From Acrocarpospora corrugata (GTDB taxonomy: Bacteria; Actinomycetota; Actinomycetes; Streptosporangiales; Streptosporangiaceae), in the NCBI RefSeq assembly GCF_009687845.1, contig NZ_BLAD01000088.1, positions 1 to 59,311 of the forward strand: a stretch of DNA of 59,311 nt, given 5' to 3'. A program made the position numbers and the translations under genes. Positions within the stretch are counted from its first letter, which is position 1; each line of letters starts with the position of its first letter. Shown piece by piece: positions 1 to 59,311 of the stretch. The notes beneath the pieces are model-generated. The model saw only the letters and a program-made list of their open reading frames with translations, was not told the DNA's origin and made no database searches.

Positions 1-2
1 CC

Positions 3-923
3 GCCCTAGACACCACCCCCAAACCAACCACCGACCCCAAGCCAGACCCGGTCATCTTCACCCCCACCAAGAAGACAACCGACCCAACCCCCACCAAGCC
101 CACCCCGGCCAAACCGGCCGCTCCCAAGCCCAGCCCCACCAAACCAGCCGCATCGCAGCCCACAAGCACCGAACCCACGAGCGCTGAGCCCGCCGACACG
201 AAGCCTGCCAGCGCGAAGGCGGGCGAGACGAAGGCTGCGAGCACGAAGGCGGGCACGAAGCCTGCCACCGTTGAGCCCGCCAGCGAGGAGTCCGTCGCCA
301 AGCCCGCCTCCGCCAAAACGGCAGCATCCAAGCCCAGCCCGGCCGCATCCCAGTCCGCAAGCACCGAGCCTCCGAACGCTGAGCTCCCCAGCACGAACGT
401 GGCCGGCACGAAGGCGGGGAAGACGAAGACGGGCGAGACGAAGGCCGCTGGCACGAAGCCAGCCAGCACGAAGCCAGCCGTCGTAGGGCCCACCAGCGTG
501 GAGTCCGCCGCCAAGCCCGCCCCCGTCAAAAAGGGCCCGTCCAAGCCCGGCGTAACACCCGCCAGTGGAGCAACCACCGGCGCAGCACCCGCCAGTGCGG
601 CGGACGCTAGCGCAGAAGCCACCAGAGCAGGAGCGGTCGGCGCAGAAGCGGTCGGCGCAGAAGCCGCCAGCGCAGAAGCCACCAGCGCAGAAGCGGTCGG
701 CGTTGAGGGCGTCAGTGGTGGGGCCGTTGGTGCTCGGGGCGGTCTCGTCGAGCCCATTGCGGGGTATGCGGGGCTGACTGTTGCGTCGCTTCGTGCTCGT
801 ATGCGTGGGAAGTCGGCTGTCGAGATTCAGGAGTTGATCGCTTACGAGGAGGCCACTGCCGGGCGGGTGGAGGTTGTCACGATGTATCGCAACCGGCTGG
901 CCAAGCTGGAAGCTGGTTCCTGA
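3..923 (+). CDS. Lys/Ala/Pro-rich protein with C-terminal DUF8129-like helical domain (5' partial)
   Basis: The reading frame is open from the window edge to the TGA at 921-923, so the N-terminus is missing. The first 230 or so residues are low-complexity Ala/Lys/Pro/Thr/Ser/Glu sequence, including five-residue repeats (GAEAV, GAEAA, SAEAT, SAEAV) around 640-710. The last 60 residues form a charged helical module (TVASLRARMRG, EIQELIAYEEATAGR, YRNRLAKLE). This layout, directly upstream of xseA, matches actinobacterial proteins annotated from memory as lipid droplet-associated proteins (DUF8129). The histone-H1-like Lys/Ala/Pro body could also bind nucleic acid or storage granules. The family assignment rests on the C-terminal module and context; the exact role is not known. 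Confidence 0.7.
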   Translation, partial: ALDTTPKPTTDPKPDPVIFTPTKKTTDPTPTKPTPAKPAAPKPSPTKPAASQPTSTEPTSAEPADTKPASAKAGETKAASTKAGTKPATVEPASEESVAKPASAKTAASKPSPAASQSASTEPPNAELPSTNVAGTKAGKTKTGETKAAGTKPASTKPAVVGPTSVESAAKPAPVKKGPSKPGVTPASGATTGAAPASAADASAEATRAGAVGAEAVGAEAASAEATSAEAVGVEGVSGGAVGARGGLVEPIAGYAGLTVASLRARMRGKSAVEIQELIAYEEATAGRVEVVTMYRNRLAKLEAGS

Positions 924-1019
924 GAGGGTGTTCTGTCGGTGGGGGCGGCTACGCTGCCGGGCGTAGAAGGTGCGGGGCGTAGTGGGATGCGGGGCGTGAC
1001 CGGGCGTTGGGGAGGGTGA

Positions 1020-2231
1020 GTGGGGGCTAAGACGTCTCCGGAGGAGCCGTTGCCGGTTCGGTCCGTGTTGCAGATGGTGGCGCAGTGGATCGGGCGGCTC
1101 GGGACGATCTGGGTGGAGGGGCAGATCACCGAGTTGACGGCGCGGGGTGGGACCGTGTTCATGACCTTGCGGGATCCGGTGGCGAACATGTCGGCGCGGG
1201 TGACGTGTGCGCGGACTGTGTATGAGGCGAGTGTGCCGAGGCCGGTGGATGGTGCCCGGGTGGTCGTGCACGTCAAGGCCGACTTCTGGGTCAATCGGGG
1301 GTCGTTCGCGTTCACGGCGATAGAGATCCGGCCGGTGGGGGTCGGTGAGCTGCTGGCTCGGTTGGAGCGGTTGCGGCAGGTGCTGGCCGCCGAGGGGCTG
1401 TTCAACAACGATCGGAAGCGGCGGTTGCCGTTTCTGCCGGGCACGGTGGGGTTGATCTGCGGGCGGGATTCTGCGGCGGAGCGGGACGTGCTGGAGAACG
1501 CGCGCCGGCGGTGGCCCGCGGTGCGGTTCAAGGTGGAGGCGGTGGCCGTTCAGGGGTCCTATGCGGTCGCTGAGGTGACTGAGGCGTTGCGGAAGCTGGA
1601 TGGGGATCGGGAGGTCGACGTCATCATCGTGACCCGGGGTGGTGGGTCGTTGGAGGATCTGCTGCCGTTCTCGGATGAGTCGCTGGTGCGGGCGGTGGCG
1701 GCGTGCCGTACGCCGGTGGTGAGCGCGATCGGGCATGAGCAGGACAGTCCGTTGCTGGATCTGGTGGCCGATCTGCGCGCGTCCACGCCCACGGATGCGG
1801 CGAAGAAGGTCGTGCCGGATGTGGGTGAGCAGTTGACGCTGGTCCGGCAGCTCAGGGATCGGGGGCGCCGGGTCGTGGGGGGCTGGCTGGATCGGGAGCA
1901 GCACTGGCTGCAGTCGGTGCGGTCGCGGCCGTCGTTGTCGGATCCGGTGCGGGAGCTCGATCGTCGTGCCGAGCAGGTCGACGCGCTCCGTGACCGCTCG
2001 CGGCGTTGCCTCACCGGTTCGCTGGATCGGTCGGCCGACGGGCTGGAGCATCTCAGGGCCCGGCTGATCGCGCTGTCTCCCGCGGCCACGCTCGAACGCG
2101 GCTACTCGATCGTGCAACGTCCGTCCGGAGAGGTCGTCCGGCGGGCCGCCGACCTCTCCCCCGGCGACGCTCTCACCCTCCGCCTTCCCGACGACCGCGT
2201 CTCGGTGACCGTCACCGAGACCTCCCCCTAG
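1020..2231 (+). CDS. xseA: Exodeoxyribonuclease VII large subunit
   Basis: Catalytic large subunit of ExoVII, the cytoplasmic nuclease that degrades single-stranded DNA to short oligonucleotides with the XseB subunit. The 403 residues carry the N-terminal OB-fold (about 15-110), then the catalytic core with [22 protein letters not shown] (about 145-166), [17 protein letters not shown] (204-220) and SAIGHE...[11 protein letters not shown] (235-261). The length is normal for actinobacterial XseA, which are a little shorter than in enterobacteria. Start is GTG 1020, preceded closely by GGAGGG; xseB follows after one base. The pair is clearly one transcription unit. Confidence 0.96.
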
Positions 2232-2232
2232 G

Positions 2233-2481
2233 GTGGTTTCCGTGGCCCAGGACAAGCAGACTCCGTCGTACGAGCAGGCGCGTGAGGAACTCACCGAGGT
2301 GGTCCGCCGCCTGGAGACCGGCGGCCTCACGCTGGAGCAGTCCATCGACCTCTGGGAGCGCGGCGAGAACCTGGCCGCCGTCTGCGAAGAATGGCTCCAG
2401 GGCGCCCGCGTCAAACTCGCCGCCGCCATGGCCCAACGCGAAACCCCCCACCCCAACACCTCAGACGAAGCCCCCTTCTGA
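2233..2481 (+). CDS. xseB: Exodeoxyribonuclease VII small subunit
   Basis: 82-residue small subunit that wraps around XseA in the ExoVII complex. It shows the family pattern YEQAREELTEVVRRLETGG followed by LTLEQSIDLWERGENLAAVCEEWL, a two-helix coiled-coil fold, with a short acidic tail. The GTG at 2233 lies one base after the xseA stop, implying translational coupling. A second GTG at 2242 would give a three-residue shorter protein that also fits the family. Confidence 0.95.
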   Translation: MVSVAQDKQTPSYEQAREELTEVVRRLETGGLTLEQSIDLWERGENLAAVCEEWLQGARVKLAAAMAQRETPHPNTSDEAPF

Positions 2482-2631
2482 CGGGTTAGGCCCTTCCCAG
2501 CGCTCCTCGGATGGCCTGGCCCCGGTGGCCAACAGGCCAGCATTCTGCCGGCCCCAGGAACGCTGGTCATCGGCACCGGGATCGGGTGCGGCGCGGTGTT
2601 GATGTCGATGACGAACCAGCCGATCCGGGAG

Positions 2632-2752
2632 CGGGCTACGCCCTTCTCGAACGCGCTGCGCCCCTCCGGCCGGGCTACACCGTTCTCGAACGCACCGCGC
2701 CCTACTGATCGGGCTACGCACTTCCAACCGCACCCGCGCCCTACTGAACGGG
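2632..2752. repeat. 39-bp tandem repeat, three copies plus partial fourth
   Basis: Units begin with CGGGCTAC at 2632, 2671, 2710 and 2749. The first three are 39 bp each and diverge moderately (shared parts TTCTCGAACGC and GCGCCCTACTGA). The CTA inside the partial fourth unit is the reverse complement of the TAG stop of the minus-strand gene ending at 2753, so the array is built from the 3' end of that gene, stop codon included. The unit length is a multiple of three. The rest of 2482-2631 shows no recognisable feature. Confidence 0.85.
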
Positions 2753-2944
2753 CTACGTGCCGGGGGCGGACTTCTTGTCGGGTGGGGAGCCGGGGTCGAG
2801 GAGTTTGACGATTCCGTAGATGCCGGCGCCGATCAGGAGGAATATTCCCGCAGGGTTCCACAGGCCGTGGAAGCCGGCGATCGCTAGGCCGATGATGAGC
2901 GCGAGGATGAAGCCAGCGAGAATGTATCGGACGGGGGTGCTCAT
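2753..2944 (-). CDS. Small two-helix membrane protein
   Basis: 63 residues with two hydrophobic segments (about 5-24, YILAGFILALIIGLAIAGF; and 30-49, NPAGIFLLIGAGIYGIVKLL) and a polar Pro/Lys-rich tail. On the minus strand the ATG is preceded by GGAGGA with a 6-base spacer, a strong ribosome binding site, which supports a real gene. No family is recognised. It is separated from the convergent xseAB unit by the 39-bp repeat array, which starts at its stop codon. Confidence 0.75.
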   Translation of the reverse strand: MSTPVRYILAGFILALIIGLAIAGFHGLWNPAGIFLLIGAGIYGIVKLLDPGSPPDKKSAPGT

Positions 2945-2959
2945 TTCACTTCCTCCGTA

Positions 2960-3000
2960 GGTGCCGGAGAAATGCTCTCCATGAGCTATTTGTAGGCACC
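2960..3000 (-). promoter_or_regulatory. Nested inverted repeats in the leader of the small membrane protein gene
   Basis: GGTGCC (2960-2965) pairs with GGCACC (2995-3000), and inside it GGAGA (2966-2970) pairs with TCTCC (2976-2980). The structure lies about 16-56 nt upstream of the minus-strand ATG at 2944, just before the ribosome binding site. It could be an operator or a leader RNA structure; no known regulator is recognised. Confidence 0.35.
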
Positions 3001-3340
3001 GCCGCTTGCACCGGGCTTGCTGGCCGCCTGCCGCGACCGGACAACGAAGGGGCTTCAGCCTCGCGCCCTTCTATGAGCCCATGTCCACCCATTGTGGGGT
3101 GGTCGTCACCTCGCGCACCAGCTGGTCGGCGCCACGTTCATGGACCTTGGCGTGCTGGTCGGCGCCACGTTCACGGACCCTGGCGTGCTGGTCGGCGCCA
3201 CGTTTACGGACCCTGGCGTGCTGGCCACCTCCAGGGGCGTTCACGCCGGGTGGCAGACAGGGTGGACGTCTGTTCGGAGGGCCTGGGCGAGTGTCGCCGT
3301 CAACGATCATGGCGTGGCCGACGGAACGAGCGGGGCAGGA
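3001..3340. other. Gene-free stretch containing a 33-bp tandem repeat
   Basis: No ORF here has a ribosome binding site or a recognisable protein. The stretch lies between the promoter side of the gene at 2753-2944 and the stop codon of the DUF4245 gene. Its only notable content is the three-copy 33-bp repeat at 3122-3220. Confidence 0.6.
3122..3220. repeat. 33-bp tandem repeat, three copies
   Basis: Copies at 3122-3154, 3155-3187 and 3188-3220, each beginning CTGGTCGGCGCCACGTT and differing at only a few bases; a degenerate fourth unit starts at 3221. A minus-strand 79-codon ORF crosses it and would encode an 11-residue repeat containing RGADQHA, but it lacks a good start site and any family resemblance, so the array is treated as intergenic. 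Confidence 0.85.
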
Positions 3341-3883
3341 TCAGGAGGAGGGGGTTGAGGGTTTGGGGGCGGGGGTGAGGGTGGTGGCCAGGGTGGTTAG
3401 TTCGGGCCAGTCGGCGGAGCCGGTGATGATGATGGTGTGGTCGGGGAGGATGCGGACCAGGGAGCGTTGGTTCTTGTCTTCGCGGAAGCGTTGTTCCCAG
3501 GTGTTTCCGGCTATTTGCTGAGTTCCGGTGACCGTGGCCGTGTTGGCCAGGCGGCTGGCGAAGCCAGCGGTGGGGGCTTCGTTGCTCTGGGCGAGCATGG
3601 CGTGCATTTTCTGGCCGGTGGCGAAGCCGAGGCGCCAGGTGAGGATGCTTTTGTCCTGGGTGACGCGGGAACTGGTGGACGTCCAGCCGGTGGGGACCTG
3701 GCTGGGCACCTCGACCTCGTAGGGGGCGAGGCGGGCCGCGTTGGCGGTGTCGATGGTGAAATCCACCCGGGGGATGTGTTCGGTCCGGCTCTGCGGGGTG
3801 ATCAGAAGGAACAAACCCACCGCGAGAAGGCAGACGAACAACGCGACGGCGTACCCGTAGAAACCCTGGGTGAATTGGCGCAC
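3341..3883 (-). CDS. DUF4245 membrane-anchored protein
   Basis: 180 residues: a short cytoplasmic start, one transmembrane helix (about 9-29, GYAVALFVCLLAVGLFLLIT) and an extracytoplasmic domain with the DUF4245 hallmarks VPTGWTSTSSRV, LTWRLGFATG and TWEQRFRED...SLVR. Function is unknown. The gene is a constant neighbour of glpX and fumarase genes in actinobacteria. A hexamer TATTCT (minus strand, 3892-3897) lies 8 nt upstream of the GTG and there is no Shine-Dalgarno sequence, suggesting a leaderless message. The end is followed by the repeat-containing gap. Confidence 0.88.
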   Translation of the reverse strand: MRQFTQGFYGYAVALFVCLLAVGLFLLITPQSRTEHIPRVDFTIDTANAARLAPYEVEVPSQVPTGWTSTSSRVTQDKSILTWRLGFATGQKMHAMLAQSNEAPTAGFASRLANTATVTGTQQIAGNTWEQRFREDKNQRSLVRILPDHTIIITGSADWPELTTLATTLTPAPKPSTPSS

Positions 3884-3907
3884 GTCAATGGAGAATACCG
3901 GGCCGGG

Positions 3908-4507
3908 TCAGTGGGGGCGGATTCGGCTGATGATGAGCAGGGCCTCTTCGGCCATCCGGCTGGCGGCTTCGAGGTCGTCGGAGAGGGTGAGTTCCTGGAC
4001 GACGGCGGCGAGGGCGCCGGTGATGACGACGACGAGGGCGTCCTCGTTCTCGAAGAGGGTGGCGTTGCGGCGGGCCCACTGGCGGAGGCGGTCGCGCATG
4101 ATGACTTCGAAGCCGGGCGGGCCGTCGCCGCGCAGGAACAGGGCGGCCAGGTCGCGTTCGGCCAGGCAGCCGTCGAGGTAGGCGCGCGCCCCGGCGAGGA
4201 ACAGCGGCATCGGGTCGGGTTCCCCGGACAGGCGGGCCTGCTGGACGGCCTGTTTGGTGCGGTGGGTCTGCCGGGTCTGGAAGTCCTCGAACAGCGCCAG
4301 GTAGAGGTCAGCTTTGCCGGAGAAGTGGTGGTAGAGACTGCCGACACTGGCCCCGGCCCGCTGCACCACGTCGGTGACCCCGGCCTCCGCGAAGCCGCTG
4401 GTGATGAAGATCTCCCTGGCGGCGTCGAGGAGCGCGCCACGGGTGGCTGCGCCGCGCTCGGACGTGCGCGCGGTGGCCGGTCGTTCGGTGGCTCTCGTGT
4501 CGCTCAT
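3908..4507 (-). CDS. TetR/AcrR family transcriptional regulator
   Basis: About 199 residues. The N-terminal helix-turn-helix runs from RGALLDAAREIFITSGFAEAG through TDVVQRAGASVGSLYHHFSGKADLYLALF (about 25-75), a classic TetR recognition region; the C-terminal half is a variable ligand/dimer domain. The ATG at 4507 fits the usual N-terminal length. GTG codons at 4528 and 4534 are alternatives, and a GGAGGA sits rather far (about 13 nt) from the ATG. The gene is upstream of and divergent from glpX. Its target and inducer are unknown. Confidence 0.85.
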   Translation of the reverse strand: MSDTRATERPATARTSERGAATRGALLDAAREIFITSGFAEAGVTDVVQRAGASVGSLYHHFSGKADLYLALFEDFQTRQTHRTKQAVQQARLSGEPDPMPLFLAGARAYLDGCLAERDLAALFLRGDGPPGFEVIMRDRLRQWARRNATLFENEDALVVVITGALAAVVQELTLSDDLEAASRMAEEALLIISRIRPH

Positions 4508-4690
4508 GGTGGCGAGATTATCCTCCACCGTCACTTTGTGAGACCCAACGACCGGTCTGGACGGCCGTACCGGCCTGAGGGAAGGGGCAACTATCGCTCC
4601 GGCAAGCCCGTCGAGGGCGGCTGGGAGGGGGCAACTACGATCGAAGGGGTCGCTGCTGGGTAGGGAAGCACCACCTTAAGGAGTTCGATC

Positions 4691-5725
4691 ATGGCTGATC
4701 AGACCGCTGTCCCCGCCGCGCTGGCGACGGGGGAGCACGTTCCGGACCGGAACCTGGCGTTGGAGCTCGTCCGCGTCACCGAGGCGGCGGCGATGGCCAG
4801 CGCGCGCTGGGTGGGCCGGGGCGACAAGAACGGCGCGGACGGCGCGGCCGTCAACAGCATGCGCCAGCTGATCAACACCGTGTCGATGCGCGGGGTCGTG
4901 GTGATCGGCGAGGGCGAGAAGGACAACGCGCCCATGCTCTTCAACGGGGAGGAAGTCGGCGTCGGCTCCGGGCCGGAGTGCGACGTGGCGGTGGACCCGA
5001 TCGACGGCACCCGGCTGTGCGCGCTGGGCATGAACAACGCCATCTCGGTGATCGCGGTCAGCCCGCGCGGCTCGATGTACGACTCCTCGGCCGTCTTCTA
5101 CATGGAGAAGCTGGTCACCGGACCGGAGGCGGCCGGCGCCGTGGACATCAACGCGCCGGTCGCGCACAACATCGGCGTGGTGGCCCGGGCGAAGGGCGGC
5201 AAGCCGTCCGACGTGACGGTGGTCATCCTGGATCGTCCCCGGCACGACCAGATCGTGAAGGAGATCCGGGAGACGGGCGCGCGGATCAAGTTCATCACCG
5301 ACGGCGACGTGGCCGGCGCGATCATGGCGGCCCGGGCCGGGACCGGTGTCGATCTGATGCTCGGGGTGGGCGGCACTCCGGAGGGTACGGTCGCCGCCTG
5401 CGCGATGAAGTGCCTGGGCGGGGTCATTCAGGGCCGGCTCTGGCCGCAGGACGACGCCGAGCGCCGCCGCGCCCTGGACGCCGGGCTCGACCTGGACCAG
5501 GTGCTGCTCACCGACGACCTGGTCCGCTCGGACGACGTCTTCTTCGCCGCCACCGGCGTCACCGACGGCGAGCTCATGCGCGGCGTCCGCTACCGGGGCG
5601 GCGCGGCCGTCACCCACTCCCTGGTCATGCGCGGGCGCTCCGGCACGATCCGCAAGATCGAGAGCGAGCACCAGCTCTGGAAGCTCGGCGCCTACAGCGC
5701 CATCAACTTCGACACCGCCCTCTGA
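4691..5725 (+). CDS. glpX: Fructose-1,6-bisphosphatase class II
   Basis: Hydrolyses fructose 1,6-bisphosphate to fructose 6-phosphate, the committed gluconeogenic step in the cytoplasm. 344 residues with the lithium-sensitive phosphatase metal motifs GEGEKD (73-78) and DPIDGT (102-107), then [22 protein letters not shown] typical of GlpX. The ATG at 4691 has AAGGAG upstream. Two direct repeats GGGGCAACTA (4584-4593, 4628-4637) precede it; TACGAT at 4636-4641 could be a -10 box. The last four codons plus the stop are the first unit of a 15-bp tandem array. It belongs to the same pathway as pckA in this window. Confidence 0.97.
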
Positions 5726-5815
5726 GACGCCGCCCTCTGAGACGCCGCCCTCTGAGACGCCGCTCGCTGAAACGCCGCTCGCTGAAACGCCTCCCTCGGA
5801 GACACCGCCCTCTGC
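5711..5815 (+). repeat. 15-bp tandem array, seven units, built on the glpX stop codon
   Basis: Seven consecutive 15-bp units run from 5711 to 5815. The first unit is the final four codons and TGA of glpX (encoding DTAL-stop); the following units repeat it with few changes, and the first five end in an in-frame TGA. The array stops exactly where the TGA (minus strand, 5816-5818) of the convergent DUF1707 gene begins. Confidence 0.9.
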
Positions 5816-6439
5816 TCACCGGCGGAACAGTCCCCGTTTGGGTGGGTTGGGGCAGCGGGCGATCACCTTCCCGCCGTACGCGAATCCGGCGAGTTCGATG
5901 ATCGGCGGGGAGGCGGACTCCGGCGGGCGGGTCTGGTTCTTGAACGTTCTCACCCGGGCCTGCGGCGCGACGGTGACCAGCACGCCGTCGGGGACGAGCA
6001 GGGTGACCGTGCCGGCCATGACGGCGAGCTGAACGACCACGCGGTGGGTCTGCAGGAGCGCGTCGCGGAGGTCGATGTTGACCTTGCCGCCGAAGGAGGT
6101 GACCGGAATCTTGGCCGGGACCACCCAGCGCCCGCCGCGGTTCTCGGTGCGGAACAGTGCCATGACCGGGCGTTCGTGCATGACGATGGGCTGGTTCTCG
6201 GGGGGCAGCAGGTCGACGGTGAGCTGGGCCAACTGGCCGAGTGTCTGGGCCCGGTAGGCGGCCTCGACCCGCTCCTCGTGCTCGGCGGGGGTGAGCCTGC
6301 CGTCGGCGACCGCGTCGGTGAGGGCGGTGAACACCCGCTCCCGATCGGCGGTGGAAGCGCGCAGATCTTCTGGCCGGGGGCCGCTGGTATCGCGGGGAGC
6401 CAGCCAGGCGGCGATCCAGTCACGGAAATCACTGCTCAC
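5816..6439 (-). CDS. DUF1707 SHOCT-like domain protein
   Basis: 207 residues. The region 22-75 contains the DUF1707 signature (LRASTADRERVFTALTDAVADGRLTPAEHEERVEAAYRAQT), a short helical module common in actinobacterial membrane-associated proteins. The C-terminal part (about 90-190) resembles the cell-wall-active antibiotics response beta-domain (VVPAKIPVTSFGGKVNIDLRDA). No transmembrane helix is apparent. Start GTG 6439. Convergent with glpX, separated only by the tandem array. Specific role unknown. Confidence 0.85.
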   Translation of the reverse strand: MSSDFRDWIAAWLAPRDTSGPRPEDLRASTADRERVFTALTDAVADGRLTPAEHEERVEAAYRAQTLGQLAQLTVDLLPPENQPIVMHERPVMALFRTENRGGRWVVPAKIPVTSFGGKVNIDLRDALLQTHRVVVQLAVMAGTVTLLVPDGVLVTVAPQARVRTFKNQTRPPESASPPIIELAGFAYGGKVIARCPNPPKRGLFRR

Positions 6440-6544
6440 GCCCTGACTCTAAACGCTCAGGAAGCCCCGTTGACCGTCGCGTCCGCCACCCCTAGCCTGA
6501 CGGGATCCTGAATGCCCCTCATGTTCTGAATGTACGGAGGCATC

Positions 6545-7693
6545 GTGGCCCCCACCCCACGAGACCGGCAGGCGCGGCTCGCCACCTTCGCCGTCTTCTT
6601 CGTCCAAGGTCTCACCTTCGCCACGCTCCTCACCCAGGTCGCCGCACTCCAGCGAAAACACCAGCTGAGCGAGGGCGAACTGACCCTCCTGCTGCTGGTC
6701 GTCCCGGTCATCGCGGGCGCGGGCAGCGTCCTGGCGGGCACCCTCGCCGCCCGGTACGGCAGCCGCCAGATGCTCCGCGCGATCCAGCCACTGGCCTGCG
6801 TCGCCGTCGCCCTGTGCGGTTTCGCCCCCAACGTCCCCCTGCTGGTCGGCGCCCTGGTCCTGTTCGGCATCGGCCTCGGCGGCGTCGACGCCGGCATGAA
6901 CATGCAGGGCACGGCCGTCGAACGCCGGTACGCCCGCCCGGTGATGACCAGCTTCCACGCCCTCTGGAGCGCCGCCGCCGTCATCGGCGCCGGCTGGGCC
7001 TCGCTGGCCGCCGACGGCCTGTCCCTCGGCGTGACCTTCACGATCGCGATGGTCCCCGCCCTCGTGATCTCCCTGATCGCGTCCCGCTGGCTCTGCTCTC
7101 CGGCCGAGGAACACGTCGAAACCGTCACGGAAACCCCCGGCCGCTTCCCGTGGGGCCCCATCCTGCCGCTCTGCCTGGCCATGGCCTTCCTGTACGTCGG
7201 CGACTCCTCGATCTCCAACTTCGGCTCGGTCTACTTCGAGAAGATCATGCTGTCGGAGGCGTGGCTGGCGCCGTGGGCGCTCGGCGCGTACCAGGCGACG
7301 ACGTTCCTGGTCCGGGTGTTCGGCGACCGCGCGGTGCGCCGGTTCGGGCCGGCCGCGATCGTCCGCACCGGCGGCGCGGTGGCCACGCTGGGCTTCCTGG
7401 CCATCGTGGCCGCCCCGAACGAGGTCGTGGCGATCGCCGGTTTCGCGCTGACCGGCGTCGGCCTCTCGGTGATCGCCCCGCAGTCGTTCTCGGCGGCGGG
7501 CCGGCTGGACCCGGCGGGCACCGGCGTCGCGATCGCCCGGGTCAACATGTTCAACTACGTCGGCTTCATCGTCGGCGCGGCCCTGGTCGGCGGCGTGGCC
7601 GACGCGGCCGACCTGCGGATCGCCTTCGTCGCGCCGCTGGTGCTGGCCGCCGCCATCATCGTGCTGGCCCGGGGGTTCGCCCGTACGCGGTAG
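6545..7693 (+). CDS. MFS transporter
   Basis: About 382 residues with roughly 12 hydrophobic helices, single-domain MFS organisation and GTLAARYGSRQMLRAI in the loop after helix 2. It resembles the fucose/YbjJ-like MFS group. The GTG at 6545 is preferred over the upstream ATG at 6530 because GGAGG lies 6 nt before it. The 3' end overlaps the convergent MocR-type gene by 38 bp. Substrate cannot be deduced. Confidence 0.88.
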   Translation: MAPTPRDRQARLATFAVFFVQGLTFATLLTQVAALQRKHQLSEGELTLLLLVVPVIAGAGSVLAGTLAARYGSRQMLRAIQPLACVAVALCGFAPNVPLLVGALVLFGIGLGGVDAGMNMQGTAVERRYARPVMTSFHALWSAAAVIGAGWASLAADGLSLGVTFTIAMVPALVISLIASRWLCSPAEEHVETVTETPGRFPWGPILPLCLAMAFLYVGDSSISNFGSVYFEKIMLSEAWLAPWALGAYQATTFLVRVFGDRAVRRFGPAAIVRTGGAVATLGFLAIVAAPNEVVAIAGFALTGVGLSVIAPQSFSAAGRLDPAGTGVAIARVNMFNYVGFIVGAALVGGVADAADLRIAFVAPLVLAAAIIVLARGFARTR

Positions 7694-9008
7694 CCATGGC
7701 CCGGACGGCTGCCGTGAGGCGGGACTCCGGCAGCCGGGCGAAGCCGATGGACAGTCCGTCGCCCGCGGTTTCCGCCGCGAGGCCCTGGGCTCGGGCGGCG
7801 CGGGCGAACGCGGCGGGGTCGTCGAGTTCGGCGTACAGGTGCAGGCCGGCCGAGATGCCGCGGACCCGGAGTTCGGGGAAGTGCTCGGCGAGGGCCTGGA
7901 CGAGGGCGTCCCGGCGGGCGCGGTATTCGCGGCGCATCCGGCGCAGGTGCCGGTCGTAGCCGCCGGAGCCGATGAAGCGGGCCAGGGCGTACTGGTCGAT
8001 CACCGGGGAGCCCAGGTCGAATTCGGCGCGGGCGAGCCGTACCGCGCCGGCGAGGGCGGGTGGGGCGGCGATCCAGCCGAGCCGCAGGCCGGGGGCGAGC
8101 GCCTTGCTGACGCTGCCCGCGAACACGACGTGGCCGGGGGCCAGGCCCTGGAGGCAGCCGACGGGGTCGCGGTCGAAGCGGAATTCGGCGTCATAGTCGT
8201 CTTCCATGATGGTCGCGCCGGTGGCGGCGGCCCAGGCGACCAGTTCGGCCCGGCGGCGCGGGGAGAGCAGCACGCCCGTCGGGTAGTGGTGCGCCGGAGT
8301 GACCAGCACGGCGTCAGCCCCCGTACGGGCGAGCGCGTCGACGTCCACGCCCTCGTCGTCGACGGGCACCCCGACGAGTTCGGCGCCGGCCCGCCGGAGC
8401 AGGGGCACCTGGCGGGTGGCGCAGGGCGACTCGGTGGCCAGCGTGATCGGGCGGCCCTTCGCGTGCGCCAGCACGTGCACGAACAGGCTGAGGCCCTGCG
8501 CGACCCCGGTGACGATCACGATGTCGTCCGGCGTGACGTCGGCGGCGCGTACCCGCCGGAGGTAGGCGGCCAGTTCGGCCCGCAGTTCCGGCACGCCGCC
8601 GGGATCCCCGTAGTCCAGGCCCTCGTTCGGCAGCGTCAGCAGCACCTGCCGCAACGCCGCCGACCAGGCCCGCCGCGGAAAGGCCCCCAGATCCGGCGAG
8701 GTCGGCCGGGGCCCGAGAGCCGCCTCGGGCGACGGCGAAACCACCTCCCCCTGCGGACGCCCCGCCATGGGCGCCACCCGGGTGCCCGCGCCGATCCTGG
8801 ACTCCAGGAACCCTTCGGCGACCAGCTGCTCGTACGCCTCGACCACCACACCACGCGAAACCCCGAGATCCCTGGCCAGATCCCGGCTCGCGGGCAGCCG
8901 GGCCCCGGGGGCGAGCCGCCCGCCGCGCACCGACTCCCGCAACTCCCGCGCGATCTGCCCGGCGATCCCGCCTGCGCCCCGATCGATCACGACATGGAGA
9001 TCAGCCAA
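7656..9008 (-). CDS. MocR/PdxR-type GntR regulator with aminotransferase domain
   Basis: 450 residues: an N-terminal winged helix (about 8-78, [35 protein letters not shown]) fused to a fold-type I aminotransferase-like domain (about 105-445) with [14 protein letters not shown] and the PLP lysine K302 in [10 protein letters not shown]. Such proteins sense pyridoxal phosphate or an amino compound and usually control a divergent gene; here the divergent gene is an EamA-family exporter. The intergenic region is only 68 bp, so one site could control both. Confidence 0.92.
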
Positions 9009-9076
9009 TTGGTCCTCGATTCCAGCGGGTGATTGGACTCATTACGAGAACCATTGTGTCCCTAGCATCATCCGAC
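9009..9076. promoter_or_regulatory. Divergent promoter region, probable MocR regulator target
   Basis: 68 bp between two divergent starts. ATTGGTCC (9008-9015) and ATTGGACT (9033-9040) form imperfect direct repeats of the kind bound by MocR proteins. TAGCAT (9063-9068) lies 8 nt before the plus-strand ATG and could be a -10 box of a leaderless transcript. Binding by the neighbouring regulator is inferred from gene arrangement. Confidence 0.4.
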
Positions 9077-10018
9077 ATGACCACATATATCGAGACCAGC
9101 CGTCCGCAGGATCTCCAGGCCGTCGGGATGGCGGCCGGTGCGATGTTCCTGGTGGGCACCCTCGCGGCGGTCTCCGACGTGATCCAGGACTACCCGCTCT
9201 ACGGCGGCCAGGCCGTCCGCTACGCGCTCGCCGCCGCCGTCCTTTTCGCCGCCGCCCCCCGCTTCTCGCGCCTGCCATCGGTACGGCTGACGCCACGAGA
9301 ACGGGTCCTGCTCGTGCTGCTCTCGCTCACCGGCCTGGTCCTGTTCAACATCTGCGTGATCGAGTCCGCCCGGCACGCCGGCCCGACGCTGGTCGGCACC
9401 GTGCTCGGCACCGTCCCGCTGGCGCTGGCCCTGTGCGCGCCGATCCCCGCCCTGCTCAGCCGTACCACCCCGAGCGCGCCGCCCGCGCGCATCCTGGTCG
9501 CCGCCGCCGTCGTGGTGGCCGGGGCCACGCTGGCGACCGGCCTGGGCTCGGGCAACCTGGCCGGGCTGCTGTGGGCGCTCGGCGCGCTGGCCTGCGAGGT
9601 GTGCTTCTCGCTGCTGGCGCTGCCGCTGCTGCCGAAGCTGGGGGCGATCCGGGTCTCCGCGTACTCGGCCGCGCTGGCGGTGCCGGTGCTGCTGGCGCTC
9701 GGCCTGGTCTTCGACGGCACGGCCATGCTGCGGGTCCCCACGCTCGGGGAGGCGCTCGGGCTGGGCTATCTGGCGCTGGTGGTGACCACGGTCGCCTTCT
9801 TCCTCTGGTACAGCGCGCTGCCCCGGCTCGGTCCCGGCAAGGCCGGGCTGTTCGCCGGGATGATCCCGGTCGGCGCGATCGGCACCGGCGCCGTGCTCGG
9901 CCTCGGGCTGCCCTCCGCCGCCGACCTGCTGGGGGCGGGCCTGGTGATCGTCGGCATCCTGATCGGGCTGCGGCCCGAGTCGGTACGGCGGCGGCGTCGT
10001 ACAGTTTGGGGCGAGTGA
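9077..10018 (+). CDS. EamA/DMT-family transporter
   Basis: About 313 residues with ten hydrophobic segments arranged as two five-helix EamA repeats, for example [19 protein letters not shown] in the first half and [21 protein letters not shown] in the second. Members export amino acids or other metabolites. The ATG at 9077 gives a normal N-terminus; the upstream frame to 9029 overlaps the promoter. Its partner is most likely the divergent MocR-type regulator. Substrate unknown. Confidence 0.88.
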
Positions 10019-10044
10019 CCACCCCGCACGGAGGATCAAAGACG

Positions 10045-11685
10045 ATGCCCGAGTTCGACTACACCGACCTGCTGCCGCTGGGCCCCGACGAGACGGACTA
10101 CCGTCTGATCACCGCGGAGGGAGTGCGGGTCGTCGAAGGGGCCGGGCGCCGGTTCCTGGAAGTCGACCCGGAGGCGCTCCGGCTGCTCACCGAAACCGCG
10201 ATTCACGATATTTCCCATTACCTGCGGGCGTCCCACCTGGCCCAGCTCCGCAAGATCATCGATGACCCCGAGTCCAGCGGCAACGACCGTTTCGTCGCGC
10301 TCGACCTGCTCAAGAACGCCTCAATCTCGGCCGGCGGCGTGCTGCCGATGTGCCAGGACACCGGCACCGCGATCGTGATGGGCAAGCGCGGCCGGCACGT
10401 ACTCACCGACGGCCGCGACGCCGAGCACATCTCCCGCGGCGTCTACGACGCCTACACCAAGCTCAACCTGCGCTACTCCCAGATGGCTCCGCTGACCATG
10501 TGGGAGGAGAAGAACACCGGCAGCAACCTGCCCGCCCAGATCGAGCTGTACGCCGAGGGCGAGGACACCTACAAACTCCTGTTCATGGCCAAGGGCGGCG
10601 GCTCGGCCAACAAGTCCTTCCTCTACCAGGAGACCAAGGCCGTACTCAACGAGAAGCGCATGCTCCAGTTCCTGGAGGAGAAGATCCGCTCGCTCGGCAC
10701 GGCCGCCTGCCCGCCGTACCATCTGGCGGTGGTGGTCGGCGGCACCAGCGCCGAGCACGCGCTGAAGACCGCCAAGTACGCCAGCGCCCGCTACCTGGAC
10801 TCCATCCCCACCGAGGGCTCGCCGGCCGGGCACGGCTTCCGCGACCTGGAGATGGAGAAGAAGGTCTTCGAGCTGACCCAGAAGCTCGGCATCGGCGCCC
10901 AGTTCGGCGGCAAGTACTTCTGCCACGACGTCCGGGTGATCCGGCTGCCCCGGCACGGCGCGTCCTGCCCGGTGGCGATCGCGGTCTCCTGCTCCGCCGA
11001 CCGCCAGGCCCTCGCCAAGATCACCCCCGAGGGCGTGTTCCTGGAGCAACTGGAGACCGATCCGGCGCGTTTCCTGCCCGAGACCACCGACGAGCATCTC
11101 TCCGACGACGTGGTCAGCATCAATCTCAGCCGCCCCATGTCCGAAATACGAGCCGAGCTCAGCAAATATCCAGTCAAGACCCGCCTCAGTTTGACCGGCC
11201 CGCTCGTCGTCGCGCGCGACATCGCGCACGCCAAGATCGCCGAACTCCTGGACGCCGGCGGCGAGATGCCGCAGTACCTGAAGGACCACGCCGTCTACTA
11301 CGCCGGCCCCGCCAAAACCCCGGAAGGGTACGCCTCCGGCTCCTTCGGCCCCACCACCGCAGGCCGGATGGACTCCTACGTGGCGCGCTTCCAGGCGTCC
11401 GGCGGATCGATGGTCATGCTGGCCAAGGGCAACCGATCCAAGCAGGTCACCGAGGCCTGTCAGGAGTTCGGCGGGTTCTACCTGGGGTCGATCGGCGGCC
11501 CCGCCGCCCGCCTCGCGCAGGACTGCATCAAGAAGGTGGAAGTCCTGGAATATCCGGAGCTTGGGATGGAGGCGGTCTGGCGGATCGAGGTCGTCGACTT
11601 CCCCGCCTTCATCGTCGTGGACGACAAGGGCGAGGACTTCTTCCAGGACACCACGGGCCCCGTGCTCACCATCGGCCGGCGTTGA
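10045..11685 (+). CDS. fumA: Fumarate hydratase class I (iron-sulfur)
   Basis: Interconverts fumarate and (S)-malate in the TCA cycle using a labile [4Fe-4S] cluster. 546 residues, full length for the two-domain single-chain class I enzyme. Candidate cluster cysteines are C103 ([13 protein letters not shown]), C222 (ACPPYHL) and C308 (HGASCPV); the C-terminal domain has [10 protein letters not shown] and [15 protein letters not shown] 10045 has GGAGG 10 nt upstream. The class II isozyme is encoded 4 kb downstream, with two Ser/Thr kinase genes between. The symbol is tentative because class I naming varies. Confidence 0.95.
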
Positions 11686-11765
11686 ACGAGGGTCCTGACC
11701 GGATTTGACAGAAGATCTCGACAACTATTCGGCCAGGTGTCTACAGGCACCTGTACCGAAATGGG

Positions 11766-11771
11766 TAAGCT
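11766..11771 (+). promoter_or_regulatory. Candidate -10 box of leaderless kinase transcript
   Basis: TAAGCT fits TANNNT and ends 7 nt before the ATG at 11779; no Shine-Dalgarno sequence is present. The same geometry precedes the second kinase gene. Confidence 0.5.
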
Positions 11772-11778
11772 GCCACCC

Positions 11779-12948
11779 ATGCGCGCGCCGTCCGGATACC
11801 AGTTAGCCGCGCGTTACCGGCTTGTCCAGCCGGTGGGACGCGGCGGCATGGGGACCGTCTGGCGTGCCCGCGATGAGCTCCTTGACCGAGATGTCGCGGT
11901 CAAGGAAGTGCGGCTGCCGCTGGTCCTGGACGAGGAACTGCGCGCCGAACTGTGCGCCAGGACCGAGCGGGAGGGCCGCGCGACCGCCATGGTGGCGCAC
12001 CCGTCCGTCATCACCGTCTTCGACGTCATCACCGAGGACGACCGGCCCTGGATCGTGATGGAGCTGCTCAAGGCCGAATCGCTGGAGGAGCTGGTCAAGA
12101 ACGGCGGCCCGCAGGACCCGCAGCGGGTGGCCGAGATCGGCCGCCAGGTGCTGGGCGCGCTCCGCGCCGTGCACGCCAAGGGCATCCTGCACCGCGACGT
12201 CAAGCCCAGCAACGTGCTGGTCACCGAGGACCGGACGGTGCTGACCGACTTCGGACTGGCCGCGCTGGAGGGCGACGTCTCGATCACCCAGGCCGGGATC
12301 GTGCTCGGCTCGGCCGGCTACATCGCGCCCGAACGGGTGCTGGGCGACAAGGCCAGCCCCGCCGCCGACCTGTGGTCGCTCGGCGCGACCCTGTACACCG
12401 CCGTCGAGGGCCGGGGCCTGCACGGCCGCCGTACGGCTGCCGCCGCGCTGGCCGCCCTCACCAGCGGCGCCCCCATCCCGATGGAGCGGGCCGGACCGCT
12501 GGCCCCCGTGCTGCGCGGCCTGCTCCAGATCGACCCCGAGGCCCGGCTGGACGCGGTCCGGGCCGCCCTGATGCTGGCCCGGGTGGCCGCGGGCGGCTCC
12601 GCCGAGGAGCCGGTCGCCCCGCACCGGCCGCACCGTCCTTCCACGCCGCCGATGTTCCCCGCGGCGATCCGCAAGCCGCCGCATCGCGGGCAGCACCGGG
12701 CCGAGGCGCGTCCGCAGCCCCGGCCGGCCCCGCGCCCGGCGCCGCCGCTGCCGGTCTACCCGCGCGATGCGCACGCCGGCGCCGGCGAGATGGCCGCCGT
12801 GCCGGCCCAGCGCCGCCGCCCGTCGGAGGGCGTGCACCGCAAGCCGATGGAGTACGAGGTGGTTCCGGGCCCTTTCTCGCGGGCTCTGACGAACTTCCTC
12901 AAAATGGTTCTTCCCCGGCGTTTCTGGCCACGTCGGTTTCGTCGCTAG
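11779..12948 (+). CDS. Serine/threonine protein kinase, no transmembrane helix
   Basis: 389 residues. The Hanks-type kinase domain covers about 10-270: glycine loop GRGGMG (20-25), K42, HRDVKPSN (138-145), DFG (157-159) and APE (183-185), so it should be active. A Pro/Arg/His-rich linker follows, and the protein ends in a basic amphipathic segment (ALTNFLKMVLPRRFWPRRFRR region) instead of a membrane helix, which might bind the membrane surface. The start at 11779 is favoured over GTG 11737 by alignment with the second kinase and by the -10 box spacing. Lies between the class I fumarase and the second kinase. Confidence 0.92.
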   Translation: MRAPSGYQLAARYRLVQPVGRGGMGTVWRARDELLDRDVAVKEVRLPLVLDEELRAELCARTEREGRATAMVAHPSVITVFDVITEDDRPWIVMELLKAESLEELVKNGGPQDPQRVAEIGRQVLGALRAVHAKGILHRDVKPSNVLVTEDRTVLTDFGLAALEGDVSITQAGIVLGSAGYIAPERVLGDKASPAADLWSLGATLYTAVEGRGLHGRRTAAAALAALTSGAPIPMERAGPLAPVLRGLLQIDPEARLDAVRAALMLARVAAGGSAEEPVAPHRPHRPSTPPMFPAAIRKPPHRGQHRAEARPQPRPAPRPAPPLPVYPRDAHAGAGEMAAVPAQRRRPSEGVHRKPMEYEVVPGPFSRALTNFLKMVLPRRFWPRRFRR

Positions 12949-12992
12949 AAAATTCGCAAGTGATCAGAAAGCGATACTCAAGGAAGCATCGG

Positions 12993-12998
12993 TATCTT
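12993..12998 (+). promoter_or_regulatory. Candidate -10 box of second kinase gene
   Basis: TATCTT ends 7 nt before the ATG at 13006, identical geometry to the first kinase gene. No ribosome binding site is visible, so a leaderless message is likely. No clear -35 was found. Confidence 0.5.
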
Positions 12999-13005
12999 TC
13001 TACTC

Positions 13006-15621
13006 ATGCAGAGCAGGCTGCTCGCTGAGCGCTACGAGTTGATCACTCCCCTTGGTCGCGGCACCATGGGCACCGTCTGGCGTGCCGTCGATCGCTCGCT
13101 CGGGCGCGACGTCGCGGTCAAAGAGATCAGGCAGGATTCCGGGCTGACCGCCGAGCAACGCCTCGAACTACGCGAACGCATGATCCGCGAGGGCCGTACT
13201 GCGGCCCGGGTGCGTCATCCGTCGGTGGCCACGATCTACGACGCGATCGAGTTCGAGGGCGTGCCGTGGATCATCATGGAGCTGGTGGAGGGCCGCTCGC
13301 TGGAGCAGGTGATCGAGCAGGAGGGGCCGCTGCCGTTGCGGCTGGTGGCCGAGATCGGCCACGACCTGCTCGGCGCGCTCCGGGCCGCGCACGGGCAGGG
13401 CATCCTGCACCGGGACGTCAAACCCAGCAACGTGATCCTCACCGAGAACGGGCGGGTGGTGCTGACCGACTTCGGCATCGCCAAGTCGATCGGGGACAGC
13501 GCGCTCACCCAGACCGGCATGGTGATCGGGTCTCCTGGTTACACCGCGCCTGAGCGCGCCCGTGGGGATCACACCGGGCCGGAGTCCGACCTGTGGGCGC
13601 TGGGTGCGACGTTGTACTTCGCGGTGGAGGGGCGGCCCGCGTACGAGCGGCGTTCCGTGGCCGAGACGCTCACCGCGCTGATGACCGAGAGCTGCGACCC
13701 GCCCGTGCACGCCGGGCCGCTCCGGCCGGTGCTGGAGGGCCTGCTGGAGAAGGACTACACCCTCCGCCTCGGTCCGGACCGCGCGGCCGTGATGCTCCGC
13801 ACCATCGCCGACACCCCCACCTCGGTCCGCCTCCCAGGCGAACCCCAACCACAACCAAACCGGCCCCCGGCTCCCCCGGCCCCTCGGGCCGCGCCGCGAC
13901 CGGCGAGCGCGCCGCTGGCTCCTCCGCCCGCTTCCCGGCCCGGGAGCCCGCAACCACCCGCTCCTCCGGCTGCTCCCCGGCCCGGAAGTCCCCTCGCTCC
14001 TTCGGCCGCTCCCCGGCCCGCGAGTGCGCAGCCACCCGGTCCCCGGCCCGCGAGTCCGCAGCCGCCCGCGCCACCGGCTGCTCCCCGGCCCGGGAGCCCG
14101 CCGTCTCAGCCCGTGCCTGGCAGACCTGCGGCCTCGCCGCCGACCGCGCCCGTTCCGGGTTCGGGGCCGGACGAATCCGAGCGGACGGTCGTGATCGCCC
14201 GGTCGGCTGGGGGTGCTCTCATTCCGTCAGCGGCCGAGCTTCCCCCCGCCGACACCCCGACGATCGTGCGGAAGCCGGCCTCCGACGACACGACCGTGGG
14301 CGGGCGGCTGCCCGGCAAGCGGGTCTTCCCGCCTGACAACGACGCCACCCCGAGCCCGCTGCCGCTGCCGAACGCCCCGCAGCGCCAGCAGCCGCCTCCG
14401 CCGCCGCAGGGCGCCGACCCGCTGCGGAACCAGCCCGCGCCACCGCCTTACGCCCACCCGTCGCCTCCGGCCCAGCCGGGCTACGGTCCGCCCCCGCAGC
14501 AGGGTCCGCCCGGATACGACCAGCAGCACGGGTATGGCCAGCAGCCTGGCTATGACCAGCCCGGTCACGGCCAGCCGGGACATGGCCAGCCTGGGTATCC
14601 CCAGCCTGGTTACGGTCAGCAGCCCGGTTACGACCAGCCTGGTTACGATCGGCAGCCTGGTTATGGCCAGCAGGACGGGTATGGCCAGCAGCCGATGCCG
14701 CAGCAGGACCCGCGTGGATGGCAGCCCGGCTATCCCCCCGGTGAGGTTCCGCAGCACGATCCGCGTGGTTGGCAGCCCGGTTATCCGTCCGGTTATGCGC
14801 CCGGCGAGGTTCCGCAGGTGCCGCCGATGGTGGCTCCGCTGGGTATCGGTCCTGACTCGGCGACGCAGGCCGTGCGGATTCCGGGTGGGCCGGGTGGGCC
14901 GGGTGGGCCGGGTGGGCCGGGGATGACAGCGGGGCTGGGGACCGATCTGTTCGCGATGCAGGCGCAGCAGGGGCGGCCTCCGGTGCGGAAGGACCGGAAC
15001 GGCCGCAAGGCGGCGGTGATCATCGTGGTCGCGGTGGCCGTGGTCGTGCTGGCCGCGCTCGCGGTTTTCGCGTTCTCGGCGCTCGGCGCGACCGCCGAGG
15101 ACGCGACCCAGGTGAAGCGCACGGCGCTGTCGACCAGCACGCCGGCACCCTCGTCCGGCCCGGCGATGATGCGCCACGACGACCCCAACGGTTTCACCAT
15201 CGACTACCCGAGCCGGTTCAGCGACCCGGTGGGGAACGACGACGGCGTCACCTTCGGCGAGGAACTGAACCGGATGCGGGTCGAGATCGTCCCCGAGCAT
15301 CCGGCCAATCTGGTGGAGGCGATCAAGAAGGTCGCGGCGGCGGGCGAAGCCGATGGGGAGTATCCCGGGTACAAGCTGGCCAGAATCGCCCCGTTGACAC
15401 CCAGCCCGTACCCCGGCACGAGCAGCGTGGACTGGGAGTTCACCTACCTGGACACCGGCACGCCCGTGCGGGTGCTGTGCCGGTGGGTGTCGATCCCGGG
15501 CAAAGCCACGTATGCGATCTCCTGGCAGGCGCCCGAATCCACCTGGCAGAAGGTCCAGCCGGAACGTGACGCGGTGTTCAAGTCGTTCGTCCCGACTCGG
15601 GACACCTCGTCCGGTTCTTGA
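13006..15621 (+). CDS. Transmembrane serine/threonine protein kinase with Gly/Tyr/Gln repeat linker
   Basis: 871 residues. Kinase domain about 8-268: GRGTMG (18-23), K39, HRDVKPSN (135-142), DFG (155-157), APE (181-183). A very long disordered cytoplasmic linker follows: Pro/Ala/Arg-rich at about 275-380, then a stretch at about 480-600 rich in GYGQQPGY-type units, then a (GGP)n run. One transmembrane helix (about 668-692) leads to a 175-residue extracellular domain of no recognised family (not PASTA). The layout suggests a surface-sensing kinase. The Tyr/Gln/Gly linker resembles phase-separating low-complexity domains; that is inference from composition only. Confidence 0.93.
14883..14918 (+). 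repeat. 9-bp microsatellite, four perfect copies
   Basis: GGGTGGGCC repeated four times in frame inside the kinase linker, encoding alternating Gly-Gly-Pro. Perfect identity suggests recent slippage and possible length variation between strains. Confidence 0.85.
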
Positions 15622-15626
15622 TCGGA

Positions 15627-15663
15627 ATGGGCGCAATCGCCGAGTTCGGCGAGGAACGCCCAT
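15627..15663 (+). terminator. Probable transcription terminator after the kinase genes
   Basis: ATGGGCG (15627-15633) pairs with CGCCCAT (15657-15663), and inside it TCGCC (15637-15641) pairs with GGCGA (15648-15652). The hairpin starts six bases after the kinase stop codon; there is no T-tract, common in actinobacteria. Confidence 0.6.
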
Positions 15664-15703
15664 CCGGAGGTTCTTGATCCACTTCGGGGTGGAGACTGGA
15701 GTC

Positions 15704-17092
15704 ATGACGCGGATCGAACATGACTCCATGGGCGAGGTCCAGGTGCCGTCCGAAGCCAAGTGGCGGGCGCAGACGCAGCGTGCGGTGGACAACTTCCCGA
15801 TCTCCGGCCGTGGGCTGGAGTCTGCGCATATCGCGGCTCTCGCGCGGATCAAGGCGGCTTGTGCCACGGTGAACGCGGCTTATGAGCTGATCGAGCATGA
15901 CATGGCGGAGGCGATCAGGGACGCGGCCAATGAGGTGGCCGATGGGAAGTGGGATGAGCAGTTTCCCATCGATGTGTTCCAGACGGGCTCGGGGACCTCG
16001 TCCAACATGAATGCCAATGAGGTGATCGCGACCCTGGCCGAGGAGAAGCTGGGCCGCCCAGTCCACCCCAACGACCACGTAAACGCCGCACAGTCCTCGA
16101 ATGACGTGTTCCCGTCCTCAATCCACATCGCCGCCACTCAAGCCGTCACAGAGGCCCTCACGCCCGCCCTGGAGCACCTGGCAACCGCCCTGGTAACAAA
16201 GTCCACAGAATTCGCGGAAGTCGTCAAGTCCGGCCGTACCCACCTGATGGACGCGACCCCGGTCACGCTCGGCCAGGAATTCGGCGGCTACGCCACCCAG
16301 ATCGAGTACGGCATCGACCGAGTCCTGGGCACCCTCCCCCGCGTCGCCCAACTCCCCCTCGGCGGCACCGCGGTCGGAACCGGCATCAACACCCCCGACC
16401 ACGCCTGGGCCGGAAAAGTCATCGCCGAACTATCCAGAACCACCGGCGTGCCCTTCACCGAGGCCGGAAACCACTTCGAGGCCCAGAGCGCCCGAGACGG
16501 CCTGGTAGAACTCTCCGGCGCACTCAAGGTCATCGCGGTCTCCCTCACCAAGATCGCCAACGACCTCCGCTGGATGGGCTCGGGCCCCCGCGCAGGACTG
16601 GGCGAACTCAACCTCCCCGACCTGCAACCCGGCTCATCGATCATGCCCGGCAAGGTCAACCCGGTCATCCCAGAAGCAGTCGCCATGGTCGCCGCCCAGG
16701 TCATCGGCAACGACGCCACCATCACCTTCGCCGGCGCATCCGGCTCCTTCGAACTCAACGTGATGCTCCCGGTGATCGCCAGAAACATCCTGGAATCGAT
16801 CCGCCTGCTCACCTCCGCCTCCCGCCTCCTCGCCGACCGCTGCATCGACGGCCTCACCGCCAACCCCGACCGCCTCCGCGAGTACGCCGAATCCTCCCCC
16901 TCAATCGTCACCCCCCTGAACCGCTACCTCGGCTACGAAGAGGCCGCCAAAATCGCCAAACAAGCCCTAACCGACCGCAAAACCATCCGCCAGGTCGTCA
17001 TCGAACGCGGCCACATCTCCAACGGCACCCTCACCGAAACCCAACTCGACCAAGTCCTCGACGTCCTGTCGATGACCCGCCCACCCATCTAG
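15704..17092 (+). CDS. fumC: Fumarate hydratase class II
   Basis: Cluster-free, oxygen-stable fumarase of the aspartase/fumarase superfamily. 462 residues with [27 protein letters not shown], the active-site [16 protein letters not shown], and the flexible signature loop [11 protein letters not shown] at about 310-320. ATG 15704 follows GGAGACTGGAG. It is unrelated in sequence to the class I enzyme encoded upstream. Codon choice shifts to C-ending codons in the second half. A clear hairpin terminator lies 88 bp after the stop. Confidence 0.97.
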
Positions 17093-17179
17093 GACTCCCG
17101 ACGGAACGAGCGAGCCGCCAGGCTGATCGCCGATATCCGGCGCCGTTCACGCAGGTGACGGTCCTCACCGCACCGGCGC

Positions 17180-17215
17180 CTGAGAGGCACGACCCAATCT
17201 GTTCGTGCCTCTCAG
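17180..17215 (+). terminator. Hairpin terminator downstream of fumC
   Basis: Perfect 13-bp inverted repeat: CTGAGAGGCACGA (17180-17192), a 10-base loop, then TCGTGCCTCTCAG (17203-17215). No T-tract follows. The remaining intergenic sequence (17093-17386) shows no gene. Confidence 0.8.
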
Positions 17216-17386
17216 CCATATCTCCCTGCCAGCCGTGACGCTGGCGGCGATGTTCATCAGCTCTCTCCCTAGTCATATGTCGCGGCCAAGCCCGCCGCGC
17301 CAGAGGCGCGGCCATATAAACAGCTACGGGACTATGTCGGCTTGCCCCATGGGCGGTCCTGGAAGTGACGCCTACATTCGGCGAGC

Positions 17387-18220
17387 ATGACGGGTATGGA
17401 TGGGGATCTGGCGGGGCGGACCGCGCTGGTCACCGGTGCGGGGAGTGGGATCGGGCGGGCGTGTGCGCGGCGGCTGGCGGCGGCGGGGGCGCATGTCGTG
17501 GTCGTGGATCTGCATGCGGAGGCGGCCGAGAAGGTGGCGGCGGAGTTGGGCGGGACGCCGGTGACGGTGGATCTGTCGGATCCGGGGTTCATGCGGGCGA
17601 TCCGGGATCAGGTGGCGCGCAGCCCGTACGCGCAGGAGCTGGCGGACTGGTCGGCGCCGTCGCCCCCGGATGAGATCCGGATTTTTCCGGACATCATTGT
17701 GAACAACGCGGGGTTCCAGCATGTCGCGCCGATCGAGGAGTTTCCGCTTGAGGTGTTCGCGCGGATTCTGAAGGTCATGGTGGAGGCGCCGTTCCAGCTG
17801 GTGAAGGGTGCGCTGCCGGGCATGAAGGCGCAGGGCTGGGGGCGGGTGGTGAACATCTCGTCCGTGCACGGGCTGCGGGCTTCGCCGTACAAATCCGCCT
17901 ATGTGACGGCCAAGCATGCGCTCGAAGGGCTGTCGAAAGTGATCGCGCTGGAGGGTGCGCCGTTCGGGGTGACTTCGACCTGTGTCAGCCCGGCCTATGT
18001 GCGGACCCCGCTGGTGGAGGCGCAGATCGCCGACCAGGCCGAGTCCCACGGGATCGACCCGGCCGAGGTCGTCGAGCGGATCATGCTCCAGCCCGCCGCG
18101 ATCAAGCGTCTGATCGAGCCCGAGGAGGTGGCCGAGATGGTGGCCTACCTCTGCTCCCCCCAGGGCTCGTTCATCACCGGGATCTCCATCCCCCTCGACG
18201 GCGGCTGGACCGCCCGCTGA
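17387..18220 (+). CDS. Short-chain dehydrogenase, 3-hydroxybutyrate dehydrogenase-like
   Basis: 277 residues with the classical SDR features: nucleotide-binding TGAGSGIG (about 17-24), NNAG (about 106-109), the catalytic Ser (NISSVHG) and Tyr172-x3-Lys176 in AYVTAKHAL. The stretch YVRTPLVEAQIADQA is characteristic of D-3-hydroxybutyrate dehydrogenases, which oxidise 3-hydroxybutyrate to acetoacetate with NAD+, so a role in ketone body or polyhydroxybutyrate use is likely. TACATT (17373-17378) sits 8 nt before the ATG with no ribosome binding site. Convergent with the glycosyltransferase gene, 3 bp apart. Confidence 0.85.
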   Translation: MTGMDGDLAGRTALVTGAGSGIGRACARRLAAAGAHVVVVDLHAEAAEKVAAELGGTPVTVDLSDPGFMRAIRDQVARSPYAQELADWSAPSPPDEIRIFPDIIVNNAGFQHVAPIEEFPLEVFARILKVMVEAPFQLVKGALPGMKAQGWGRVVNISSVHGLRASPYKSAYVTAKHALEGLSKVIALEGAPFGVTSTCVSPAYVRTPLVEAQIADQAESHGIDPAEVVERIMLQPAAIKRLIEPEEVAEMVAYLCSPQGSFITGISIPLDGGWTAR

Positions 18221-18223
18221 AGA

Positions 18224-20140
18224 TCACCGCCGCCGCAACCGCCGGAACAGCCGCCTGAACAGCGACGGCTTCCTGGGCTTGACCGGCTGCACCGGCAGCA
18301 CCCGGACCTGCCCGCCCCGGCTGACGTCCAGCCCGAACCGCAGATCCACCACCTTCTCCTCCATCCGCAGCCGAGGCCGCCAGGTCCCCGGCCCGAGCAC
18401 CCCGGTGCCGCCGAACCGCCGGACGGGCACCTTGGCGACCAGTTGCCCGGCCAGCCGACCGGGCACCCCCGGCTCCACCAGCGCGGGCACCGTGACCGTC
18501 CGCCCCCGCCCGCCCTTCTGCCGCAGCACCAGCTCCGCCGTCGGCCCCCCGCTCGGCGGCACGTACGGCACCGGCATCGCCACATACGCGTACCGGTCCC
18601 GCCGCACCGCCGACGCCCCCGGCGACACCAGCGCGATCGACTCGGGGAACGACCGCGGCTCCACGCACACGCTCAGCTCACCCAGCTCCGACCAGCACGG
18701 CACCACCAGCCGCCGCGGATAGTCCGTCAGCACCCCGGCCACGTTGACCCCGGACTCGGGCTTCCCGACCCTGGCCCTGGCCGGCTGCGCCCCGCGCATC
18801 CGGACGTGCACCTCCCACACCCCCGGATCGACCGGATAACCGAGCGCGGCCGTGCCCACATCCAGCCGGGCCGAGCCGACCGCCTGCACCCGGACCCGCT
18901 CGCCGACCGCCTTCTGGTCGACCTCGCTGGTCACCGGCAGGAAGTAGCTGACCCCCGTGTCCGGATTGCGGATGAACACCTCCATCCGCACGTTCGCCGC
19001 CGCCTCCGTCACGTCGGCCAGCGCCGGATCGAGCAGCCCCTCGATGGGCACCGGCGGCTGCCACAGCAGCCGCCCGTCCCGCTCCCGGAACCACAGCGGC
19101 GTACCGTCCGCCCGGACGATCTCGACCGTCAGCGACAGCGTGAGCACGCTGGAGTCCCAGCGCACGTCCGACAGCCGCGCCTCCAGCCGGGTCCCCCGCG
19201 ACTCCCAGGCCAGATCGGTCAGCTCGGACTGCCGCCCGGCCCGCAGCAGCGCCACCCGGGCCCGCTGGTGCACCGGCAGATACCCGTCCAGCCGCTCGGG
19301 GAACCGCTCGGCGGCCAGCTCGCGCAGCGCCGCGAAGGTGCGGCCCCGGCGGTCCGCCGACGTCCCGGCGTACCGCGAGCCGCCCAGCCGCCGCAGCGCC
19401 AGCACCCGGAACAGGTACGCGTTGACCCGGTCCCGCTGCGCCCCCGGCTGGGTCTGCGCGTCCACGATGTCCATCAGCGTCCGCACCCCGGCGGCCAGCT
19501 CACGCGGATCCTGCGGCTCCGGCGACCCCGCCGGCGCGACGTGGCAGCACACCGGCTCGGCCAGGATCGCGACCACCTTCGCCGCCAGGTAGGCGTGCAG
19601 CACGAACGCGTACTCGGCCAGCGGCCGTTCGCCGAACCACAGCTGGTGGTTCTCCAGGAACTCGCGCAGGAACAGCTTGTGCGCGGTCGGCACGGTCAGC
19701 AGCCGGTCCCTGAGCAGGTCCGCCCGGTCCCGGCTGCGGCTGAACACCGACAGCGGCGGCCCGTCCATGGCCAGCCGCCCGACCAGCACGTCCGCGTCGG
19801 TCTCCACGGCCTTCGCGTGCATCCGCGACATCGAGCCGGGTTCGAGCCGATCGTGGGCGTGCATGAAGAACACGTAGTCGCCGCGCGCCGCGGCGAGCCC
19901 CGAGTTGCGGCCCTTGAACGGCGACCCGGTGCGCTCCAGATGCAGCACCCGCACGTTGGGGCGGACGCCGGCGACCGCGTCCAGGCGCTCCTTCGTGCCA
20001 TCCGTGGACAGGTCGTCCGCGAAGATCACTTCATACTCGTCCGGCGGCAACTCCAGCAGCGAGCGTACGCACGCGTCGAAGGAGTCGTCCGAGGGCCCCG
20101 GGTTGTACACCGAGACCACCACACTGACCTTCACACCCAT
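18224..20140 (-). CDS. Family 2 glycosyltransferase with long C-terminal beta-rich region
   Basis: 638 residues. The N-terminal 230 form a GT-A domain: VSVVVSVYNPG, IFADDLSTDGTKERLD and GRNSGLAAARGDYVFFMHAHDRLEP. The usual DXD position reads HAHD. The middle and C-terminal parts (about 310-610) look like repeated beta-sandwich segments, as in wall teichoic acid glycosyltransferases of the TarS/TarP type, and the protein ends in a strongly basic amphipathic tail (SLFRRLFRRLRRR) that could hold it to the membrane. The likely role is glycosylation of a cell-wall polymer, but the acceptor is not identifiable. Confidence 0.85.
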   Translation of the reverse strand: MGVKVSVVVSVYNPGPSDDSFDACVRSLLELPPDEYEVIFADDLSTDGTKERLDAVAGVRPNVRVLHLERTGSPFKGRNSGLAAARGDYVFFMHAHDRLEPGSMSRMHAKAVETDADVLVGRLAMDGPPLSVFSRSRDRADLLRDRLLTVPTAHKLFLREFLENHQLWFGERPLAEYAFVLHAYLAAKVVAILAEPVCCHVAPAGSPEPQDPRELAAGVRTLMDIVDAQTQPGAQRDRVNAYLFRVLALRRLGGSRYAGTSADRRGRTFAALRELAAERFPERLDGYLPVHQRARVALLRAGRQSELTDLAWESRGTRLEARLSDVRWDSSVLTLSLTVEIVRADGTPLWFRERDGRLLWQPPVPIEGLLDPALADVTEAAANVRMEVFIRNPDTGVSYFLPVTSEVDQKAVGERVRVQAVGSARLDVGTAALGYPVDPGVWEVHVRMRGAQPARARVGKPESGVNVAGVLTDYPRRLVVPCWSELGELSVCVEPRSFPESIALVSPGASAVRRDRYAYVAMPVPYVPPSGGPTAELVLRQKGGRGRTVTVPALVEPGVPGRLAGQLVAKVPVRRFGGTGVLGPGTWRPRLRMEEKVVDLRFGLDVSRGGQVRVLPVQPVKPRKPSLFRRLFRRLRRR

Positions 20141-20217
20141 ACGGCAAGCGTGCGGCGCTCACCGCCGGGGGCGGCGCCGCCTTGCCGAAGGATCGGGAAA
20201 GGCTGACCTGGATTTCG

Positions 20218-20976
20218 CTAGTACCAGCCCACCCGCTGGGAGTGTCCCCACGCGCCGCAGGGCGAGCCGTACCGGTTCTTGATGTAACCGAGGCCCCACT
20301 TGATCTGGGTGGCGGGGTTGGTCTGCCAGTCGCTGCCCGCGCTGGCCATCTTGCTGCCGGGGAGCGACTGCGGGATGCCGTACGCGCCGCTGTAGCGGTT
20401 CATCGCCCGCTCGTTCCAGTGGCTTTCCTTGTCCCAGAGTTTCTCCAGGCAGCCCCACTCGGCGGACCAGCCCATGGCCTCGGTCATCTGCTTGCCGAGC
20501 GCCTTGTTGCTGCCGGGGTCGGGGTTGGAGCCGGACGGGAAGTCGATCGGCGGGAAGCCGCTGCCGCCGGGGGCCTGCTCGGGCTTCTTGGCCGGGTCCA
20601 GGGCCGGGCGGCCCTCCCGTTCGGCTTCGATCTTCTCTTTCTGGAGCGCGGCGGCGGCGTGCGCCTTCAGCGCGTCGATCTTGGCGCTGGTGCCGAAGTC
20701 GCCGGCCAGCACGGCCGGATCGATGATCTGCGGCGGCAGGCTGGCGTTGTAGATGGAGGTCTTGACCAGGTAGGTGGCGCCCCCGGCGATCACGGCCACG
20801 GTGACGGCCATGATGAGGATGCGCTTGGGGGTCAGGATGGGCTGCCGCGCGCTCCGCGGCGGCAGGTCCGGGCGATCCTGGCGACTTTGGCGCTCGGGAC
20901 GTTCCGGACGCTTGGCACGTCTGGATCGGGCGCGCGGGGGCGACGAAGGATCCGACAACTGCTGACCTGGACTCAC
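20218..20976 (-). CDS. Lytic transglycosylase-like (SLT) cell-wall protein
   Basis: 252 residues: a basic, Pro/Arg-rich N-terminus, one transmembrane or signal-anchor helix (about 52-72, RILIMAVTVAVIAGGATYLV), a charged linker with coiled-coil character (ALKAHAAAALQKEKIEAEREG) and a C-terminal SLT-like domain (about 165-252) with the catalytic-type Glu in LWDKESHW and GAYGIPQSLPGSKM...QIKWGLGYIKNRYG. It should act outside the membrane on peptidoglycan. GTG start. A CRP-like site lies about 110 bp upstream. Confidence 0.87.
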   Translation of the reverse strand: MSPGQQLSDPSSPPRARSRRAKRPERPERQSRQDRPDLPPRSARQPILTPKRILIMAVTVAVIAGGATYLVKTSIYNASLPPQIIDPAVLAGDFGTSAKIDALKAHAAAALQKEKIEAEREGRPALDPAKKPEQAPGGSGFPPIDFPSGSNPDPGSNKALGKQMTEAMGWSAEWGCLEKLWDKESHWNERAMNRYSGAYGIPQSLPGSKMASAGSDWQTNPATQIKWGLGYIKNRYGSPCGAWGHSQRVGWY

Positions 20977-21082
20977 GACCTATGAGCTTGCCCTGGGACG
21001 GGGGGTGGTCCGCAACCCAAACGTGAAAGTCAGTTGGTATTCCTTTGACCTATGCGCCGGTTACATGGGGTTTCTTGACCAA

Positions 21083-21098
21083 TGTGATTTTGGTCACA
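21083..21098. promoter_or_regulatory. CRP-type palindrome
   Basis: TGTGA-N6-TCACA is an exact match to the CRP/Cmr consensus and a perfect match to the half-sites used by actinobacterial CRP proteins. It lies between the divergent SLT-type gene (start 20976) and response-regulator gene (start 21248), 107-122 bp upstream of the former and 150 bp upstream of the latter. Confidence 0.55.
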
Positions 21099-21247
21099 GC
21101 ACCTCTGTGGCGGGTGTGGTTACAGGGGCCGCCCCTCGGACCCCCGTACCGAAGGAGGGCCCCTGGGGCCAGCTTCCCGCTGGATCGTTTGGATCCTGTG
21201 CACCCCGTGTCACGGTTTCGGTACATACAAAGCCCCATAATGACCCA

Positions 21248-21922
21248 GTGGCAGGCATCCTCCTGGTCGAAGACGACCCCTCGGTCCGTACCGGGCTTGA
21301 GCTCGCGCTGACCCGGCAGGGGCATTCCGTCACCGGGTACGCGACGGGCGAAGAAGCACTGGATCACATCAGGGCCAGGCGGCCGGAGATCGTGATCCTG
21401 GACGTGATGCTGCCCGGCATCGACGGCGTCGAGGTGTGCCGCCGGATCAGGAAACTGGACTCGCTGCCGATCATCCTGCTCACCGCGCGCGGCGACGACC
21501 TGGACGTGGTGGTCGGCCTGGAGGCCGGCGCCGACGACTACGTGGTGAAACCGGTCGAGCCCCGGGTGCTGGACGCCCGGATCCGCGCGGTGCTGCGCCG
21601 CCTCGAATCGGCCTCCACCGACCGGATCACCTTCGGCGAGCTGGTCATCGACCGGGGCGCGCTGAAGGTCACCCTCAACGGCCGCGAGATCCACCTCACC
21701 CCGACCGAGCTGCGGCTGCTGCTGGAGCTGGTCCGCCACCCGGGCCAGGTGCTGAACCGCCGCTACCTGCTGCGCGCGGTCTGGGACCACACCCACGTGG
21801 CCGACTCCCGCCTGGTGGACGCGGGCGTGCAGCGCATCCGCGCCAAGATCGAACCGGTCCCGGCCGAGCCGATCTTCATCCACACCGTACGCGGGTTCGG
21901 ATATCGATTCAGTCCTCCATGA
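21248..21922 (+). CDS. OmpR/PhoB-family response regulator
   Basis: 224 residues. Receiver domain 1-115 with acidic pocket E8-D9-D10, phosphoacceptor D52 (ILDVMLPG), T79 and K101; C-terminal winged helix about 130-222 (GREIHLTPTELRLLLELVRHPGQVLNRRYLLRAVW...VRGFGYRF). Start GTG 21248 sits 6 nt after CATAAT (21236-21241), suggesting a leaderless message. The stop overlaps the kinase ATG by ATGA, so the two-component pair and the following lipoprotein are one translationally coupled operon. Confidence 0.95.
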   Translation: MAGILLVEDDPSVRTGLELALTRQGHSVTGYATGEEALDHIRARRPEIVILDVMLPGIDGVEVCRRIRKLDSLPIILLTARGDDLDVVVGLEAGADDYVVKPVEPRVLDARIRAVLRRLESASTDRITFGELVIDRGALKVTLNGREIHLTPTELRLLLELVRHPGQVLNRRYLLRAVWDHTHVADSRLVDAGVQRIRAKIEPVPAEPIFIHTVRGFGYRFSPP

Positions 21923-23340
21923 GAAGCCTGCGCAAGCGGCTCGTCGTCACGTTCACGATCGTCGCGGTGACCGCCTCGGCCATGGTCGCGGGCATCGGCT
22001 ACCAGCTGGTCCGCGGTGAGCTGCTGCACCGGGCCGAGAGCAGCGCGATCGAGGACGTCAGGGACGTGCTCGACCGGATGACCCTGCCGATCGGCACCAG
22101 CGACCTGCTCTGGCCCAACGACGCCTCGGTCACCGACGACGACCTGGCCGGCCTGGTCGAATCACTGAGCGGCCCGGACCGCCAGGTCGTCCTGGAGTAC
22201 GGCCAGGAGCCCGCGCGCACCAGCAACAACGCCACCCTCGGCCCCGGCGACATCCCCGACCAGCTCCGCGCCGACGCCAGGCACCGCCTCTCCTACCAGA
22301 CCCTGGTGCTCGACGGCGAGCCCACCCTGCTGGTCGGCACCGACGTCGAACGCCTCACCGGCACCGGCGCCACCCGCTCCACCGGCATGTCCGTGTACGT
22401 CTTCGTGTCGATGCGCAACGAGGAACGCGTCCTCGCCAACCTCCGGTACGCCCTGCTCCAGGCCGGCCTGCTCACCCTGGTCATCGCCCTCACCCTGGCC
22501 CTGCTCTCGGCCCGCCAGGTGCTGCTGCCGGTCCGCCGGCTGGGCGCGGCCGCGCGGGCGCTCGGCGCGGGCGAGCTGGACACCCGGCTGCCGGTGCACG
22601 GCCGGGACGAGCTGGCCGAACTGACCGCCACCTTCAACGAGACCGCCGCCGCGCTGGAGCAGACCGTCTCCGAGCTGCGCGGCCTGGAGGCGATGTCGCG
22701 CCGGTTCGTGGCCGACGTGTCGCACGAGCTGCGCACCCCGCTGACCACCATGATCGCGGTCACCGACATGCTCAGCGAGGAGGCCGAGAAGCTGCCCGAC
22801 GACGCCGGGCAGGCCGTGCACCTGGTGGTGAAGGAGATCGTCCGGCTTCGGGTGCTGGTCGAGCATCTGATCGAGGTGAGCCGGTTCGACTCGGGCGCGG
22901 CCGTACTGAACCGGGAGAGCGTGGACGTCGGCGACGCGCTGGCCGACTGCCTGGAGGTGCGCGGCTGGAGCGACCAGGTCAAGCTGACCGTGCCGCCGGG
23001 GCTGATCTACTCGCTGGACCCGCGCAGGTTCGACGTGATCATGGCCAATCTGGCCGGCAACGCGCTCAGCCACGGCGCGCCGCCGGTGCTGGTGAGCGCC
23101 CGGGTGCTGCCCAGCGGCCTGGAGGTGATGGTCCGCGACCACGGCGAGGGCATCCCCCGGCAGGCGCTGCCGCACGTGTTCGACCGGTTCTTCAAGGCCG
23201 GGGTGACCAGGACGCGGAGCGAGGGCAGTGGCCTCGGGCTGTCGATCGCCAAGGCCAACGCCGAACTGCACCGGGGCACGATCACCGTGAAACTCTGCGA
23301 CCCCGGCACGCAGTTCACCCTGTGGGTGCCGCGCCCATGA
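21919..23340 (+). CDS. Sensor histidine kinase
   Basis: 473 residues: transmembrane helix 1 (about 9-30), an extracellular sensor region of about 140 residues, transmembrane helix 2 (about 178-198), HAMP (LLPVRRLGAAARALGAGEL), a dimerisation box with H269 (FVADVSHELRTPLTTM), and an ATPase domain with N-box (NLAGNALSHGAP), DHGEGIP and GSGLGLSIAKA. The ATG overlaps the regulator stop by 4 bp and its own stop overlaps the lipoprotein start in the same way. Signal unknown. Confidence 0.95.
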   Translation: MRSLRKRLVVTFTIVAVTASAMVAGIGYQLVRGELLHRAESSAIEDVRDVLDRMTLPIGTSDLLWPNDASVTDDDLAGLVESLSGPDRQVVLEYGQEPARTSNNATLGPGDIPDQLRADARHRLSYQTLVLDGEPTLLVGTDVERLTGTGATRSTGMSVYVFVSMRNEERVLANLRYALLQAGLLTLVIALTLALLSARQVLLPVRRLGAAARALGAGELDTRLPVHGRDELAELTATFNETAAALEQTVSELRGLEAMSRRFVADVSHELRTPLTTMIAVTDMLSEEAEKLPDDAGQAVHLVVKEIVRLRVLVEHLIEVSRFDSGAAVLNRESVDVGDALADCLEVRGWSDQVKLTVPPGLIYSLDPRRFDVIMANLAGNALSHGAPPVLVSARVLPSGLEVMVRDHGEGIPRQALPHVFDRFFKAGVTRTRSEGSGLGLSIAKANAELHRGTITVKLCDPGTQFTLWVPRP

Positions 23341-23861
23341 ACAGAACCTGGCTGCTCGTCCTGGTCCTGGTGGCCGGCTGCGGCGTGCGGCCGACCGAGG
23401 TGCTGGACGGCGGGGCCGCGCCGGTGATCAGCCCGAAGACCACCTTCGCCACCGTCTACCTGCTCCGCGAGGACCGCCTCGAACCGCTCAGGGTCGCGGC
23501 GGCCTCGCACTCCATGGACCACGTCATGGCGGCCCTGTTCGAGGCCGGCTCCAGGACCGAGGGCCTGAGCACCGCGCTGGCCGGGCTCCAGTGGCAGTCC
23601 AGCCAGCTGACCCGGTTCGGCGTGGTACGCAACGACCCGGAGAACGCGGACGGGTTCCGGCTGGCGCTGTTCATCAGCGGCGGCGCGCGGGTCACCAGAA
23701 CGGCACTGGCCCAGATGACCTGCACCGCCATGCGGCAGCGGCAGGACATCTGGGCCGTGAAGATCACCCGTACCGCGCACGGGGGGCCGGTCTCGCTCGG
23801 CGAGCACACCTGCCGCGAGTTCTGGGACCTCGCGGCAGAAGGCCGGCAACTCCCCCGCTAG
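23337..23861 (+). CDS. Lipoprotein encoded with two-component system
   Basis: 174 residues starting with a lipoprotein signal (LLVLVLVAGCG, lipobox VAGC, C15 predicted to be acylated). The mature part contains TTFATVYLLREDRLEPLRVAA and a C-terminal region with two cysteines (MTCTAMRQ, HTCREFW) that may form a disulfide. It resembles the small GerMN-like lipoproteins found beside actinobacterial sensor kinases (for example CseA-like or LpqB-like partners), so it may modulate the kinase. The ATGA overlap with the kinase gene supports co-expression. Confidence 0.85.
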   Translation: MNRTWLLVLVLVAGCGVRPTEVLDGGAAPVISPKTTFATVYLLREDRLEPLRVAAASHSMDHVMAALFEAGSRTEGLSTALAGLQWQSSQLTRFGVVRNDPENADGFRLALFISGGARVTRTALAQMTCTAMRQRQDIWAVKITRTAHGGPVSLGEHTCREFWDLAAEGRQLPR

Positions 23862-23864
23862 CGG

Positions 23865-25184
23865 TTAGAGCGTCACATCCTCCAGCATCTCGGTGACCAG
23901 GGCGGCGATCGGCGAGCGCTCCGAGCGGGTCAGCGTCACGTGCGCGAACAGCGGGTGGCCCTTGAGCTTCTCGACCACCGCGACCACGCCGTCATGCCGC
24001 CCGACCCGCAGGTTGTCCCGCTGGGCGATGTCATGGGTGAGCACCACCCGGGAGTTGGCCCCGATCCTGGAGAGCACGGTGAGCAGCACACCGCGCTCCA
24101 GCGACTGGGCCTCGTCCACGATCACGAACGCGTCGTGCAGCGAACGGCCGCGGATGTGGGTGAGCGGCAGCACCTCCAGCATGCCGCGGTCCAGCACCTC
24201 CTCGATCACCTCGGGCGTGGTGACCGCGCCGAGGGTGTCGTAGACCGCCTGCGCCCAGGGGCCCATCTTCTCGTTCTCGGTGCCGGGCAGGTAGCCCAGG
24301 TCCTGGCCGCCCACCGCGTACAGCGGGCGGAAGACGATCACCTTGCGGTGCTGACGGCGTTCCAGCACGGCCTCCAGACCGGCGCACAGCGCCAGCGCGG
24401 ACTTGCCGGTGCCGGCCCGTCCGCCGAGCGAGACGATGCCGACCTCGGGGTCCATCAGCAGGTCCAGCGCGATCCGCTGTTCGGCGGAGCGGCCGTGCAG
24501 GCCGAAGACCTCGCGGTCGCCGCGGACCAGCCGGACCGACTTGTCCGGCAGCACCCGGCCGAGTGCCGAGCCCTTGCTGGACAGCAGCCGCAGCCCGGTG
24601 TGGGTGGGCAGCTCGCGGGCGTCCTCCAGATCGGCGGTGCCGTTCTCGAAGAGGACCTCGACGTCTTCCGTGGTCACCTGGAGTTCCGACATTCCGGTCC
24701 AGCCGGCGTCGGTGGTGGACACCAGCTCGGCCCGGTACTCCTCCGCGGCCAGGCCGATGGAGGCGGCCTTCACCCGCATCGGCAGGTCCTTGGAGACCAG
24801 CACGACGTCGAATCCCTCGCTCGCGAGGTTCTGCGCGACGGTCAGGATCCGGGTGTCGTTGTCGCCCAGCCGGAACCCGGCCGGCAACCCCGACGGGTCG
24901 CTGTGGTTGAGCTCCACCCGTATCGTGCCCTCGCCAATGGGCATTGGCTCGTCGAGTCGTCCGTGCTTTACCCGGAGGTCATCGAGTGAGCGCAGCGCCT
25001 GCCTGGCGAAGTACCCCAATTCGGGATGATGCCGCTTGGCCTCCAGCTCGGTGATAACGACGATCGGGAGTACAACCTCGTGCTCGTCGAAGCGGCTTAT
25101 CGCCGCTGGATCAGCGAGCAGGACCGATGTGTCGAGGATGTACGTGCGACGGGACTTGGACGGGTTGCCTGAGGACAATGCCAC
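23865..25184 (-). CDS. phoH: PIN-PhoH fusion ATPase (PhoH2 type)
   Basis: About 440 residues. The N-terminal PIN nuclease domain (about 10-135) begins [19 protein letters not shown] and contains [14 protein letters not shown] and [13 protein letters not shown] with the conserved acids. The C-terminal PhoH ATPase has [17 protein letters not shown] (Walker A) and [13 protein letters not shown] (Walker B). PhoH2 proteins are described as RNA helicase/RNase toxins. The GTG at 25184 is chosen because GGGGGAG lies 6 nt upstream; the TTG at 25205 has no ribosome binding site. A strong hairpin abuts the Shine-Dalgarno sequence. Confidence 0.94.
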
Positions 25185-25196
25185 GCGTTCTCCCCC

Positions 25197-25217
25197 GGGC
25201 GCCAAAGGTCGGCGCCC
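25197..25217 (-). promoter_or_regulatory. Hairpin abutting the phoH ribosome binding site
   Basis: GGGCGCC (25197-25203) and GGCGCCC (25211-25217) form a 7-bp stem with a 7-base loop, ending immediately before the Shine-Dalgarno bases (25190-25196). It could modulate translation initiation. Confidence 0.4.
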
Positions 25218-25325
25218 TGCCTTGACTGGTGGTGAACGGACCGGGCCCGGACCCCGCCGAGGCGGAACCGTGGACCGGCCCTCCTCGCAAGGTCTTTGAG
25301 ACGCAAGGATGGGCCCTCTCCCGAG

Positions 25326-25343
25326 GTAAGCACTGCTGCTTAC
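25326..25343. terminator. Small perfect hairpin between cis-prenyltransferase and phoH genes
   Basis: GTAAGCA (25326-25332), 4-base loop, TGCTTAC (25337-25343). It lies in the 233-bp minus-strand gap before phoH, about 75 bp downstream of the cis-prenyltransferase stop. It may be a terminator of the upstream gene or an operator; strength is modest. Confidence 0.35.
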
Positions 25344-25417
25344 TTCTTACGGTACGACCTGAATCCCCGCCCGCCAACGCTTCAATCCTGTCCGAAAGGG
25401 GCTGTTCACGTGCCGTT

Positions 25418-26200
25418 TCAGGATCCGTACCTACGGTGACGCGCGCCATAGGACCGCAGTGCCCGGAGGAAATCCACCTTGCGAAAATCCGGCCAGTAGG
25501 CCTCGCAGAAATAGAATTCCGAGTGGGCACTCTGCCAGAGCAGGAATCCGGAGAGTCGCTGCTCTCCCGACGTCCGGATGACCAGATCCGGGTCGGGCAG
25601 GCCACGCGTGTAGAGATGCTCCGCGATGTGCTCGACATCGAGGACCTCGACAAGGTCCTCGATACTCGCGCCCTTGCTGGCGTGCTCCTGGAGAAGAGAG
25701 CGCACCGCATCAGCGATCTCACGTCTTCCTCCATACCCAACCGCAACGTTCACAATCAGCCCGGGACGGTGTGATGTGACTTCTTTGGCATTTTTTAGGA
25801 CACGGGCCGTGTGATCGGGCAGCAGATCGAGAGATCCCATCGGGGTGATGTGCCACCCCTGGTCCACCAGATTGCCCACCAGACCCTCGATGACCTGCAG
25901 CAACGGCTCCAGCTCCGCCTTGTCCCTGGAGAGGTTGTCGGTGGAGAGCAGCCAGAGGGTGACGTACTCGACTCCGGCCTCGCGGCACCACACCAGCAGC
26001 TCGGAGATCTTGTCCGCGCCCTTCTGGTGGCCGCGGTTGACGTCTTCCAGGCCCATCATCCTGGCCCAGCGCCGGTTCCCGTCCACTATCACGCCGACGT
26101 GCCGGGGGGCCGGCCCGGCCGCCTTGGCGATCTTCTGCTCAAGCCTGCGCTCGTACACCTTGTACATGAGATTGCGGTACACGAGATCGCGCACGCCCAT
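25418..26200 (-). CDS. uppS: cis-Prenyltransferase (isoprenyl diphosphate synthase)
   Basis: 260 residues with all family regions: HVGVIVDGNRRWARMMG (catalytic D40), GHQKGADKISELLVWCREAGVEYVTLWLLSTDNLSR, NVAVGYGGRREIADAVR and PDPDLVIRTSGEQRLSGFLLWQSAHSEFYF. It condenses isopentenyl diphosphate to cis-polyprenyl carriers for cell-wall synthesis. The position next to phoH and DUF255/mca-type neighbours matches the M. tuberculosis Rv1086 region, where the product is a short-chain Z-farnesyl diphosphate synthase, so product length is uncertain. It may be co-transcribed with the cassette upstream on the same strand (59-bp gap). Confidence 0.93.
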   Translation of the reverse strand: MGVRDLVYRNLMYKVYERRLEQKIAKAAGPAPRHVGVIVDGNRRWARMMGLEDVNRGHQKGADKISELLVWCREAGVEYVTLWLLSTDNLSRDKAELEPLLQVIEGLVGNLVDQGWHITPMGSLDLLPDHTARVLKNAKEVTSHRPGLIVNVAVGYGGRREIADAVRSLLQEHASKGASIEDLVEVLDVEHIAEHLYTRGLPDPDLVIRTSGEQRLSGFLLWQSAHSEFYFCEAYWPDFRKVDFLRALRSYGARHRRYGS

Positions 26201-26259
26201 GGCGCCCCCAGGTTGGTCCCACCGCCTCAGGCCGACTCCGAGGCAGCTGAATCAAGTAA

Positions 26260-26835
26260 TTATCGGGGGCGTGCGACAGTGCCCGCTCCCTTTATGAGGT
26301 TGCTGTTGCGTTCCATCCCAAAACAGGTGCCAAGTCGGTCTTCTGCCTCGGCGACCAGTCCGTTGAGGAATGCCGCCAGCTGGCCGGAGGTGAGCACCGC
26401 CCGCAGCCCGACCCCCGAGCTCCCCCACGCCTCCACGAAAGCCCGCCTGGTCAGCCGCCACTTCCCCGGTTCCCGCCCGGCGCCGGGCTGCCACGACGGA
26501 ATCGTCCGGACCTGGCAGCGCAACTCCCCGCTGCCCACGATGTCGGTACGCGCCCGGTATCTGAACGTGAACAGCTCTTCCCCCGGCCCCGGAAATCGGT
26601 CATCCGGATCCCGCCAATCCCCTGCTTCCCCGCGCGCCGCAGCAACCCCACGCGCGAGCCGCGCCAGGAACCACCCGCACCGCTCCCCGACGACGCCATA
26701 GGGCGCGCCGTTCCGGCGCAGCGCCAGGGTGATCTCGTACGGCATCCCCACGCTGTCCCGAGAGAGCATCGGATGAACGCTCAGATACGAACCGTCAACA
26801 CAACGTAGTCCCCCCACGTCCCAGAGGGTATCCAC
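26260..26835 (-). CDS. Hypothetical protein downstream of DUF692 cassette
   Basis: About 191 residues of unrecognised family. No transmembrane helix or signal peptide. Visible features are alternating beta-type stretches (ELFTFRYRARTDIVGSGELRCQVRTIPSW), four cysteines scattered through the chain and a C-terminal helix (LAAFLNGLVAEAEDRL). The GTG at 26835 is preceded by GGAAG; TTG 26850 is an alternative. It lies 36 bp after the DUF692-partner gene on the same strand and may be the fourth gene of that unit, but no functional link can be shown. Confidence 0.6.
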   Translation of the reverse strand: MDTLWDVGGLRCVDGSYLSVHPMLSRDSVGMPYEITLALRRNGAPYGVVGERCGWFLARLARGVAAARGEAGDWRDPDDRFPGPGEELFTFRYRARTDIVGSGELRCQVRTIPSWQPGAGREPGKWRLTRRAFVEAWGSSGVGLRAVLTSGQLAAFLNGLVAEAEDRLGTCFGMERNSNLIKGAGTVARPR

Positions 26836-26871
26836 CGCACTTCCGCCCAAACCCTTCCCGAGCGGAAGATC

Positions 26872-27291
26872 TCAGCTCTTTCGCAGCCATCCCCGCCAAC
26901 GGGACGTTCTTCGCTGTTCGGGCGCGGCGGGCAGCCGGCCCTCGGCGCGCAGCCATTCGACGAAAGCATGGGCGTCGGCCCGCGACCCACCGGGCGGTTT
27001 GGGGCGGCCGTCGGCGTAGGCGAAGAACTCCCGGGCGAACTCCGCGCCGAGCGCCGAAACCAGTCCGGGCAGCGCCACCGCCACCAGCCCCCGGCGCTTG
27101 GCGATCAGGCTGTGCGCCTGGATCCGCAGCCTGGCCGGATCGAACCCGGGCGGCTGCGGCGCACCGGCGACCAGCGCCGCCAGCAACCGGGCTTCCTCCC
27201 GCGCCAGCCGCTCCCGGGCGGCGTCGACCGAGTCCTCAATCCGCTCTCGGGTGGCATCGACCTCGGCCGTGCCGACGGATTCCTCGATCAT
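26872..27291 (-). CDS. Small DUF692-associated protein (putative partner)
   Basis: 139 residues. N-terminal helical segment ([31 protein letters not shown]), then [46 protein letters not shown] and a basic tail. The central motif LIAKRRGL...ALG..F...F..YA resembles the small proteins that accompany DUF692 enzymes in actinobacteria (from memory grouped as SCO6045-like). Its ATG overlaps the TGA of the DUF692 gene (ATGA), so the two are translationally coupled. Partners of other MNIO enzymes bind and present the substrate peptide; this role is inferred here. Confidence 0.72.
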
Positions 27292-28145
27292 GAGCGGGTG
27301 GCGGCCCGGCTCATCGCGGCCCTGATCCGGCCGAGTTCTTCGGACAGCGCCTGGTCGCTGGGGTAGTCGTCGTCCCATTCGAGCAGCACGCCCGGCGGAT
27401 CCACCCGGGCGCAGAGTTCGGTGAGCACGTCCAGGATGGACTCCGGCACGGACGCGGTGTGGGTGTCGTGCCAGACGCCGTCGTGCGAGTGCCCTCCGGC
27501 GACGTGCACGTAGGCCAGTTCGGTGAGCGGCAGCCGGTCGAGCGCCTCCCGGGCGTCGGCGCCCAGGTTGACCTCATTGGTGTAGAGGTTGGCCACGTCG
27601 ATCAGCAGCTTCACGCCAGTGCGCTCGACGAGTTCGCCGAGGAACTCGGCCTCGGTGAGCTCGTCGTCCGGCCAGCCGAACAGGGCGGCCACGTTCTCCA
27701 GTGCGAACGGCACCGGCAGCTCGGCCTGCGCGATCTTGATGTTGGCCACCACCACCGCCAGCGCGTCCCGGGTCCGCGGCACCGGAAGCAGGTGGCCCGC
27801 CTCCAGTCCGTCGCCCCTGACGAACGCCAGATGTTCGCTGACCAGCGGCGCGGCCAGCGCCTCCGCGCAGGCCGCCAGATGCCGAAGTCGCGAAATTTCG
27901 GGCTTGTCGGCTCCGCCGATGCCGAGGGCCACCCCGTGCGGGATCACGGGCACCCCGCGCTCCCGCAGCACCCGCAGCGACTCGGGCAGATTGCCCGGCC
28001 GCAGACCCTCCGCGATGACCTCGACGAACTCGACCCCGGGCAGCCGCTCCACGGTCAGATCGATCTCGGCCCGCCAGCCGATCCCCACCCCGAGCTCGAC
28101 CCGGCCGCGATCAGCCGCGACGACCCCGCCGGGATCAGCCGTCAC
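27288..28145 (-). CDS. DUF692 family multinuclear non-heme iron oxidase (MNIO)
   Basis: About 285 residues, TIM-barrel DUF692 family (MbnB/TglH relatives). Candidate metal ligands, numbered from GTG 28145: H70 (VIPHGV), H105 (SEHLAF), E150-N151 (FALENVA), D183/N186 (IDVANLYTN), H214 and H219 (YVHVAGGH), D227/H229 (DTHTAS) and E256 (LLEWDDDYP). Characterised members modify peptide cysteines using a mixed-valent iron centre. It follows the Cys-tailed TIGR04222 gene and precedes a coupled partner-like gene. The start is ambiguous: the N-terminus contains a 20-codon duplication, and GTG 28184, overlapping the upstream stop, is an alternative. Confidence 0.88.
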
Positions 28146-28178
28146 CACCCCGAGTTCGGCCCGGTCGCGATCAGCTGC
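28086..28178 (-). repeat. 60-bp-period duplication across the TIGR04222/DUF692 junction
   Basis: Two near-identical 33-bp copies (28086-28118 and 28146-28178) are offset by 60 bp, an in-frame 20-codon duplication. The TIGR04222 stop codon lies in one copy; in the other the same bases are read in the DUF692 frame, repeating a motif [11 protein letters not shown]. Confidence 0.75.
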
Positions 28179-29211
28179 CGCCACCGCACCCACCACCACC
28201 GCAGCTGGAACCGCCGCCCCCACAGCTGGAACCGCCACCGGAGTCGCTGGAACCGCCGCTGCTGAAGTCGCCGCCCCCGAACCCACCCGGGTCCGAGCCC
28301 CACGAACCGCCGAAGTCGCTGGACCCACCGCCACCTCCGCAGGCGCCCGCCGCGCAGCCCCCGCCGGAAGAGCCCTGCATGTGATCCTCGCGGGCGATCT
28401 CGTCCGCGTCGGGCGAGTTGAACTCGCCGAGGCCGTACAGGGCCACCGCGCCGCCGACCGCCGCGTAGGCGAAGGTGTTGTCGTTGACGCCGTAAGCGCC
28501 GTGGACGGGCGAGTGGATGATGGGCATGTGCCCTGAGCCCCGCCGGAAAGTGACCCGGGCCGCGCTCAAGGAGTCGTAGCCGGCTCTCGTCAGGAGACTG
28601 CGGAGGGTGCGCTGGTTGGCCTGGTGCCTGATCAGCGCGTACAGGCTGAAGAAAGCGCCGGAGATCACGGCCAGGATGTTCCCGACGCCGACCGGCACCG
28701 CCTGGGTCGCGATCAGGACCACCGAGAGCACCCAGTTGATCCCGGACAGCGCGGCGAACCAGCCGAGGATGCGGTTGTAGGAGCGGCCCTGCGCGAGCGC
28801 GGTCTCGGGGACCATGTAGCCGCGGCCGGTCAGCCGGTGCATGATCCCGATCAGCGCGGGTCCTTCGGCCATCGCCCGGCGCACCGCGCCCGCCGTCTGG
28901 CCGCCAGGCACGCTCGCCAGGTTCAGGACCTCCTGCTCGACCGCCTCGCGCGACCCACCGGACCCGGACACGGCGGCCAGTCGCCCGCCCCGGGACACCC
29001 GCAGCCGGCCCTGCGCGCTGAGCAGCGCGATGGCCGTGTTCACGGTCCGCCTCGGCCCCCCGGCCAGGTACGCGAGCTCGTACACCTCAAGCGGGGGACC
29101 GCCGAGCGGGTGCACAGAACGCACCCGGCGATGCTCGCGTTTGATCGAGGACGAGATCGAGACAATGAGCACCGCGATCACAAACGCGGGGACCAGAAGC
29201 ACCAGTTCCAT
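28171..29211 (-). CDS. TIGR04222 membrane protein with Cys/Gly/Ser-rich C-terminal tail
   Basis: 346 residues. N-terminal membrane helix (about 2-20), a cytoplasmic winged-helix-like region ([30 protein letters not shown]), two further helices (about 150-200) and a tail from residue 278 of almost only Gly, Ser, Asp and Cys. All five cysteines of the protein lie in this tail: 286, 291, 330, 337 and 342, the last three in [19 protein letters not shown]. Such low-complexity Cys tails are the reason this family has been suspected of post-translational modification. ATG 29211 has GGGGAGG upstream; the DUF692 oxidase gene follows immediately. Confidence 0.88.
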
Positions 29212-29314
29212 GTCGCCTCCCCGGGGGGACGAGGGGCCCGCTGTCCCACATTCACCCCGTCTATTCGGATAGACGATCGCATGCCCGCGATAGTTTCGCA
29301 TCCCCACAAAGAAC

Positions 29315-29344
29315 GGACAGCCCGCGCCGAAGCGCGGGCTGTCC
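29315..29344 (-). terminator. Intrinsic terminator of pckA
   Basis: Perfect 12-bp stem GGACAGCCCGCG (29315-29326) with CGCGGGCTGTCC (29333-29344) and a 6-base loop, followed on the minus strand by GTTCTTTGT. It lies 51 bp after the pckA stop and 104 bp before the TIGR04222 start, separating the two units. Confidence 0.85.
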
Positions 29345-29395
29345 GGCGTTTCGGAACGCCCGGCGACGCTGGCGGGCATTCCTGCTCTTGGGAAC

Positions 29396-31225
29396 TCAGC
29401 TCAGGCGTGCGACCAGGGCGTGGTACTCATCCCAGAGTTCCTTCGGCAGGTGGTCGCCGAAGGTCTCGAAGTGCCCGGGGACCAGCGCGGCCTCTTCCCG
29501 CCATACTTCCCTATCCACCGTGAGGAGGAGGGCGAGGTCGTCCGCCGCGATGTCCAGGCCCTCGGTGTCGAGCTCGACCGGGAGGCGCCCGATGGGCGTC
29601 TCGACCGCGTCGGCCCGGCCGTTGAGGCGGTCGACGATCCACTTGAGCACCCGGCTGTTCTCGCCGAAGCCCGGCCAGACGAAGCGGCCCCCTTCGTCCT
29701 TGCGGAACCAGTTGACGTAGTAGATCTTGGGCAGCTCCGCGCCCCGGGTCCGGCCCATCGCGATCCAGTGGGCGAAGTAGTCGCCCATGTTGTAGCCGCA
29801 GAACGGCAGCATCGCGAACGGGTCCCGGCGCAGCTCGCCGACCTTGCCCTCGGCGGCGGCCGTCTTCTCGGAGGCGACGTTGGCGCCCAGGAACACGCCC
29901 TGGTCCCAGCTGAGCGACTCAGTGACCAGCGGCACGGCGGTGGCGCGGCGTCCGCCGAACAGGATCGCGGAGATCGGGACGCCGTCGGGGTCCTGCCACT
30001 CCTTGGCGATCGTCGGGCACTGCTCGGCGGGCGTGGTGAAGCGGGCGTTCGGGTGGGCGGCCGGTTCCGGCGAGTCCGGCGTCCAGGGCCGGCCCTTCCA
30101 GTCGGTCAGGCCGGCCGGAGGCCGCTCGGTCAGGCCCTCCCACCAGACGTCGCCGTCGGCGGTGAGCGCGACGTTGGTGAAGATGCTGTTGCCCCAGAGC
30201 GTCCTGACCGCGTTGGCGTTGGTGATCTCGCCGGTGCCGGGCGCGACGCCGAAGAACCCGGCCTCGGGGTTGATCGCGTGCAGCCGGCCGTCCGGGCCGA
30301 AGCGCATCCAGGCGATGTCGTCGCCGATCGTCTCGACCTTCCAGCCGGGGATGGTCGGCTGGAGCATGGCCAGGTTGGTCTTGCCGCAGGCGGACGGGAA
30401 GGCCGCCGCCACGTAGCGGACCTCGCCGTCCGGCGGGGTGAGCTTGAGGATCAGCATGTGCTCGGCCAGCCAGCCCTCGTCGCGGGCCATCGTGCTGGCG
30501 ATCCTGAGCGCGTAGCACTTCTTGCCGAGCAGGGCGTTGCCGCCGTAGCCGGAGCCGTACGACCAGATCTCCCTGGTCTCCGGGAAGTGGCTGATGTACT
30601 TGGTCTGGCTGCACGGCCAGGGCACGTCCCGCTGCCCCGGCGCCAGCGGCGCGCCGACCGAGTGCACGGCCCTGACGAAGTCGCCGCGCTCCTCGATGAG
30701 GCGGAGCGCGTCCTCGCCCATCCGGGTCATCACCCGCATCGACACCACCACATACGGCGAGTCGGTGATCTCCACCCCGAGCTGGGAGATGGCGCCGCCG
30801 AGCGGGCCCATGCAGAACGGCACCACATACATGGTGCGCCCGCGCATGCTGCCCCGGAACAGTTCGCCGAAGGTGGCGCGCATCTCGGCGGGCGCGATCC
30901 AGTTGTTGGTCGGGCCCGCGTCCGCCTCGCGCTCGGAGCAGATGAAGGTCCGGTCCTCGACCCGGGCCACGTCGCTCGGGTCGGAGGCCGCGTGGAAGCT
31001 GTTCGGCCGCTGCACCAGCCGGGTGAAGGTGCCCTGGTCGACCAGCAGGTTGGTCAGCCGGGTCCATTCGGCTTCCGAGCCGTCACACCACACGATCCGG
31101 TCCGGCTCGGTGAGTTCGGCGATCTGGCCGACCCAGGCGGCCAGCTCGTGGTGAGTGGTCGGGTGAGTGAGTTGATCGGCGATCTCAGAGGTCGGCATGA
31201 GATTGCGGGTAACGATGACGGACAT
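29396..31225 (-). CDS. pckA: Phosphoenolpyruvate carboxykinase (GTP)
   Basis: Converts oxaloacetate and GTP to phosphoenolpyruvate, the entry step of gluconeogenesis. 609 residues with the GTP-type signatures: [15 protein letters not shown] (kinase P-loop with the active-site cysteine), [43 protein letters not shown] and the C-terminal [13 protein letters not shown]. The ATG at 31225 follows AAGGAG. The upstream gap holds three related 16-bp palindromic sites. Together with glpX it covers both bypass reactions of gluconeogenesis in this window. Confidence 0.97.
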
Positions 31226-31290
31226 CGGGGACGGCTCCTTTGTCTAGCGGGGCCAAATCATCATTGACGATGAATACACGCCTAATCCAA

Positions 31291-31306
31291 TTGGCGTAGA
31301 CCATTG
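31291..31306. promoter_or_regulatory. GntR/DasR-like operator candidate 1 upstream of pckA
   Basis: ATTGGCGTAGACCATT, 12 of 16 positions as the DasR responsive element consensus read from memory (ACTGGTCTAGACCACT) on the minus strand. It is 66-81 bp upstream of the pckA start, a position compatible with promoter overlap. Confidence 0.4.
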
Positions 31307-31338
31307 TGTTTCCACGCCGTTAATCAAGCGATATCCCG

Positions 31339-31358
31339 GCCACCTATGCGCAGGTGGC
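31339..31358. terminator. Hairpin in the pckA upstream gap
   Basis: GCCACCT (31339-31345), 6-base loop, AGGTGGC (31352-31358). It could terminate the minus-strand gene that ends at 31493 before the pckA promoter. No T-tract. Confidence 0.45.
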
Positions 31359-31445
31359 GGCCATGATGCTTTGTGGGAGCCTACCCACACAGGCCCGGTT
31401 CAAAGAAAACGCGTGCACCCCTTACCGAGATTTTCCGGCCTACAC

Positions 31446-31480
31446 ATTGGTATAGGCCAATCGCAGTGGTCCAGACCTTT
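31446..31480. promoter_or_regulatory. GntR/DasR-like operator candidates 2 and 3 upstream of pckA
   Basis: ATTGGTATAGGCCAAT (31446-31461) has the same framework as site 1 (ATTGG..TAG.CCA.T). AGTGGTCCAGACCTTT (31465-31480) matches the DasR-type consensus at 13 of 16 positions. The pair lies 19 bp apart, about 220-255 bp upstream of pckA and just behind the stop of the next gene. Confidence 0.4.
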
Positions 31481-31492
31481 TCCTTAATTGGT

Positions 31493-32011
31493 TTAGTCCA
31501 CTACGTCGGGCCCGGCGGCGCGAACTCGATCAACGTGCTGGAGGGCATCGCGCAGGTCAGCGAGCCAGGTGTCGGTGTGCTTGCCGACCAGCCGTACGCA
31601 CCAGGCGAGTGCGTCGGAACGGCTGCGCGCGACCCCGGCGGCGACGAGGGTGTCCAGCACCTGCCGTTCCGGCTGCCGGAGCCGGGTCATCACGGGAACC
31701 GAGAGAGTGGTGAACATCACTGTCTCCTCGCCCGCGACGACGCCCCAGGAGACCTTCCGGCGGAACCGGTGCTCGGCTTCGCGGGCGATGTCGATCCGGC
31801 GTTCCCTGGTCTCCGCGCGGAACCGCTCGATGTATCCATCCAGCGCGGCGGCCTTCTCCACGTCGGGCAGGTCGTCGGCGACGGTCAGCGGCGGGAGCGT
31901 GCCGAGCACGGTGATCTCTTCGCGGTCCAGCACGATCTCGGGCCGTCCGGCGAACCAGCCTTCGGGCAGTCGCCCGGTGAACCAGCCTTTCAGCTGTTCT
32001 TCTGCATCCAT
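31493..32011 (-). CDS. Conserved hypothetical protein, possible autoregulator
   Basis: 172 residues, no membrane segment. N-terminal half is rich in acidic and aromatic residues (LKGWFTGRLPEGWFAGRPEIVLDREEITVLGTL); a charged helix (DGYIERFRAETRERRIDIAREAEHRF) and a C-terminal part with RQVLDTLVAAGVARSRSDALAWCVRLVGKHTDTWL, reminiscent of ribbon-helix-helix or hinge-type actinobacterial proteins, follow. Family not recognised. TAATGT lies 7 nt before the ATG (leaderless), inside a perfect palindrome that also covers the start codon. Divergent from an MFS exporter gene. Confidence 0.8.
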   Translation of the reverse strand: MDAEEQLKGWFTGRLPEGWFAGRPEIVLDREEITVLGTLPPLTVADDLPDVEKAAALDGYIERFRAETRERRIDIAREAEHRFRRKVSWGVVAGEETVMFTTLSVPVMTRLRQPERQVLDTLVAAGVARSRSDALAWCVRLVGKHTDTWLADLRDALQHVDRVRAAGPDVVD

Positions 32012-32027
32012 GTAATCAACATTACAT
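32010..32027. promoter_or_regulatory. Palindrome covering the start and -10 region of the hypothetical gene
   Basis: ATGTAAT (32010-32016), 4-base spacer, ATTACAT (32021-32027), perfect 7-bp arms. On the minus strand it contains the candidate -10 TAATGT (32019-32024) and part of the ATG. A protein bound here would block transcription, so it looks like an operator. Confidence 0.5.
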
Positions 32028-32050
32028 CGCTCGCATCCGAACGCAATGGA

Positions 32051-32081
32051 TTGACAGTGACTAGTTTTTGAGAGTTACTAT
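32051..32081 (+). promoter_or_regulatory. Promoter of MFS exporter gene
   Basis: TTGACA (32051-32056) and TACTAT (32076-32081), 19-bp spacer (TTACTA one base earlier gives 18). The -10 ends 6 nt before the ATG at 32088, so the message is probably leaderless. The AT-rich spacer could also carry the operator of the downstream TetR protein. Confidence 0.6.
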
Positions 32082-32087
32082 CAATTC

Positions 32088-33563
32088 ATGGCTACTTCCA
32101 GATGGTGGGCTCTGTCAGCCCTTGTGCTCAGCGTTCTGGTCATCGGACTGGACGCGACCGTGCTCAACGTGGCGCTCCCCACGCTCGCCGTGGACCTGGG
32201 CGCCTCCACCGGCGAACTGCAGTGGATCGTCGACGCGTATTTGGTGACCTTCGCGGCGCTGCTGCTGCCCGCGGGCGTGTTCGGCGACCGGCTCGGGCGA
32301 AAGCGCCTGCTGGTGGTCGGTCTGGCCGCGTTCGGGGTGGCGTCGGCGGTGGCGATGCTGGCCGACTCGACCGGCTGGCTGATCGCGGCGCGGGCCCTGA
32401 TGGGCGTGGGCGCAGCGTTGATCATGCCGCTGTCCACTTCGATCCTGCCGAGCATCTTCCCGGCCGGCGAGCGGGCCAAGGCGATCGCGATCTGGACGGC
32501 GGGCATGGCCCTCGGACTGCCGCTCGGCCCGATCGTCGGCGGCTACCTGCTGGACCATTTCTGGTGGGGATCGATCTTCCTGATCAACCTGCCTGCGGTG
32601 GCCATCGCGCTGGTCGCGGTGGTGCTGCTCGTGCCGGAGTCGCGTGACCCCGCCTCTCCCCGGCTGGACCTGCCGGGCACGCTGCTGTCAGTGACTGGGC
32701 TGGCAGCACTGGTGTACGGCGTGATCCAGGCCCCGATCGACGGCTGGGGCTCGGTCGGCGTGCTCACCCCGCTGACGGTCGGCCTGGTGCTGTTGGCCGC
32801 GTTCGTCCGGATTGAGATGCGCGCCAGCGCGCCGATGATGGACCTCAGCCTGTTCCGGGACCGGGTCTTCCTGTGGGGATCGATCGGGGCGTCACTGGTC
32901 TCGCTCGGCATGATGGGCGTGCTGTTCGTGGTGCCGCTCTCGCTCCAGGCCGTGCAGGGCTTCGACGCGATGGGCACCGGGCTGCGGATCACGCCGATGA
33001 TCCTCGGCCTGATGGTCGGCGGCTTCGCGGGCGAGCGCCTGCTCAAGGTGGCCGCCCTGCGGCCGGTCATGACGGGCGGCCTGCTGCTGCTCACCGCCGG
33101 GCTCGCGCTAGGGGCGGTGCTGCCGGGCGAGTACGCGTACACGGCCACCTGGCTGGTGGTCGCCGGAGCCGGCGTCGGCCTGACCATGGTGCCCGCCATG
33201 GACGGGGTGCTCGCCACGTTGCCCGCCGACCGGACCGGAATGGGCACCGGAGTGCTCCAGACGCTGCGCCAGACCGGCGGAGCCTTCGGGGTGGCCGGGC
33301 TCGGCAGCCTGCTCTCCGCCGTGTACGTCGCCAACCTGCCCGGCTCCGCCCCAGAACCGGTCCGCGAGTCGGTGGCGGCGGCCGTACGGGTGCCCGGATT
33401 CGCCGGCGCGGGCCGGGACGCCTTCGCGGCGGCGATGGACGCGGTGCTGTGGAGCTGCGCCGCCGCGATGCTGCTGAGCGCGGTGCTGGTGGCGGTGTTC
33501 ATGCGTGGCGCCAGCCCGGAGGAGGCGGGAGAATCGGCCCATGAACTCGCCGGGACTGCGTGA
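32088..33563 (+). CDS. DHA2-family (14-helix) MFS drug exporter
   Basis: 491 residues with 14 predicted membrane helices. Typical EmrB/QacA features: LDATVLNVALPTLAVDLGAS in helix 1, GDRLGRKRLL in loop 2-3, and the antiporter motif MGVGAALIMPLSTSIL followed by GLPLGPIVGGYLLDHFWWGSIFLINLP. Probably a proton-driven multidrug exporter. The TetR gene downstream overlaps its 3' end by 23 bp, forming an exporter-repressor operon that is likely autoregulated. Confidence 0.93.
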   Translation: MATSRWWALSALVLSVLVIGLDATVLNVALPTLAVDLGASTGELQWIVDAYLVTFAALLLPAGVFGDRLGRKRLLVVGLAAFGVASAVAMLADSTGWLIAARALMGVGAALIMPLSTSILPSIFPAGERAKAIAIWTAGMALGLPLGPIVGGYLLDHFWWGSIFLINLPAVAIALVAVVLLVPESRDPASPRLDLPGTLLSVTGLAALVYGVIQAPIDGWGSVGVLTPLTVGLVLLAAFVRIEMRASAPMMDLSLFRDRVFLWGSIGASLVSLGMMGVLFVVPLSLQAVQGFDAMGTGLRITPMILGLMVGGFAGERLLKVAALRPVMTGGLLLLTAGLALGAVLPGEYAYTATWLVVAGAGVGLTMVPAMDGVLATLPADRTGMGTGVLQTLRQTGGAFGVAGLGSLLSAVYVANLPGSAPEPVRESVAAAVRVPGFAGAGRDAFAAAMDAVLWSCAAAMLLSAVLVAVFMRGASPEEAGESAHELAGTA

Positions 33564-34128
33564 ACGGAAGAAGGCCAGGACTCGGCGGACGATCCAGGAA
33601 CAGGCCCTGCGATTGTTCGCCGAGCAGGGCTACGACGCGACCACGATCGAGCAGATCGCGGAGGCCGCGGAGATCTCCCCCAGCACGATCTTCCGATATT
33701 TCCCGACCAAAGAGGACATCGTCGTCCAGGACGACTATGACCCCATGCTGGTCACCACGCTGGCCGGACAACCCGCAGGCAAGCCGCCGCTGCGGGCGAT
33801 ACGGGACACCTTCCGGGAGACGATGGCGCTCATCCCCGCCACCGAACAGCAGGAGATACTGGCCCGGGCCCGGCTCCAGCTGACCATCCCGGCGATCCGC
33901 TCCCGGGTGATGCAGAACATGCTGGACACCCTCGACGTGCTCTCCGAGGCGATCGCCCGGCGGGAGGGCCGCGACCCGCACGACATCGCGGTGCTGACGC
34001 TCACCGGCGCGGTCATGGGCGCGCTCATCCCGACCCTGCAGCGCTGGGTGGCCGAAGACGGCGCGCGCCCGCTGTCGGAACTGGTGGACGAGGCGCTCGC
34101 GCTGCTGGAGGAGGGCCTGCCGATCTAG
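33541..34128 (+). CDS. TetR/AcrR family regulator of the MFS exporter
   Basis: 195 residues; helix-turn-helix at about 12-58 (RRTIQEQALRLFAEQGYDATTIEQIAEAAEISPSTIFRYFPTKEDIV), the classical TetR pattern, followed by a ligand-binding helical domain. ATG 33541 is preceded by GGGAGAAT and overlaps the transporter gene. The expected role is repression of the exporter promoter at 32051-32081. The 3' end overlaps the convergent NlpC/P60 gene by 4 bp. Confidence 0.93.
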   Translation: MNSPGLRERKKARTRRTIQEQALRLFAEQGYDATTIEQIAEAAEISPSTIFRYFPTKEDIVVQDDYDPMLVTTLAGQPAGKPPLRAIRDTFRETMALIPATEQQEILARARLQLTIPAIRSRVMQNMLDTLDVLSEAIARREGRDPHDIAVLTLTGAVMGALIPTLQRWVAEDGARPLSELVDEALALLEEGLPI

Positions 34129-35351
34129 CGGACCCGGGCCGCCACGCCCGGACTGACCCGGACCGCGCCCGCGAAGTTCCTGGTGTGGATCTTGACGATC
34201 TTGACCACGTCGCCGGTCCTGGGCGCGTGCAGCATCTTGTCCTCGCCCCAGTAGATCGCCACATGGGAGATGTATCCGGGGTTGGTGGGGTCGTTCCGCC
34301 AGAACAGCAGATCGCCCGGCTGGGCCTGCTCCAGCGAGATCTGCGGGCCGCTCGCCCACTGCTGGGAGGCCACCCTCGGCATCGTCACCCCGGCCTGCCG
34401 GAAGGCCCACTGCACCAGGCCGGAGCAGTCGAAGGTGTTCGGCCCCTCGGCCCCCCACTCGTACGGCTGCCCCAGTTTGCCCAGCGCCGCCCGCAGCATC
34501 GCCTCGGTCTGCTGCGCCGACATGAACGCCGAGGCCGGCCACTCGGTCTGCCGTTTCGGCGTGGCCAGCACCGGATTGATGGTGGCCACCTGGCTGCCCT
34601 TCGGCAGCACCCGCAGCAGCGCCCGGCGCAGCTTCGAGGAGTCGACCTTGGGCGCGCTCACCACCAGCGCGTTGCCCTCGGGCAGCCCGAGCTCCCTGGC
34701 GGTCGGCCGGGACACCACTGCCGCGATCCGGCCCATGCCGACCGTGGCGTACGCGCCGATCCTGAGCTTGCGCCCGCCGCTGGTCACCTCGGACCCGAGC
34801 GGCAGGCCGCCGTCGTTGCCGAGCTCGAACGAGACGGCCACCTCGCCCCGCGCGAGGTTGGCCCAGAGCACGTCGGACCCGGCGGTCGGCGCCGGGGTGA
34901 AGGCCCGGAAGGTGGACGGCTCGACGCCCATGGTGGGCACCCGCCGCCCGTCCATGGTCACCTCGGCCGCGTCGGTGACCTCGACCGCGGCGACGCCCGC
35001 CGTGGCCCGGATCCTGGCCACCAGGCCGGGCGCCAGCGGCTGGTCGCTCACCACGAACAGGTGCGGGCGGCGCAGCTTGTCGAGCGGCGCCACGGTGGGC
35101 GCGGGCGCGTCCACGGCGGACGCCACGAAGTCGCCGCGGGCCTTCTTCTCCCTGGTGGCCACCACGCGGTCGTCCTGACCGGACAGCTCGGCCAGGATCA
35201 GCAGGTCGGCGGAGAGCACCGAGACCAGCAGCACCACGATGAAGGGGATCAGCCGCCGCCACAGCCACGGCAGCCGCAGCGGACGGCGGCGCGGCAGCCG
35301 GGGACGGAAAGCGAGATCCTGGCGGGCTTCCGCGAGCGCCCTGCGGATCAC
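34125..35351 (-). CDS. NlpC/P60 peptidase with MacB/FtsX-like periplasmic domain
   Basis: 408 residues. Basic N-terminus and one membrane helix (about 33-55, RRLIPFIVVLLVSVLSADLLILAEL); a middle domain (about 90-260) similar to the extracytoplasmic core of MacB/FtsX permeases (GVAAVEVTDAAEVTMDGRRVPTMGVEPSTFRAFTP, GEVAVSFELGNDGGLPLGSEV); and a C-terminal NlpC/P60 domain (about 285-408) with catalytic Cys (FDCSGLVQWAF), His (ISHVAIYWG) and a third polar residue in LHAPRTGD. It should cut stem peptides of peptidoglycan. GTG start with AGAGGGG upstream. Confidence 0.9.
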   Translation of the reverse strand: MIRRALAEARQDLAFRPRLPRRRPLRLPWLWRRLIPFIVVLLVSVLSADLLILAELSGQDDRVVATREKKARGDFVASAVDAPAPTVAPLDKLRRPHLFVVSDQPLAPGLVARIRATAGVAAVEVTDAAEVTMDGRRVPTMGVEPSTFRAFTPAPTAGSDVLWANLARGEVAVSFELGNDGGLPLGSEVTSGGRKLRIGAYATVGMGRIAAVVSRPTARELGLPEGNALVVSAPKVDSSKLRRALLRVLPKGSQVATINPVLATPKRQTEWPASAFMSAQQTEAMLRAALGKLGQPYEWGAEGPNTFDCSGLVQWAFRQAGVTMPRVASQQWASGPQISLEQAQPGDLLFWRNDPTNPGYISHVAIYWGEDKMLHAPRTGDVVKIVKIHTRNFAGAVRVSPGVAARVR

Positions 35352-35410
35352 GCGTTCACCCCTCTCGCCCCGGCCCGGCCCACGACACTATCGGATCCAA
35401 AACGCCGAAA

Positions 35411-35437
35411 TCCGCCGGAGCGCATCTCTCCGGCGGA
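35411..35437 (-). terminator. Intrinsic terminator of greA
   Basis: 10-bp stem TCCGCCGGAG (35411-35420) with CTCCGGCGGA (35428-35437) and 7-base loop; on the minus strand it is followed by TTTCGGCGTTTTGG. Lies 14 bp after the greA stop. Confidence 0.85.
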
Positions 35438-35451
35438 ATTTCAAACAATCG

Positions 35452-35952
35452 TCAGTTGCCGATGTACGGCACGGCCTCAAGCACCTCGACGGTGATCGAC
35501 CGGCCGTTCGGCATCGAGTACGTCGCCTTGTCGCCGATCTTCTTGCCGTTGATGGCGGCCCCGAGCGGGGACTTGGGCGAGTACACGTCGATCGGGGCGC
35601 CGCTCTCCTCGCGGGAGGCCAGCAGGAAGGTGACCTCATCCTCGTCACCGACGAAGCGGATCGTCACCGTCATGCCCGGACCGACCACACCCTCGGTGCG
35701 GGGGGCTTCACCCACCTTCGCGCTGTCGAGGATCTGACGGAGGTGGAAGATGCGGGCCTCCATCTTGCCCTGCTCGTCCTTGGCGGCGTGGTAGCCGCCG
35801 TTCTCCTTCAGGTCGCCTTCCTCGCGGGCGGCCTCGATCTTCTTGGCGATCTCGATCCGACCCGGGCCGGAAAGGCGGTCGTACTCCTCCTTGAGGCGGT
35901 CGTACGCCTCCTGCGTCAGCCAGGTGACGGAATCGTTCTGGGAGACGGCCAC
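35452..35952 (-). CDS. greA: Transcription elongation factor GreA
   Basis: 166 residues. The N-terminal coiled coil contains LTQEAYDRLKEEYDRL, IAKKIEAAREEGDLKENGGYHAAKDEQGKMEARIFHL with the acidic tip DLKENGGY that reaches the RNA polymerase active site; the C-terminal FKBP-like domain contains YSPKSPLGAAINGKKIGDKATY. It rescues backtracked RNA polymerase by stimulating transcript cleavage. GTG 35952 has AAGGAG upstream; the frame open to 36045 is not needed. Confidence 0.96.
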   Translation of the reverse strand: MAVSQNDSVTWLTQEAYDRLKEEYDRLSGPGRIEIAKKIEAAREEGDLKENGGYHAAKDEQGKMEARIFHLRQILDSAKVGEAPRTEGVVGPGMTVTIRFVGDEDEVTFLLASREESGAPIDVYSPKSPLGAAINGKKIGDKATYSMPNGRSITVEVLEAVPYIGN

Positions 35953-36029
35953 GCGGGTTCTCCTTGCTTCCCTAGGTGAGTCGAAAGGCATACAAGTTAA
36001 CGCCTTCGAACGCTTCCCCAAAGATTCCA

Positions 36030-36446
36030 CTATACGAGATTGCAATACTGGACGTGCACGGCTGTCGCCTGCCCACTGGTCTTCACGCGCTCGGCCAAGG
36101 AGACGTCACTTTCCCCCCTGGGGATCGTGACCTCCCGGGTGCCCACCTCGACGTGGTGGGTGTCCAGGGCGCGCACCAGGCACCGGGCCTCGCGGTCGGC
36201 GGGCTTGTGCACCAGAAAGGTTATCGCCGCGGAGTCGGGCGCGGAGGCGTCGAAGGAGACCACATCGGCGCGGACCTCGGGGTTTCCGCGGGCGCTGACG
36301 ATCACATAGCCCCAGCCGCCGGCCAGCACCGCGACGATGAGCCCGATCACCGTGTAGGCCACGAACCTGCTCCGGCCTGCGGGGGGACGCTCGGGGAAGT
36401 CCGCCGGGGTGCCGAGCACCGGCCGGGTGACAGGCTCTGGGGACAT
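36030..36446 (-). CDS. DUF4307 membrane protein
   Basis: 138 residues: a Pro-rich cytoplasmic start, one transmembrane helix (about 28-50, FVAYTVIGLIVAVLAGGWGYVIVSA) and an extracytoplasmic beta-domain (DVVSFDASAPDSAAITFLVHKPADREARCLVRALDTHHVEVGTREV) with the two DUF4307 cysteines, which may be disulfide linked. Function unknown; the gene is a constant neighbour of greA and mca (as Rv1081c in M. tuberculosis, from memory). ATG 36446 is preceded by GGGAG. Divergent from mca. Confidence 0.88.
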   Translation of the reverse strand: MSPEPVTRPVLGTPADFPERPPAGRSRFVAYTVIGLIVAVLAGGWGYVIVSARGNPEVRADVVSFDASAPDSAAITFLVHKPADREARCLVRALDTHHVEVGTREVTIPRGESDVSLAERVKTSGQATAVHVQYCNLV

Positions 36447-36577
36447 GCGCGGAATCTCCCTGCGGTCGGCCGGCGTTGTCCGAGACAATTGTGCGGAGCC
36501 GGCCGGGGTGGAAAGAAAACTGTCGCACCCTGAAGCTAACCTCTCTGAACAGTTGCCCAGGACATCCAAGGAGACCC

Positions 36578-37471
36578 GTGAGTGCTGCCGAGATCGCGCC
36601 GTTGAGGCTGATGGCCGTCCACGCGCACCCCGACGACGAGTCGAGCAAGGGCGCGGCGACCATGGCCCGCTACGCCTCCGAAGGGGTGGACGTGCTGGTG
36701 GTCACCTGTACCGGTGGCGAGCGCGGATCCATTCTGAACCCGAAGATGGACAGGCCGGACATCCTGGAGAACATGGGCGAGGTGCGGCGCCTGGAGATGG
36801 ATCGGGCCCGCGAGATCCTCGGCGTGCGCCAGCGTTTCCTCGGTTTCGTCGACTCGGGGCTGCCCGAGGACGAGAACGAGGCGCTGCCGGAGGGCTGTTT
36901 CGCGGTGCAGTCGCTGCCGGACGCCTCGGCGCCGCTGGTCGCGGCCGTGCGCGAGTTCCGGCCGCATGTGATCTTGACCTACGACGACAACGGCGGCTAC
37001 CCGCATCCCGACCACATCATGACGAACCGGGTGTCGGTGGAGGCGTTCGAGGCGGCGGGCGACCCCGACCGTTACCCCGACGCCGGCGAGCCGTGGACGC
37101 CGTTGAAGCTCTACTACCACATGAGCTTCTCCAAGGAGCGGTTCGAGGCGCTGCACGAGGCGATGACCGCGCGCGAGATGGGCTCGCCGTATGGGGACTG
37201 GATCGCCCGCTGGGAGGACCGCCCGGAGAAGTGGGACGTCACCACCCGGGTGCCGTGCGCCGACTTCTTCGAGACCAGGGACCGGGCGCTGCTCGCGCAC
37301 GCCACCCAGGTGGACCCCGACGGCTTCTGGTTCGTCTGCCCCCGGGAGATCCAGATGGAGGTCTGGCCGACCGAGGACTTCCACCTGGCCCGCTCGCTGG
37401 TGGACACCACCGTGCCGGAGGACGACCTGTTCGCGGGAGTCCACGCGGAGGCCCCCACCGCCTGCTCGTAG
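36578..37471 (+). CDS. mca: Mycothiol S-conjugate amidase
   Basis: 297 residues, LmbE/PIG-L zinc amidase family. Zn-binding motif AHPDD (16-20, HAHPDDE) and the second motif YPHPDH with the third ligand; LRLMAVHAHPDDESSKGAATMARY and CTGGERGSILNPKMD are typical of Mca rather than MshB. It cleaves mycothiol-toxin conjugates so that the mercapturic acid can be exported. GTG 36578 follows AAGGAG. The 51-aa membrane ORF and a GNAT gene follow closely, as in mycobacteria. Confidence 0.94.
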   Translation: MSAAEIAPLRLMAVHAHPDDESSKGAATMARYASEGVDVLVVTCTGGERGSILNPKMDRPDILENMGEVRRLEMDRAREILGVRQRFLGFVDSGLPEDENEALPEGCFAVQSLPDASAPLVAAVREFRPHVILTYDDNGGYPHPDHIMTNRVSVEAFEAAGDPDRYPDAGEPWTPLKLYYHMSFSKERFEALHEAMTAREMGSPYGDWIARWEDRPEKWDVTTRVPCADFFETRDRALLAHATQVDPDGFWFVCPREIQMEVWPTEDFHLARSLVDTTVPEDDLFAGVHAEAPTACS

Positions 37472-37480
37472 ACTCAGAAG

Positions 37481-37636
37481 ATGAACGTCATCGCCGCCGC
37501 CGCTCCGGAGTATGGCCCTGGGCTGCTCGGCTTCCTCATCGTCTTCGGCCTGGGCGTCGCGCTGTTCTTCCTCGTGAAGTCCATGAACAAACAGATCTCG
37601 AAGATCGAGGTTCCCCGGGAAAAGGACAAGAAGTGA
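37481..37636 (+). CDS. 51-residue single-helix membrane protein
   Basis: A short ORF from ATG 37481 to TGA 37636, 9 bp after mca. The product has a hydrophobic helix (about 14-32, GLLGFLIVFGLGVALFFLV) and a Lys-rich cytoplasmic tail ending REKDKK. The position between mca and the next gene matches the small membrane protein Rv1083 beside mca in M. tuberculosis (from memory). Its TGA overlaps the GTG of the GNAT gene (GTGA), arguing that it is translated. No function is known. Confidence 0.78.
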   Translation: MNVIAAAAPEYGPGLLGFLIVFGLGVALFFLVKSMNKQISKIEVPREKDKK

Positions 37637-37938
37637 CCCTGGCCACCGTCGTCGATAATCCGGAGTCCCACCGGTTCGAGATCCTGATCGACGGCGGCGT
37701 GGCCGGGTTCAGTCAGTACCGGATCCGCCCCGGCAAGATCATCTTCACCCACACCGAGATCATGCCGGAGTTCGAGGGCCAGGGCCTGGGCGGCAAACTG
37801 GCCGGCGCGGCCCTCGACAGCGCCCGCGAGCGCGGCCTGGCGGTGGCGCCGCTCTGCCCGTTCGTCGCGGCCTACATCAAGCGCCACCCGGAGTATGCGG
37901 ATCTGGTGCCGGCGAACTACCAGGACGAGATCGGGTAG
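37633..37938 (+). CDS. GNAT-type N-acetyltransferase (YidJ-like, small)
   Basis: 101 residues, begins at GTG 37633 overlapping the preceding stop by 4 bp. The acetyl-CoA loop is EGQGLGGKLAGAALDSARERG; the flanking strands FEILIDGGVAGFSQYRI and IIFTHTEIMPEFEG and the end VAPLCPFVAAYIKRHPEY are diagnostic for the minimal YjdJ/GNAT family. The substrate of this minimal family is uncertain. It ends directly against the stop codon of the convergent hypothetical gene (no intervening base). Confidence 0.9.
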   Translation: MTLATVVDNPESHRFEILIDGGVAGFSQYRIRPGKIIFTHTEIMPEFEGQGLGGKLAGAALDSARERGLAVAPLCPFVAAYIKRHPEYADLVPANYQDEIG

Positions 37939-39087
37939 CTACTCCGGCGACCAGGCGCGTTCCAGCGCCTTCGGCAGCCCCCACCAGCCGAGCGGCGTCA
38001 GCACCTCGGCCTTGTCCACGATGCCCAGGTGCGCCCACAGCGGGGTGACCGCGGTGAACAGCATCTCGGACGCCTCCAGGTCCTCCAGTGCGTCGGACTC
38101 GCCGTCGTTCTCCTCCGAGTCGGCGATGAACCGGGCGATCCGCTCCGGGGAGGCGAGCACGCCGGGGCCGTACCGGGCCAGTGCCGTGACGGCGGCCAGC
38201 CAGTCGGCGTGGTTGATCGCGCAGAGCGAGGCCAGCACCGAGTCCTCGTGGCTCAGCTCGCCGTCGATCTCGAAGAAGCGGCCCGCGTCCTCCTCGTCGG
38301 GCAGGTCGGAGATGGGCGCGGTGATCCCGGCCGCGACCGCGAGCCACAGATCCTCGTCCGCGGCCGGCAGGACGCCGTCGTCCAGGCCCGCGCAGGCCCG
38401 CAGCACGTTCCCAGGGAACCCGGGCTGCACGAGGGTGCGCCGCAGCCGCCCGGCGGCGGCCGACAGGTCGTCCATCGGGCAGGGCGGCGCGGGCAGGTCG
38501 GCCATGCTGCGCCGCAGCTCGCCAAGGGCGAAGGCCTCCTCCTCGTCCCAGGCCGCGAAGAGCTCCTCGTCCTGCTCGTCGCCGACCACCGCGCTGGGCA
38601 CCCGCCCGTCGGGCAGCGGGCCGGCCAGCCACTGCTCCTGCAGCTCCTCGTACGCCTCCCTGGCCGCGGTGTCACCGGCCGCCAGCGCGTCGGGGTCGAT
38701 CACGCCGAGCGCCAGCAGGCTCTCCAGGTGGTCGACGAGGCGCGCGTACATCTCGGTGGCCACCGGCCCGCGCTCGCCCTCGTCCGGCCAGACGAAGTAG
38801 CTGCGGGTCAGCAGGATCGGCTCGGTCCCGGTCGACTCCAGCCACCGCTGCACGTCACCCACGGTGGCGACCCCGGACTCGATCCGGGTCAGCGTGCTCT
38901 TGGCCGACTCCCAGAACGCCGCCGACAGCGGGTTCCCGACGGCCAGCAGCTCCCGTTTCAGGTCGGGCATCGACACCAGCGCCTGCCCGGTCGGCACCGC
39001 GAGCAGCACCCGCGCCACATCCCGCCGGGTGAGGTCCTTCCCCGCCCGCCCGGAATGCCGGACCGCAAACTCCAAATCCACACTCAC
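37939..39087 (-). CDS. Hypothetical acidic protein
   Basis: About 382 residues, no signal peptide or membrane segment, rich in Asp, Glu, Ala and Leu and mostly helical. Segments such as LTRRDVARVLLAVPTGQALVSMPDLKRELL and SEENDGESDALEDLEASEMLFTAVTPLWAHLG are visible, but no family or catalytic motif is recognised. GTG 39087 is chosen because GGAGGAGG precedes it; the frame extends to 39108. Divergent from the DUF255 gene. Confidence 0.8.
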   Translation of the reverse strand: MSVDLEFAVRHSGRAGKDLTRRDVARVLLAVPTGQALVSMPDLKRELLAVGNPLSAAFWESAKSTLTRIESGVATVGDVQRWLESTGTEPILLTRSYFVWPDEGERGPVATEMYARLVDHLESLLALGVIDPDALAAGDTAAREAYEELQEQWLAGPLPDGRVPSAVVGDEQDEELFAAWDEEEAFALGELRRSMADLPAPPCPMDDLSAAAGRLRRTLVQPGFPGNVLRACAGLDDGVLPAADEDLWLAVAAGITAPISDLPDEEDAGRFFEIDGELSHEDSVLASLCAINHADWLAAVTALARYGPGVLASPERIARFIADSEENDGESDALEDLEASEMLFTAVTPLWAHLGIVDKAEVLTPLGWWGLPKALERAWSPE

Positions 39088-39230
39088 GCAGCCTCCTCCG
39101 TCGGCCACGTTCCTGCCCTACCGCGATACCTGACGGCTCCCTCGCTCACGTCCCGTGAGCCTACGCCCGACGCCACCTGATTACATCCCCAGACCCCATT
39201 CCCGGTCTGCCGCCGGGGGAAGATGGGAGG

Positions 39231-41191
<1,961 letters not shown>

Positions 41192-41195
<4 letters not shown>

Positions 41196-43360
41196 AAGTC
41201 GACGGCGGTCGGCTCGATCGTCGGATCGGACGGCGTGTCGGACTGGCCCGGATCCGACGGCTGCGGATCGCCGGTGCCGCCGCCGTCGCCCGGGTTGTCC
41301 CCGCCGCCCTGGTCCCCGCCCTCGGTCGGCGGCGGCGACTCGGGCTGGTCGGGCGAGCCGGTGACGCTCGGGTCGGGGGTCGGGGACTCGTCGCCGTTGT
41401 TCCAGTCCTGGCTGTTCTGGTCCTGCTCGTCGCCGCGGTACGGCTGTTCGCCCCACATGGTCTCGTAGTCGGTCGGCGGCGGGAACTCCTCGACCGGCTC
41501 GCCCTCCATTGACGCCTCCACGAAGTACTTCCAGATCTGCGCGGGCAGCGTGCCGCCGTACAGAGGGCCATATCCGGGGACGGTGACCGCCTTGTTGTCG
41601 TCGCGGAACATGTTCACCGACACCGACAGCTGCGGGACGTAGCCGTTGAACCAGACGGCGGCCGACTCGTCGGTGGTGCCGGTCTTGCCGGCGGCCGGGC
41701 GGCCGTACAGGCGGGCCGCCGTGCCGGTGCCGCCCTGGACGACCTGCTCCAGCGCGTACGTGGTGTCGGCGGCGGTCTCCTCGCTGAAGGCGCGCTTGCC
41801 GACGGCGTCGATCCTGCGGGTCTGGCCGCGGGCGTCGGTGACCGAGCGGATCACGTGCGCGTCGTGGTGCGTGCCGCCGGCCGCGAACGTGCCGTACGCG
41901 GAGGCCTGCTGGACGGCGCTCATCGAGGCGACGCCGAGCGGGAAGGTGGGCGCGGCCTGGTGCTGGGTCAGCTGGACGGCCGGGATGCCGGCCGCTTCGG
42001 CCGCCCGCGCGACCTTGGCCAGGCCGACCTTCTGCCCGAGGTCCACGAAGGCGGTGTTGACCGAACTGCGGGTGGCCTGGACCAGGTCGACAGAACCGTA
42101 CGAGGCGCCCCCCGAGTTCGGGATGGTCGCGGACGCGATCCGCATCGGCGAGTTCCCGTCCACCCGGGTCCACAGGTCGTACCCGTTCTCCAGCGCCGCC
42201 GCCAGCGTGTACGCCTTGAACGTCGACCCGGCCTGCACCTTGGCGTCGAAGGCGTTGTTCCACTCGGTCGCGTTGTAGTCGCGCCCACCGTAGAACGCGA
42301 CGACCTCACCGGTGGCCGGATCGACGGCCGCCAGCCCGGTGCGCACCTTCTTGGGAGTGTTGTCCGGCAGGACCGACTTGACGGCTTCTTCGGCCAGGCC
42401 CATCAGCTTCCTGTCGAAGGTCGTGGTGATCTTCAAGCCGCCCTGGTTGATGTCCTCGTCGCTGTAGCCGAGCCGGTTCAGCTCGGCCCGGACCTGGGCC
42501 AGCATGTAGCCCTTCTGGCCGCTCAGCGACAGCGGTGACTTCTGCTTGACCAGGGTCGGGAACTGGAGCGCGGCGGCCTGCGCCGAGGTGAGCGCCCTGG
42601 TGGTGGTCATCCCGGCGACCACACCCTGCCAGCGGGTCTTGACCGCCTCCAGGTCCGCGCCCTTCGGGTCGGCGAACCGGGTCGGCTGCTGGATCACCGC
42701 GGCCAGGTAGGCGCCCTCGGCGGCGGTCAGTTTGCTCACGTCCTTGTTGAAGTACGCGAGCGAGGCCGCCTGCACGCCGTACGCGCCGCGGCCGAAGTAG
42801 ATGGTGTTGAGGTACTGCTCCAGCACCCAGTCCTTGGACTTGGAGCGATCCACTTTCAGGGAGATCATTATCTCCTTGAGTTTGCGGACCACCGTGCGTT
42901 CCTGGCTCAGGCCGCTGTAGTAGTTGCGCACCATCTGCTGGGTGATGGTCGATCCGCCCTGGAGTTGCTGGCCGGTGACGGTGGACCACATGGCGCGAGC
43001 CGTACCCGAGAGCGAGACGCCGGTGTCCTGGTAGAACGTCCGGTTCTCGGCGGCGATCACGGCGTCCCTGACGGCGGCCGGGACCTTGCCGAGCGGCACG
43101 TTCTTGCGGTTCACACCCTGGGTCGCCAGGACCGTCTTGCCGTCCCGGTAGTAGATCATCGAGCCCTGCGCGGTGGCCAGGGCCTGGGTGGTATCCGGAA
43201 TCGGGGTCATCGCCCAGACGACCCCGAACATGCCGATCAGCCCCACGACCCCCGCACCGCTGACGACCAGAACCCGCCGGAGCAGCCGCCGGCGCGGTTT
43301 CTCCGCCGGGCCGTCGGGCTCCTCCTGAGCGGGCGCCCCATCTTCCTCACCGCTTCGCAC
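41192..43360 (-). CDS. Class A penicillin-binding protein (bifunctional glycosyltransferase/transpeptidase)
   Basis: 722 residues. Cytoplasmic basic start, one transmembrane helix (about 29-50), GT51 domain with the catalytic-Glu region [13 protein letters not shown] (near residue 103) and [10 protein letters not shown], then a transpeptidase domain with STFK (about 378), SVN and KTGTTDES (about 560). The C-terminal 100 residues are Gly/Pro/Asp/Ser-rich and disordered. It polymerises and crosslinks peptidoglycan. GTG start with GGGGGA upstream. The transpeptidase motifs appear intact. PonA-type by organisation; no specific symbol assigned. Confidence 0.94.
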
Positions 43361-43448
43361 GCGATCCCCCAGACCTCTCGCAGGCGTTCACGGTAGACGA
43401 TAGATAACGATGCTTGGGTCATTGCAGGTACCTTGCGGCTATCGTCCA

Positions 43449-43916
43449 CTACCGTTGCGCGGCCTTGACCAACGGCAGGGTCCGATACGGCACCGGGGTA
43501 TCCAGCGCGATCACCGATTCGGTCCTGACCACCCCGTGCACGTCCACAATCTGGTCGATCACCCGCTGCAGATCGGCGTTGCTGCGCGCGACGACCCGGC
43601 AGAGCATGTCATGCCCGCCGGTGATCGTGTGCACCTCAAGCACTTCGGGGATCAGGGCGAGCCGGTCGGCCACCGGATCGTGACCGCTGACCTGGCGGAT
43701 CTGCAACGTCACGAACGCGGTCACGTCGAACCCGAGGGCGGCCGGGTCGATCTGCGGGCCGTACCCGGTGATCACGCCGCGGGCGGCGAGGCGGTCGAGG
43801 CGGGCCTGCACGGTGCCGCGGGCCACGTTCAGCCGCCGTGAGCACTCCAGCACCCCGATCCGCGGCTCTTCCTCCAGTAACGCGACAAGCCGGACATCCA
43901 ACTGGTCAACGGTCAC
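43449..43916 (-). CDS. Lrp/AsnC family transcriptional regulator
   Basis: 155 residues: N-terminal winged helix (LDVRLVALLEEEPRIGVLECSRRLNVARGTVQARLDRLAARGVITGY, about 4-52) and a C-terminal RAM/ligand-binding domain (VTAFVTLQIRQVSGHDPVADRLALIPEVLEVHTITGGHDMLC). It is divergent from hppD and may control it in response to an aromatic or other amino acid. GTG 43916 is preceded by GGAG. Autoregulation is typical of the family. Confidence 0.93.
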   Translation of the reverse strand: MTVDQLDVRLVALLEEEPRIGVLECSRRLNVARGTVQARLDRLAARGVITGYGPQIDPAALGFDVTAFVTLQIRQVSGHDPVADRLALIPEVLEVHTITGGHDMLCRVVARSNADLQRVIDQIVDVHGVVRTESVIALDTPVPYRTLPLVKAAQR

Positions 43917-43973
43917 AATAATGCTCCGATGATCGCCACATTCTCTGGGCATATTGTCCACTATTTTGGGTGA

Positions 43974-45107
<1,134 letters not shown>

Positions 45108-45247
45108 ATCTTTTCGCTCCCCGAACCCCGCAATGCCTGACAGGCCCGCCCAAACCTCCGTCGAGGTCGCCTGAAGCTGTCGTTCTGCTCGCGTAGGGTT
45201 GCCGGCAGGGATCTGGTCGTTCGGGTAGCGAAGGGGACACGTCACAC

Positions 45248-46708
45248 ATGCGTGGACGTCAGGTGGTCAGCATGCTCGCGGCGGGTCTGGTGGCCGCCTG
45301 CTCGGCGTCCAACAGCGCCACGGACGGCGAACGCGCCTCGGCCGAGGAGGCTCCGCTGTCGGCCAGCGCCCCGGCCGCGGCCCGGTCGGTGTCGGCCGCG
45401 ACCGCCGGGAGCACCGGCATCGGGGATCCCTACTTCCCCGGCGACGGCAACGGCGGCTACGACGCCACCCACTACGGGCTGGCCCTGGCCTACGACCCGA
45501 AGAGCAGGCAGCTGGGCGGGACCGCGACCATCGACGCGAAGGCCACCCAGGACCTGTCGCAGTTCAACCTGGACCTGAGCGGCTTCACGGTGCGCTCGGT
45601 GACCGTGAACGGCGCGCCCGCCGAGTTCAGCCGCAAGGGCAGCGAACTGACCGTCCGCACCGACCTGAAGGACAAGGCCGCGTTCAAGGTCGAGGTCGCC
45701 TACGCGGGCACGCCGCAGCCGGTCCGCGAGTCCTCCAACCTGGGCAGCTACGGCTTCATCCCGACCCCGGACGGCTCGTTCGTGACCTGCGAGCCGAACG
45801 GCGCGAAGACCTGGTTCCCCAGCAACGACCACCCCGCCGACAAGGCCACCTTCGACTTCACCCTGACCGTGCCCGAGGGCGTCACCGCCATCGCCAACGG
45901 CGAGCTGGCCGGCCAGCCGAAGACCACGAACGGCAAGACCACCTTCATCTGGCGCGAGAAGCACCCGATGACGACCTACCTGGCCACCATGACCACCGGC
46001 AAGTTCCAGGTCCGCACCGGCACCTCGCCGGGCGGCATCCCGGTCTACGCGGCCGCCGACCCGCGCTTCCGGACCTCGCTGAACAGTCTGTACGACCAGT
46101 CCGGCAAGATCACCGACTACTGGGCGACCGTGTTCGGGCCCTACCCGTTCGGCTCCACCGGCGGCGTGGTGGACGACTTCGCGGCCGGATACGCGCTGGA
46201 GAACCAGACCAAGCCGATCTACGGCGGCTTCGAGCCGGACGAGGGCATCATCGCGCACGAGCTGGCCCACCAGTGGTTCGGCAACAGCCTGAGCATCACC
46301 CGCTGGAAGGACCTCTGGCTGAACGAGGGCTTCGCCACCTACGCCGAGTGGCTGTGGAGCGAGCACCGCGGCCAGGGCACCGCCCAGCAGCAGTTCAACG
46401 ACGCCTACGCGGGCGCCACCGACGCGATCTGGAAGTACCCGCCCGGCGAGACCCGCCCGAACGACCTGTTCAACGCCTCGGTCTACACCCGCGGCGGGAT
46501 GGCGCTGCACGCGCTCCGGCTGGAGATCGGCGACGGCAAGTTCTTCCCGCTGATCAAGAAGTGGGCCGCCGACCACCGCTACGGCAACGTCACCACCGAG
46601 CAGTTCATCGAGCTGGCCGAGAAGACCTCGGGCAAGCAGCTGGACGACCTGTTCGACGCCTGGCTGTTCAAGCAGCGCAAGCCGGCCAAGCCGACCTCAG
46701 TGAGCTGA
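45248..46708 (+). CDS. M1-family zinc metallopeptidase lipoprotein
   Basis: 486 residues. N-terminal lipoprotein signal (SMLAAGLVAACSAS, lipobox VAAC). The mature part contains the M1 N-terminal beta domain, exopeptidase-like GYALENQTKPIYGG (GxMEN-like, here with Leu instead of Met), the zinc motif HELAHQW (H337, E338, H341) and the third ligand in WLNEGFATY (Glu about 360). Without the ERAP1-like C-terminal domain it is a short form. It acts outside the membrane as an aminopeptidase. Overlaps the convergent ABC permease gene by 12 bp. Confidence 0.92.
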   Translation: MRGRQVVSMLAAGLVAACSASNSATDGERASAEEAPLSASAPAAARSVSAATAGSTGIGDPYFPGDGNGGYDATHYGLALAYDPKSRQLGGTATIDAKATQDLSQFNLDLSGFTVRSVTVNGAPAEFSRKGSELTVRTDLKDKAAFKVEVAYAGTPQPVRESSNLGSYGFIPTPDGSFVTCEPNGAKTWFPSNDHPADKATFDFTLTVPEGVTAIANGELAGQPKTTNGKTTFIWREKHPMTTYLATMTTGKFQVRTGTSPGGIPVYAAADPRFRTSLNSLYDQSGKITDYWATVFGPYPFGSTGGVVDDFAAGYALENQTKPIYGGFEPDEGIIAHELAHQWFGNSLSITRWKDLWLNEGFATYAEWLWSEHRGQGTAQQQFNDAYAGATDAIWKYPPGETRPNDLFNASVYTRGGMALHALRLEIGDGKFFPLIKKWAADHRYGNVTTEQFIELAEKTSGKQLDDLFDAWLFKQRKPAKPTSVS

Positions 46709-47464
46709 CACCTTCTTGTAGGTGGCGATCGCCCCGGTCAGGCAGATCGCCGTCAGCAGCACGCACCACACCAGCGACTGGATCAGCGGCGACAGGATCG
46801 GGCCGCCGTGGAACAGCCCGCGCAGCGCGTCCACGGTCACGCTGACCGGCTGGTGCTGGGCGAACGGCCGGATCCACGACGGCATCGACTCGACCGGCAC
46901 GAACGCGCTGCTGACGAAGGTGAGCGGGAAGATCCACACCATTCCCGCCATGTTGGCCGCCTCCACCGACTTCATCGACAGCCCGATCCAGGCGCCGATG
47001 GTGGCGAAGGTGAAGGCGAACAGCAGCAACAGCAGGATCCCGGCCACCGCCGGGAGGAACCCGTTGGTGATCCGGAATCCGACGATGTAGCCGACCACGA
47101 TCATGATGGCCAGGATCAGCGCGTTCTTCACCGTGTCCGACAGCAGCCGCCCGACCAGCACGGCCGATCTGGCCATCGGCAGGGCCCTGAACCGGTCCAC
47201 CAGGCCCTTGTGCAGGTCCTCGGCCAGCCCGATGCAGGTGCTGGTGGTGGCGAACGCCATGGTCTGGGCGAAGATGCCGGGCAGCAGGAAGTTGACGTAG
47301 TCCCCGCCCGGCACCTTGATCGCGTTGCCGAACACGATCGAGAACAGCAGGATGAAGATGATCGGCTGAACGATCGTGAAGAACAGCAGCTCCGGGATGC
47401 GCGGGATGTGCGTCAGGTGCCGCCGGGTGATCACCAGACTGTCGGCGACTGTCCAGTCAGTCAT
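46697..47464 (-). CDS. ABC-2 type transporter permease (DrrB-like)
   Basis: 255 residues with six membrane helices. ELLFFTIVQPIIFILLFSIVFG, YVNFLLPGIFAQTMAFATTSTCIGLAEDLHKGLVDRFRALPMAR and the C-terminal helices fit the DrrB/ABC-2 family, which exports polyketide antibiotics or other hydrophobic molecules. ATG 47464 lies inside the end of the ATPase gene (8-bp overlap ATGACTGA), so the pair is translationally coupled. Confidence 0.93.
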   Translation of the reverse strand: MTDWTVADSLVITRRHLTHIPRIPELLFFTIVQPIIFILLFSIVFGNAIKVPGGDYVNFLLPGIFAQTMAFATTSTCIGLAEDLHKGLVDRFRALPMARSAVLVGRLLSDTVKNALILAIMIVVGYIVGFRITNGFLPAVAGILLLLLFAFTFATIGAWIGLSMKSVEAANMAGMVWIFPLTFVSSAFVPVESMPSWIRPFAQHQPVSVTVDALRGLFHGGPILSPLIQSLVWCVLLTAICLTGAIATYKKVSAH

Positions 47465-48404
47465 CGTGGACGCTCTGGGTCCGGTGTCCCGTGAGCGCCA
47501 GGAACACCTCGTCCAGGGTCGGGCGGCGCAGTTCGACGTCGCTCGGCTCGATGCCCTTGGCGTCCAGGCCGCGGACGAACTCCACCAGCGACGCCGCGCC
47601 GTCGCGCACCTCGACGGTGACGCTGTGGCTCTCCTGGTCCACTTCCGGCACGCCGCTGCCGACGCTGGCCGCGATCTCCGCGAGTTCCGGCAGGTGGGCC
47701 AGGTCCTTGACCGCGATCTGGATGCGTTCTCCGCCGAGGCGGCCCTTGAGCTGGTCCGCGGTGCCCTGCGCAATCACCAGCCCATGATCGATGATCATGA
47801 TGTTGTCGGCGAGCGCGTCCGCCTCCTCCAGGTACTGCGTGGTCAGCAGGAGCGTCGCGCCGTCCCGGACCAGTTCCCTGATCACGTCCCACATGCCGTT
47901 GCGGCTGCGCGGATCGAGCCCGGTGGTCGGCTCGTCCAGAAAGATGACCTTGGGTCTGGCCACCAGCGACGCGGCCAGGTCCAGCCGCCGCCGCATGCCG
48001 CCGGAGTAGGTCCTGGTCTGCCGGTCGGCCGCGTCGGTGAGCGCGAACCGGTCGAGCAGTTCGGCGGCTCTGGTCCGGGCCGTGGCCTGGTCCAGGTGGT
48101 AGAGGCGGGCGAACATGACCAGGTTCTCGCGGCCGGTCAGGTATTCGTCCACGGCCGCGTACTGGCCGGTCAGGCCGATCACCTTGCGGATCTCGTCCGG
48201 CCGGGCCAGCACGTCGATGCCCGCGATGGTGGCGTTCCCGGCGTCGGGGCGGAGCAGGGTGGCCAGGATTCGCACCGTGGTCGTCTTGCCTGCCCCGTTC
48301 GGGCCGAGCACCGCCAGCACGCTGCCGGTGGGGACCTCAAGGTCCACCCCATTGAGCGCTTTCACCCGCCCATAGTGCTTGGCGAGCCCTTCAGCCCTAA
48401 TCAT
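47457..48404 (-). CDS. ABC transporter ATP-binding protein (DrrA-like)
   Basis: 315 residues. Walker A GPNGAGKTT (34-42), Q-loop LTGQYAAVDEYLTGRENL, signature TYSGGMRRRLDLA, Walker B VIFLDEPTTGLDP and H-loop TTQYLEEADALAD; a C-terminal extension of about 90 residues (IQIAVKDLAHLPELAEIA) is typical of DrrA. It drives export by the coupled permease. ATG 48404 has no clear Shine-Dalgarno sequence; the frame is open upstream to 48524 without a family match. Confidence 0.95.
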   Translation of the reverse strand: MIRAEGLAKHYGRVKALNGVDLEVPTGSVLAVLGPNGAGKTTTVRILATLLRPDAGNATIAGIDVLARPDEIRKVIGLTGQYAAVDEYLTGRENLVMFARLYHLDQATARTRAAELLDRFALTDAADRQTRTYSGGMRRRLDLAASLVARPKVIFLDEPTTGLDPRSRNGMWDVIRELVRDGATLLLTTQYLEEADALADNIMIIDHGLVIAQGTADQLKGRLGGERIQIAVKDLAHLPELAEIAASVGSGVPEVDQESHSVTVEVRDGAASLVEFVRGLDAKGIEPSDVELRRPTLDEVFLALTGHRTQSVHDD

Positions 48405-48468
48405 GGTTTCAACCACGTTGGGGTTGATGCCCGTTTTCTCCCCCTGGCTCGTCGGGCCGTCGGAAGCT

Positions 48469-49683
48469 TTAGGAGAAGATGAGCTTGTAGCCGTCCCGGC
48501 GTAGCGAACCCAGCACCTCGTCACAGTGCGCGGGCCCCCGGGTCTCCAGTTGCAGCAGCACCTCCGCCTCGTCCAGATGCAGCCGCGCGCCCACCCGCTC
48601 GTGCACGATCTCCAGCACGTTCGCCCGCAGTTCGGCCAGCCGCCCCAGCAGCGCCGCCAGCGCGCCCGGCCGGTCCTGCAGCCGGATCCGGAACGCCAGA
48701 TACCGCCCGGTCGCCGCCAGTCCGTGCCGGAGCAGCTTGGCCAGCAGCAGCGGGTCGATGTTGCCGCCGGACAGCACCGCGACCACCGGCGTCTCGAACG
48801 CGTGCGGCTGCTCCAGCAGCGCGGCCACCCCGGCCACCCCCGCCGGTTCGACCATCATCTTGGCCCGCTCCAGGCAGAGCAGCAGCGCCCGGGACAGCGA
48901 CTCCTCCGACACCGTGACCACCTGGTCGACCAGGTAGTGGATGAGCTCGAACGGCAGCTCGCCGGGGAGGCCGACCGCGATGCCGTCCGCCATCGTGGTG
49001 GCCGGTTCGACCATGACCGGGTGCCCGGCCGCCAGCGACTCGGGGTAGGCGGCGGCGCGTTCCGCCTGCACGCCGACGATCCGCACGCCGGGCCTGAGCT
49101 GCTTGACCGCGAGCGCGACCCCGGCCGCCAGCCCGCCGCCGCCGATGGCCAGCACGATCGTGCCGGTCTCCGGCAGCTGGTCCAGGATCTCCAGGCCGAC
49201 CGTGCCCTGACCGGCGATCACGTCCGGGTGGTCGAACGGGTGGATGAAGACCGCGCCGGTCTCGGCGGCGTGCTTCGTGGCGGCCCGCAGGGCCACGTCG
49301 ACGGTGTGCCCCGCGAAGATCACTTCGGCGCCGTAGCCGCGGGTGGCCTCGACCTTGGGCAGCGGCGCGCCCTCCGGCATGTAGACCGTGGCCTTCGTGC
49401 CCACCAGCCCGGAGGCCAGCGCGACGCCCTGGGCGTGGTTGCCCGCGCTGGCCGCGACCACGCCCCGGGCGCGCTCCTCCGCGCTCAGGCGGGCGATCCT
49501 GACGTACGCGCCGCGGACCTTGAACGAACCCGCGCGCTGGAGGTTCTCGCATTTGAGGTACACCGGGCCGCCGACGAACTCGGACAGCACCCGGGAATAC
49601 TGCACCGGCGTGGGCACGACCACGCCGGACAGCAGCTTGCGTGCGGCGACGACGTCGTCGTACGTCACCAGAGGATCGGCCAT
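48469..49683 (-). CDS. ilvA: Threonine ammonia-lyase
   Basis: 404 residues, fold-type II PLP enzyme converting L-threonine to 2-oxobutanoate. PLP lysine K55 in GSFKVRGAY, AASAGNHAQGVA substrate loop and the phosphate loop AIGGGGLAAG. C-terminal region (about 325-404) is an ACT-type domain (FRIRLQDRPGALAALLGRLAELRANVLEIVHER) suggesting allosteric control by an amino acid. ATG 49683 follows GGGAGG at 9 nt; the ATG at 49692 is too near that site. Followed after 64 bp by the ABC ATPase gene on the same strand. Confidence 0.93.
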   Translation of the reverse strand: MADPLVTYDDVVAARKLLSGVVVPTPVQYSRVLSEFVGGPVYLKCENLQRAGSFKVRGAYVRIARLSAEERARGVVAASAGNHAQGVALASGLVGTKATVYMPEGAPLPKVEATRGYGAEVIFAGHTVDVALRAATKHAAETGAVFIHPFDHPDVIAGQGTVGLEILDQLPETGTIVLAIGGGGLAAGVALAVKQLRPGVRIVGVQAERAAAYPESLAAGHPVMVEPATTMADGIAVGLPGELPFELIHYLVDQVVTVSEESLSRALLLCLERAKMMVEPAGVAGVAALLEQPHAFETPVVAVLSGGNIDPLLLAKLLRHGLAATGRYLAFRIRLQDRPGALAALLGRLAELRANVLEIVHERVGARLHLDEAEVLLQLETRGPAHCDEVLGSLRRDGYKLIFS

Positions 49684-49708
49684 GACTGACATCCTCCCAG
49701 GCGGTGGA

Positions 49709-50671
49709 TCAGCCGGCCCAGTAGCGGTCGGCCTGCAGGATGAAGGCCGCCGCGCCGATCAGCCCGGCGTCCTGGCCGAGGGCGGCGGGCACCACCCGGA
49801 CCCGGCGGGCGAAGTCCATCCGGGCGTGCGCGCGCAGGGTCTCCTCCAGCGGGTCGAAGATCAGCGGGCCGGCCTGGGAGAGGCCGCCGCCAATGGTGAC
49901 CAGGTCGAGGTCGCACAGGTGGGTGGCCGAGGCCAGCGCGAGCCCGATCGCCCGGCCGGCCCTGCGCATCGCGGCCAGCGCCACCGCGTCCCCGGCGGCG
50001 GCGTCGAAGGCCAGCTGCCGGCCGGACGCGGTCGCGGCCTCCACGTAGAGCGGTTTCGAGGCTTCGGAGGAGCCCGGCTGCCAGCCCTGGGCCAGCGCCC
50101 ACTGGGCCAGGCGGGGGCCGCGGGCCACCGCCTCCAGGCAGCCACGGCCGCCGCAGCCGCACGCGGGTCCTTCCGGTTCGACGATGATGTGGCCGATGTG
50201 GCCGGCGTTGCCGGTGCCGCCGTCGATCAGGTGGCCGCCCAGGATGAGGCCGCCGCCGACGCCGGTGGAGACGACCATGCCGAGCATGTTGGCGGTGCCG
50301 TGGCCGGCGCCCCGCCAGTGCTCGGCCACGGCGACGGCAACGGCGTCGTTGTGGATCCTTACGGGGATGCCGGGGAAACGTTCGGCCAGGCGGTCGACCA
50401 GCGGGAAGTCGCGCCAGCCCGGCATGTTGAGCGGGGACACGAAGCCGTCCGGCCAGGTCATCGGGCCGCCGGAGCCGATGCCGACGCCGATCAAGGGCTG
50501 GCTCGCGCGCGCCGCGACGCCGTCGACCAGTGCGGCCAGGGCCTTCCATAAGGTGTCGGCATCGCCGCCCGGCGGGGTCGGGACCCGATCGGAGAGCAGC
50601 ATCTCGCCGTCGGCGCCGACCAGGCCGGCCGCGAACTTGGTGCCGCCGATGTCGACCGCGAGCACGACCAT
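49709..50671 (-). CDS. ROK family glucokinase-like kinase
   Basis: 320 residues. ATP-binding VVLAVDIGGTKFAAGLV at the N-terminus, the sugar/active-site IHNDAVAVAVAE, VSTGVGGGLILGG and the zinc-type ROK signature HIIVEPEGPACGCGGRGCLEAVA. The substrate is glucose or an N-acetylated hexosamine; the sequence alone does not decide. It lies downstream of the FIST gene on the same strand with a 26-bp gap and may be co-transcribed. Confidence 0.9.
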   Translation of the reverse strand: MVVLAVDIGGTKFAAGLVGADGEMLLSDRVPTPPGGDADTLWKALAALVDGVAARASQPLIGVGIGSGGPMTWPDGFVSPLNMPGWRDFPLVDRLAERFPGIPVRIHNDAVAVAVAEHWRGAGHGTANMLGMVVSTGVGGGLILGGHLIDGGTGNAGHIGHIIVEPEGPACGCGGRGCLEAVARGPRLAQWALAQGWQPGSSEASKPLYVEAATASGRQLAFDAAAGDAVALAAMRRAGRAIGLALASATHLCDLDLVTIGGGLSQAGPLIFDPLEETLRAHARMDFARRVRVVPAALGQDAGLIGAAAFILQADRYWAG

Positions 50672-50697
50672 GATGGAGACCCCCTCAGAACGCTGTC

Positions 50698-51873
50698 TCA
50701 GAATGCTGTGGAGAAGACCAGGACGGAAGCCGTGAACCCGTGCACGTGGTTGTGGCCGGCGACCGGGCCGACCTCGCCGGCCGCGAAGAAGCCGGCGACG
50801 CCGATCGGGCCGAGGGTATCGCGGAGCGCGAGCGCGTCGTGGTCGGGTGTGCCGAACATGGCCGAGCCCCGGCCGTTGCAGGAGAACAGCAGCGCGCCGT
50901 CCACCCGGCCGCCCTCGGCCAGGTGCGCGTCCAGCAGTTCGTACAGGTCCTCGTCGGCGGTTTCCGCGTCTCTGACCTGGAAGCGTACGGTCCGGCCGAC
51001 CGGCACCACGTCGCCGATCGCGACCGCCTCCCGCTCGGGGTCGATGCCGAGCACGCCGCGGATCAGGAAGTCGCCGCGTTCGTGGCGTTCCGCGTACTCG
51101 TTCATGGCGATGCCGATCTGGAGGCCGGAGGCGACGAGTTCGCGGTCCTCCTCGTCCAGGGCGCTGACGATGTCCTCCAGCCGGGCCAGCGCGGGCTGCC
51201 CGGCGAGTTCCAGCAGCACGTTCTCCTCGGCGCGGGTGACCACCATGGTCGGGCCGATCGGGCGGCAGCCCTGGCTGACCACCGTGCTGACCTGCACGGG
51301 GCCGCTCAGCATGACGCCGATGGCGCCCTCGGTGTAGACCTCGCCGTCGGCGAACAGCCGGACCGAGCCGCGGCCCTGCAGGCCGTTGGCCAGGCCGCCG
51401 ATGATCGGCAGGTTCCCGAGCACCTCGCTGGAGTGCTCCACGAACGCGTCGGTCGGGAACGTGTACGGATCCGCCAGCATGATCGCCACCCGGTCGTCCA
51501 GCTCGCGTTCCGGCAGGCCGATCACTACAAAACGGTCATCGGCCCGCAGCGATTCCAGGGCGAACGTCTTCACCCGGGCATCTCCCAGCGAGGCCGCCCA
51601 GGCGCTCACCGACGGGGTCAGTTCCACCCCCTGCGCGTCGCCGATCACGCCGGTCGCGCTACAGCCGATCACCGCCGCCTCGCCGGCCAGTTCCATCGCC
51701 CGCCGCCCGGCCTTCGCCACGTCCTCTGCGTCGTCGCCGCAGATGAAGAAGCAGACCAGGTCGGCCGGCCCGGTGAGTCCCGCGAGGGCCTGCCGGATCG
51801 CGCCCTCCGCGCTCTCCACCAGGTTGGGCCCGACGGCTAGCCCGTCAGCGAACCGGCTCGTCAATACCGCCAT
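50698..51873 (-). CDS. FIST N- and C-domain signal-sensing protein
   Basis: 391 residues. N-terminal FIST region (1-190) with AVIGCSATGVIG and a C-terminal FIST_C region (about 215-385) with NEYAERHERGDFLIRGVLGIDPEREAVAIGDVVPVGRTVRFQVRDA and GALLFSCNGRGSAMFG. FIST proteins are proposed small-ligand sensors, perhaps for amino acids, often without attached output domain; here it is standalone. Divergent from the MoxR-VWA operon. No membrane segment. Confidence 0.92.
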   Translation of the reverse strand: MAVLTSRFADGLAVGPNLVESAEGAIRQALAGLTGPADLVCFFICGDDAEDVAKAGRRAMELAGEAAVIGCSATGVIGDAQGVELTPSVSAWAASLGDARVKTFALESLRADDRFVVIGLPERELDDRVAIMLADPYTFPTDAFVEHSSEVLGNLPIIGGLANGLQGRGSVRLFADGEVYTEGAIGVMLSGPVQVSTVVSQGCRPIGPTMVVTRAEENVLLELAGQPALARLEDIVSALDEEDRELVASGLQIGIAMNEYAERHERGDFLIRGVLGIDPEREAVAIGDVVPVGRTVRFQVRDAETADEDLYELLDAHLAEGGRVDGALLFSCNGRGSAMFGTPDHDALALRDTLGPIGVAGFFAAGEVGPVAGHNHVHGFTASVLVFSTAF

Positions 51874-52019
51874 CGCGCGCCCCCTCTCGCTAGGACAAGT
51901 CCGTCATCTCGTAAATCTCGTACCGATCTGCTTCATAGCCCTCATGCCCGATTCTCCCCACAACATGGTTCCGGAACTCACCTGGTTCGTCACTGAATGG
52001 TCAAGATCCGCAAGACAAT

Positions 52020-52051
52020 CGGATGCGGGTGTTGCATCCGCGACGTAGGCT
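52020..52051 (+). promoter_or_regulatory. Inverted repeat and -10 box upstream of the MoxR gene
   Basis: CGGATGC (52020-52026), 7-base spacer, GCATCCG (52034-52040), perfect arms, followed by TAGGCT (52046-52051), which ends 7 nt before the GTG at 52059. The inverted repeat sits over the -35 position, so a regulator bound here would control the operon. No other -35 is visible. Confidence 0.5.
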
Positions 52052-52058
52052 CAATCCC

Positions 52059-53462
52059 GTGCACAAATCGCCCGCACTTGCTCCGTCACTGAGTACTCTG
52101 CGTGAACTGCGCGAGAGTGGACACGTCCACCGGTCGGTGAAAGCCGAGATCCGGGAGAATCTACTGGCTCGCCTGCGCGCGGGTGAGCCCAGATTCCCCG
52201 GCATCGTCGGCTTCGACGAGACCGTGCTCCCCCATCTCGAACGCGCCCTCATCGCGGGTCACGACCTCGTGCTGCTCGGTGAGCGCGGCCAGGGCAAGAC
52301 CCGGCTGATCCGTACCGTGATCGGGCTGCTCGACGAGTGGACGCCGGTGGTGGCGGGTTGCGAGATCAACGACCATCCGTACGCGCCGGTCTGCGCCCGC
52401 TGCCGCCGGCTCACCGAGGACGAGATCCAGGTCGCCTGGAAGCACCGCGACGAGCGGTACGGGGAGAAGCTGGCCACCCCCGACACCTCGGTGGGCGACC
52501 TGATCGGCGACGTGGACCCCATCAAGATCGCCGAAGGGCGCACCCTGGGCGACCCGGAGACCGTGCACTACGGCCTGGTCCCCCGGACCAACCGGGGCGT
52601 CTTCTCCGTCAACGAGCTGCCCGACCTGGCCGAACGCATCCAGGTCTCGCTGCTGAACGTGCTGGAGGAGCGGGACATCCAGGTCCGCGGCTACAACCTG
52701 CGGCTCCCGCTGGACCTGCTGCTGATCGCCAGCGCCAACCCGGAGGACTACACCAACCGGGGCCGGATCATCACGCCGCTGAAGGACCGGTTCGGCGCGG
52801 AGGTCCGTACCCACTATCCGAAGACGATCGAGGACGAGCTGACCCTGATCCGCCAGGAGGTCGTCCCCGACATCGGCGCGGACGTGCCCGAGCACCTGGT
52901 CGAGATCATCGCCAGGTTCACCCGGCTGGTCCGGGAGTCGACCGCGGTGGACACCCGCTCCGGCGTGTCGGCCCGGTTCTCGATCGCGGCCACCGAGACG
53001 GCCGCCGCGTCCGCGGTCCGGCGGGCCGCGCTGACCGGCGAGGAGCGCGCGGTGACCCGGGTCTGCGACCTGCCCGGCATCGTGCACACGCTGCGCGGCA
53101 AGGTGGAGTTCGAGGTCAGCGAGGAAGGCCGGGAGGTCGAGGTGCTCGCGCACCTGCTCCGCCGGGCCACCGCGGAGACCTTCCGCAACACCCTCGGCGG
53201 GCTGGAGCTCACCCCGCTGCTGGACAAGTTCGCCGAAGGCACCCAGATCGAGTCCGGCGAGCTGGTGCCCGCCACCGAACTGCTCCGCCGGATCGGCCAG
53301 GTCGACGGCCTCGCCAAGATCATGTCCCGGATCGGCATGGGGGAAGGGGACGAATCCCCCGGTCACGCCGCCGCCGCCCTGGAGTTCGCGCTCGAAGGTC
53401 TCTACCTGATGCGCCGCCTCTCCAAGGACGACATCGCGGGCGGCGCGGTCTACCGCACATGA
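52059..53462 (+). CDS. MoxR-like AAA+ ATPase (magnesium chelatase subunit I-like)
   Basis: 467 residues. Walker A LLGERGQGKTRLI (about 74-81), a Cys pair in APVCARCRRLTE, sensor-type FSVNELPDLAERIQVSLLNVLEERDIQVRGYNLRLPLDLLLIASANPEDYTNRGRIITPLKDRFG, and a C-terminal helical region. MoxR proteins work with VWA partners as chaperones or metal-insertion factors. GTG 52059 fits the leaderless -10 spacing. The TGA overlaps the VWA gene ATG (ATGA). Confidence 0.93.
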   Translation: MHKSPALAPSLSTLRELRESGHVHRSVKAEIRENLLARLRAGEPRFPGIVGFDETVLPHLERALIAGHDLVLLGERGQGKTRLIRTVIGLLDEWTPVVAGCEINDHPYAPVCARCRRLTEDEIQVAWKHRDERYGEKLATPDTSVGDLIGDVDPIKIAEGRTLGDPETVHYGLVPRTNRGVFSVNELPDLAERIQVSLLNVLEERDIQVRGYNLRLPLDLLLIASANPEDYTNRGRIITPLKDRFGAEVRTHYPKTIEDELTLIRQEVVPDIGADVPEHLVEIIARFTRLVRESTAVDTRSGVSARFSIAATETAAASAVRRAALTGEERAVTRVCDLPGIVHTLRGKVEFEVSEEGREVEVLAHLLRRATAETFRNTLGGLELTPLLDKFAEGTQIESGELVPATELLRRIGQVDGLAKIMSRIGMGEGDESPGHAAAALEFALEGLYLMRRLSKDDIAGGAVYRT

Positions 53463-55408
53463 CCTCCTACCGGTACGGCGAATACCAGGACGGGCCGGAC
53501 CCGCTCGCCCCGCCCTACGACGTGCGCTCCGCGCTGGACGAGATGGGCGACGCCATCCTGTCCGGCTCCACCCCCCTGGACGCCCTCCGCGATCTGCTCA
53601 AACGCGGCCTCCCCGACGCCCCCGACCGGCGCGGCCTGGAAGAACTCCTCCGCCAGGTACGGCAACGCCGCCGCCAGCTCCGCGAGAACACCCGGCTGGA
53701 CGGCACCCTCGAACGCGCCCGCGCCCTGCTGGACAAGGCGATCGGCCAGGAACGCGCCGAACTGTTCCCCGACCCCTCCGACGACGCGCGTTTCCGCGAG
53801 TCCGCCCTGGACGCGCTCCCGTCCGACACCGCCCGCGCCGTCCAGGAACTGGACGAGTACGACTGGCGGTCGGCGGCGGCCCGGCAGACCTTCCAGGAGC
53901 TGCGCGACCTGCTCCGCCGGGAGATCCTGGACAGCCAGTTCCGCGGCATGAAGGACGCCCTCGCCAACCCCGACCCGGCGGCGATGGAACGGGTCCGGCA
54001 GATGATGTCCGACCTGAACGACATGCTGGACAAGGACGCCCAGGGCCGGCACACCCAAGACGATTTCGACTCCTTCATGCAGAAATATGGCGACATGTTC
54101 CCGGAGAATCCGCGGAACCTGGAGGAGCTCGTCGACCAGCTCGCCCGCCGCGCCGCCGCCGCCCAGCGGCTGCTGGCCTCGCTCACCCCGCAGCAGCGCG
54201 AGGAACTCGCCGGCCTGATGGCCCAGACCCTGGAGCAGGCCGGCCTCGCCGACCAGATGCGCCGCCTCGGCGACTCCCTGTACGCCCGCCGCCCCGACCT
54301 GTCCTGGAGCTCCCCCGAGCGGGTCAGCGGCGACGACCCGATGGGCATGGGCGACGCCGTCGGCGCCCTCCAGGAACTCGCCGACCTCAGCGAACTCGAA
54401 GCCGCGCTACGCCAGGACTACCCCGGCGCCCGCCTCGACGACATCGACGAGGCCGCCGTCCGCCGCGCCCTCGGCCGCTCCGGCGTCGACGACCTGGAAG
54501 CCCTGCGCCGGATCGAACGCGAACTGGAGAACCAGGGCTACCTCCGCCGCCACCGCGGCAAACTCGAACTCACCCCGAAGGCCGTCCGCCGCCTGGGCGA
54601 GACCGCGCTCCGCCGCGTCTTCGCCTCCCTGGACTCCAGCCGCCGCGGCGACCACGACCAGCGCGACGCGGGCGCCGCCGGCGAGCTCACCGGCTCCACC
54701 CGCGCCTGGCGCTTCGGCGACGAACAGCCCATCGACGTGGTCCGCACCGTCATCAACGGGGTACGGCGCGGCAGCCCCGACGGCCGCATCCAGCTCTCGG
54801 TCGACGACTTCGAGGTCTCCGAGACCGAACGCCGCTCCGCCGCAGCCGTCTGCCTGCTCGTCGACCTGTCCTACTCGATGGCCCTGCGCGGCACCTGGGC
54901 CGCCGCCAAGCAGACCGCCCTCGCCCTGCAGGCCCTGGTCGCCTCCAAGTTCCCGCAGGACTCCGTCCAGATCGTCGGCTTCTCCAACTACGCCCGGGTG
55001 CTGGCCCCCGACGAACTGGCCGGCCTCGAATGGGACATGGTCCAGGGCACCAACCTGCACCACGCCCTGCTCATCGCCGGCCGCCACCTGGACCGCCACC
55101 CCGACTTCGAACCCGTCGTCCTGGTCGTCACCGACGGCGAACCCACCGCCCACCTGATGCGCAACGGCGTCCCCCGCTTCGAGTGGCCCCCCTCCAGGGA
55201 AACCCTCGAACTCACCCTCGCCGAAGTCGACAAGATGACCCGCCGCCGCGCCACCATGAACGTCTTCATGCTCGCCGCCGACGAACGCCTCCGCGAATTC
55301 GTCGACGAGGTCGCCCGCCGCAACGGCGGCCGCGTCTTCGCCCCCAGCGCCGACCGCCTCGGCGAATACGTCGTCAACGACTTCCTACGAGCCCGCCGAC
55401 GTACCTGA
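53459..55408 (+). CDS. VWA domain protein paired with MoxR ATPase
   Basis: 649 residues. The first 430 residues are helical and charged with coiled-coil character; the C-terminal VWA domain (about 455-645) has the MIDAS motif DLSYS (near 467), a Thr in VQGTNLHHAL and the Asp in VVTDGEPTAH. ViaA/CoxE-like layout, working as the partner of the AAA+ protein, probably for assembly or maturation of a complex. ATGA overlap with the MoxR gene means coupled translation. Its 3' end overlaps the convergent DUF6292 gene by 35 bp. Confidence 0.92.
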   Translation: MTSYRYGEYQDGPDPLAPPYDVRSALDEMGDAILSGSTPLDALRDLLKRGLPDAPDRRGLEELLRQVRQRRRQLRENTRLDGTLERARALLDKAIGQERAELFPDPSDDARFRESALDALPSDTARAVQELDEYDWRSAAARQTFQELRDLLRREILDSQFRGMKDALANPDPAAMERVRQMMSDLNDMLDKDAQGRHTQDDFDSFMQKYGDMFPENPRNLEELVDQLARRAAAAQRLLASLTPQQREELAGLMAQTLEQAGLADQMRRLGDSLYARRPDLSWSSPERVSGDDPMGMGDAVGALQELADLSELEAALRQDYPGARLDDIDEAAVRRALGRSGVDDLEALRRIERELENQGYLRRHRGKLELTPKAVRRLGETALRRVFASLDSSRRGDHDQRDAGAAGELTGSTRAWRFGDEQPIDVVRTVINGVRRGSPDGRIQLSVDDFEVSETERRSAAAVCLLVDLSYSMALRGTWAAAKQTALALQALVASKFPQDSVQIVGFSNYARVLAPDELAGLEWDMVQGTNLHHALLIAGRHLDRHPDFEPVVLVVTDGEPTAHLMRNGVPRFEWPPSRETLELTLAEVDKMTRRRATMNVFMLAADERLREFVDEVARRNGGRVFAPSADRLGEYVVNDFLRARRRT

Positions 55409-55772
55409 CCAACTCCCGATCGAGCCCATCCCCGAAATCCCGGTACGACCGGTAAACGGGCCGCTCTTCCCGACTCCCCGGAATCAACTCGGCCACCCTC
55501 TCGGGCTCCGGCAGCACCCCGCCACCGAGGTACCGAACCCCGGCCAGTTCGGTTCGCATGCCCTTGCGCCCCGACACGAAGACCCCGTGCCGCCATCCGC
55601 TCTCTTCGTCCCAGACGAGCGCGAGCCCGCCCGCCAGCAGAATCGTCGCGTCCCGGGGATCGAACGGATCGTCCCACCAGCGCCGCGCGTCCAACGCCTC
55701 GGCGACCCGGGCCACATAAGGAACGGCCAACGCCAGCCAGGCGTCACTGTAGGGTTCCATCGAACTATTCAT
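55374..55772 (-). CDS. DUF6292 family protein
   Basis: 132 residues, no membrane segment. YVARVAEALDARRWWDDPFDPRDATILLAGGLALVWDEESGWRHGVFVSG and ELAGVRYLGGGVLPEPERVAELI are the features shared by actinobacterial DUF6292 proteins, commonly encoded beside GntR or Xre-type regulators. Function unknown. ATG 55772 is preceded by GGGAGAATT. Follows the GntR gene on the same strand by 92 bp. Confidence 0.82.
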   Translation of the reverse strand: MNSSMEPYSDAWLALAVPYVARVAEALDARRWWDDPFDPRDATILLAGGLALVWDEESGWRHGVFVSGRKGMRTELAGVRYLGGGVLPEPERVAELIPGSREERPVYRSYRDFGDGLDRELVRYVGGLVGSR

Positions 55773-55864
55773 GGCAGAATTCTCCCTTAAGTGGAATGCG
55801 CGCCTACCCTGCCGGAAACGAAGGTAGCGCAGCCCCAAGGCCGCCGCTTGATTCTCGGCCCACG

Positions 55865-56686
55865 TCACTCCACAGGTTGCGACCCGATGTCATAAGCCAG
55901 TCGCGTACTGTCACCCGCATACACGTTGATTGTCAGGCGAATGGGCCCAGCGACCGAGTAGGCCGTCCGGAACATCTCCAGAACGGGCACCCCCGCGCCC
56001 AGACGGAGGACCACCGCCTCCCCCTGGCTCGGCATCCGGCAGACGATCTCGTCCCGGTAGCCGATCTGGGCGTGCCCGTGCCGTCGCAGCTCCTCAACCG
56101 TGCCGTGCGCGATGTCGCTGGGGGACATGAGCATTGTTCCGGTGGCGAGGTCCATCGGATAGAACGATTCCTGCGTGGACCAGGGGCGCCCGTCGATGAG
56201 CCGGTGCATGCTCCGCACCACGACGGGGTCGTCCTCGTCGATGCGCAGCCGTTCCGCCACCTCAAGAGCGGCTTTCCTGATCTCCATCCGGAATTCGAGT
56301 TGCTCCGGGTGGCGGCCCTGAACGCTGACCGCGGCGACGAAGGCGTCCCGATCGGTACGGCCGCTCGACGCCCCCTCCTCGTTGGAGGCGAGAACCGTGA
56401 AGGTCACCCGCTCGCGGACGAACGTGCCGCGGCCCTGGCGAGCCTCGACCAGGCCCTCGTTCTGCAGAACGGCCATGGCCAGACGGACGGTGTTGCGCGA
56501 CAGTCGCGCGCCCTTCCCCACCAGGTACCCGTACAACGTCTCCAGCACGGGCTCCGACGGTAACTGGGTGCCCGGCGACCACTCCCCCTTGTTGATCTTC
56601 AATCGGAGATCGGACGCGACCTGCCGGTAGAGGGCCTCTGCCAAAGCGGGGTCACCTCTTTCCCATGGTGCGGTCCAGCCCGCCAC
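55865..56686 (-). CDS. GntR/HutC-family regulator with UTRA domain
   Basis: 273 residues: N-terminal winged helix (ALAEALYRQVASDLRLKINKGEWSPGTQLPSEPVLETLYGYLVGKGARLSRNTVRLAMAVLQNEGLVEARQGRGTFV, about 13-90) and a UTRA ligand-binding domain (about 115-265) with the TRLAYDIG end. Upstream lie three copies of a 12-bp site. The start GTG 56686 is a working choice; an in-frame TTG further in is possible. It may control itself, the DUF6292 gene and perhaps other loci. Effector unknown. Confidence 0.9.
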   Translation of the reverse strand: MAGWTAPWERGDPALAEALYRQVASDLRLKINKGEWSPGTQLPSEPVLETLYGYLVGKGARLSRNTVRLAMAVLQNEGLVEARQGRGTFVRERVTFTVLASNEEGASSGRTDRDAFVAAVSVQGRHPEQLEFRMEIRKAALEVAERLRIDEDDPVVVRSMHRLIDGRPWSTQESFYPMDLATGTMLMSPSDIAHGTVEELRRHGHAQIGYRDEIVCRMPSQGEAVVLRLGAGVPVLEMFRTAYSVAGPIRLTINVYAGDSTRLAYDIGSQPVE

Positions 56687-57065
56687 CCAAAGCTAGACCG
56701 GCACCACTCATTGGTACAAGTCGCCCCGGCCGTCTCGTACCAATGACTCGAACGGCGGCGGCAGTTTGGCTCATACCAATGAGTCGGTCAAATGGCCTGA
56801 CCCCTTTAACAATGGCCCGGTGGCCTGGGTCCGCATTCACCGTCTTCCGCGATTCGACCCCGGAGTGCTGATATTAAGCACGGCGCCACGCGGAAAGAAG
56901 CGGGGCTAACCAAGTAGTCAGAAGCGCTATCCATCCGGCATAGCCAACCCTGTCGGAACCCTCACAACTCAGGGTGGGATCGCGCTCATATGGTCGGTTT
57001 ACAGCGTGTCACATCTGACGATCGGGGAGTCAGCGGCGGCACCAACCCAAGGTGGGGAGTCGCAC
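56687..57065. other. Intergenic region between the GntR gene and a small membrane protein gene
   Basis: 379 bp with no supported coding sequence. The left half contains the three GntR-type operator copies. The rest shows no ribosome binding site or recognisable RNA. Confidence 0.6.
56706..56784. promoter_or_regulatory. Triple operator candidate for the GntR regulator
   Basis: ACTCATTGGTAC (56706-56717, minus orientation), GTACCAATGACT (56737-56748) and ATACCAATGAGT (56773-56784). Copies two and three are direct repeats spaced 36 bp; copy one is inverted. Copy three with its upstream flank reads CTCAT-ACCA-ATGAG, palindromic. All lie within 100 bp upstream of the regulator start, as expected for an autoregulated GntR gene. 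Confidence 0.6.
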
Positions 57066-57314
57066 GTGTTGTACAGCATCATCGTTCTGGCCAGTCTCAC
57101 CCTCGGACTGGTCGCGCTCAGCGCGTTCGTGCTCGTCGTGCACAGCATCCGGCGGGAGGATCGGCGGCGGTCGCTGACGCTCAGCCCGCGCAGTGTGCTG
57201 TCGTCGGGGACGCGGCGGATTCTCGGGCTCGCCGTCGATCACACGGCCTGTGTGATCCACCCGGAGTACGCCTGTCCTACCTGCATAGAGCTGGAGCGCG
57301 AAGTCCGGGTCTGA
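57066..57314 (+). CDS. Small membrane protein with C-terminal CxxC
   Basis: 82 residues: one N-terminal membrane helix (about 3-24, YSIIVLASLTLGLVALSAFVLVVHSI), a basic middle (RREDRRRSLTLSPRSV) and a C-terminal region with three cysteines, ending in YACPTCIELE, which could bind zinc or take part in thiol exchange. Start GTG 57066 is preceded by GGGGAG at 6 nt. No family recognised. Confidence 0.7.
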   Translation: MLYSIIVLASLTLGLVALSAFVLVVHSIRREDRRRSLTLSPRSVLSSGTRRILGLAVDHTACVIHPEYACPTCIELEREVRV

Positions 57315-57394
57315 GGTGGAAGGTTCCGTATGTCTTGCGGGAGCCGTACGGAATCGCACTGCCGGTTTGATCAGTAAGGCGATAGCCTCGGTGC

Positions 57395-57832
57395 ATGTCG
57401 TTTGCCGACAAGTTGCTGCTGTGGTTCCACATCGGGTTCGCGATCTTCGCGATCGGCCCGCTCACCGTCGTCACGAGTTACGTGCCGCGCTACATCCGGG
57501 CGCGTGATCTCAACGTCCTGCGCTTCCTGAAGCGGGCCGCGCGGCTGTTCGGGTTGCCGACGCTCGGGGTGTTCCTGTTCGGGATCCTGCTCGGCAGGGC
57601 CTCGCTGGCCGAGGTCTACCTGACGGTGTCGATGACCTTGTTCATCGTGGCCGCGGTGCTGCTGGTCATCATCGACCGGGATCTGAGCAAGGCCGTCCGG
57701 GCTCTCGAGAACGACAACCCGGACGACGACGCGAAGGTGCAGACCGGCCGGATCGCGGCGCTGGGCGGCGTGACCGCGCTGATCTGGCTGGTGATCCTGG
57801 TGCTGATGGTCTTCAACAATCCCGGCAGTTAG
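57395..57832 (+). CDS. Four-helix membrane protein (DUF2269-like)
   Basis: 145 residues with four membrane helices (about 6-28, 48-66, 72-92, 118-140) and a cytoplasmic acidic loop (ENDNPDDDAK). The pattern LWFHIGFAIFAIGPLTVVTSYVPRYIRARD with GLPTLGVFLFGILLGRASLAEVY is similar to DUF2269-type integral membrane proteins. TAGCCT ends 6 nt before the ATG and there is no ribosome binding site, so the message is probably leaderless. The stop overlaps the metB stop by 4 bp (convergent). Confidence 0.8.
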   Translation: MSFADKLLLWFHIGFAIFAIGPLTVVTSYVPRYIRARDLNVLRFLKRAARLFGLPTLGVFLFGILLGRASLAEVYLTVSMTLFIVAAVLLVIIDRDLSKAVRALENDNPDDDAKVQTGRIAALGGVTALIWLVILVLMVFNNPGS

Positions 57833-58968
57833 CCGAGCGCCTGAGAAAGGTCGGCGACCAGGTCGTCCACGGTCTCGATGCCGACCGACAGGCGGACCAG
57901 GTCGCCGGGCACCTCCAGCGGCGAGCCGGCGGCGGACGCGTGGGTCATCCGGCCGGGATGCTCGATCAGGGATTCGACGCCGCCGAGGGACTCGCCGAGT
58001 GTGAACAGGCGGGTCCGGTTGCAGACCTCGACGGCGGCGTCCTCGCCACCGGCGACCCGGAACGAGATCATCCCGCCGAAACGCTTCATCTGCTTGGCCG
58101 CGATCTCGTGCCCCGGGTGGGTGGGCAGGCCCGGGTACAGCACCTCGGTCACCTTCCGGTGCGCCCGCAGCAGATCCACGATCCGCTCGGCGTTGTCGCA
58201 GTGCCGGTCCATCCGCACCCCGAGCGTCTTCAGCCCGCGCAGCGTCAGCCACGCGTCGAAAGGCCCGGCCACCGCGCCCATCGCGTTCTGGTGGTACGCG
58301 AGCCGCTCCCCCAGTTCGGCCGACCCGGCCACGAGCGCGCCCCCGATGACATCGGAGTGCCCCCCGACATACTTCGTGGTGGAGTGCACCACCGCGTCGG
58401 CGCCCAGCGCCAGCGGCTGCTGCAGGTACGGCGAGGCGAAGGTGTTGTCCACCACGAGCAGCGCCTCCGCGTCGTGCGCGACCGAGGCGAGCGCCGCGAT
58501 GTCGGCGATGCCGAGCAGCGGATTGGTGGGCGTCTCCACCCAGATCACCTTGGTCTCCGTCCGGACCGCGGCCCGGACGGCGGCCACGTCCCCGAGCGGA
58601 ACCGGGTCGTAGGACAGCCCCCACGCCGCCAGCACTTTCGCGAACAGGCGATACGTGCCGCCGTAGGCGTCGTTCGGGATGATCACGTGATCGCCGGGAC
58701 GGCAGACGGCACGCAACAGCGTGTCCTCGGCGGCCAGTCCGGACGCGAACGCCAGCCCCCGCGCCCCGCCCTCGACGGCGGCCAGGCACTCTTCCAGTGC
58801 GGTACGGGTCGGGTTCGCCGACCGGCTGTACTCGTAACCGGACCTAAGCCCACCCACACCGTCCTGCTTATAGGTAGAAACGGCATAGATGGGCGGTACG
58901 ACGGCCCCGGTCAGCGGGTCCGCCTCTTGACCCGCGTGAATGGCCAGGGTCTCAAAGCCTTCAGTCAT
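57829..58968 (-). CDS. metB: Cystathionine gamma-synthase/gamma-lyase-type PLP enzyme
   Basis: 379 residues, full-length Cys/Met metabolism PLP enzyme: YEYSRSANPTRTALEECLAAVEGG, AYGGTYRLF, DNTFASPYLQQPLALGADAVVHSTTKYVGGHSD with the PLP lysine K199, and LIEHPGRMTHAS. It makes cystathionine from O-acetyl or O-succinyl homoserine, or splits it (lyase); the sequence does not separate the two. The orthologue at the end of the mca/greA block in M. tuberculosis is called metB. TAGCCT ends 7 nt before the ATG. Confidence 0.93.
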   Translation of the reverse strand: MTEGFETLAIHAGQEADPLTGAVVPPIYAVSTYKQDGVGGLRSGYEYSRSANPTRTALEECLAAVEGGARGLAFASGLAAEDTLLRAVCRPGDHVIIPNDAYGGTYRLFAKVLAAWGLSYDPVPLGDVAAVRAAVRTETKVIWVETPTNPLLGIADIAALASVAHDAEALLVVDNTFASPYLQQPLALGADAVVHSTTKYVGGHSDVIGGALVAGSAELGERLAYHQNAMGAVAGPFDAWLTLRGLKTLGVRMDRHCDNAERIVDLLRAHRKVTEVLYPGLPTHPGHEIAAKQMKRFGGMISFRVAGGEDAAVEVCNRTRLFTLGESLGGVESLIEHPGRMTHASAAGSPLEVPGDLVRLSVGIETVDDLVADLSQALG

Positions 58969-58975
58969 GCGTCCG

Positions 58976-58981
58976 AGGCTA
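58976..58981 (-). promoter_or_regulatory. Candidate -10 box of leaderless metB transcript
   Basis: TAGCCT on the minus strand, ending 7 nt before the ATG at 58968, no Shine-Dalgarno sequence. Confidence 0.5.
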
Positions 58982-59168
58982 CTGTGTTTATGGCCGTGCC
59001 TCCGGCACGGCGGGCTTGGCCGCCCCTTAGCCGGTGTCTTCCCTCGTCACTCCGGCCGCTTCGCGACCTGCGTTCCTCAGTCCATACGCAGGGGTGGCCC
59101 GATTTACGGTGCGGAGGGTGCCGGGAAGGGTCCGTAGCGTGGCTCTTGGGGTGGGAGGGCCTTGCATA

Positions 59169-59311
59169 TCCGGCGAAGCCGACATCGCCGGCACGGCGAT
59201 CATCGGGGGCGGGCGGAGGCCCGCAACGAACAAACGGGTGGGTGGGTGATCCACGTCTGTCCGGCGGAGCCGTCTTCGTCGCCAGGGCGACCATCGGGGG
59301 CGGGCGGAGGC
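59169..59311. repeat. 52-bp direct repeat with 91-bp period at the window edge
   Basis: Copies at 59169-59220 and 59260-59311 share TCCGGCG, and their last 20 bases (CATCGGGGGCGGGCGGAGGC) are identical; the window ends exactly after the second copy, so more copies may follow. Confidence 0.7.

Follow-up and report, generated by a model that had tools for sequence, protein, structure and literature searches.

Which cysteines does an MNIO (DUF692) oxidase act on when its gene lies between the genes for a cysteine-tailed TIGR04222 membrane protein and a small helical protein? The locus that raises this question, 26260..29211 in Table 1, is found in Acrocarpospora corrugata (NCBI accession no. GCF_009687845.1, contig NZ_BLAD01000088.1), in a stretch of 59,311 nt that was analysed as a whole and is referred to here as the window. 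To our knowledge, the MNIO products characterised so far are peptides, and many are exported. A permanently decorated tail on a resident membrane protein would make the modification a matter of cell physiology, not of a secreted natural product. An earlier note on this DNA had proposed that the tail is the substrate and the third gene a coupled partner of the oxidase. Our analysis supports both of these proposals, while its claim of a new substrate class, and the obligate pairing that it named as a check, were not supported. On balance, it seems probable that the locus is a three-component cassette in which the partner presents the cytosolic cysteine tail of the TIGR04222 protein to the MNIO, yielding a membrane-tethered, modified and probably metal-binding tail.

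Table 1. Features of the cassette and its surroundings in the window
Feature	Coordinates	Strand	Remarks
TIGR04222 membrane protein	28171..29211	-	346 aa; ATG at 29211, stop ends at 28171; NCBIfam 94 bits
Gly/Ser-rich C-terminal tail, residues 278-346, with all five Cys; proposed substrate region	28174..28380	-	
MNIO (DUF692, PF05114) oxidase	27288..28184; conserved part 28091-27288	-	Pfam 261 bits; start uncertain
Partner protein	26872..27291	-	139 aa; all-helical in model; ATGA overlap with MNIO stop
Fourth ORF	26260-26850	-	196 aa; within the studied span; no Pfam or NCBIfam match
pckG-like gene	31225-29396	-	name read from translation; flanks the cassette
uppS-like gene	26200-25418	-	name read from translation; flanks the cassette

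Distribution of the cassette

The genome of the window holds one TIGR04222 match and one MNIO match. Of 250 genomes of its family (Streptosporangiaceae), 162 carry TIGR04222 (149 with a score above the cut-off) and 110 carry MNIO, which speaks against the obligate co-occurrence that had been named as a check for the two. Physical linkage is common nonetheless. Among the 150 TIGR04222 matches listed for the family, a set that lies above the weaker ones, 114 (from 93 genomes) are within 5 kb of an MNIO, all 114 on the same strand, with 109 upstream of the MNIO and five downstream. Conversely, one of the listed TIGR04222 matches is no more than 5 kb away from 94 of the 124 MNIO hits.

By their MNIO, the nearest named relatives are Acrocarpospora species (87-92% identity), and the best 80 of 475 loci by MNIO similarity carry TIGR04222 in 77 cases and the partner in 78. 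Contig ends cut two of the three loci without TIGR04222 and both of those without the partner. In the same best 80 of 475, a pckG-like match is present in 71 and a uppS-like match in 67, and within this group the conserved chromosomal position of the cassette points to a standing role. The two neighbours look like housekeeping genes and give no hint of a metal function.

Beyond the family, a sample of the class contained TIGR04222 in 75 of 216 genomes and MNIO in 43. Six further families of the class show the order TIGR04222-then-MNIO as well (15 genomes, 16 rows), in a table comprising 54 of the listed rows, from which the window's own family and rows below 41.6 bits were excluded. An MNIO and a partner with no TIGR04222 nearby were seen in genomes G125, G226 and G160 and at locus L268, and such MNIOs likewise count against obligate pairing.

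The MNIO oxidase and its partner

The oxidase belongs to PF05114 (MbnB_TglH_ChrH), with 261 bits against a gathering cut-off of 25; the nearest NCBIfam model, MNIO_BufB, was matched at 182 bits, under its cut-off of 310. The intact metal ligands described in the earlier note are borne out, since H52, H87, E132, D165, N168, H196, D209, H211 and E238 (numbered from GVGIGWR) are all present and all nine are invariant in seven of seven aligned sequences, the window's included. Positions other than N168, D209 and H211 are named as ligands from their conservation and from the pattern usual in such enzymes. By our mapping on an alignment to 3BWW, N168, D209 and H211 are the equivalents of N175, D242 and H244 in HvfB, which are among the metal-binding residues given for that enzyme (PMC13419390). 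Where the TIGR04222 gene ends and the MNIO gene begins (28082-28190), a direct repeat of 49 nt (80% identity at a spacing of 60) renders the MNIO start ambiguous. In-frame GTG candidates are found at 28184, 28148 and 28088, and we read the conserved part as beginning at 28091.

The overlap noted earlier between the third gene and the MNIO was confirmed, the start of the partner sitting in the MNIO stop as ATGA (27291-27288). Pfam recognised no family in the partner, which is hence without a DUF2063 signature. Located after the MNIO and devoid of that signature, it would correspond to the DUF2063-like "PME-type 2" partners named by Antoine et al. (PMC12452194). A weak DUF2063 match is present in two of 26 partner relatives, and hhalign matched the partner to DUF2063 weakly, at 12%, with 0.1% for a control against the MNIO alignment; both partner alignments, A1 (26) and A5 (48), are selections of sequences in hand. 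Searching PDB sequences with the profile of the partner gave no hits. Its predicted fold ranked MbnC, itself an MNIO partner, first among the solved chains compared, with a modest score. The third gene probably encodes a DUF2063-like/PME-type 2 partner.

Its genomic distribution supports the proposal that it is coupled to the other two genes. In the 250 family genomes, the partner profile is found behind 98 of the 124 MNIO hits, two of which are one gene counted twice. It accompanies 92 of the 94 MNIOs linked to the listed TIGR04222 matches and six of the 30 unlinked ones; three of these six begin no more than 121 bases from the end of a contig. One of the two linked exceptions has a single 557-residue frame comprising both MNIO and partner; in the other, the MNIO runs off its contig and the partner is found at the start of another. 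Searched alone in the same genomes, the partner gave 99 strong and two marginal matches, and 98 of the strong ones have an MNIO hit no more than 1 kb away, the widest gap being 672 bases; the remaining one is the contig-split case.

MNIO and partner also occur in one open frame in 17 + 13 = 30 ORF rows from 23 genomes of the class-level loci, some genes being listed twice among these rows; with the one family genome, this brings the surveyed genomes with such a frame to 24. As the MNIO frame enters the partner without a stop, we read these as natural fusions. Some of the genomes concerned have no adjacent TIGR04222. HvfB has also been joined to its partner HvfC by engineering, and the fused protein is reported to be active (PMC13419390).

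The cysteine tail

Recounting confirmed that the TIGR04222 protein has five cysteines and no more (286, 291, 330, 337 and 342), all within its last 69 residues. This tail comprises 34 Gly, 16 Ser and 4 Asp, and random placement would bring all five cysteines into it with a chance of 2.8e-4. In an alignment of 38 TIGR04222 sequences, selected from those in hand and including the window's (A4), C291, C330 and C342 are nearly invariant.

Tail cysteines tend to accompany the MNIO. Among the family matches listed, at least two were found in 112 of 114 MNIO-linked TIGR04222 proteins; of the 36 unlinked rows, two have incomplete ORFs and were excluded, and among the other 34, ten have no cysteine and six have one. 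When only tails with at least 12 Gly in the last 60 residues are compared, at least two cysteines are found in 127 of 127 MNIO-linked tails vs three of 13 from genomes without an MNIO match (Fisher p 5e-13, a value that ignores kinship). On a tree of 151 sequences, ten of them from genomes without an MNIO match (as against the 13 in the preceding comparison), the MNIO-absent label changes five times and the cysteine label six times, with a mean of 9.8 for shuffled labels. Given the kinship and the small number of label changes, the independent support for a link between cysteines and MNIO is modest. This link is seen most clearly in two congeners, G079 and G109, which retain the domain and a Gly-rich, cysteine-free tail and have no MNIO match. 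Gly follows 473 of 564 tail cysteines, Ala follows 49, Ser follows 32 and a charged residue follows four, Gly making up 43% of the tail. This context is kept while the remaining tail sequence varies. The joint travel of TIGR04222, MNIO and partner, together with cysteines that track the MNIO in Gly-rich tails, supports the proposal that the tail is the MNIO substrate.

A strict rule by which cysteines occur only with an MNIO was rejected, as cysteine tails without MNIOs and cysteine-free tails beside MNIOs both exist. At least two cysteines in the last 60 residues were counted in six of 22 rows from genomes without an MNIO match, and, where the MNIO lies elsewhere in the genome, in 14 of 23 (family set) and four of 12 (class set). 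One class genome (G420) has a single TIGR04222 before its MNIO with a cysteine-free tail. Cysteine-free TIGR04222 copies also stand behind MNIO-partner fusions in g87, another genus of the class, where rows with the MNIO first have fewer than two tail cysteines in 11 of 15 cases; these copies add to the case against obligate co-occurrence.

Single-helix proteins and the placement of the tail

At four of 18 MNIO loci examined (L439, L441, L443 and L444), which contain no TIGR04222 match, we observed a predicted protein of 83-104 residues, made up of a single hydrophobic helix and a Cys-Gly tail with a basic stretch between the two. In L439 and L441 an ATGA joins its ATG to the MNIO stop; in L443 its gene overlaps the MNIO by seven bases, provided that it begins at the ATG, and in L444 it is found 457 bases beyond the MNIO. 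A partner match is also present in L439, L441 and L443. Judging by the genes at these four loci, the TIGR04222 domain appears dispensable for the tail, which a single helix can apparently carry. That the tail is separable from the domain argues that the tail is the oxidase's purpose. Being small and tractable, such proteins would be suited to a direct test of the substrate question.

Where any metal-binding function would be exerted depends on the topology of the tail. The TIGR04222 protein of the window is a member of its family (94 bits vs a curated cut-off of 43) and is made up of TM1 (about residues 3-21), a winged-helix/GOLPH3-like domain, a TM hairpin, an ALYGL helix and the cysteine tail. 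In its structure model (pLDDT 80 overall, below 50 in the tail), the hairpin consists of helices 136-168 and 176-204, and the ALYGL helix spans 15 residues (245-259). The mean hydropathy of the ALYGL segment over 19 residues is below 1.6 in 36 of the 38 aligned members and passes this threshold in two, and in all 38 the charges on either side point to a tail in the cytosol, although this comparison is lopsided.

GPP34 proteins are not known to have the TM helices. Pfam found no family in the window's protein, so that the gathering score of PF05719 (GPP34/GOLPH3) was not reached, and PF05719 was weakly matched by two of the 38 members (best E 0.0025). A PDB fold search with the model gave nothing at E <= 0.001, and unrelated helical chains scored at least as high as GOLPH3, which leaves the GOLPH3 relation standing on profile and fold together. 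In a PDB sequence search with the TIGR04222 profile, the best matches were weak and of Crp/MarR-type helix-turn-helix proteins (E 0.0091). We read the DUF2207 relative as a signal peptide, an outer region and a TM helix followed by a TIGR04222-like domain; hhalign found no match between DUF2207_C and GPP34 (0.6%, one of 21 GPP34 loci being excluded). Taken together, the charge bias, the DUF2207 relatives and the GOLPH3-like core lead us to favour a cytosolic tail. By contrast, Antoine et al. place the tail in the periplasm from predicted topology (PMC12452194).

Cysteine is absent from 17 of 19 DUF2207 tails. In L325, L327 and L330, DUF2207 relatives have Gly/Ser-rich, cysteine-free C-terminal tails that end in SW, possibly a cysteine-free counterpart of the TIGR04222 tail.

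Comparison with known systems

The central idea of the earlier note had already been published as a prediction, and its "new substrate class" is therefore not new: in July 2025, Antoine et al. suggested that the MNIO acts on subsets of the Ser/Gly/Cys tails of TIGR04222 proteins, with partners of PME-type 2 (PMC12452194). In their survey, TIGR04222 makes up 40% of more than 1,000 cysteine-containing proteins without signal peptides that are encoded before MNIO genes, and 490 of 1372 TIGR04222 genomes have no MNIO (PMC12452194). Their clusters, mostly from Actinomycetota, share with ours the gene families and the tail-substrate proposal. They report PME-type 2 in at least 10% of clusters, many clusters seemingly having no partner, whereas in the window's family almost every linked MNIO has the partner next to it. 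Single-helix tails and MNIO-partner fusions of the present type were not found in the accessible portion of that paper, whose main text does not mention GPP34, GOLPH3 or DUF2207; since the TIGR04222 sizes given there begin at 70 residues, their set may include short forms (PMC12452194). What is new here is a partner found almost throughout and at times naturally fused to the MNIO, the Cys-Gly context of the tail cysteines, the tails on a single helix and the placement of the tail in the cytosol. In the literature searched, which was poor in subscription journals, we found neither the TIGR04222-MNIO proposal elsewhere nor biochemical proof that the tail is modified.

Bufferins, oxazolin and fontiphorin ("captophorins") are similar in that an MNIO and a partner act on several cysteines in short motifs, and the EGKCG members share the Cys-Gly context of TIGR04222 tails. 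Captophorin precursors mostly have Sec signals, whereas the present tail hangs from a 346-aa protein, hydrophobic at its N-terminus and with a TM hairpin in the model, which would not be a small secreted peptide; their partners combine a DUF2063 signature with an RRE domain (PME-type 1), unlike the short helical partner here. The MNIO pair FonBC prefers Cys-Gly, and tested substrates with a charged residue after the cysteine were left unprocessed, although one Cys-Tyr substrate was modified and other captophorin families use Cys-Lys (PMC12668002). Methanobactin MbnB-MbnC is likewise an MNIO with a partner, MbnC being the closest fold to ours among the chains ranked, but its product is a copper-scavenging peptide with oxazolone-thioamide groups (PMC13419390).

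Proposed mechanism and alternatives

We propose that the TIGR04222 protein would be anchored with its N-terminus outside and its winged-helix/GOLPH3-like domain and Cys-Gly tail in the cytosol. The small helical partner may dock on the MNIO and present the tail, whose cysteines, mostly in Cys-Gly context, would be oxidised by the iron cluster of the MNIO with O2. By its nearest characterised relatives, the oxidation would most likely give 5-thiooxazoles or a related heterocycle. The resulting tail would be membrane-tethered, with several modified, probably soft-metal-binding groups, and could plausibly serve to buffer copper, or a metal related to it, on the cytosolic side of the membrane. More tentatively, and as a possibility that we would not yet call likely, a modular Cys-Gly tail on a GOLPH3-like membrane protein or a lone helix may be modified in place by an MNIO and a minimal DUF2063-like partner to give a fixed array of thiooxazole-type metal ligands at the cytosolic membrane face.

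The tail could also be modified in the cytosol and then exported, the mature form acting on the outer face as bufferins do. The published periplasmic prediction (PMC12452194), the Sec signals on bufferin and oxazolin precursors and the hydrophobic ALYGL segment, which is over the threshold in two members and might be taken for a fourth TM, are in line with export. We nevertheless regard it as unlikely in view of the low hydropathy of that segment in the other 36 members and its short modelled helix, the positive flanks (lopsided as that comparison is), the basic cluster between helix and tail in the single-helix versions and the order of parts that we read in the DUF2207 relative.

Still less probable is that the MNIO targets the TIGR04222 domain, a cysteine-free copy or a distant peptide, with the cysteine tail serving as an unmodified thiol binder of metal or in redox. 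The cysteine-free copies behind fusions in one genus agree with such a target, and unmodified Gly/Cys tails could conceivably bind metal as thiolates, but cysteines and MNIO co-occur, the single-helix proteins retain only helix and tail, and the cysteine context fits the preference of one characterised MNIO. That the tail is a low-complexity linker without a dedicated role, adjacent to the MNIO through old conserved gene order, we consider very improbable: the conserved pckG-like and uppS-like surroundings and the cysteine-free Gly-rich tails of some DUF2207 relatives could be explained in this way, yet the same adjacency is found in six other families, strong partner matches occur only with MNIOs bar the contig-split case, and the cysteine context is kept in an otherwise variable tail.

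Further observations

In G216, an MNIO is fused to a genuine DUF2063 domain with a weak NGO1945_C match (L209, 2298-2627). The genus g87 loci with cysteine-free TIGR04222 behind MNIO-partner fusions are L367, L369, L374-L378, L380 and L381, and distant TIGR04222 paralogs of the same genus (L396, L397, L409, L413 and L415) have one tail cysteine, mostly beside Gly. Cysteine-rich and cysteine-free TIGR04222 copies occur in tandem in G421 and G413. The fourth ORF (26850-26260) was rejected as a member of the cassette: its relatives are found in 104 of the 250 family genomes, a number of them on contigs other than that of the cassette or in cassette-free genomes. Six long matches among these relatives carry one in-frame TGA each.
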